Shown one piece after another: positions 1 through 32,100 of a stretch of DNA of 32,100 nucleotides; position 1 is the first letter of the stretch, and every line of letters starts with the position of its first letter. The notes beneath the pieces are model-generated. The model did no database searches, was not told the origin of the DNA, and was given only the letters and a program-made list of their open reading frames with translations. Position numbers and translations under genes: made by a program. The stretch is from Candidatus Woykebacteria bacterium RIFCSPLOWO2_01_FULL_43_14 (GTDB lineage: Bacteria; Patescibacteriota; Microgenomatia; Woykebacterales; 2-01-FULL-43-14), in contig MHDB01000013.1 in NCBI GenBank assembly GCA_001816835.1, forward strand, positions 25,334 to 57,433, in the 5' to 3' direction.

Positions 1-2
1 AA

Positions 3-704
3 TATCCAGGTGATGATATCCCTGTGGTTCGTGGCTCGGCTCTTAAAGCCATTGAAGGTGACGCCAACGCAGTTAAATCTATTGAAGAACTTATGTCCAA
101 GGTTGACGAGTATATCCCAACCCCAGTTCGAGAGCTTGATAAGCCATTCCTCATGCCGGTGGAGGATGTTTTCTCTATTAAAGGGCGCGGAACTGTTGTT
201 ACAGGTAGGATTGGCCGTGGCATCGTCAAAGTTAACGACACAATCGAAATTGTGGGTATTAGGCCTAAAACTTCTCAGACAGTAGTGACCGGAGTAGAAA
301 TGTTCCGGAAACAACTTGACGAGGGTCAGGCTGGGGACAACGTAGGGTTACTTCTTCGGGGTATTGAAAAAGAGGATGTCGAGCGTGGTCAAGTTTTGTC
401 CAAGCCTGGTTCCATTAAGCCTCACACTGAATTTGAAGCAGAGGTTTATGTTTTAACCAAAGAAGAAGGCGGTCGTCACACCCCATTCTTTAAAGGTTAT
501 AGACCCCAGTTCTATCTCCGAACAACTGACGTTACTGGTGAAGTAACTCTTCCAGAGGGAACCGAGATGGTAATGCCAGGGGATAACATTAAAGTTACAA
601 TTAAACTAATTGGTCCTGTTGCCTTAGAAGAAGGTCTTAGGTTTGCTATCCGTGAGGGTGGTCACACTGTAGGAGCAGGGGTAGTTAGTAAAATAATCGC
701 GTAG
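3..704 (+). CDS. tuf: Elongation factor Tu, C-terminal part (5' truncated by window edge)
   Basis: Frame open from window start: [20 protein letters not shown] ... [16 protein letters not shown], characteristic EF-Tu domains 2/3. Confidence 0.97.
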
Positions 705-710
705 GAGTCT

Positions 711-773
711 GTAGTACGTAGTTTTTAGTTTGTAGTTATTTTCTACAACCTACTAACTACAACCTACTAACTA
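711..773. repeat. Hairpin-forming GTAG/CTAC intergenic repeat with 14-bp tandem duplication (tuf-rpsJ gap)
   Basis: ctacaacctactaa exactly repeated at 743-756 and 757-770; ttgtagtta 730-738 pairs with taactacaa 754-762. Confidence 0.85.
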
Positions 774-778
774 ATTAG

Positions 779-1087
779 ATGGCTAAAGGTCGAATACGAG
801 TTCGTTTAAAATCATATGACAACAGAGTGCTAGATGATAGCGCCGAGGATATCCTTGACACTGCTATCAGGACTGGCGCCAAAGTGGCTGGGCCGATCCC
901 ACTGCCTACACGGATAGAGCGTTATACAGTAACAACCTCACCTCATGTAGATAAAGACGCCCGTGAGCACTTTGAAATTCGAACTCACAAGCGATTAATA
1001 GATATTATTGAACCAACTCCTAAGACACTTGACGCTCTTATGCACTTAGACCTTCCTGCTGGTGTCGACATTGAAATAAAAATGTAG
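779..1087 (+). CDS. rpsJ: 30S ribosomal protein S10
   Basis: [58 protein letters not shown]. Confidence 0.97.
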
Positions 1088-1114
1088 TTAAGTTTTTCTG
1101 GTGTATGTAGGGAT

Positions 1115-1138
1115 AAAAGAGCCTAAACGGCTTTTTTT
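1115..1138 (+). terminator. Terminator-like hairpin plus T7 tract between rpsJ and rplC (possible attenuator)
   Basis: aaaagAGCC-taaac-GGCTttttttg; stem 1120-1123/1129-1132 extended by a G-T and A-T pairs, followed by a T run. Confidence 0.5.
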
Positions 1139-1148
1139 GTTGAAGAGT

Positions 1149-1928
1149 ATGAAATTAAGGCAAATTATGGGTGAAAAGTTAAATATGTCCCAAATGCCTG
1201 ATAGGCATGGAAGGGTCAGCGCAACTACCATACTAAGAGTATCTCCCAATGTTGTGGTAAAACTAAATGCTAAAAAGGCTTTAGTTGCTTTTGGTTACAG
1301 AAAGAAACTAGCTAACGCAATCAAGGGTATTGTTAAAGGTCTGAAAGACGTATCCCCAAGGGTTTTGAAAGAGCTTGAATTGGGTAACGAGGAAGTAAAA
1401 AAGGGCGAGCAGGTAAAAGTAGGCGACGTGTTCCGTAAAGGGGATTTGGTTGATATAACTGGTATTTCAAAAGGTAAAGGATTTGCCGGTGGTGTGAAAA
1501 GACATGGTTTCGCTGGTGGTCCTAAGACGCATGGTCAGTCCGATCGGCACCGTGCTCCTGGGTCTATTGGTTCTGGTACAACCCCAGGAAGGGTTTTAAA
1601 AGGTCTACGTATGGCTGGACACATGGGTGTTGATCAGGTGACCATACAGGGCCTTGAGATATTGGATATCGATGAGGAAAATAATCTGGTGACTATTAGA
1701 GGAGCTGTCCCTGGATCAAGAACAGGGGTGGTTACACTCACCCGCTCGATTAAGAAGAAAAAAGCTTATCACGAACCGGAAATTCCTGCACTACCCCAAC
1801 TTCCCAAGGAAGAGCCTAGCGTTTCAGATGAGAACGTAGAAAGTCCTGCTTCACAACCAGTAGCTGAAAGTAAAGAAGTCGTTCCTGTTGAGGCCGCCAA
1901 AGAAAACGGTGAGGACACAAATGGCTAA
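1149..1928 (+). CDS. rplC: 50S ribosomal protein L3 (start moved to ATG 1149 from the GTG 1101 in the ORF track); Pro/Glu-rich C-terminal extension
   Basis: MKLRQIMGEKLNMSQMPDRHGRV...FAGGVKRHGFAGGPKTHGQSDRHRAPGSIGSGTTPGRVLKG. Confidence 0.95.
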   Translation: MKLRQIMGEKLNMSQMPDRHGRVSATTILRVSPNVVVKLNAKKALVAFGYRKKLANAIKGIVKGLKDVSPRVLKELELGNEEVKKGEQVKVGDVFRKGDLVDITGISKGKGFAGGVKRHGFAGGPKTHGQSDRHRAPGSIGSGTTPGRVLKGLRMAGHMGVDQVTIQGLEILDIDEENNLVTIRGAVPGSRTGVVTLTRSIKKKKAYHEPEIPALPQLPKEEPSVSDENVESPASQPVAESKEVVPVEAAKENGEDTNG

Positions 1929-2592
1929 ATTAGAAACGACTACAACACCTGAAACAAAGGTAAATATTGCTGTGTTTGGTAAAAATGGCTCCGCTGCTCC
2001 AGTAGTGATTGAGAAGGAATTGCTTGTTTCCAAGGTAAAGCCTGGTATGATTGCTCAGGTTGTTCGGGTAATGCTTTCAAACGAACACCAAGGAACTGTT
2101 GCTGTTAAAGACCGTTCAGAAGTTTCAGGTGGGGGGCGAAAGCCTTGGAAGCAAAAAGGAACAGGTAGGGCTAGACAAGGCTCGATTAGGTCCCCTCAAT
2201 GGGTGGGTGGCGGTGTAGTCCATGGCCCTCAGAATGATAAGAGAAAGTTAACTTTACCTAAAAGTTGGAGTAAGAAAGCCTTAGTTGAGCTCTTAAAGCA
2301 GGTGATAATCGAGGAAGCCTTGGTCTTAATAGAGGATTTTAATCTTGAAAAACCAAAGACTGCGGAGCTTGTGTCTGCTTTGTCTAGCATAAAAACTAAG
2401 GGTAAAACCCTTTTTATTTTGGACAAACTAGATAAAGTGACTTTTTTGTCAGCCCGTAATATCCCAAATCTTACACTTATAACTTGGGAAGGCATGAACA
2501 CTCTTAGTTTACTAAGGGCAGATACAATAGTCACCAAGGTTAGTAGTTTTGAAAAGCTTAAAAAGATTTTGGAAGATAACAATGGAAAGTAG
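1921..2592 (+). CDS. rplD: 50S ribosomal protein L4 (likely start ATG 1921, overlapping rplC)
   Basis: GGGRKPWKQKGTGRARQGSIRSPQWVGGGVVHGP L4 signature. Confidence 0.95.
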   Translation: MAKLETTTTPETKVNIAVFGKNGSAAPVVIEKELLVSKVKPGMIAQVVRVMLSNEHQGTVAVKDRSEVSGGGRKPWKQKGTGRARQGSIRSPQWVGGGVVHGPQNDKRKLTLPKSWSKKALVELLKQVIIEEALVLIEDFNLEKPKTAELVSALSSIKTKGKTLFILDKLDKVTFLSARNIPNLTLITWEGMNTLSLLRADTIVTKVSSFEKLKKILEDNNGK

Positions 2593-2893
2593 TCAGGTTT
2601 TGGTAAAACCCCTCTTCACTGAAAAAACTCTTAGTTTGTCAGACAAGGGTCGTTATACTTTTGTGGTGGCTTTAAAGGCGAATAAGTATCAGATAAAAAA
2701 AGCCCTTAAGGATATGTTTAACGTGGATGTCAAAGAAGTAAGAACGATGATTGTTAAAGGGGCGCTCAAAAGGGTTGGTAAGAAAAGATTGCTTACAAAA
2801 CAAAGTAACTATAAAAAAGCGATAGTACTACTGAAAAAAGATCAAAAACTTGATCTTTTTGATCAAGAACCTCCCAAAGAGGAAGGAAAATAG
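2582..2893 (+). CDS. rplW: 50S ribosomal protein L23
   Basis: VLVKPLFTEKTLSLSDKGRYTFVV...NKYQIKKALKDMFNVDVKEVRTM. Confidence 0.95.
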   Translation: MESSQVLVKPLFTEKTLSLSDKGRYTFVVALKANKYQIKKALKDMFNVDVKEVRTMIVKGALKRVGKKRLLTKQSNYKKAIVLLKKDQKLDLFDQEPPKEEGK

Positions 2894-2899
2894 CAACAC

Positions 2900-3730
2900 A
2901 TGGCAATTAAGAAAATGGGTGGATCGACGCCTTCGCGAAGATTCATGACAGGACTAAGTAAAAAAGATTTAACTAGCAGCAAGCCTCATAAAGGCTTAAG
3001 TAGGATTCTGCCTAAAACAGGCGGTAGGGACAGTACTGGTCGGATTAGTGTTCGACACCAGGCTGGGAAGCAAAAGAGGTTATATCGTGAAATTGACTTT
3101 CGACGCGATAAGTTTGATGTGCCAGGGGTAGTAAGTACCATTGAATATGACCCAAACCGTTCGACTTCGATCAGCTTGGTCACTTACAAAGATGGTGAAA
3201 AAAGATATATCTTGGCTCCTCAAGGACTTAAGGTAGGAGACAGCGTTCTTTCTGGTGAAAAAGTGGAGGCTAAAGTAGGGAATGCCTCTCCTTTAAAAAA
3301 CCTTCCGATTGGTAGTGTCGTTCACAACATCGAGATGTCACCTCATTCTGGTGGTCAGTTGGCACGATCTGCGGGTACGTATGCGACTTTAATGGCTATA
3401 GAAGATAATTGGGCGCACTTAAAATTGCCCTCAGGCGAAGTCAGAAAAATTCCCCAAAACTGTATGGCTACTTTGGGAGCTCTTAGCAATTCTGATTGGA
3501 AGAACATAGTTATTGGAAAAGCTGGTAGGTCAAGGTATAAAGGTAAAAAGCCAACGGTTCGAGGTGTTGCCATGTCACCGCGTGACCACCCCCACGGTGG
3601 TGGTGAGGGCAGATCGCCTATTGGAATGAAGTCTCCCAAATCTCCATGGGGTAAGTTTACCTTAGGAAAAAGAACTCGTAAAAAAACCAAAGCATCAACG
3701 AGCCTAATTTTGCAAAGAAGGAAACATTAA
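2900..3730 (+). CDS. rplB: 50S ribosomal protein L2
   Basis: [25 protein letters not shown]...[32 protein letters not shown]. Confidence 0.98.
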
Positions 3731-3732
3731 TT

Positions 3733-4017
3733 ATGTCAAGATCAACTAAAAAAGGACCCTATATAGACGCTAAACTATCAAAGAAGATAGAAAAATTAAA
3801 CCAACTGGGTAAGAAAGAACCCATCAAGACTTGGGCTAGAGATAGTCAGATATCGCCTGAGATGGTTGGCCATACGATCTCAGTCCACAATGGAAGGATT
3901 TTTATCCCAGTTTTTGTTGTCGAACAGATGGTCGGACATCGATTAGGTGAATTTTCCCTAACACGCACCTTTCGTACTCATGGAAGAGTGGTGGAGAGGA
4001 CAACTTCACCAACATAG
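3733..4017 (+). CDS. rpsS: 30S ribosomal protein S19
   Basis: [15 protein letters not shown]...[30 protein letters not shown]...[14 protein letters not shown]. Confidence 0.98.
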
Positions 4018-4022
4018 GATAA

Positions 4023-4096
4023 GTACGTAGTACATAGTACGTAGTTGGTAGTAGGTAGAAAATTTCTACGTACTACGTACTAAAAACTACCAACTA
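4023..4096. repeat. Hairpin-forming GTAG/CTAC intergenic repeat (rpsS-rplV gap)
   Basis: tagtacgtag 4035-4044 pairs with ctacgtacta 4066-4075; tagttggtagt 4042-4052 pairs with actaccaacta 4086-4096; gtacgtagta 4023-4032 pairs with tactacgtac 4071-4080. Confidence 0.85.
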
Positions 4097-4100
4097 AATT

Positions 4101-4430
4101 ATGGAAATAGTAAGCAGTAACAAATACATAAGAATATCTCCACGGAAGGTAAGATTACTCTCAAAAAAGCTGGAAAATCTTCCTGTGGGAGTGGCTGTCA
4201 CTACTCTGAGGTTTATGCCTCAGAAAGCGGCAATACCTCTCATTAAGGTCATAAAAGCTGCGACTAGCGATGCTGAGCACAACTTCAAGCGAGATAGCCA
4301 GAAATTGGTGATCAAAAAGATTGAGGTGAACGAAGGACCGACCCTAAAGAGGAGTATTCCTCGAAGCCGAGGTATGTCCCACCCCATTCTGAAGCGAACT
4401 ACGCATATAAAAGTAACTCTAACTGATTAG
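4101..4430 (+). CDS. rplV: 50S ribosomal protein L22
   Basis: YIRISPRKVRLL...AAIPLIKVIKAATSDAEHNF...GRGMSHPILKRTTHIKV-like L22 pattern. Confidence 0.95.
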   Translation: MEIVSSNKYIRISPRKVRLLSKKLENLPVGVAVTTLRFMPQKAAIPLIKVIKAATSDAEHNFKRDSQKLVIKKIEVNEGPTLKRSIPRSRGMSHPILKRTTHIKVTLTD

Positions 4431-4503
4431 ACTCTAAGATCAGTTTGTGGTAGAATTCAGCTTCTCGGTTGGTTAGCTAAGAACTATTTGGAGGTTTATT
4501 AAA

Positions 4504-5136
4504 GTGGGTCAGAAAGTTAATCCCAACGCATATAGACTAAGCCTAAAGAAGAATTGGCTGTCGCGTTGGTTTGCGGATGGTAAAAGATATAGAGACTACT
4601 TGTTAGCGGATTTGAAAATCCGAGAGGCAGTTATGTCCAAATTAGTGCCCGCGGGTGTAGCTGAAGTGACTATAGAGAGAAGTGGTAACCAGACCACTGT
4701 CAATGTCAGTGTTTCTCGACCGGGAATGGTCATTGGAAGAGCTGGGACTGGTGTTGAGGAACTCAAGAAGTTTTTGGCAGTATTAAGTGGTGGTCCTGTA
4801 AAACTGGAAGTTAAAGACATCAAGAACCCTGACGTGAACGCTTATCTGGTCGCTAAAAACGTTGCAACTCAGATCGAAAGACGCTACCCACCAAAAAGGG
4901 CGATAAACCAAGCGGTTGATCGTGCAATGCGCGCTGGGGCTAAAGGTGTCAAAATTTTGATCAGCGGTCGTATTGGCGGGGCTGAAATTGCTCGAAGGGA
5001 AAAGGCGGTTTCTGGTACAATACCTCTCTCCTCATTGAGAGCGGACATTGATTATGCTTCAGTAGCAGCTAAGACTCCCACTGCCGGAGTGCTCGGAGTG
5101 AAGGTTTGGGTATACAAAGGAGAGGAAATAACCTAA
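4504..5136 (+). CDS. rpsC: 30S ribosomal protein S3 (GTG start)
   Basis: MGQKVNPNAYRL...VSRPGMVIGRAGTGVEELKK...ISGRIGGAEIARREKAVSGTIPLSSLRADIDY. Confidence 0.98.
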   Translation: MGQKVNPNAYRLSLKKNWLSRWFADGKRYRDYLLADLKIREAVMSKLVPAGVAEVTIERSGNQTTVNVSVSRPGMVIGRAGTGVEELKKFLAVLSGGPVKLEVKDIKNPDVNAYLVAKNVATQIERRYPPKRAINQAVDRAMRAGAKGVKILISGRIGGAEIARREKAVSGTIPLSSLRADIDYASVAAKTPTAGVLGVKVWVYKGEEIT

Positions 5137-5160
5137 GTGTATTGGGTTGATGGATAGCTT

Positions 5161-5574
5161 ATGTTACAGCCGAAACGAGTTAAATATCGAAGACAATTTA
5201 GGGGTTCTTGGAAAGGTGTTGCTACTCGGGGGAATGCGCTGGAGTTTGGTGAATTTGGGTTGAAATCCATGACTCGTGGTTGGGTAAGCGCTCGAGAAAT
5301 AGAATCCGCTAGACGAGCAATGACTCACTATACAAAAAGAGGTGGTCGAATCTGGATTCGGGTTTTCCCAGATAAGCCAATTACTAAGAAACCACCAGAA
5401 ACCCGCATGGGAAGCGGAAAAGGCGGCGTAGACCATTACGTTACTGTAGTCAAACCGGGAACAGTCATTTTTGAGATGGGTGGGGTAAGTAAGGATATAG
5501 CCACTGAGGCAATGAGACTCGCCGCTATGAAACTAAGTGTCGATGTAAAATTTATTACTGAGGATGATATCTAA
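5161..5574 (+). CDS. rplP: 50S ribosomal protein L16
   Basis: [15 protein letters not shown]...[60 protein letters not shown]. Confidence 0.98.
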
Positions 5575-5772
5575 ATGTTGAAAGCAAAAGACCTAACTAG
5601 CAAAAACGTGCCAGAGCTTCTTAAATCGTTAGCTGACTTTCAACTGGAGATATTCAAAATGAAGTCAGATTTGACCAAGCAAAAAGTCAAAAATGTTAGG
5701 GCTATTAAGAACAAAAGAATAGAGTTGGCACGTATAAAAACAATCCTGCGACAAAAGGAAGTAAAAATCTAA
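5575..5772 (+). CDS. rpmC: 50S ribosomal protein L29
   Basis: MLKAKDLTSKNVPELLKSLADFQLEIFKMKS...NVRAIKNKRIELARIKTIL. Confidence 0.92.
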   Translation: MLKAKDLTSKNVPELLKSLADFQLEIFKMKSDLTKQKVKNVRAIKNKRIELARIKTILRQKEVKI

Positions 5773-6002
5773 TGAAAGAATTCGTTGGTGAGGTTGTAAG
5801 TAATAAAAGTGAAAAAACAGCCCTGGTTAGGGTAGATTGGGTGGCTGTCCACCCAGTTTATAAAAAAAGAGTCCGCAGGAGTCAAAAGATAAAAGCTCAT
5901 GACACTCTTGGGGTAAACATTGGTGATCGGGTAAAAATAATTGAAACACGGCCCATTTCAAAGGACAAGCACTTCCTGATTAAAGAGGTTTTGAAGAAAT
6001 AA
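5772..6002 (+). CDS. rpsQ: 30S ribosomal protein S17
   Basis: [18 protein letters not shown]...[18 protein letters not shown]...[24 protein letters not shown]. Confidence 0.96.
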
Positions 6003-6003
6003 T

Positions 6004-6372
6004 ATGGTTCGAGAACAATCGAGGTTAAAATCAGCCGATAACAGCGGGGCGAAAGAGTTGTATGTCATAGACATCCCCGCCAGAAGCGTTCAAAAAGTCG
6101 CCCGTCTTGGGGAGGTAATTACTTGTGTTGTAAAAGGTGCTGACCCCCAAGGTGCTGTCAAAGATGGCGAGATAGTCAAGGCCGTAATTGTGCGTACTAA
6201 AAAGGAAAAAAGACGCTCAGACGGTTCCTATATTAGATTTGACCAAAATGCAGCGGTTATTATTGGTGGGGACGGTGTACCAAGAGGGACTCGAATTTTT
6301 GGCCCTATTGCACGTGAGGTTCGGGACAAGGGTTTTTTAAAAATAGTTTCTTTAGCTCCGGAGATTGTCTAA
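6004..6372 (+). CDS. rplN: 50S ribosomal protein L14
   Basis: [18 protein letters not shown]...[46 protein letters not shown]. Confidence 0.98.
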
Positions 6373-6375
6373 TAT

Positions 6376-6459
6376 ATGAACCATGAAATTTTCAATTTCA
6401 GAACCCTGTTTCGCTTTATCTTTATGTATAGAAATAATATTAAGGAAATCTTGAAATGA
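6376..6459 (+). CDS. Possible 27-aa leader/mini-ORF upstream of rplX (MNHEIFNFRTLFRFIFMYRNNIKEILK), stop overlaps rplX ATG (ATGA)
   Basis: Open ATG-to-TGA frame filling the rplN-rplX gap; similar mini-ORF upstream of rpsD. Confidence 0.3.
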   Translation: MNHEIFNFRTLFRFIFMYRNNIKEILK

Positions 6460-6758
6460 AATTAAGAATTGGAGACAACGTAAAAGTTAATACAGGTTCG
6501 AATAAGGGTAAAACAGGTAAAATACAAAAGGTGGTCGAAGACAAGAGAAAGGTAGTTGTCGAAGGCATTAATGTGTATAAAAAACATACCCGCAAGAACA
6601 TGGGTGGTGGTATTGTCGAAAAAACATTTCCCTTGGACGTTTCAAAAGTCAGCCTTGTTTGTCCAAAATGTAACCAGACTGCTCGAATTGGGTTGACAAT
6701 AGGTAGCGATGGTAAGAAAATAAGGACTTGCAGAAAATGTAAGCAACCGTTGAACTAA
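6456..6758 (+). CDS. rplX: 50S ribosomal protein L24 with C-terminal CxxC...CxxC zinc ribbon
   Basis: RIGDNVKVNTGSNKGKTGKI...VEGINVYKKHTRKN...VCPKCNQTARIG...CRKCKQ. Confidence 0.95.
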   Translation: MKLRIGDNVKVNTGSNKGKTGKIQKVVEDKRKVVVEGINVYKKHTRKNMGGGIVEKTFPLDVSKVSLVCPKCNQTARIGLTIGSDGKKIRTCRKCKQPLN

Positions 6759-6769
6759 GGTAAGTTAAG

Positions 6770-7321
6770 ATGGATTATTTAGATTTGTACAAAAAGGAAA
6801 TAGTACCAGCCTTCAAAAAGGAATTTGGGTTTACCAATGATTTGGCCGTTCCCAGACTTGAGAAAATTGTGCTTAACATTGGGACAGGGGACAGCCTTAG
6901 TAACGATAAGGAAAAAGAGACTCTTTTGGCGGAACTTTCTGCAATCTCAGGTCAGAAACCGTCTATTAGAAGGGCTAAGAAGGCTATAGCTGGTTTTAAG
7001 ATCAGACAAGGCGACCCTGTGGGTGTAAAAGCGACTTTAAGGGGTAAAAGAATGTACGATTTCTTACATAAGCTTGTGAGCATTGTGTTGCCTAGAGTTA
7101 GAGACTTTCGAGGTTTGGATTATAAAAGTATAGATAAGTTAGGCGGCTTTAGTCTTGGTTTTAGAGAGCACATTGTTTTTCCGGAAATAGATGTGGCTAA
7201 AATCGGGAAATATCGTGGTTTGCAAGTCACTGTCGCGACTACTAGCAAAGACCCAAAACAAACTAAAAGACTACTTGAATTATTCGGAGTTCCTTTTAAG
7301 AAGGAGGAAACAAAAGGATAG
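6770..7321 (+). CDS. rplE: 50S ribosomal protein L5
   Basis: VPRLEKIVLNIGTG...AISGQKPSIRRAKKAIAGFKIRQGDPVGVKATLRGKRMYDFL. Confidence 0.97.
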   Translation: MDYLDLYKKEIVPAFKKEFGFTNDLAVPRLEKIVLNIGTGDSLSNDKEKETLLAELSAISGQKPSIRRAKKAIAGFKIRQGDPVGVKATLRGKRMYDFLHKLVSIVLPRVRDFRGLDYKSIDKLGGFSLGFREHIVFPEIDVAKIGKYRGLQVTVATTSKDPKQTKRLLELFGVPFKKEETKG

Positions 7322-7330
7322 GTTGTAGGC

Positions 7331-7398
7331 CTTCGGCTCTGAGGCTCAGGCTCGAAGAGTTTTAGGTGGTAGGTTGTAGGAGAACTAGCTACAACCTA
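7331..7398. repeat. Hairpin-forming intergenic repeat (rplE-rpsN gap)
   Basis: taggttgtag 7370-7379 pairs perfectly with ctacaaccta 7389-7398; separate upstream cttcg...cgaag hairpin 7331-7357. Confidence 0.85.
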
Positions 7399-7428
7399 AA
7401 ACCCACAAACTATAACCTCAAGTGATAT

Positions 7429-7614
7429 ATGGCTAAGAAATCATTAATTGTAAAAGCAAACAGAGAACCAAAATTTGCCGTAAGAGGTTATAATCGTTGT
7501 CATAGGTGTGGGCGCCCTCGGGCTTACATTCGTAGATTTGGGGTTTGTCGATTGTGCTTTAGACAACTAGCCGTAAGAGGAGAACTTCCAGGAGTTACTA
7601 AGTCTTCTAGGTAA
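7429..7614 (+). CDS. rpsN: 30S ribosomal protein S14, zinc-binding type Z
   Basis: [41 protein letters not shown]. Confidence 0.97.
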
Positions 7615-7618
7615 AAGT

Positions 7619-8008
7619 ATGGATACATTATCTGATCTACTAATAAGAATAAAAAACGGTTACATGGCCAGAAAGAAAATGGTTCTGATTCCGCACTCAA
7701 AAATGAATGAAGCAATTACAGTAGTGCTAGAGAAGAATAATTACATTGAGAAATATCAGGTCAAAACTACTGAAAAAGGTTTTAAAGACTTAGAGATAAT
7801 GCTTAAGTATGACGGTAGTGAGCCTGTCCTTACGGACATTAAGAGAGTCTCTAAACCTGGTCTTAGGATTTACTCAAGAACCAATAAACTTCCTAGGGTC
7901 TTAAGTGGTTTGGGAATAGCTATTGTGTCTACTTCGCAGGGTCTTATGACGGATAAGGAAGCTAGAAAAAAAGGTGTTGGAGGCGAGCTAATAGCTCGGG
8001 TTTGGTAA
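7619..8008 (+). CDS. rpsH: 30S ribosomal protein S8
   Basis: MDTLSDLLIRIKNGYMARK...RVSKPGLRIYSR...GLGIAIVSTSQGLMTDKEARKKGVGGELIARVW. Confidence 0.98.
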   Translation: MDTLSDLLIRIKNGYMARKKMVLIPHSKMNEAITVVLEKNNYIEKYQVKTTEKGFKDLEIMLKYDGSEPVLTDIKRVSKPGLRIYSRTNKLPRVLSGLGIAIVSTSQGLMTDKEARKKGVGGELIARVW

Positions 8009-8009
8009 A

Positions 8010-8558
8010 GTGAGTAGGATTGGTAAACAGCCAGTGGTGATCCCCTCTGGTGTAGAAATAAAAATCGAGGGGACTACTGTGATAGCTAAAGGTCCTAAAG
8101 GGGAATTAAGTCAAAAACTCCCCCCTTTGACGAGCTCAAGGGTGGAAGAGTCCTTGATTAGGGTTGAGGCAAAGAATGCTTCCAAAGAAGCTAGGGCAAT
8201 GCACGGTTTAGCCAGAAGTTTGGTTGCTAACTTAGTCGAAGGAGTAGAAAAAGGTTTTTCTAAGACCTTGGAACTAAGTGGTATTGGTTTTCGAGCAAGC
8301 GTTACAAGTGGGAAGCTCACTTTGAATGTTGGATTTTCTCATCCCGTGGAGATTACTCCTCCAGAGGGGATAGAATTCAAGGTTCAAGAAAACAAGATAA
8401 CAGTTTTGGGTATTGATAAACAGTTAGTCGGTCAGATGGCTGCTAAGGTGTATAAAGTAAGGCCACCAGAACCTTACAAAGGTAAAGGTATTAAGTTTGC
8501 TGGGCAAATAATTAAGAAGAAAGCTGGCAAGTCTGGTAAGGCTGGGGCAAAGGTATAA
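8010..8558 (+). CDS. rplF: 50S ribosomal protein L6 (GTG start)
   Basis: MSRIGKQPVVIPSGVEI...KVRPPEPYKGKGIKFAGQIIKKKAGKSGKAG. Confidence 0.97.
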   Translation: MSRIGKQPVVIPSGVEIKIEGTTVIAKGPKGELSQKLPPLTSSRVEESLIRVEAKNASKEARAMHGLARSLVANLVEGVEKGFSKTLELSGIGFRASVTSGKLTLNVGFSHPVEITPPEGIEFKVQENKITVLGIDKQLVGQMAAKVYKVRPPEPYKGKGIKFAGQIIKKKAGKSGKAGAKV

Positions 8559-8560
8559 AA

Positions 8561-8908
8561 ATGAAAACAAAACTTTTATCTTCTCGACGACAAGGTCGAA
8601 AAAAAGCAATCACTGCCAAGATCAAGGCTTCTACACCGATTAGGTTGGGGGTCTTTCGCTCTAGTGCTCACATTTACGCTTATATAACAGATGACACTAA
8701 AGGTAGGGTTATACTTTCTAGCCGTGATTCCACGGCTAAAACCAAAATGACTAAAACAGAGAAAGCTTACGAAGTTGGCAAAAGTATTGCACAAAAAGCT
8801 AAAGAGGCAGGAATCAAAAAGATTGCCTTCGACCGTTCCGGTTTTCTTTATCACGGTCGGGTTAAGAGTCTAGCCGAAGGGGCAAGAGAAGGAGGCTTGG
8901 AGTTTTAA
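8561..8908 (+). CDS. rplR: 50S ribosomal protein L18
   Basis: [18 protein letters not shown]...[26 protein letters not shown]. Confidence 0.96.
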
Positions 8909-8921
8909 CCAAGGAATTTTG

Positions 8922-9503
8922 ATGGATACATTTGAAGTTAGAGAATTTGAAGAAAAAGTTGTGCAGGTAAATAGAGTTTCCAAAAAAACTAAGGGTGGAA
9001 ACAAGATTGGTTTCTCAGTTTTGGTGGTGGTTGGGGACAAAAAAGGCCGAGTTGGCGTTGGTTTGGGTAAAGCTACGGATGTCCAATCCTCAATTCGTAA
9101 AGCAGTGAGCTACGCCAAAAAACATCTAATTGTGGTTCCTATGAAGGGGAACACTATAACTCATGAAACGCTCGTCAAAAAAGGCGCGGCCCGGATTTTC
9201 CTTAAACCTGCCTCCAGTGGTACTGGTGTTATTGCCGGTGGGGCAGTAAGGGCTGTTGTCGAAGCTGCTGGGATTAGGGATATTTTGTCCAAAGTACTGG
9301 GGACTTCGAATAAAGCTTCAAATGTCTATGCCACTATTGAGGCGCTACGGACCCTGAAACCTTTAAAGGTAAGACCACAAGAAGTCACCAAACAGGAATC
9401 AGCTCCTGAGCCTCCCAAACCAGCCAAAGTTACCAAACCAAAAGTTGTGACTGAAAAGAAGTCTGTCCGTAAGAAAGTAAAGGACTTAAGTGAAACTAAA
9501 TAA
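8922..9503 (+). CDS. rpsE: 30S ribosomal protein S5 with basic C-terminal extension
   Basis: [52 protein letters not shown]...[21 protein letters not shown]. Confidence 0.97.
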
Positions 9504-9942
9504 TATTCCGGGTGTATTAACTAAAAAAGCTAAAAGAATTGGCCGAGGGCACGGTAGTGGTAAAGGTAAGACTTCTAGTCGTGGTACCAAAGGCCAAAAA
9601 TCTCGTGGCCGCATTAATCCTAGCTTTGAAGGAGGCCAGCTTAGAATTGTAAAAAGATTGCCTTTTAGACGTGGTGTTGGTAACCCTGGCTATAAATCAA
9701 AGTTTGTGGTTCTCAACGTAAGTGACCTTAACCAATTTGAGGCAGGAAGTGTCGTTGATGCTAAGTTCTTGGTCGAGAAAGGCATGATTTCCCAAGGAGA
9801 CGCTCGGAAAGGTGTTAAGATATTGGGTAATGGGGAACTGAAAGTAGCCCTAACTGTGAATCTTTCGATGTCAAAAGTAGCTAAAGAAAAAATTGGGGGT
9901 GCCGGAGGAACTACGCCGACTGAGGCAGTCAGCAATAATTAA
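9490..9942 (+). CDS. rplO: 50S ribosomal protein L15 (GTG start, overlaps rpsE)
   Basis: [51 protein letters not shown]. Confidence 0.97.
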
Positions 9943-11225
9943 TGCTCAAATACATACGAGCTTTTTGGAATACACCACAGCTGAAGAAAAAATTACTAAT
10001 CACCACTGCTGTGCTTATTATCTTTCGTTTGGTGACTTTCATTCCTGTTCCTGGAGCGGATGTTGATAACCTTAAGCAAATTATTTCTCGTTACGAAGTT
10101 TTGGGGTTGTTAGATCTTTTTTCTGGGGGGACTTTTTTCAACTTCTCTATTATCGCCCTTGGACTTAATCCTTATATTAATGCCTCCATTATCATGCAGC
10201 TTTTTACAATGGTTTTCCCCAAGCTTGAAGAGCTTTCCAAAGAAGGTGAGTATGGTAGGCGTAAAATCAATCAATATACTAGATATCTCACTGTACCTTT
10301 ATCTTTGCTCCAGTCTTTTGGGATAGTCACTTTTTTGCAAAGAGGTGACTTAGCGGTTTTTGGACAACTTAGCACTCTTGACCTGCTGGCGGTTATCTTG
10401 ACTCTAGTTGCTGGGGCAATCTTTCTGATGTGGTTAAGCGAACTGATAACAGAGAATGGCATTGGTAACGGTGCTTCGGTAATAATCTTGGTAGGTATTG
10501 TCAGCCGACTTCCAGTAGTGTTAGTCCAGACTTTTAGCTTACTGGATGAAACAAAAATCTTTAGTCTAATTGGTCTCTTGGTAATTGCTTTTTTGGTGAT
10601 TACAGGGATCGTTTTTGTCAACGAAGCTCACCGCCGTATTCCAGTTCAGTACGCTCGGAGAGCCAAAGACTCGACCCAAACCACCCAGATGACCTACCTG
10701 CCTTTACGTGTTAACCAGGCGGGAGTAATCCCTATTATTTTTGCTATTTCCTTAGTCTCTCTACCTTCTATTCTAGGTTCATTATTGACTACCTCAAAAA
10801 GCCCTTGGTTGCTAGATCTATCCTCTAAATTAGTTACTTATTTTCAAACTACCAATCCGGTTTACTACACTACCTACTTTGTCCTGGTTTTAGGGTTCAC
10901 CTATCTTTATACTGCGGTTAGCTTCAACCCCACTAAGATTGCCGAGGAAATCAAGAAACACGGCGGTTTTATCCCTGGTATTAGACCCGGCCGTCCGACC
11001 AGTGAATATCTAAATTTTATCCTGAATCGCATTACACTACCCGGAGCGATCTTCTTGGGCGTAATAGCAGTCTTACCTTTCGTAGTTACCCAGCTTACCA
11101 ATTTTCAGAACTTGGCTATCGGTGGGACGGGACTTTTGATTGTCGTCTCGGTAATTTTGGAAACTTCTAAACAAATCCGTTCTATGTTAATTCAGCGTAG
11201 TTACGAAGGTTTTCTAGGAAAATAA
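9942..11225 (+). CDS. secY: Preprotein translocase subunit SecY
   Basis: ITTAVLIIFRLVTFIPVPG...LNPYINASIIMQL...NEAHRRIPVQYARR...PLRVNQAGVIPIIFA; multi-TM. Confidence 0.97.
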   Translation: MLKYIRAFWNTPQLKKKLLITTAVLIIFRLVTFIPVPGADVDNLKQIISRYEVLGLLDLFSGGTFFNFSIIALGLNPYINASIIMQLFTMVFPKLEELSKEGEYGRRKINQYTRYLTVPLSLLQSFGIVTFLQRGDLAVFGQLSTLDLLAVILTLVAGAIFLMWLSELITENGIGNGASVIILVGIVSRLPVVLVQTFSLLDETKIFSLIGLLVIAFLVITGIVFVNEAHRRIPVQYARRAKDSTQTTQMTYLPLRVNQAGVIPIIFAISLVSLPSILGSLLTTSKSPWLLDLSSKLVTYFQTTNPVYYTTYFVLVLGFTYLYTAVSFNPTKIAEEIKKHGGFIPGIRPGRPTSEYLNFILNRITLPGAIFLGVIAVLPFVVTQLTNFQNLAIGGTGLLIVVSVILETSKQIRSMLIQRSYEGFLGK

Positions 11226-11777
11226 ATGGCTAGCAGGAGCGTTTACTTAGTTTTTGGCTCGGAAGGCTCAGGTAAGACTACCCACGCCAAACTTTTGGCG
11301 GATTACCTAAAGATTCCTTTTGTTTCCTCAGGATCATTAATAAGAAAAGAAATTGAGTCAGAAAGTGTGATAGGTAAAAAGTTTGCCATCCGTAGCTCTG
11401 CTTACGTTGAAGATGATTTGGTAATACCTTTTATTTTAAGTGTTCTTGAGGATAGTAAATACCGTAATGGCTTCATTATTGAAGGTTTTCCCAGGGATCT
11501 GAATCAATTAAAGTCTCTGCAAGAGTTTCTAGCAAGAAAAGATTTAGCTATAAAAAAGGCTATTTACGTAACTTTATCCGAAAGTGAAGCTATAAGACGC
11601 TTAATTCAGCGTGCTCGCAGCGATGACACGCCGGATCAGATAAAAGCTCGACTTAGCGCCTACAGAGAACACAAAAAAGAGATGATTGACGAGTTGAGTC
11701 GAAGTAAGTTACTACTTGAGATAGACAATTCCCGTGCCAAAGAAGAGGTATTTGAAGAGCTTAAAAATAAAATATGA
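11226..11777 (+). CDS. adk: Adenylate kinase-like NMP kinase, divergent
   Basis: Walker A GSEGSGKTT, IEGFPRDLNQ motif, position between secY and map. Confidence 0.8.
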   Translation: MASRSVYLVFGSEGSGKTTHAKLLADYLKIPFVSSGSLIRKEIESESVIGKKFAIRSSAYVEDDLVIPFILSVLEDSKYRNGFIIEGFPRDLNQLKSLQEFLARKDLAIKKAIYVTLSESEAIRRLIQRARSDDTPDQIKARLSAYREHKKEMIDELSRSKLLLEIDNSRAKEEVFEELKNKI

Positions 11778-12523
11778 TTAAGATAAAAAATGATAAAGAG
11801 ATTTCCTTGATGGCTAAGTCGGGAAGAATAGCTGCCTTGGTTTTGGAAAAAGCCGTTGAACTAGCTAAACCGGGCACAACTACTTTAGAGATTGAGGAGG
11901 CTGTGGAGGAAGAGATTAGCAAACTGGGCGGGGAAAGTGCCTTTAAGAAAGTGAAAGGTTACCATTATGCGACTTGCTTTAGCGTTAATGACGAGGTGGT
12001 TCATGGACTACCTTCGGGTTATGTGTTAAAAAATGGCGATATTTTGGGTATAGATCTGGGAGCTACCTATCAAGGATATTTTTCTGACACCGCGACCACT
12101 GTTATAGTAGGTGGTGTCTCTGAAAAAACGACCAGGCGTTTTTTAGAAGTGGGGAAAGAAACCCTAGCTAAAGCTATAAAAGAAGCTCATATAGGTAAGA
12201 AAATTGGAGATATAAGTGCCACGATTCAGGAAAATATTGAGGCATCTGGTTACAGTGTTGTAAGAGAGCTGACTGGTCATGGCATAGGAACCTATTTGCA
12301 TGAAGAGCCTCCCGTGCCTGGGGTAGGTAAGAGAAATACTGGGCCAGAGTTAAAAGAGGGCATGGTTATTGCTATAGAGGTAATTTACAATATGGGTAAA
12401 CCAAGAGTAAGCATTTTGGATGATGGCTGGACTATAGTTACTTCGGATGGCTCTTTGTCAGGTTTGTTTGAGCATAGTATTGCGGTCACCAAAAGTGGTC
12501 CTGTAGTATTGACTAAAGTTTAA
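11774..12523 (+). CDS. map: Methionine aminopeptidase type I
   Basis: ATCFSVNDEVVHGLPS...GDILGIDLGATYQGYFSDTATT...ELTGHGIGTYLHEEPPVPG...IAIEV. Confidence 0.97.
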   Translation: MIKIKNDKEISLMAKSGRIAALVLEKAVELAKPGTTTLEIEEAVEEEISKLGGESAFKKVKGYHYATCFSVNDEVVHGLPSGYVLKNGDILGIDLGATYQGYFSDTATTVIVGGVSEKTTRRFLEVGKETLAKAIKEAHIGKKIGDISATIQENIEASGYSVVRELTGHGIGTYLHEEPPVPGVGKRNTGPELKEGMVIAIEVIYNMGKPRVSILDDGWTIVTSDGSLSGLFEHSIAVTKSGPVVLTKV

Positions 12524-12554
12524 GTATAGCGTAGAATTGGCAGGTTAAATAAAT

Positions 12555-12812
12555 ATGGCAGATAAAGAATTTATTGAAGTAGATGGTGTGGTTAAAGAAT
12601 CTTTGCCGAATACCATGTTTCGAATTGAAGCGGATTTTAGTAAGGTGCTGGAGCAAATTGGCAACCAAACTACAGAACCAAAGCGGCTCCTTCTTTGTCA
12701 CATCTCAGGGAAGATGAGAATGCACTATATTCGGATTCTTCCTGGAGACAGGGTAAAAATTGAAGTTAGCCCTTATGATCTGAACAAAGGGCGGGTTGTT
12801 TACAGGTATTAG
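12555..12812 (+). CDS. infA: Translation initiation factor IF-1
   Basis: [20 protein letters not shown]...[38 protein letters not shown]. Confidence 0.96.
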
Positions 12813-12821
12813 TTGCAAATT

Positions 12822-12935
12822 ATGAAAGTCCAAGCCTCGGTTAAGAAAAGATGTAATAAGTGTAAAATTATAAGGCGCGAAGGTGTTGTTAGGGTTCTGT
12901 GTGAAAATCCGCGCCACAAACAGCGACAAGGATAG
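12822..12935 (+). CDS. rpmJ: 50S ribosomal protein L36, 37 aa, zinc-binding (absent from supplied ORF track)
   Basis: Manual translation [37 protein letters not shown], CxxC...CxxxxH. Confidence 0.96.
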
Positions 12936-12941
12936 ATGGGA

Positions 12942-12969
12942 AATTTACAATTTACAATTTACAATTTTC
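12942..12969. repeat. Heptamer tandem repeat (aatttac)x3 + aattttc
   Basis: aatttac at 12942, 12949, 12956 then aattttc 12963-12969. Confidence 0.85.
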
Positions 12970-12974
12970 AAATT

Positions 12975-13016
12975 AGCTCGGGGCCAGTGAAGGATGGTGC
13001 AACACCATCCGGAGCT
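12975..13016 (+). promoter_or_regulatory. Structured intercistronic element before rpsM
   Basis: Inner hairpin ggatggtg-caa-caccatcc 12992-13010, outer agctc 12975-12979 / gagct 13012-13016. Confidence 0.5.
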
Positions 13017-13026
13017 TTAGCGTAGG

Positions 13027-13446
13027 ATGGCAAGAATAGCAGGAGTAGAATTACCTCAAAATAAAAAAGTATTGTTTGCCCTTCCTTATATATACGGATT
13101 GGGTCTAACTTTGTCTGAGAAAATTACTGAAGCAACTAAAATTGACCCAGACAAACGAGTGAAAGATCTTACTGAGGATGAGGTAATCAAACTTCAGAAA
13201 GAAGTAGAAAAATATGAGGTTGAGGGTGATCTCAGAAGATTAGTCATTGGTAATATCCGAAGATTGGAAGACCTCAAAACTTATCGGGGCCGGCGTCATC
13301 AGAAAGGTTTACCAGTCAATGGGCAACGCACCAGAAGTAATGCTCGTACCAAAAGAGGCAAGAGGGTAACAATTGGAGCTATGAAGAAAGACGCAATCTT
13401 GAAAATGGAGGCTAGCGCCAAGACTAAAGCTCCAGCCACAAAGTAG
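13027..13446 (+). CDS. rpsM: 30S ribosomal protein S13
   Basis: [15 protein letters not shown]...YIYGLG...[42 protein letters not shown]. Confidence 0.98.
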
Positions 13447-13465
13447 GTTCTAGGGAATTGTATTT

Positions 13466-13852
13466 ATGACTGAATCAAAAAAAGAAACAACTAAGAAAGT
13501 AAAAGAGGTGTCAGCAGGTAAAGTTTTTGTCACAGCGACATTTAATAACACCTTAATTACAATCACTGATAGTAATGGTGATACCTTAACCTGTGGAAGT
13601 GCGGGCAGCAGCGGTTTTAAAGGTGCTCGTAAGTCGACTCCGTATGCAGCAACGACTGCAGTGACTGATGTAGCCAGAAAGGCTCAAAATATGGGGCTAA
13701 AAGAGGTTGAGGTGTATATCAAAGGTCCTGGTGCAGGTCGTGATGCTGCTATAAGGGCTCTACGGGGCTTAGGGCTGCGAATTAGCGCTATTGCTGACGT
13801 TACGCCGATACCTCACAACGGCACCCGCCCAAGAAAGATGAGGAGGGTGTAG
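13466..13852 (+). CDS. rpsK: 30S ribosomal protein S11
   Basis: ATFNNTLITITDSNGDTLTCGSAGSSGFKGARKSTPYAA...VKGPGAGRDAAIRAL-like...DVTPIPHNGTRPRKMRRV. Confidence 0.98.
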   Translation: MTESKKETTKKVKEVSAGKVFVTATFNNTLITITDSNGDTLTCGSAGSSGFKGARKSTPYAATTAVTDVARKAQNMGLKEVEVYIKGPGAGRDAAIRALRGLGLRISAIADVTPIPHNGTRPRKMRRV

Positions 13853-13853
13853 T

Positions 13854-13916
13854 ATGAACCATGATTACATCAGAACCATATTTTTACTTGACTATTTGAA
13901 AGAGGTTGAGGCGTAA
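13854..13916 (+). CDS. Possible 20-aa mini-ORF upstream of rpsD (MNHDYIRTIFLLDYLKEVEA)
   Basis: aggagg 13841-13846, 7 nt before ATG 13854; stop 2 nt before rpsD ATG; same 11-mer atgaaccatga as mini-ORF at 6376. Confidence 0.3.
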   Translation: MNHDYIRTIFLLDYLKEVEA

Positions 13917-13918
13917 AA

Positions 13919-14533
13919 ATGGCGAGGTATACTGGACCAAAATTTAGATTGGATCGAAGGGAAGGGGTTAATCTTTTCCTTAAGGGTGAACGAAGCTTAG
14001 GTCCTAAACATCCTTTAGAAAGAAAAGGAGCTGTTCCTCCTGGTCAGCATGGTCAGAAGAATACTCATAAGAAAGTAAGTGACTATGGGCAACAGCTCAG
14101 GGAAAAACAAAAAGTAAAAAGAATGTACGGAATCTTGGAAAAGCAGTTTAAGAACTACTTTACCCTGGCCGCCAAGAAAAAAGGTTCGACAGGAGAAACG
14201 CTACTTCAACTTTTAGAAAGCCGACTAGATAATGTTGTTTATAGACTTGGTTTAGCGGCTTCCCGCAACCAGGCAAGACAATTTGTGACCCATGGACATG
14301 TTTTGGTTGAGGGTGAGAAGTTGGATATCCCATCGTATAGGGTTAAGGTCGGGGAAGTAGTATCTATTAAGGGTAAGATGACCCACCTGCTGCCCCCGCT
14401 AGATAAGAATGCTAAGATTTCTGAGTGGTTGGAAAAGAAGGCTCTAGCTGGTAAACTATCCAGGATGCCACAGAGAGAAGAACTTGACCCAACAATAAAC
14501 GAACAATTAATAGTTGAATACTATTCTAGATAA
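13919..14533 (+). CDS. rpsD: 30S ribosomal protein S4
   Basis: MARYTGPKFRLDRREG...PPGQHGQ...ESRLDNVVYRLGLAASRNQARQFVTHGHVLVEG. Confidence 0.98.
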   Translation: MARYTGPKFRLDRREGVNLFLKGERSLGPKHPLERKGAVPPGQHGQKNTHKKVSDYGQQLREKQKVKRMYGILEKQFKNYFTLAAKKKGSTGETLLQLLESRLDNVVYRLGLAASRNQARQFVTHGHVLVEGEKLDIPSYRVKVGEVVSIKGKMTHLLPPLDKNAKISEWLEKKALAGKLSRMPQREELDPTINEQLIVEYYSR

Positions 14534-14587
14534 TTAATTAGCTTACTCCGTCAGCTGGTGGGGTACAAACTAATAGTAGGAGGCAAA

Positions 14588-15523
14588 ATGCTCGATCAGA
14601 TTAATATTTCGGTCCTGAAGCAGGATCATAATTACGGTGAGATAGTTGTTGAACCATTGCCACAAGGTTATGGGTTGACTCTTGGTAATGCCTTAAGACG
14701 TGTACTACTTACGTCTTTACCTGGCATGGCTGTCACGTCGGTAAAAATCACTGGGGTGGCTCACGAATACTCTTCGATTGAGGGTGTAAAAGAGGACGTC
14801 GTCCAGATTCTTCTCAATCTAAAAAGAGTTAGACTTTCTCCTGAGACAGATAAAGAGATAAAAACAGGTGATATAAAGATTTCTTTGTCTGAAAAAGGTT
14901 CCAAAGAGGTTAAGGCCGGGGACTTTAAGGTAATCGGGCCTGCCAAAATCGCGAACCCAGAGCTGGTAGTCGCTACTCTCACTAGTGCTAAATCCAAGTT
15001 GGATCTGGAGGCAAGTGTCGAGTATGGTTCAGGGTATGTACCAGTGGAAGACCGCAAGGCGGCAGGTAACGGCACGATTCCACTCGACGCTGTTTATAGT
15101 CCTGTGATGCGGGTTAACTACAAAGTCGAAGCAACCCGTGTTGGGCAGATTACCAACTTTGACAAACTGACTATTCAAGTTTATACCGATGGGACTATTA
15201 CGCCTGAGGAGACCATTAAGTCTGCTTCCAGGATTTTGGGAGACTACTTCGGAGTTCTCCAAGGTCCCTACGGGGTAGGGGCTTCCAAGAAAGCGCCCAA
15301 AAACCAGTCTTCTAGCACTAAATTAGCTAACGACGCACCGATTGAGGAGTTGGATTTACCAACTCGGGTGACGAATTCGTTAAAAACGGCTGGGATTGAA
15401 ACTCTAGGTAACCTTATAGAGACACCTCGAGAAAAAATTATGGCTCTTAAAAACCTTGGAGCTAAGTCCTTTATTACAATAGAGGAAAAGCTTAAAGAAA
15501 AAGGTATAGCAATTAGCGAATAA
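14588..15523 (+). CDS. rpoA: RNA polymerase alpha subunit (start at ATG 14588 after taggagg)
   Basis: GEIVVEPLPQGYGLTLGNALRRVLLTSLPG...EGVKEDVVQILLNLK; alpha-CTD ...GIETLGNLIETPREKIMALKNLGAKSFITIEEKL. Confidence 0.97.
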   Translation: MLDQINISVLKQDHNYGEIVVEPLPQGYGLTLGNALRRVLLTSLPGMAVTSVKITGVAHEYSSIEGVKEDVVQILLNLKRVRLSPETDKEIKTGDIKISLSEKGSKEVKAGDFKVIGPAKIANPELVVATLTSAKSKLDLEASVEYGSGYVPVEDRKAAGNGTIPLDAVYSPVMRVNYKVEATRVGQITNFDKLTIQVYTDGTITPEETIKSASRILGDYFGVLQGPYGVGASKKAPKNQSSSTKLANDAPIEELDLPTRVTNSLKTAGIETLGNLIETPREKIMALKNLGAKSFITIEEKLKEKGIAISE

Positions 15524-15545
15524 GACCTCAAAAGGAATTTGAACT

Positions 15546-16028
15546 ATGCGTAAATCAGTTTATGGTTACAGATTAAGTCGAAATAGCAATCAAAGAAAAG
15601 CCTTGTTTAAAGGTCTTATGAACGCGCTTATAATGCGTGAAGGAATCGAGACTACAATAACTAAGGCTAAAGCTATCAAAGGACCTTTTGAGAAGTTGGT
15701 AACCAAGGCGAAAGACAACACCATCACTGCAAGACGGACTCTTATCGCTAAGCTCGGTATGGAAAATACAGCTGCCAAAATGGTAGAATTGATCGGCCCA
15801 AGATTTAAGGACCGCAGTGGTGGCTACACCAGAATTATTAAGATCGGTCCACGACACGGCGATAACGCGTTGATGGTGAGACTTGAATTTGTAGAAGAAA
15901 TAAAACCTGTCGAAACCAAAGCAGTTAAGAAAGTGGAATCTTCTCAGTCGCCTAAGATAAAAGTAACCAGAAAGACTGTGGTCAAGAAAGAAAAACCAGA
16001 ACCTAAGAAGGAAGATAAAAGTGCTTAA
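15546..16028 (+). CDS. rplQ: 50S ribosomal protein L17
   Basis: GYRLSRNSNQRKALFKGLMNALIMREGIETTITKAKAIKGPFEKLVTKAK. Confidence 0.97.
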   Translation: MRKSVYGYRLSRNSNQRKALFKGLMNALIMREGIETTITKAKAIKGPFEKLVTKAKDNTITARRTLIAKLGMENTAAKMVELIGPRFKDRSGGYTRIIKIGPRHGDNALMVRLEFVEEIKPVETKAVKKVESSQSPKIKVTRKTVVKKEKPEPKKEDKSA

Positions 16029-16044
16029 AAAAACGACCCTTGTT

Positions 16045-16458
16045 ATGAAAAAAACGCAAATTATCCCAAAATGGTATCTTATTGACGTGAAAGATAAGGT
16101 CTTAGGACGCGCTGCGACTAAAATAGCTAGGTTGCTTTTGGGTAAAGATAAGCCGACTCTATCGGATAATTTACCAGTTGGCGATTTTGTTATTGTGACC
16201 AATAGCAAGGCAGTTGGGGTAAGTGGTCGGAAAGAAGAAGATAAAAATTACTACAACTACAGCGGTTATCCCAGCGGTCTTAGAGTAAGAACACTTCGAG
16301 TGGTTAGAAAAACCAAACCTGAGGAAGTCATTAGACACGCTGTTTGGGGGATGATGCCTAAGACCAAGTTGGGTAAGGAATTGATGGCTAGGTTACATAT
16401 CTACCCGGGAATCGAGCACTCTCATGAAGCTCAAAAGCCTGAGAAGGTGGCGGTATAG
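16045..16458 (+). CDS. rplM: 50S ribosomal protein L13
   Basis: WYLIDVKDKVLGRAATKIARLLLGKDKPTLSDNLPVGDFVIVTN...VWGMMPKTKLGKELMARLHIYPGIEHSHEAQKPE. Confidence 0.97.
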   Translation: MKKTQIIPKWYLIDVKDKVLGRAATKIARLLLGKDKPTLSDNLPVGDFVIVTNSKAVGVSGRKEEDKNYYNYSGYPSGLRVRTLRVVRKTKPEEVIRHAVWGMMPKTKLGKELMARLHIYPGIEHSHEAQKPEKVAV

Positions 16459-16460
16459 CT

Positions 16461-16910
16461 ATGGCACAAGAAGTTAAAGAAAAAAAGACTACCGTCCTTA
16501 AGCGACCAAAGATAAGCAAACCACAATGGTATGAAGGTACTGGAAGGCGAAAGACTGCTATTGCTCGAGTGAGGGTCTTTTTAGGTAAAGAACCTATGAC
16601 TATAAATGGCGTTGCTGTTGATAGTTACTTCCCCGGAGCAAGTGCCAAAAGAGAATATGAGCGACCTTTAAGTCTGGTTAATAGACTTGATTCTCTTACC
16701 GCTACGGTTAAAGTGCTCGGGGGTGGTTCCCATTCACAACTTGGTGCTCTAGTGCACGGCCTTGCCAACGCTTTAATAAAATTTGACCCCACTTTCCGTT
16801 CCCAGCTAAGCGTGGCGGGATTACTAACTCGGGATTCTCGAATGAAAGAGAGTCGTAAGTTTGGTTTGGCCGGTAAGGCAAGAGCCAAAAAACAATCTCC
16901 AAAACGCTAG
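16461..16910 (+). CDS. rpsI: 30S ribosomal protein S9
   Basis: YEGTGRRKTAIARVRVFLG...GGGSHSQLGALVHGLANALIKF...LTRDSRMKESRKFGLAGKARAKKQSPKR. Confidence 0.98.
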   Translation: MAQEVKEKKTTVLKRPKISKPQWYEGTGRRKTAIARVRVFLGKEPMTINGVAVDSYFPGASAKREYERPLSLVNRLDSLTATVKVLGGGSHSQLGALVHGLANALIKFDPTFRSQLSVAGLLTRDSRMKESRKFGLAGKARAKKQSPKR

Positions 16911-17182
16911 TTTTTGTACAATTCGCTGTGGGTTCCAAGCATTTCAAAAATAATAACCGTTTTTGTCTCGGAGTAAATTGCACGCCAGTCACCAGTGATA
17001 TTGATACTTCTAAGATTGCTAAGACTGCCAGATAATTTATGGTTATTCAGTTGGGGTTGAAAAGGGTCTTGGTTGAAAACATCTCGTCTATCTAAAAAGG
17101 CTATTTTTATCTCAATTGGAGCTCTCTTGAGCTGCTTTTGAAATCTTCTTGAGTATTCAACTCTTTTTGTGTTTTCGATCAT
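16907..17182 (-). CDS. RelE/YafQ-family toxin (type II TA)
   Basis: VEYSRRFQKQLKRAPIEIKIAFLDRRDVFNQDPFQPQLNNHKLSGSLSNLRSINITGDWRAIYSE; overlaps antitoxin ORF. Confidence 0.85.
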   Translation of the reverse strand: MIENTKRVEYSRRFQKQLKRAPIEIKIAFLDRRDVFNQDPFQPQLNNHKLSGSLSNLRSINITGDWRAIYSETKTVIIFEMLGTHSELYKN

Positions 17183-17462
17183 GGTCTATAAGGTCATTGA
17201 GATATTTTTGCTCTTCTTGCCAAGTCTCAAAAGAGATCACTTGACCCGCTTTGATGTCTTCAGCGGATTCTTTGAGGGATTGAATAAGATATTCAGAGGG
17301 CTCCTCTTTACGAGTACTAAATGTGACAGTTTTGGTTCGGGTTAGCTCTTTTAGATAAGCATTAATAAGACTACTAAGACTAAAGCCAAGGTCACTTGCC
17401 ACTTTCTGGGCACGCTTTTTTAATTTTTGGTCAATCTTAACGTTCACAACAGCTGAATTCAT
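17157..17462 (-). CDS. RelB/DinJ-like antitoxin
   Basis: VVNVKIDQKLKKRAQKVASDLGFSLSSLINAYLKELTRTKTVTF ribbon-helix-helix pattern. Confidence 0.8.
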   Translation of the reverse strand: MNSAVVNVKIDQKLKKRAQKVASDLGFSLSSLINAYLKELTRTKTVTFSTRKEEPSEYLIQSLKESAEDIKAGQVISFETWQEEQKYLNDLIDHDRKHKKS

Positions 17463-17466
17463 ATAT

Positions 17467-17498
17467 ACTTAGTATATACTATATATAGACTAAGTCAA
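17467..17498 (-). promoter_or_regulatory. TA promoter/operator
   Basis: Minus-strand TTGACT (17498-17493), 16 nt, TATACT (17476-17471); perfect palindrome AGTATATACT 17471-17480 on the -10; flanking ACTTAGT 17467-17473 / ACTAAGT 17489-17495. Confidence 0.65.
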
Positions 17499-17508
17499 TA
17501 GAAATAAG

Positions 17509-17538
17509 AAAGGTGTTGCATTCAACTACAACACCTTT
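17509..17538 (-). terminator. Hairpin at the 3' end of purD (weak T tract)
   Basis: aaaggtgttg 17509-17518 / caacaccttt 17529-17538, 10-bp stem; contains purD stop codon. Confidence 0.6.
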
Positions 17539-18794
17539 GAGGCGATATCAGTTCTACTTTGCTTACCGGTAAAGGAGATTTCGGCAACACCCTTGTAGGC
17601 AAGCTTTCTGGCTTGGTTGCCCTTACCTATTCCCACTACGTTTAAGACGCGTCCCCCATTTGTGACTAAGACCGCAGCTTCCTCTTTTGTTCCGGCATGG
17701 AACACCACACATCCCAAACTCTCTGCCCTCTCGATACCGGTGATTGGAAAACCAACCTCATAGTTTTCTGGGTACCCCTGAGAAGTAAGCACAACGCAGA
17801 CTGCTTGATCAGGCGACCAAGAGAGTTCTCCTACCGATGTGCCGTCAAGAAGATCTACCAAGATCTGAGCAAAGTCTGATTCCAAGCGGGTGAGTATTAC
17901 CTGGGCCTCGGGGTCTCCCATACGGGCGTTGAACTCCAGAACCTGAAACCCATCCTCTGTGAAAATAAGGCCTGCATATAGAAAACCAATGAAAGGCGTT
18001 CCTAGACTTCGCATCTTAAGAAGAACTGGATCGACAATGGATGTCATTACTTGTCTAGATCTAGCAGCAGTGACAAAGTTTACTGGCGAGTAACAACCCA
18101 TCCCGCCGGTATTGAAGCCTTGATCACCGTCTCCCACCCGTTTGTAGTCTCGGGCCGGGCCAAAAGCAACTGTTTCATTGATGCCTACAAGGACGAAGAA
18201 GGAAACTTCTTCACCGACCAAAAATTCCTCGATTACCACATGGTCCCCAGCTTGGCCAAAAGCTTTTTGTGTCATGATCTGATGTATTGCTTCCTGAGCC
18301 TCTCCTATTGTTTTAGTGATAAAGACACCCTTGCCTAACGCAGCACCATCAGCTTTTATGACTAAAGGCTGGTCTGGGTAGCTGTCAAAATGAGCCTCCA
18401 CATAACCCAAAGCTTCTGACACGTTGCTAAAAACATCAAACCCAGCAGTTGGAATCCCAAGTTCTGATAGCAGTTCTTTGGAAAAGACTTTACTCCCCTC
18501 TAGCTTTGCACCAGCCGTGTCAGGACCAAAGAAACGAAAATCGGTTGCTCTCAATAGATCGCCGAGTCCACCATATAGTAGGTCTTCAGGCCCAGAGATA
18601 ACCAGGTCAGGTTGCAGTTCGTGAGCTAATCTAAGATAATCCTCCGGTTGATAACTAGCCATTTCTATACAAGTAGCATATCTTGCTATTCCGGGGTTTC
18701 CTGGGGATACGAATACTTGGTTGTTGGGGTTCTTCGCGACGGCCCAGGCCAGAGCGCTTTCTCTACCACCTTTACCAGGGATTAGTACTCTCAC
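17526..18794 (-). CDS. purD: Phosphoribosylamine--glycine ligase
   Basis: MRVLIPGKGGRESALAWAVAKN...VFVSPGNPG...VIKADGAALGKGVFI...VIEEFLVGEEVSFFVL...GFLYAGLIFTEDGFQVLEFNARMGDPEAQVIL. Confidence 0.96.
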   Translation of the reverse strand: MRVLIPGKGGRESALAWAVAKNPNNQVFVSPGNPGIARYATCIEMASYQPEDYLRLAHELQPDLVISGPEDLLYGGLGDLLRATDFRFFGPDTAGAKLEGSKVFSKELLSELGIPTAGFDVFSNVSEALGYVEAHFDSYPDQPLVIKADGAALGKGVFITKTIGEAQEAIHQIMTQKAFGQAGDHVVIEEFLVGEEVSFFVLVGINETVAFGPARDYKRVGDGDQGFNTGGMGCYSPVNFVTAARSRQVMTSIVDPVLLKMRSLGTPFIGFLYAGLIFTEDGFQVLEFNARMGDPEAQVILTRLESDFAQILVDLLDGTSVGELSWSPDQAVCVVLTSQGYPENYEVGFPITGIERAESLGCVVFHAGTKEEAAVLVTNGGRVLNVVGIGKGNQARKLAYKGVAEISFTGKQSRTDIASKVL

Positions 18795-18982
18795 CTATCA
18801 CTCTCCTTGTGTTTCGGCGTTTGTATTATAGCATTAACGCGACTTTGCTGATTAAAAATTGCTCAAAGAACTTTCCTCCCACCAAGGTGAGGGCTGTTTA
18901 CGTTTCTCCGCGAAAGCGAGTTTTTATGCCTTAATTTTAGTTGCATTTGTTAAGGCAAATCTTAAGGAGAAGATCATAGGGT

Positions 18983-19012
18983 TTTACTACAAGCTTGATC
19001 TTGTGGTATAAT
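18983..19012 (+). promoter_or_regulatory. Promoter of the three-gene cassette (extended -10)
   Basis: TGgTATAAT, -10 hexamer TATAAT 19007-19012, TG at 19004-19005; TTTACT 18983-18988 as weak -35. Confidence 0.7.
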
Positions 19013-19024
19013 GCCCGCGATTAA

Positions 19025-19100
19025 GAGGTGTGTGAAAAATTTCACATCCCTCATAATCATCCCGCCAGAATCTGGCGTTTCCGAGCTCTCAAGGTTCGGA
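19025..19100 (+). promoter_or_regulatory. Hairpin-rich 5' leader of the cassette
   Basis: Near-perfect stem 19025-19036/19041-19052; cgccag 19063-19068/ctggcg 19072-19077; tccga 19080-19084/tcgga 19096-19100. Confidence 0.6.
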
Positions 19101-19141
19101 GGCACCTGACAACTGAATACCAAAAGTCGAAAGAGGGAGAG

Positions 19142-20107
19142 ATGACAACTACCCCTAACTCTCAAGCCTATAATGGAAGAACTTATGAGCAAGCGCTACA
19201 AGAGAGAAATGATTGGTTGACTAAACTTGCTGAGGCCGTTAAAGCAAAAGTAATAGAACTTGGGTTTAAGAAGCTAGATAGAAGAGGAAGAGCGCCGTCC
19301 GATTTTGGTGCGGCTCTTAAGCCAAAACACGCCAGTACCTGGCTTTCCATTATCGGAGCACGTAGCGTTTTGGAGAATCAGTTAGAAATTTACGCCCGGC
19401 TTTATTTTCTCGGAATTCTAGATGCAAACCCCACCAAAATTCCTCCCCGTCCCAGCAGAAATCCGAAAGGCGGTTTTAGTCTTAGGCCAGTTGCGTGGGA
19501 CGAAGAGCGATTGAATAGGTACCTTGCTGAACATAAAGAGGAACTCGAAGAATTGAGGTCAGTAGTTGGGCAACCAACCCAGAGGGCCGCCGGTCGTACT
19601 GGTGGGACTAGACGTTCTCGCCAAAGACGGGTACATATCACTGCCACAGAACTTGTGAGTGATCAAGTGCATAGAGTATTAGCGGAGCCACCAACAGCTG
19701 CGGCGCCAACTATAACTCAACCAAGGGTTGGTTTGCTCGAGGAACTGGGGGCTTTAGTAACTAATTTGTCAGCCGAGTGGGGTCGGAATTTCGGACGAGA
19801 ACTGGGTGCCGCTTTTTCCGCGGAAGCTCTCAAGACTTTACAACATCTGCATGTACCAGTTGCGGCGATAGAACCAAATAGTTCACATCAAGAAGTAGCA
19901 TCAAGTGGCTCGGTACAAAGTATGTTAGATGGTTTAAACCGAGTATTGGAGACTTTGATGGGTGGTACTCCCGAAATGAGAGACCAGTTCATTAAACAGT
20001 ATGCTGAAGGGGTCAGACAAGCCTATTCTAAACTGGCCATTCTGACTCTGGACCCAGACCAAAGGGAAGACTCCCTGAAAGAAACAAGGAGATGGAAGCC
20101 CAAGTGA
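19142..20107 (+). CDS. Cassette gene A: 321-aa protein, XRE-like HTH N-terminus, basic linker, unknown C-terminus
   Basis: ATG 19142 after gagggagag; RAPSDFGAALKPKHASTWLSIIGARSVLENQLEIYARLYFLGILDANPTKIPPR resembles an HTH_3 pattern; RAAGRTGGTRRSRQRR linker. Confidence 0.7.
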   Translation: MTTTPNSQAYNGRTYEQALQERNDWLTKLAEAVKAKVIELGFKKLDRRGRAPSDFGAALKPKHASTWLSIIGARSVLENQLEIYARLYFLGILDANPTKIPPRPSRNPKGGFSLRPVAWDEERLNRYLAEHKEELEELRSVVGQPTQRAAGRTGGTRRSRQRRVHITATELVSDQVHRVLAEPPTAAAPTITQPRVGLLEELGALVTNLSAEWGRNFGRELGAAFSAEALKTLQHLHVPVAAIEPNSSHQEVASSGSVQSMLDGLNRVLETLMGGTPEMRDQFIKQYAEGVRQAYSKLAILTLDPDQREDSLKETRRWKPK

Positions 20108-22113
20108 TTAAACCACCTAGCTCACTAAGGCTTAGACTAGTCACGCAAACCACGATTCAATACTTAGCCGGCTTCAACGACAACCCGCAAGAGGCCTTAA
20201 AAGAAAGTGTGGCCAATGCTTTGGATGCCAATGCCAAAAAAATTTGGGTGGAGGTAAGTCGTATAAATGGAGAAATGCGCTTAGTTGTATGTGATGACGG
20301 TGACGGTATTCTTGATCGTATGTTTGAACATGACACCCTAAGACTGGATCAAGCTTACGCTGATCAGGTAAAGGGAGTGGCAGTAGATTTCGAAGAACTT
20401 AAAAGGGAACTCTCCCCAGTCTCCCGACACTCTTTTGAGTACATGGTAGGGGCTATTGGTTTATCGGCTAAGACCCCTGGTCAAGGGAAAATTGGGATGC
20501 GCGGCTTTGGTGGGACGACTGCGCCTTATAGTTATGCTCACGGGAAGGTGGTCTACAACACCCGACCTTCGTTAGAACTTGCTCGGAGTCGCTACCCAAA
20601 TCTTAAACGAGAGCCAGAAGTGGCTAATTATCGCCTAGACATGGGTGGTAGAGAGAGCATTGGGATCATTGATCCGGTTCTTAGTTTAGTGGACTCTCCA
20701 CCGACCGATCCGTATCGGAAGCCTTTGGTTCATGGAACGAGGTTAGAAATTTACGGCGTCGATCCCGACTTCGAGTTCTTTTTAAGGCCTGAGGCCCTTG
20801 CGGAGTACTTTAAGAGAAATTTGGGTCAGGCTCTTAGAATTAGAAACGCCGATTTGGTAATTGTTGATAAGCTTTCTGATAAGGGTTTGGCTACCGGTGG
20901 GATCGAGCATCGGGTAGAACCACCGGTGTACAAGGGGTACCAAATCTTTACTGGGACTCTGTTTGTAGAGGGAGGCGCTCCTTTTAATGCTGATCTGTTT
21001 CTTGATCCTTCAGAGAGAACTCCAGAAATAGAGCTTTATCGAAGAGGGGATCGCGCTGGTTCGCTCTTTCCTCGTAACGCCGCCCAGGATATCGCTTTCA
21101 AGGAGGATCCACTCCTAAGGAAACTCTTGGATAGCGTCTTTAAGAGGCTAAAGGGTGTTCTCCACTTTCCCCAAACAGGTGACTTTGAGGATGATTCTGA
21201 TTGTTGGGATACTTCCAAGAAACGTCTCCTTTTCAATTCACCAAAAAGTCGTAGATTTGTGGCGGCTCTGCTTAAGCGTGAAACGGAATTCGCTGAGATA
21301 GTTAGGAGGACTTTAGAGCAAATTGATGAGCGAAGAGAAGGAGAGCAAGCCAGGATACTTGGTGATGCCCTGACTGCTGCGATTCGGGAAACGGACTATT
21401 TCCGAAACAAACTTGGGGTAAAGGAGGAAGAACCTAAGCGAAAGATAAAGCCAGGAAAGGGACCTACCAGGGGACCTAGCAAAGGAACTTATAAGTTGGA
21501 GTACGTGATTGTTTCGGTCAGGAACCAGAATGGTGAGGGGGTGTCAGGTATCCCCGTTCAGATTTGGCAGAGTGGTCAGATGCTTGGCGAGCCTAGGATA
21601 ACTAAGAATAGCGGCTCAGTCTCCTTTGGCAAAAAACCAAAGGGAGCATACCGGGCAACTATTGCTTTACCACTCGAAATCACAGCACCTCTAACCTCAG
21701 CCAGCTTTGAGTTGCCAGAGGATAACGAAGGAGTCAGAGTGTCTTTTAGAGTAACGACACCGGTTCAAGTCGGTACCGGAGTGGTGAAGATTCCGGATAT
21801 CATCCCGATTATTCGACCTTTTAGTAACGCTGAGGATGATCCCGAATCGCCTTGGCACAGCCGGATGAATCTTGGGATGGTGGAAATAAACAATTCCCAC
21901 CCTGTTTATCGGGAAGCGGAGGCCAAGGGAGATTGGACGAGATTAGCTTATCAGGTCCACTGTTTGTCCTCAGCGGTCGCAAACCACGCCGGGGCCGGAG
22001 ATAGAGCTTTGACGGTGCAAATGTCGACGATACTTTTTGCCAGGCTTATGTTTAATGCTCAAGAAACTGAGCGGGCAGCTCGGGCCAAAAGTGCCGCTAA
22101 CCGTCGCAAATAG
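20092..22113 (+). CDS. Cassette gene B: GHKL-type ATPase (MutL/Hsp90/MORC-like) with internal beta-sandwich-like domain; alternative start GTG 20104
   Basis: N box EALKESVANALDANAKKIWVEV, G1 DDGDGI, G2 GQGKIGMRGFGG; later YVIVSVRNQNGEGVSGIPVQIWQSGQ...SGSVSFGKKPKGAYRATIALP. Confidence 0.85.
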   Translation: MEAQVIKPPSSLRLRLVTQTTIQYLAGFNDNPQEALKESVANALDANAKKIWVEVSRINGEMRLVVCDDGDGILDRMFEHDTLRLDQAYADQVKGVAVDFEELKRELSPVSRHSFEYMVGAIGLSAKTPGQGKIGMRGFGGTTAPYSYAHGKVVYNTRPSLELARSRYPNLKREPEVANYRLDMGGRESIGIIDPVLSLVDSPPTDPYRKPLVHGTRLEIYGVDPDFEFFLRPEALAEYFKRNLGQALRIRNADLVIVDKLSDKGLATGGIEHRVEPPVYKGYQIFTGTLFVEGGAPFNADLFLDPSERTPEIELYRRGDRAGSLFPRNAAQDIAFKEDPLLRKLLDSVFKRLKGVLHFPQTGDFEDDSDCWDTSKKRLLFNSPKSRRFVAALLKRETEFAEIVRRTLEQIDERREGEQARILGDALTAAIRETDYFRNKLGVKEEEPKRKIKPGKGPTRGPSKGTYKLEYVIVSVRNQNGEGVSGIPVQIWQSGQMLGEPRITKNSGSVSFGKKPKGAYRATIALPLEITAPLTSASFELPEDNEGVRVSFRVTTPVQVGTGVVKIPDIIPIIRPFSNAEDDPESPWHSRMNLGMVEINNSHPVYREAEAKGDWTRLAYQVHCLSSAVANHAGAGDRALTVQMSTILFARLMFNAQETERAARAKSAANRRK

Positions 22114-22167
22114 CTTAATTACTCTTTTCTTTTTGGGGGTCCGGGATTGCGTGAGAAGGGAGGAAAG

Positions 22168-22932
22168 ATGGACCAGCAGCAAAACCAAACCCGACAACGT
22201 CTGCACACGAGCAGACTGCGTCTAGCAAGACTAATCAGACGGATTACTTTAAGAAGAGCCAAAGAGCTCATAGCTTTAAATTTTGCCAGAAGATACGAGA
22301 AGATTTTGGCCCAAGCCATGAAAGACTTGGACACGGCTGGCACTTTGAATATACCTGATGTTGAGCGCTTGATGAGGGAAGTAGTAGAGACTTTGACAGG
22401 AGTTTTTAGCGCCGAAGGAGAAGGTATGGAGATACTTATTCCTTCGGACGCAAGTGCGCTCGGAGATAATCTGGGTGTGGTACCTACCCCGAGGCAGAAG
22501 AAACCCCCACGGAAAGGGAAAAAACTAGTACTTAAAACTACTGACCACGGAGCCAATATAGTAGCGTTTAACTTTGGAGAAAAACCTCCGGCCGAGACTT
22601 TTGAAAGTGCTCTGCGTCGGACCTTTGGAGAAGGCTGGGAATCAAAAACAATTGCTGTAATGGGTCATGGCCCAGGTAGAATTGAACAAAGAACTTTTGC
22701 TCAGGATGTAGCTCTTGGGTCTGGGAGTGTCTTAAGAAGGTACGTTAGTACCACTATAAGCAATCTTTTGATTATGAAAAAAGGATTACCTCCAGGGGCA
22801 ATCGTTGGTTCTCAGCTCCAGCGTTTATTTGCCCAGCTTAACGAAACTCTACGTTGGGATGATATCCCCCCAACCATAAATAAATGGGGCATTAAGCTTG
22901 AAGATCAAGGAGAAGAGGCCGCACAGAGCTAG
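22168..22932 (+). CDS. Cassette gene C: 254-aa protein of unknown function
   Basis: ATG 22168 after gggagg; long ORF in the same operon; no family recognised. Confidence 0.75.
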   Translation: MDQQQNQTRQRLHTSRLRLARLIRRITLRRAKELIALNFARRYEKILAQAMKDLDTAGTLNIPDVERLMREVVETLTGVFSAEGEGMEILIPSDASALGDNLGVVPTPRQKKPPRKGKKLVLKTTDHGANIVAFNFGEKPPAETFESALRRTFGEGWESKTIAVMGHGPGRIEQRTFAQDVALGSGSVLRRYVSTTISNLLIMKKGLPPGAIVGSQLQRLFAQLNETLRWDDIPPTINKWGIKLEDQGEEAAQS

Positions 22933-22958
22933 TGAATTTTCACTAGCTCTTCTTTTTT
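22925..22958 (+). terminator. Intrinsic terminator of the cassette
   Basis: agagctagtga 22925-22935 / tcactagctct 22940-22950 (11-bp stem), then tctttttt. Confidence 0.9.
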
Positions 22959-22965
22959 GGCAAAA

Positions 22966-22994
22966 TTGACTTTTCGGCTGTCAAAATCTAATAT
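22966..22994 (+). promoter_or_regulatory. Promoter of the phosphomannomutase gene
   Basis: TTGACT-17 nt-TAATAT, followed by taggagg before ATG 23017. Confidence 0.75.
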
Positions 22995-23016
22995 GGAGGG
23001 ACTGTAGGAGGTACTT

Positions 23017-24411
23017 ATGCCAATTTTGAAAAGAACCATGTTCCGTGAGTATGACCTTAGAGGTCGTGAGTCTGAAGATGAGTTAAACGACTCGTCAGTT
23101 TACTATGTAGGTCGTGGTTTCGGAGCCTTCCTCTCCAAACGAGGTATTAAGGAAGCGGTTGTTGGTCACGATGCCCGTGCTACCTCCGAAAGTTTTCAAG
23201 CAAACATCATCAAAGCTCTCAATGAATCCGGGATTGATGTTGTTGATATCGGCACAGTAACAACCCCAATGAGTTACTGGTCACAGTACCATTTTAAAGT
23301 CAAAGGTTTGGTAATGGTTACTGCCAGCCACAACCCTGTAGGTTGGAATGGAGTAAAACTTGGTTGTGACCTTTCCTATACGCTTCTCACCGACGAGATG
23401 AACGAAGTTTACGACACTATTTGTAAAGAGGAATTTGTTAATGGTTCTGGCAGTGTGCGGAAAGAAGACATTCTTGAGGAATATGTAAAAGATCTAACCT
23501 CTCGCGCCAAAATTACCAAAAAATTTAAAGTTCTTGTTAATACCGGTAATGGCACAGCAGGCCTACTTGCTCCAAAGCTTTTATCAGCAGCTGGGTGTGA
23601 CGTAGTAGAGCATTTCACCAATATTGATCCGACATACCCCAACTACACGGCTAATCCAGATGGTACAGCTATGATGGAAGATACCGGCAAGCAAACCTTG
23701 GCTAACAAGTGTGATTTGGGTTTTGCTTTCGATGGTGATGGGGATAGGTTGGGATTAGTGGACGAAAAAGGTCAAACCGTCTGGCCGGACCGCTACATTA
23801 TTTTGCTCTCTCGACTGGTTCTTTCCAAAAACCCTGGGGCAAAAATAGTTTTTGATGTCAAAGTTTCGGAAGCTCTACCTGAGGACATCAAAGCCCACGG
23901 TGGTATCCCGATTATGTGGAAAACAGGGCATTCTCACATCAAGGCCAAATTGGCTGCGGAAAAAGCGGCTTTAGCTGGCGAAGCGAGTGGTCATATATTC
24001 TTTGTTGATGATTTTTACGGGTTTGATGACGCCACCTTCGCAGCTTTGAAAATATTAGAGTACCTCTCGTTAGAGAATAAACCTGTGTCAGAAGTAATCG
24101 CTGGAACCCCTTCTTACGTTTCTACACCCACTATCCAAGTCAAGACGACAGACGAAGATAAGTATAAGGTGGTGGAAGAAGTGACTAAAGAATTCAAAGA
24201 CGAGGGTTACAATGTGGTAGATATTAATGGGGCTAGGGTTTATACCGAGGGTGGTTGGGGACTTGTGAGAGCTTCCTCTAACACCCCGACCTTAGTTTTG
24301 AGATTTGAGGCTAAAACCCAACAGAATTTGGAGAAGATCCAAGCACTTTTCAGACAGAAACTTGCGCGTTTTGACGTTGTTAGCAAAGACTGGGACAGCT
24401 CCGGCCACTAA
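23017..24411 (+). CDS. Phosphomannomutase/phosphoglucomutase
   Basis: FREYDLRG, VTASHNPVGWNGVKLG, FAFDGDGDRLGLVDEKG, GEASGHIFF. Confidence 0.93.
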   Translation: MPILKRTMFREYDLRGRESEDELNDSSVYYVGRGFGAFLSKRGIKEAVVGHDARATSESFQANIIKALNESGIDVVDIGTVTTPMSYWSQYHFKVKGLVMVTASHNPVGWNGVKLGCDLSYTLLTDEMNEVYDTICKEEFVNGSGSVRKEDILEEYVKDLTSRAKITKKFKVLVNTGNGTAGLLAPKLLSAAGCDVVEHFTNIDPTYPNYTANPDGTAMMEDTGKQTLANKCDLGFAFDGDGDRLGLVDEKGQTVWPDRYIILLSRLVLSKNPGAKIVFDVKVSEALPEDIKAHGGIPIMWKTGHSHIKAKLAAEKAALAGEASGHIFFVDDFYGFDDATFAALKILEYLSLENKPVSEVIAGTPSYVSTPTIQVKTTDEDKYKVVEEVTKEFKDEGYNVVDINGARVYTEGGWGLVRASSNTPTLVLRFEAKTQQNLEKIQALFRQKLARFDVVSKDWDSSGH

Positions 24412-24415
24412 AGAG

Positions 24416-24444
24416 TGGACAAGGTACGCTCAAAATCGTATAGT
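24416..24444 (+). promoter_or_regulatory. Promoter, probably leaderless transcript for CDS at 24454
   Basis: TGGACA 24416-24421, 17 nt, TATAGT 24439-24444, ATG 9 nt after. Confidence 0.65.
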
Positions 24445-24453
24445 ATACACAGT

Positions 24454-25461
24454 ATGAAGTTAGAAAAGGTACTTATTATCCTGACCCTTTCGGTGGTTAT
24501 TATTTTACTTTCAGCTGTGAGGATCGGTGAGTATTTTGGAAGCATCTCCAGCGTCCCAACCCCCAAGAACCCAGATTCCTCAGTCCCAGCTTCTCAAGAA
24601 GAGATAAAACCTCTGGAGCAAGAGCTCCAGCTGACATTTGACACTAAAACTGCGAGTAAAGATCCTTTTAACGATTCAAACGGCCCTTTTTATCATGATG
24701 TTAACCTGGCGACCTCCATTGACGGTGTAAATTTTGCTTTTGATTCATTGGTACTGGAAAAAGCTTCCGTGCCGGATGTGGTCAGATTAGCTGACTCCAC
24801 CTTGGCCATTTATGCAGTGGATGGGTCTGGGAGATCTAAATCGGGGTTGATGGTTGCTATCTCCAAAGATGAAGGTCAGACTTGGCAACAAGGGTCAGTC
24901 CAGTTTGATTCCTTAGTTCCAGGGGCAGCTGACCCAGATGTGGTCGTGCTGCCTGATGGTAAAATAAGACTTTATTTTGTAGTTTTTGAGGATGTAGAGA
25001 ATAAGACAGTAGTACCAACCAATATGGTAAAAAGTGCTACCTCTTCAGATGGGGTAAACTTCAGTTTGGAATCCGGTGAGAGGCTTAAATATAGCAACCT
25101 TACGGATCCAGACGTTGTAAAGATAGGAAACTCATGGTTCATGTACTTCTCGCAAGGGGCCAAACTGTTGGCTGCTATCTCAAGTAATGGCTTAAGTTTT
25201 AAGTATCAGAAAGATATTCGCTCACTTGGTAGTGTTTCTAGCACAGTTAAAATAACTGAGGAGACTTACCGCCAATTTTACTGCAACAATGGTATAAAAA
25301 GCGCAACTTCCATTGATGGGCTTAGTTGGAAAGACGATGCAGGCTATAGACTTAAGCCAGGAACTAAAGAATTTGTTTGTGACCCCGCCCCTCTCAAAAC
25401 AGAGGGTGACAATTGGCTTATGTACTACAAAGTAGCCAAAGTTAGTGAGTCTAAACAATGA
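24454..25461 (+). CDS. Membrane-anchored/secreted five-bladed beta-propeller (glycosidase- or sialidase-like) protein
   Basis: N-terminal TM VLIILTLSVVIILLSAVRIG; repeated SxDGxxF / DPDVV.LPDGKIRLYFV / SSDGVNF / DPDVVKIGNSWFMYFS blades. Confidence 0.7.
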   Translation: MKLEKVLIILTLSVVIILLSAVRIGEYFGSISSVPTPKNPDSSVPASQEEIKPLEQELQLTFDTKTASKDPFNDSNGPFYHDVNLATSIDGVNFAFDSLVLEKASVPDVVRLADSTLAIYAVDGSGRSKSGLMVAISKDEGQTWQQGSVQFDSLVPGAADPDVVVLPDGKIRLYFVVFEDVENKTVVPTNMVKSATSSDGVNFSLESGERLKYSNLTDPDVVKIGNSWFMYFSQGAKLLAAISSNGLSFKYQKDIRSLGSVSSTVKITEETYRQFYCNNGIKSATSIDGLSWKDDAGYRLKPGTKEFVCDPAPLKTEGDNWLMYYKVAKVSESKQ

Positions 25462-25841
25462 AAACTATAAATCAAACGTATGTGATAAAAGCCACTCCAA
25501 AAGAAATATGGCGTGCTTTGGTAGATCCAGATCATATTGAGGTCTGGAGTGGTGGTAAAGCTAAGATGAGTGACAAGCAGGGTGTGCCATTTGAGTTATG
25601 GGATGGAGATATCTACGGTACTAACCTGGAGGTGGTTACCAATAAAAAACTGGTTCAAGAGTGGTACGGTGGCGACTGGGATAAGCCTTCCAAGGTAACC
25701 TTTGTGCTCACCGCCCTTGGCCCGGAGCAAACTCAGGTCGCCCTTCTCCACGAAAACGTGCCTGATAAAGAAGCCCATGATATAGAAGACGGTTGGAAGA
25801 GATACTACTTGGGGGAGATAAAGAAGTATCTGGAGCAGTAA
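25458..25841 (+). CDS. SRPBCC superfamily protein, AHSA1-like
   Basis: INQTYVIKATPKEIWRALVDPDHIEVWSGG...GGDWDKPSKVTFVL...DIEDGWKRYYLGEIKKYLE. Confidence 0.8.
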   Translation: MKTINQTYVIKATPKEIWRALVDPDHIEVWSGGKAKMSDKQGVPFELWDGDIYGTNLEVVTNKKLVQEWYGGDWDKPSKVTFVLTALGPEQTQVALLHENVPDKEAHDIEDGWKRYYLGEIKKYLEQ

Positions 25842-26036
25842 TTACTTCGGCTCTGGGATAACGAGCAGAGCTAATAAATAGGTTATTAAACCTAGAACGA
25901 ACCCTGTAAAAACGGTAATAATAAGCCAGGCCAGTCTTAATATCGTAGGATCGACGTTTAAATACTCCCCTAGCCCGCCAAAAACCCCAGCCCAGATCCG
26001 GTTAGTTTTACTTCGATAAAGCATTTTCGTTTGCAC
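25842..26036 (-). CDS. PspC-domain membrane protein
   Basis: MLYRSKTNRIWAGVFGGLGEYLNVDPTILRLAWLIITVFTG...YLLALLVIPE. Confidence 0.88.
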   Translation of the reverse strand: MQTKMLYRSKTNRIWAGVFGGLGEYLNVDPTILRLAWLIITVFTGFVLGLITYLLALLVIPEPK

Positions 26037-26042
26037 GTGTCT

Positions 26043-26048
26043 ATTTTA
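26043..26048 (-). promoter_or_regulatory. -10 element for pspC-like gene, probably leaderless GTG start
   Basis: Minus strand TAAAAT-AGACAC-GTG. Confidence 0.5.
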
Positions 26049-26150
26049 TCACGGTCTGATACTTTTGGCCAAACCACCCTTCGCTAAAGCTATGGAGTGG
26101 CTGGCCTGAAGGCCAAAAAGAAACCCACGCAGTAATAACTGAATGGGTTG

Positions 26151-26825
26151 TCAGACACGATAGAAGAAGCGATAGTATAGCCCTCTCCCCAAAAGTGTTG
26201 CTATGGTGGTTACTGTAAAAGCGACCCCTAACCATTGGTTAAGCCATGCGTTTCCTGTGAAAAACACAAGACCGACCAAAATGTAACAAAGAAGCCCTCC
26301 GAGAGCCAAGTTGGCTGCTGTCTTGGGTTGCTGTTCGGAAACTTCCCAAACCAAAGATAGTAAGATTGCGCATACGACAAAGAAAGAGGCTACAAATAGG
26401 TACTTGTTCATCGGGGCGTATGTCCCCAACGTCGCTCCGACCATCCACACAAAAACCAAGTGATGGTTTTGCCGACCCCCAGCTCTCGGAGTCTTTGGTG
26501 GGTGTTGTATACCAAGATATCCTGAGAGAAGAATGAGCGGCAGAATGATTAACCCCACACTGATTAGATTGCTTCCAAAAGGTGTGGTTGGGATTAACAT
26601 TTTTGGTACATACGCTGAAGCAAGATTAGCGACAAGCATATATATGATGCTAGTCGCAGCCAGAAATGGAAAATCAAAGATTCCAGCTAGCCCAATCGCT
26701 ACTAATACAGAAGCTAACAAAAAGTCCCACTCTGTTTGCCAAACGCTAAATACAAACAAAAATGCCAAGATTAAGGCACCAGAGGAAGCTGTCTTCCCCC
26801 AAGAGATCTTCTTTCCTGTGATCAC
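26151..26825 (-). CDS. Multi-pass membrane protein, unknown function
   Basis: 224-aa ORF with many hydrophobic segments; GTG start preceded by aaaggaga. Confidence 0.65.
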   Translation of the reverse strand: MITGKKISWGKTASSGALILAFLFVFSVWQTEWDFLLASVLVAIGLAGIFDFPFLAATSIIYMLVANLASAYVPKMLIPTTPFGSNLISVGLIILPLILLSGYLGIQHPPKTPRAGGRQNHHLVFVWMVGATLGTYAPMNKYLFVASFFVVCAILLSLVWEVSEQQPKTAANLALGGLLCYILVGLVFFTGNAWLNQWLGVAFTVTTIATLLGRGLYYRFFYRV

Positions 26826-26890
26826 TAGACTTCTCCTTTGGCCTATAATTTAGCACAAAGCGCCCATAAAATCAAGCATTTTTCATAAAG

Positions 26891-26918
26891 AAACCTCTTA
26901 GCTTAAGCTAAGAGGTTT
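26891..26918. terminator. Perfect 28-bp palindrome, 3' end of the downstream - strand gene
   Basis: aaacctcttagctt|aagctaagaggttt. Confidence 0.7.
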
Positions 26919-26927
26919 TGTAAGTCT

Positions 26928-27698
26928 CTACCTTGTAGGCAAATTGTTTGAGGAAGATATGAGTTTTTTTACCAACGCCTCGCCAGAGTACTTTAAGATA
27001 GAATTTTGGGTTTCTCTGTCCAGGATCCGTGCCAAGAACATTGCTCCCACGATCCAGACCATGATAAGTGTCAAGCCCGGCTTAAGTGTTGCGATCTGAG
27101 ACTCGGTCCAGAAGGCGATCTCTTTCGAAAACAGCGCCGTGGTGGTAAGGAAACACACCAGACACATAAACCAAAGAGTCATTCCCTGAAGATAGGGGTG
27201 TTTTCTAACCATCCGAAAGGCCAGAAAGCCTGTTACCAACATCACAAGTAGGAAAAACCTGAGACCTTCAGGACTCTCAGAGTAAGAAAACCCTCCCAGC
27301 AATCCCAATCCTGCAAGAAAAACAGGGTGATAAGTACCGCTTCTCAAAAAGTAAAGCTTATCCTCAGTTGGTCGCCCATCCCATATGTGTAGGGTGGTGA
27401 TAACAGTCGGTATGGTCAGGAAGGCGATGAAAAGAATACTCATTGGCCACGTTTGGGATATGAAAACAAAGCTGGTTTTTGCTGAGATGCCCCACGATGT
27501 AGCTCCAAATATCACAAAACTAGCTAAGCTGTATCCAAAGCCCTTTTTATGGACTAAAACGAAGAAAAGCATCCAAAAAATGACGATTGGGATTAAACTT
27601 AGGGTGTCCAGGGAAACGAAGATCCCTGACATAAGCCCAAATGGGACAGAAAGCCAGAGGCTGTATTCCCCGATCTCTTTCCCCCGTCGTAGTTTCAT
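26928..27698 (-). CDS. Multi-pass membrane protein, unknown function
   Basis: 256-aa ORF with many hydrophobic segments; start preceded by aaggaggg. Confidence 0.65.
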   Translation of the reverse strand: MKLRRGKEIGEYSLWLSVPFGLMSGIFVSLDTLSLIPIVIFWMLFFVLVHKKGFGYSLASFVIFGATSWGISAKTSFVFISQTWPMSILFIAFLTIPTVITTLHIWDGRPTEDKLYFLRSGTYHPVFLAGLGLLGGFSYSESPEGLRFFLLVMLVTGFLAFRMVRKHPYLQGMTLWFMCLVCFLTTTALFSKEIAFWTESQIATLKPGLTLIMVWIVGAMFLARILDRETQNSILKYSGEALVKKLISSSNNLPTR

Positions 27699-27770
27699 CT
27701 ACCCTCCTTGGGGCTGTTTTCTGACCCATAGTTTATCATAAGACTTGCCCTAAGTCAAAAGAACTAAGTT

Positions 27771-27802
27771 TAAGGTGACACCCTCGCGAGGGTGTCACCT
27801 TA
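27771..27802. repeat. Perfect 32-bp palindrome (terminator or protein-binding site)
   Basis: taaggtgacaccctcg|cgagggtgtcacctta. Confidence 0.85.
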
Positions 27803-27826
27803 GTAAAAGATTGGTATATTAAGACA

Positions 27827-28234
27827 TTAGCGCCAGGAGGCCAGTATCATACTCATGACAACTAGGCTAACTAGATAATAACCAACTTGAATGGAATAGA
27901 GTTTCCAGCTTTTTCCTGAAAAGACGGTATCAGAAGCAAAGGTAGGAACCACGAACCCCAACCATGCCCAGAAGCCCGTTTGAGCCCCATTCACCAAATC
28001 CGCTGCTCCGGCGTAAGTCACAAAGTGAGCCATGATGTAGGCCTGAACTAAGGCCCCTATGAAAGTTACACTATAGCCTAACCCCGCTCCATTTTTGAGC
28101 TCGTCTGTGCTTTTACCGATGAGGTTCATCCATGGTTTGCCAAAGACCGGCGCCGAATACCAGACAAACCCTAGTATCATGCTTGAAATAGTGGCTGCCA
28201 CCACAGCCCAAAAGTTTACATTTACTGTTTCCAT
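27827..28234 (-). CDS. DUF1761-like membrane protein
   Basis: VNFWAVVAATISSMILGFVWYSAPVFGKPWMNLIGKS...GFWAWLGFVVP. Confidence 0.78.
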   Translation of the reverse strand: METVNVNFWAVVAATISSMILGFVWYSAPVFGKPWMNLIGKSTDELKNGAGLGYSVTFIGALVQAYIMAHFVTYAGAADLVNGAQTGFWAWLGFVVPTFASDTVFSGKSWKLYSIQVGYYLVSLVVMSMILASWR

Positions 28235-28285
28235 AGTTTAGACCCTCCTAATAGAAGTATATTACAAAGTCCTTGTAGTTGGGGT

Positions 28286-28291
28286 TATAAT
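28286..28291 (+). promoter_or_regulatory. -10 element TATAAT 6 nt before GTG 28298 (leaderless)
   Basis: gttTATAATaatattGTG. Confidence 0.55.
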
Positions 28292-28297
28292 AATATT

Positions 28298-28831
28298 GTG
28301 ATCGAAATAAGACTAAAATTCAACGACCCCAGAAAAGTCCTTTCACAGTTACTTTCCGAGGGGTCGGTAATCGAGGAATATGAGACTGAGGATGTCTTTT
28401 TTAGTCCGAAGGACCAGCTTTGGGATTATGAAAAGAAAAACTTTCGTTTGAGGGAAAATACTATTGCGGGTGTCGCGAAAGTATATTTGATCTACCGTGA
28501 GGTTGAATGGTCAAGGAATAGTAAAACCTTTAAAGTTGAGTGGAAATATGAGTTGCCTAATGCGCTTGACCAGGGTGTTGAGATAGTTAAGTCTTGGGGC
28601 TTTGAGGAGATAGTCCGTTACAAGAAATTAGGAAAACACCTCAAGAGTTTGGGTGGTGAGATTTATTACGAGGAGATTGAGCACATCGGACCTATGGTTG
28701 AGATAGAAAGAAACACCCAAGAAGAGATAGACCAAGCGATCGCCAAGTTATTCAAAGGACTGGATTATCAAATAGTTGCCGAAAGTGTACCGTCTCTAGT
28801 AAGTAAAAGTTTGACTTTGAAGACGAAGTAG
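28298..28831 (+). CDS. CYTH-domain protein (CyaB/triphosphatase-like)
   Basis: MIEIRLKFNDP...FFSPKDQLWDYEKKNFRLREN..., ...EEIEHIGPMVEIERNTQEEIDQAI. Confidence 0.7.
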   Translation: MIEIRLKFNDPRKVLSQLLSEGSVIEEYETEDVFFSPKDQLWDYEKKNFRLRENTIAGVAKVYLIYREVEWSRNSKTFKVEWKYELPNALDQGVEIVKSWGFEEIVRYKKLGKHLKSLGGEIYYEEIEHIGPMVEIERNTQEEIDQAIAKLFKGLDYQIVAESVPSLVSKSLTLKTK

Positions 28832-28839
28832 GGTATAGT
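28811..28839 (+). promoter_or_regulatory. Promoter of the RRM gene
   Basis: TTGACT-17 nt-TATAGT. Confidence 0.7.
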
Positions 28840-28996
28840 GAATCAAGCAGATTTGAATCAGTAAATCTGTTTAAGTTTGATCGAGTTTTTACGTAGTCAA
28901 GATAAAGATACCCCGCAATAAATTTGTATCGTGTCCAGCTATTTAGAGCACTCCACATTTAGACAGTTTTATTAATTTAAAAGAAAGAAGGTTCAA

Positions 28997-29329
28997 GTGG
29001 CCAAAAAATTATTTGTTGGTAGCCTCCCTTATCAAGCAACTAGTGCTGAGCTCGAAGAAGTTTTCGCTCAGGCTGGTAAAGTAGACAGTGTCAATGTTAT
29101 TATGGACAAGTTCTCGGGCCAGAGCAAAGGTTTTGCTTTTGTGGAAATGTCTACTGAAGAAGAAGCCCAAAAAGCTGTCTCAACCCTTAATGGCGCTGAT
29201 TTCCAAGGTCGAAAATTAGTAGTTTCTGAAGCTCGCCCACAAGAAGATCGAAACCGTGGAGGTTTTGGTGATCGCAGTGGTGGTGGATTTAGAAAAAGCG
29301 GCGGTTTCCAAAGAGACAAAAGATGGTAG
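28997..29329 (+). CDS. RRM-domain RNA-binding protein with Gly/Arg-rich tail (GTG start)
   Basis: KKLFVGSLPYQATSAELEEVFAQAG...GQSKGFAFVEMSTEEEA (RNP2/RNP1); RNRGGFGDRSGGGFRKSGGF. Confidence 0.95.
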   Translation: MAKKLFVGSLPYQATSAELEEVFAQAGKVDSVNVIMDKFSGQSKGFAFVEMSTEEEAQKAVSTLNGADFQGRKLVVSEARPQEDRNRGGFGDRSGGGFRKSGGFQRDKRW

Positions 29330-29351
29330 AAACCTATGAGGTTTCACACAG

Positions 29352-29582
29352 GTGATAGATAATCCTTGTGTGCGGTGTGGTAAACCACGTATTTGTGAAA
29401 AAACTTGGACTGAAGTAGTTGTTACTTCGACTGTGACCTACTCTAATTGGGTGTGTCCTGATGACGAGTGTCAAAAAGTTGTGGCCGCGGGGATAAAAAT
29501 CAAAAAAGAAAAAGCTGAAGCCTTAAGACGAGACATTGAAGAAAAAGCTCTCGCCCGCAAAGCCAATTTCAATAAAAAATAG
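29352..29582 (+). CDS. Small zinc-ribbon-like protein (76 aa, GTG start)
   Basis: PCVRCGKPRICEKTWTEV...NWVCPDDECQKVV. Confidence 0.6.
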   Translation: MIDNPCVRCGKPRICEKTWTEVVVTSTVTYSNWVCPDDECQKVVAAGIKIKKEKAEALRRDIEEKALARKANFNKK

Positions 29583-29619
29583 ATAAAACTAAGAATTAGC
29601 TAATTTCCTAGGATTATTA

Positions 29620-29907
29620 CTATTTAATTCCCACAAAATCAATACGAGGGTAAAGTGCCCTTATTTCCACCCAAAATTTATCAGCTAGAGTTGAAGAAAA
29701 CTTGGCGTAGCCTGTGTTTTCCGAGTGACCACACAAAATATTTTCGTAGCGCTTAATAATAGTGACGACTTCTTCTCCGACACGGTTAAACTCGTCTTTA
29801 TATTTCGTTCGGTCTTGGGCAAAGTTATCGTGCACGACTTTAAACTTTTCAAAAAGATCCTTATTTTCCTTGAGCATTTCCTGAAAACATTTATGATACT
29901 TGGTCAT
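29620..29907 (-). CDS. Hypothetical 95-aa soluble protein
   Basis: ORF with TATAAT (29920-29915 minus) 7 nt before ATG. Confidence 0.6.
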   Translation of the reverse strand: MTKYHKCFQEMLKENKDLFEKFKVVHDNFAQDRTKYKDEFNRVGEEVVTIIKRYENILCGHSENTGYAKFSSTLADKFWVEIRALYPRIDFVGIK

Positions 29908-30071
29908 AGGTAGAATTATACAGCATTTTAAACCTTAAAAAGACGTAGCTATGTTTTATACGTAGGCAAATTTAGGACAAAAAGAAATAGCTGAACTGAC
30001 CTAGCCGTATAATCATGAAAGGCATATTTAAATAAATCAAATAGTGTAAAATATGCATTAAGTAAACACAT

Positions 30072-30881
30072 ATGAGCATAAAATTTGTTCCCATCCTTAG
30101 ACAGTGGCCTAGCTTAAAGCTAGTAAGAATATTAGGTGTTGTTTTAGTTCTAGTTGCCTCCATAGTCATTTTTTCCAAACCCACTTCAAAGGTTCAAGAA
30201 AAACTTCCTATATCGTCCCCTGTCCAAAAAGAAGTTAATCCGGATGAGCCGCCTCTCAAACTAAAAAATATTGGGGTAAATTTGGATTACTATAATCCAG
30301 AAACTAATAAGGCCGGGGATTTTGAATTTACTAAAACCAGACTGGAATTTAATAGGTTATTTATGGGGTTTGGGTTTGTTATTCCGGCGGATGTGGCTAG
30401 TTCTAATAAGGAAAAATCCAACCCTCAACCCACTTTTATTGTCCCCCTAGGTACTCCGGTTAGGTCTTTGGTAGATGGGGTAGTTGCTGCAATGCCAACT
30501 CTGTGGAGTGGGGACATTTCCATTCAAGTGACCACTGATGGGAAGATGCAAAAGTGGATTTATGAAACTGAGCATGTCAGAAACCCAAAAGTTAAAGTCG
30601 GTGACCGTGTTTCTGCTGGACAAGTTATTGCCGAGGTTGATAACTTTGGTAACAGTGCCCCGAGTGGTTTTGGTGCCACAGAAATAGGTATTTTAAAAGG
30701 TGGGCAGAAACCAGAGCATGTTTGCCCATTTGCTTATTTGGATGAGAGTATTAAAGAAGAGACTCTCAAAAAACTCACTTTCCTTTTTAAATCCTGGGAA
30801 GAGTACACTGGAGACAAAACCCTGTATGATGAGGCCAATCCAATTCCTGGTTGCCTAACCTTAGATCCTATCGAAGGTTAA
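30072..30881 (+). CDS. Membrane-anchored protein with M23/lipoyl-like beta domain
   Basis: N-terminal TM; VPLGTPVRSLVDGVVAAM...VKVGDRVSAGQVIAEVDNFG. Confidence 0.6.
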   Translation: MSIKFVPILRQWPSLKLVRILGVVLVLVASIVIFSKPTSKVQEKLPISSPVQKEVNPDEPPLKLKNIGVNLDYYNPETNKAGDFEFTKTRLEFNRLFMGFGFVIPADVASSNKEKSNPQPTFIVPLGTPVRSLVDGVVAAMPTLWSGDISIQVTTDGKMQKWIYETEHVRNPKVKVGDRVSAGQVIAEVDNFGNSAPSGFGATEIGILKGGQKPEHVCPFAYLDESIKEETLKKLTFLFKSWEEYTGDKTLYDEANPIPGCLTLDPIEG

Positions 30882-30927
30882 GGTATCTAAGAAATAAGTT
30901 TTAAAAAGAAGTACAATAAGTGTACAT

Positions 30928-31233
30928 ATGACTAAGAATCCTATCATCAATGCTCTTGCGGCTGTAGGTTACATCTGTATTGTTGCGTCAGTAATGTTTT
31001 ACGGGTCGCAGTATAAGGGCCCTGATAATTCTATCTTTGCTCCAATTGCGTTTATCTCTGTCTTCACACTTTCTGCGGCTGTAATGGGTTATCTCTTTCT
31101 ATCCCAACCTCTCCTAATGTATTTTGAAGGCAAGAAAAAGGAAGCGGTAAATCTTTTTCTTCAGACACTGGCCGCCTTTGCCGTGCTCACCGCCACGATC
31201 CTTAGCCTATACTTTTCAGGGATATTGTATTAG
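30928..31233 (+). CDS. Small membrane protein, three hydrophobic segments
   Basis: 101-aa ORF; TACAAT 30912-30917 just upstream. Confidence 0.55.
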   Translation: MTKNPIINALAAVGYICIVASVMFYGSQYKGPDNSIFAPIAFISVFTLSAAVMGYLFLSQPLLMYFEGKKKEAVNLFLQTLAAFAVLTATILSLYFSGILY

Positions 31234-31345
31234 GTGACTTGGCTAAGTCCTTCCCAGCGTCAATGATATATCTTCACACACCTGGTGTATGCCAGCTTGA
31301 CACGTAGGGAATTAGTACGTTTTTCTTCTAAAGAATAGGAGTCTT

Positions 31346-31603
31346 TTATTTGTAAATATCTCGACGGTGGCCGACTCGTAATATTTCAATAGCATCGTCT
31401 GCAATTACAAAAATTACTCTGTAGGTACCCACTCTAAATCTTCTAGCCTCTTTTATTTCAAAACCAGTTAATCCTGTAGAGTGATTAACAGGATCCATGA
31501 TCAGTTTTGATTCTAGAGCTTCTTTTACTTTGCTTTTAACTAAGTTATCTAATTTGGAAATTTGTTTAGCCGCATTTTTAGAGAATTTGAGGGTATAAAC
31601 CAT
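31346..31603 (-). CDS. RelE/ParE-family toxin
   Basis: VYTLKFSKNAAKQISKLDNLVKSKVKEAL...RRFRVGTYRVIFVIADDAIEILRVGHRRDIY. Confidence 0.92.
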   Translation of the reverse strand: MVYTLKFSKNAAKQISKLDNLVKSKVKEALESKLIMDPVNHSTGLTGFEIKEARRFRVGTYRVIFVIADDAIEILRVGHRRDIYK

Positions 31604-31606
31604 TTT

Positions 31607-31858
31607 TTAAATGTCACCAAAGACCTCTTCGTGAGTATAAAATTCGCCTTTTTTCATCTGTTCACGAGCTTCTTTGATCGAATCCAGAAAAGCCTTACTA
31701 TTGGCCGCTTCAATGTCTTCAAGAAGATCTAAATTGACTAATCCGGCAACAGGTTCGCCGTTCTTTGTCACAATCAAGAAGTCTTTCTTCTTGTTTACCT
31801 CGGAAATTGCTGAGGCGAGGTTATTGCGAAGTTTGGTGGTTTCAACAGCTTTAGGCAT
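31607..31858 (-). CDS. Phd/YefM-family antitoxin
   Basis: MPKAVETTKLRNNLASAISEVNKKKDFLIVTKNGEPVAGLVNLDLLEDIE. Confidence 0.9.
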   Translation of the reverse strand: MPKAVETTKLRNNLASAISEVNKKKDFLIVTKNGEPVAGLVNLDLLEDIEAANSKAFLDSIKEAREQMKKGEFYTHEEVFGDI

Positions 31859-31867
31859 AACAGAGTA

Positions 31868-31896
31868 AATGTACAATGTTGATGTACAAAAGTCAA
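31868..31896 (-). promoter_or_regulatory. TA promoter with two TGTACA operator-like sites
   Basis: Minus TTGACT-17 nt-TACATT; TGTACA at 31870-31875 and 31883-31888. Confidence 0.6.
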
Positions 31897-31932
31897 TATT
31901 TGGATAGAGTTACTTATTCGCATAGATTCGAA

Positions 31933-31938
31933 TATAAT
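31933..31938 (+). promoter_or_regulatory. -10 TATAAT 7 nt before GTG 31946 (leaderless)
   Basis: TTACTT-17 nt-TATAAT-catcaca-GTG. Confidence 0.6.
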
Positions 31939-31945
31939 CATCACA

Positions 31946-32100
31946 GTGTACGATTCGACGAAGCCTTACAAAACAAAAATTTTAAAGCTAATCAAAAAGA
32001 CCTGGAAATCCCCTTATCTAAAAGTTAAAGAAAGCATTTACCCAATCACCACCCCGACTAAAATCTACGAACAAATTGATCATACCGATGGGGTGGGAAC
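31946..32100 (+). CDS. Partial CDS (runs off window), possibly AIR synthase (PurM)-related N-terminus
   Basis: MYDSTKPYKTKILKLIKKTWKSPYLKVKESIYPITTPTKIYEQIDHTDGVG; the DHTDGVG motif resembles the PurM TDGVGTK loop. Confidence 0.45.
   Translation, partial: MYDSTKPYKTKILKLIKKTWKSPYLKVKESIYPITTPTKIYEQIDHTDGVG

Follow-up and report, generated by a model that had tools for sequence, protein, structure and literature searches.

The window, by which we mean the whole stretch of DNA analysed (32,100 nt from Candidatus Woykebacteria bacterium RIFCSPLOWO2_01_FULL_43_14), contains three codirectional genes, here termed A, B and C, whose open reading frames were all recovered at the positions given by the first-pass annotation. 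Their neighbours in the window include RelB/YafQ, purD and pmm, among others. The cassette comprises the following features:

18983–19012, + strand: sigma-70 promoter with extended −10 element (TG-TATAAT); TTTACT-18 nt-TATAAT with the TG present, 10/12 consensus matches
19016–19141, + strand: structured 5′ leader with three hairpins, in the strongly folding stretch 19016–19145
19019–19058, unstranded: near-perfect palindrome of 40 nt, self-complementary at 32/40 positions
19142–20107, + strand: gene A, 321 aa; putative N-terminal HTH-like domain, variable linker and conserved C-terminal helical segment
20092–22113, + strand: gene B, predicted GHKL ATPase; 673 aa, or 669 aa from the GTG at 20104
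22168–22932, + strand: gene C, 254 aa; long N-terminal helical region and small C-terminal alpha/beta domain
22925–22956, + strand: intrinsic terminator; 11 bp stem, 4 nt loop and T run

The control elements proposed in the first-pass annotation were all found. The extended −10 promoter is present, although promoter-like sites in the region are not above chance (6 found versus 4.1 expected); the leader is strongly structured (19016–19145, −47.6 kcal/mol, z = −5.6 against 200 dinucleotide shuffles), as is the terminator (22925–22950, folding z = −5.8). The palindrome starts at the predicted transcription start, was equalled by 0 of 200 shuffles, and is a candidate operator or else the first hairpin of the leader; none of the three relatives described below has it ahead of A, and the folding of their leaders is unremarkable. 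The window leader matched no Rfam family at the gathering level, and a search of 374 genomes of the class found no full-length copy outside its own genome. Its assignment as an alpha-tmRNA was rejected as unsupported (19 bits against a gathering threshold of 50, and 6.8 bits on a shorter stretch), and ARAGORN predicted neither a tRNA nor a tmRNA for the window or for the five loci examined. The GC content is 47.6% in the cassette versus 42.1% in the remaining window; the GC3 values of A, B and C (0.38–0.45) are much like those of neighbouring genes (0.40–0.43), so that no case is made for recent transfer. The single direct repeat of at least 14 nt lies inside the cassette, and in an empty-site comparison the purD–pmm neighbourhood was not shared by the nearest relatives.

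Relatives were found in three other Patescibacteria (denoted G175, G731 and G311; about 22–30% identity) and in none of the other groups searched, and A lies directly upstream of B in all four genomes, which are distantly related and belong to three families; leave-one-out HMMs recovered A in the relatives with E values of 5e-15 to 4e-5. C adjoins B in the window and in G175, in the same A–B–C order; no copy of C turned up in either the G311 or the G731 assembly. Because the same A–B order recurs in three other genomes and A–B–C in one, the grouping goes beyond chance. The unit is therefore read as an A–B core with an optional C, since C stands beside B at only two of the four loci and is missing from the other two assemblies; both this optional status and the patchiness of the module are described from four members in draft genomes, that is, from small numbers. 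The earlier proposal of a GHKL ATPase with two dedicated partners thus holds for A, and the A–B pair is kept together in Patescibacteria, whereas C is not obligatory and ‘three-gene' is too strong a term. The distribution of the A–B module in Patescibacteria is rare and patchy: it was present in 4 of about 735 genomes sampled, with different neighbour genes each time, and in 2 of 50 genomes within the family of G175. No relatives were detected in viral contigs searched with A, B and C, nor in phages and plasmids searched at the protein level with the B proteins, and in GTDB contigs, where one scan came back empty, the only relative was G175's own record (Candidatus Woesebacteria RIFCSPLOWO2_01_FULL_39_61). 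The other GTDB contig matches, one MutL and one unrelated GHKL protein, were not counted as relatives.

B is placed in the GHKL ATPase superfamily by its sequence (Pfam HATPase_c_3, PF13589, E=2.9e-7, above the gathering score), in agreement with the fold recognised initially. Its reading frame does overlap that of A; AAGGAG directly abuts the ATG at 20092 with zero spacer, which makes the GTG at 20104 the likelier start, and from there the overlap with the stop of A persists as GTGA. The predicted domain order of B is GHKL ATPase, S5-like transducer, coiled coil, CnaB-like Ig domain and C-terminal alpha/beta domain. Across the four B homologues N42 (the motif I Asn), D68, G70 and G72 (motif II, DxGxG) and K376 (transducer region) are invariant, and the catalytic Glu (N-4) is E38 in the window protein and Q, A and Q in those of G175, G731 and G311, which may accordingly be able to bind ATP while hydrolysing it poorly. 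With this Glu missing from three of four homologues, B is likely to be switched by the binding of ATP and not by its rapid turnover. The first-pass annotation had overlooked this loss in the relatives, as well as the coiled coil and the CnaB/Ig domain. A Foldseek search with the predicted B model, itself of low confidence (mean pLDDT 50), ranked Hsp90 first (1e-8), with GyrB43 (6.9e-8), MORC3 (3.9e-7) and SMCHD1 (1.4e-6) also matched, the alignments to these four spanning ~390–510 columns; the Ig domain of the model matched CnaB2 (4e-5; TM 0.79 on target). A profile search with B likewise ranked TRAP1/Hsp90 first.

The first-pass description of A as an HTH protein is weakly supported: an HTH_11 match (E = 0.0019) came only from the G731 homologue, which also gave a TIGR03879 match (0.008), both below cut-off, and the Pfam search gave no HTH match for window A. 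C, previously described as an orphan, proved to be one, matching no family in Pfam, NCBIfam, PHROGs, PADLOC or the PDB; its predicted structure is a weak model with no significant fold match, and its small C-terminal alpha/beta domain is conserved in G175. No nuclease, helicase, methylase, TIR or toxin family was found in A, B or C (Pfam, NCBIfam, PADLOC and PHROGs). The cassette also matched none of the PADLOC 2.0.0 families, and the relatives' proteins tested there gave chance-level matches only (Csm4 0.04; JetC/LmuB coiled coil about 0.03), consistent with the initial failure to recognise a named defence system. A defence-island setting was not found: at all four loci the scanned parts of the flanks lacked defence genes, and neither the window neighbours nor the listed ORFs flanking the relatives included an SFII helicase, nuclease or methylase.

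Given the gene order conserved in the four genomes, A–B(–C) looks like a real if unnamed module for handling DNA, not a set of chance neighbours. The reading that we tentatively prefer is that of a rare MORC/paraMORC-like GHKL-S5 module of Patescibacteria, in which A, a putative HTH protein, would steer an ATP-operated DNA clamp, B. A would recognise a DNA site or structure and recruit B; on binding ATP, B would then dimerise through its N-terminal GHKL domains and so close the clamp on DNA or on a DNA-bound target, and its remaining domains (coiled coil, Ig and C-terminal) would hold A, C or the second protomer. The bound DNA, most plausibly incoming mobile DNA, would be occluded, compacted or silenced, not cut, and in the window copy A may in addition act as an autorepressor, by way of the palindrome that lies where transcription starts. 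The clamp action is borrowed by analogy from eukaryotic MORCs, and we infer that action on foreign DNA is more likely than a housekeeping role. A narrower proposal, namely nuclease-free anti-mobile-DNA or chromatin-like silencing by an HTH-targeted MORC/SMCHD1-like GHKL-Ig ATPase acting mainly as an ATP-binding-driven clamp, a bacterial counterpart of MORC transposon silencing, is considered unlikely.

Several other explanations were weighed against this MORC/paraMORC-like reading. That the module is a lineage-specific cell-biology or Hsp90-like chaperone machine unrelated to DNA conflict would suit the top ranks of Hsp90 and TRAP1/Hsp90 in the fold and profile searches and the CnaB/Ig domain, which is unusual for DNA enzymes; we nevertheless consider it unlikely, as A is HTH-like and the module is too patchy for housekeeping, even within the family of G175. 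Restriction-type or abortive defence, with B gating an unrecognised nuclease or toxin activity of C or of its own C-terminal domain, appears rather unlikely in view of the lack of any nuclease, TIR or toxin family in the four collections searched, the lack of an ExK motif common to the C-termini of the four B proteins, and the half of the loci that are without C and show no clear replacement, even though GHKL-S5 ATPases are common in restriction–modification operons (PMC2292703), GHKL–nuclease coupling is proven for VcSduA/paraMORC3 (PMC12137116), and an optional C could be an exchangeable effector. Quite improbable is a regulatory pair in which B, as a GHKL kinase or switch, controls A, in the way that CapK governs CapS, and the operon regulates other genes: HTH and GHKL gene pairs are known to control immune operons (PMC13373217) and the window operon has a palindrome at its promoter, but the relatives are without it, neither a STAS nor a receiver domain turned up in A, and B, large and with GHKL and S5-like domains at its N-terminus, resembles in fold the GyrB, Hsp90 and MORC modules and not short HK or SpoIIAB-like kinases. 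It is very hard to credit that B stands in for MutL in mismatch repair, for although it is the sole MutL-model match in the window genome (94% completeness), its similarity is limited to about 45 N-box residues (31–74; TIGR00585, 2.5e-6, 26.7 bits, far under the equivalog cut-off of 180), it shows no detectable C-terminal domain of MutL type and no endonuclease domain, A and C are not Mut proteins, and G731 carries a genuine MutL as well as B, showing that the two can coexist in one genome.

Most known bacterial MORC and paraMORC proteins are found next to restriction enzymes, and there defence is explained by cutting. With a GHKL-S5 ATPase whose sole partners are of the DNA-binding type, one could test whether foreign DNA is clamped or silenced in bacteria as it is by eukaryotic MORCs, and should the function differ, A–B is still a conserved pair of genes without a name, from a phylum of which little is understood. 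The window host is a tiny-genome bacterium; reduced genomes of this sort rarely carry CRISPR-Cas (PMC6509639).

Among known systems, prokaryotic MORCs and paraMORC1–5, GHKL-S5 ATPases common in restriction–modification operons (Iyer, Abhiman and Aravind 2008, PMC2292703), share with B an N-terminal GHKL domain (motifs I and II) and, on the low-confidence model of B, probably also a subsequent S5-like transducer that bears a conserved lysine, and with the cassette a patchy distribution and an operon with partner genes. They differ in that the cassette has no adjoining SFII helicase, nuclease or methylase, that B carries a coiled coil and a CnaB/Ig domain, and that its companions in the operon are A, which looks HTH-like, and the optional orphan C. 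The MORC motif GhXhhpXXRhl was not recognisable in the S5 domain across the four B homologues; residues 311–325 of B (EIELYRRGDRAG) are off register with it, and its Arg varies between these homologues. As for the individual paraMORC classes, no invariant E or H that could belong to the paraMORC2 motif (ExxxH at the end of S5) was seen in the S5 region in the shallow four-homologue alignment, no Pfam match to the RE-fold nuclease (DUF4263) of paraMORC3/Shedu type I-D was found at the B C-terminus, no TIR match as in paraMORC4 was found in A, B or C, and the C-terminal HxH feature of paraMORC5 is missing from B, HxH being absent from all four B proteins. VcSduA (type I-D Shedu, paraMORC3; PMC12137116) resembles B as an N-terminal GHKL ATPase of a prokaryotic accessory locus, but it is encoded by one gene and has a DUF4263 nuclease at its C-terminus, a domain that B does not have. 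CapK–CapS, an HTH-STAS-GHKL kinase and a STAS-wHTH protein (PMC13373217), resembles A–B in that an HTH-type protein, as A putatively is, and a GHKL protein are encoded together, whereas A–B has no STAS domain and B has an N-terminal GHKL domain plus transducer. Eukaryotic MORC3 and SMCHD1 show Foldseek similarity to B across the ATPase module; no CW zinc finger or SMC hinge was detected in B, and its similarity to MORC2, MORC3 and SMCHD1 is remote only. Human MORC2 dimerises upon ATP binding (PMC5811534) and MORC2 clamps and compacts DNA (PMC12216690), and by analogy ATP-binding-driven dimerisation, shown for MORC2, is proposed as a mechanism that B may have in common with MORC2, MORC3 and SMCHD1.

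The cassette comes from a genome of Patescibacteria type (44 contigs totalling 806,729 bases; completeness 94%) whose class is shared with Ca. Woesebacteria, and sits between purD (− strand) on one side and a phosphoglucomutase/phosphomannomutase gene (+ strand; Pfam) on the other. The three-gene arrangement described in the first-pass annotation was confirmed, with all genes on the + strand:

19142-20107, + strand, gene A (321 aa)
20092-22113, + strand, gene B (673 aa)
22168-22932, + strand, gene C (254 aa)

A and B are likely to be translationally coupled, given that an AAGGAG motif touches the annotated ATG of B at 20092 with zero spacer, that a GTG at 20104 in B creates a GTGA overlap with the stop codon of A, and that the homologous genes in G731, another Patescibacteria genome, share an ATGA overlap. 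The surroundings also hold, between rpsI and purD, a toxin-antitoxin pair that resembles YafQ and RelB (16907-17462, − strand; Pfam RelB 1.9e-8, YafQ_toxin 2.9e-11) and, adjoining the phosphomannomutase gene, a predicted exported BNR/sialidase-like repeat protein (24415-25461, + strand; BNR_2 E=0.0044, below cut-off).

Homologues of B were sought in samples drawn repeatedly from the class and phylum as well as from the family and order of G175. Three further genomes have one, G175 (at 28-30% identity), G311 and G731, which makes 4 carriers among roughly 735 genomes sampled; the remaining matches at threshold were short and fell on GHKL residues near 13-80. Phages, plasmids and viral contigs yielded no relative. 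Leave-one-out HMMs were tested against all six-frame ORFs of each locus, and the correct ORF was the sole significant one every time (A, E 5e-15 to 4e-5; B, 2e-23 to 1e-50; C, window versus G175 only, 3e-5 to 1e-4). The A-B-C order of the window recurs in G175; G311 and G731 carry an overlapping A-B without C, and a C profile search over the rest of both assemblies found nothing. The neighbouring genes differ at each of the four loci. A-B is therefore the core and C accessory. The earlier view of a self-contained unit of HTH protein, GHKL ATPase and orphan protein thus survives in part: A and B likely form a dedicated complex, but C is an optional component. In G731, a 210-aa orphan gene oriented divergently to A-B (L012:4033-4665, − strand; no family match) could be an alternative accessory gene. 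The distribution of the cassette is patchy, its GC content is 47.6% versus 42.1% in the rest of the window, and its GC3 is similar to that of neighbouring genes; neither an empty site nor flanking repeats could be demonstrated, and lateral transfer is plausible.

The promoter, leader and terminator noted from the sequence are all present. The promoter sits in the right place, though the number of such matches was not above chance; shuffled sequences fold much less stably than the leader (z −5.6) and the terminator (z −5.8). A near-palindrome of 40 nt (32/40; equalled by 0 of 200 shuffles) starts where transcription is predicted to begin. The search upstream of A in the three relatives did not find it, so a role as autoregulatory operator is no more than suggested, and for the window copy only. 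The leader had no full-length match other than itself among 374 class genomes and no accepted Rfam match; one stretch at 19080-19127, GGTTCGGAGGCACCTGACAACTGAATAC, also matches the 3' portion of the tmRNA model for alpha-proteobacteria, with a score far under the Rfam threshold. The pattern GTGAAN2-4TTCAC, picked after its sites had been seen, occurs just twice in the 32 kb window (0.13 expected), in the leader palindrome (19032-19045) and the terminator (22932-22943), that is, at both cassette ends, and is absent from the relatives' loci.

B matches HATPase_c_3 above the Pfam cut-off (2.9e-7). With a mean pLDDT of 50, its AlphaFold model is of low quality, and fold matches serve as hints: Foldseek aligned about 390-510 columns to the ATPase modules of Hsp90, gyrase B 43K, MORC3, MORC4 and SMCHD1 (1e-8 to 2e-5) and, over a shorter span of 94 columns, to a CnaB2 domain (TM-score 0.79 on target). 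The latter agrees with a predicted beta sandwich at about 470-555, where Pfam independently scored SpaA in the G175 homologue (5e-5, above cut-off). In MORC2, the general base is Glu35, four residues before Asn39 (N-4), and dimerisation is driven by ATP binding and released by hydrolysis (PMC5811534). The window B retains both catalytic positions (E38, N42); the Glu is replaced in three of the four family members (Q in G175, locus L002; Q in G311, L004; A in G731, L012), all of which keep the Mg-binding Asn. ATP binding is therefore the probable switch in the B family, and some members may hydrolyse ATP slowly or do without hydrolysis.

A is tentatively HTH-like (its G731 homologue matches HTH_11 at 0.0019). 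For C, the prediction is one long helix and a small alpha/beta domain, possibly of winged-helix type, and a fold search with its model gave no significant match. MORC2 clamps and compacts DNA (PMC12216690); since the HTH-like partner is always upstream of B, the simplest reading would be that A does the targeting and B the clamping.

MutL models match B over the N-box only. The absence of a detectable MutL gene from the window's whole genome, apart from a weak match to B itself, would favour B as a MutL replacement, yet this is unlikely because G731 carries MutL and B together. No nuclease, helicase, methylase, TIR or PADLOC component was found in A, B or C, or seen in the surrounding ORFs. 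B differs from MORC and from paraMORC3-5 in the defining features that could be checked; as to the ExxxH motif of paraMORC2, a shallow alignment of the four B proteins has no invariant E or H in the S5 region. The cassette, which at most works like a MORC, is placed in none of these families; A-B(-C) is read as a new variation on the GHKL-S5 operons already known from MORC and paraMORC proteins.
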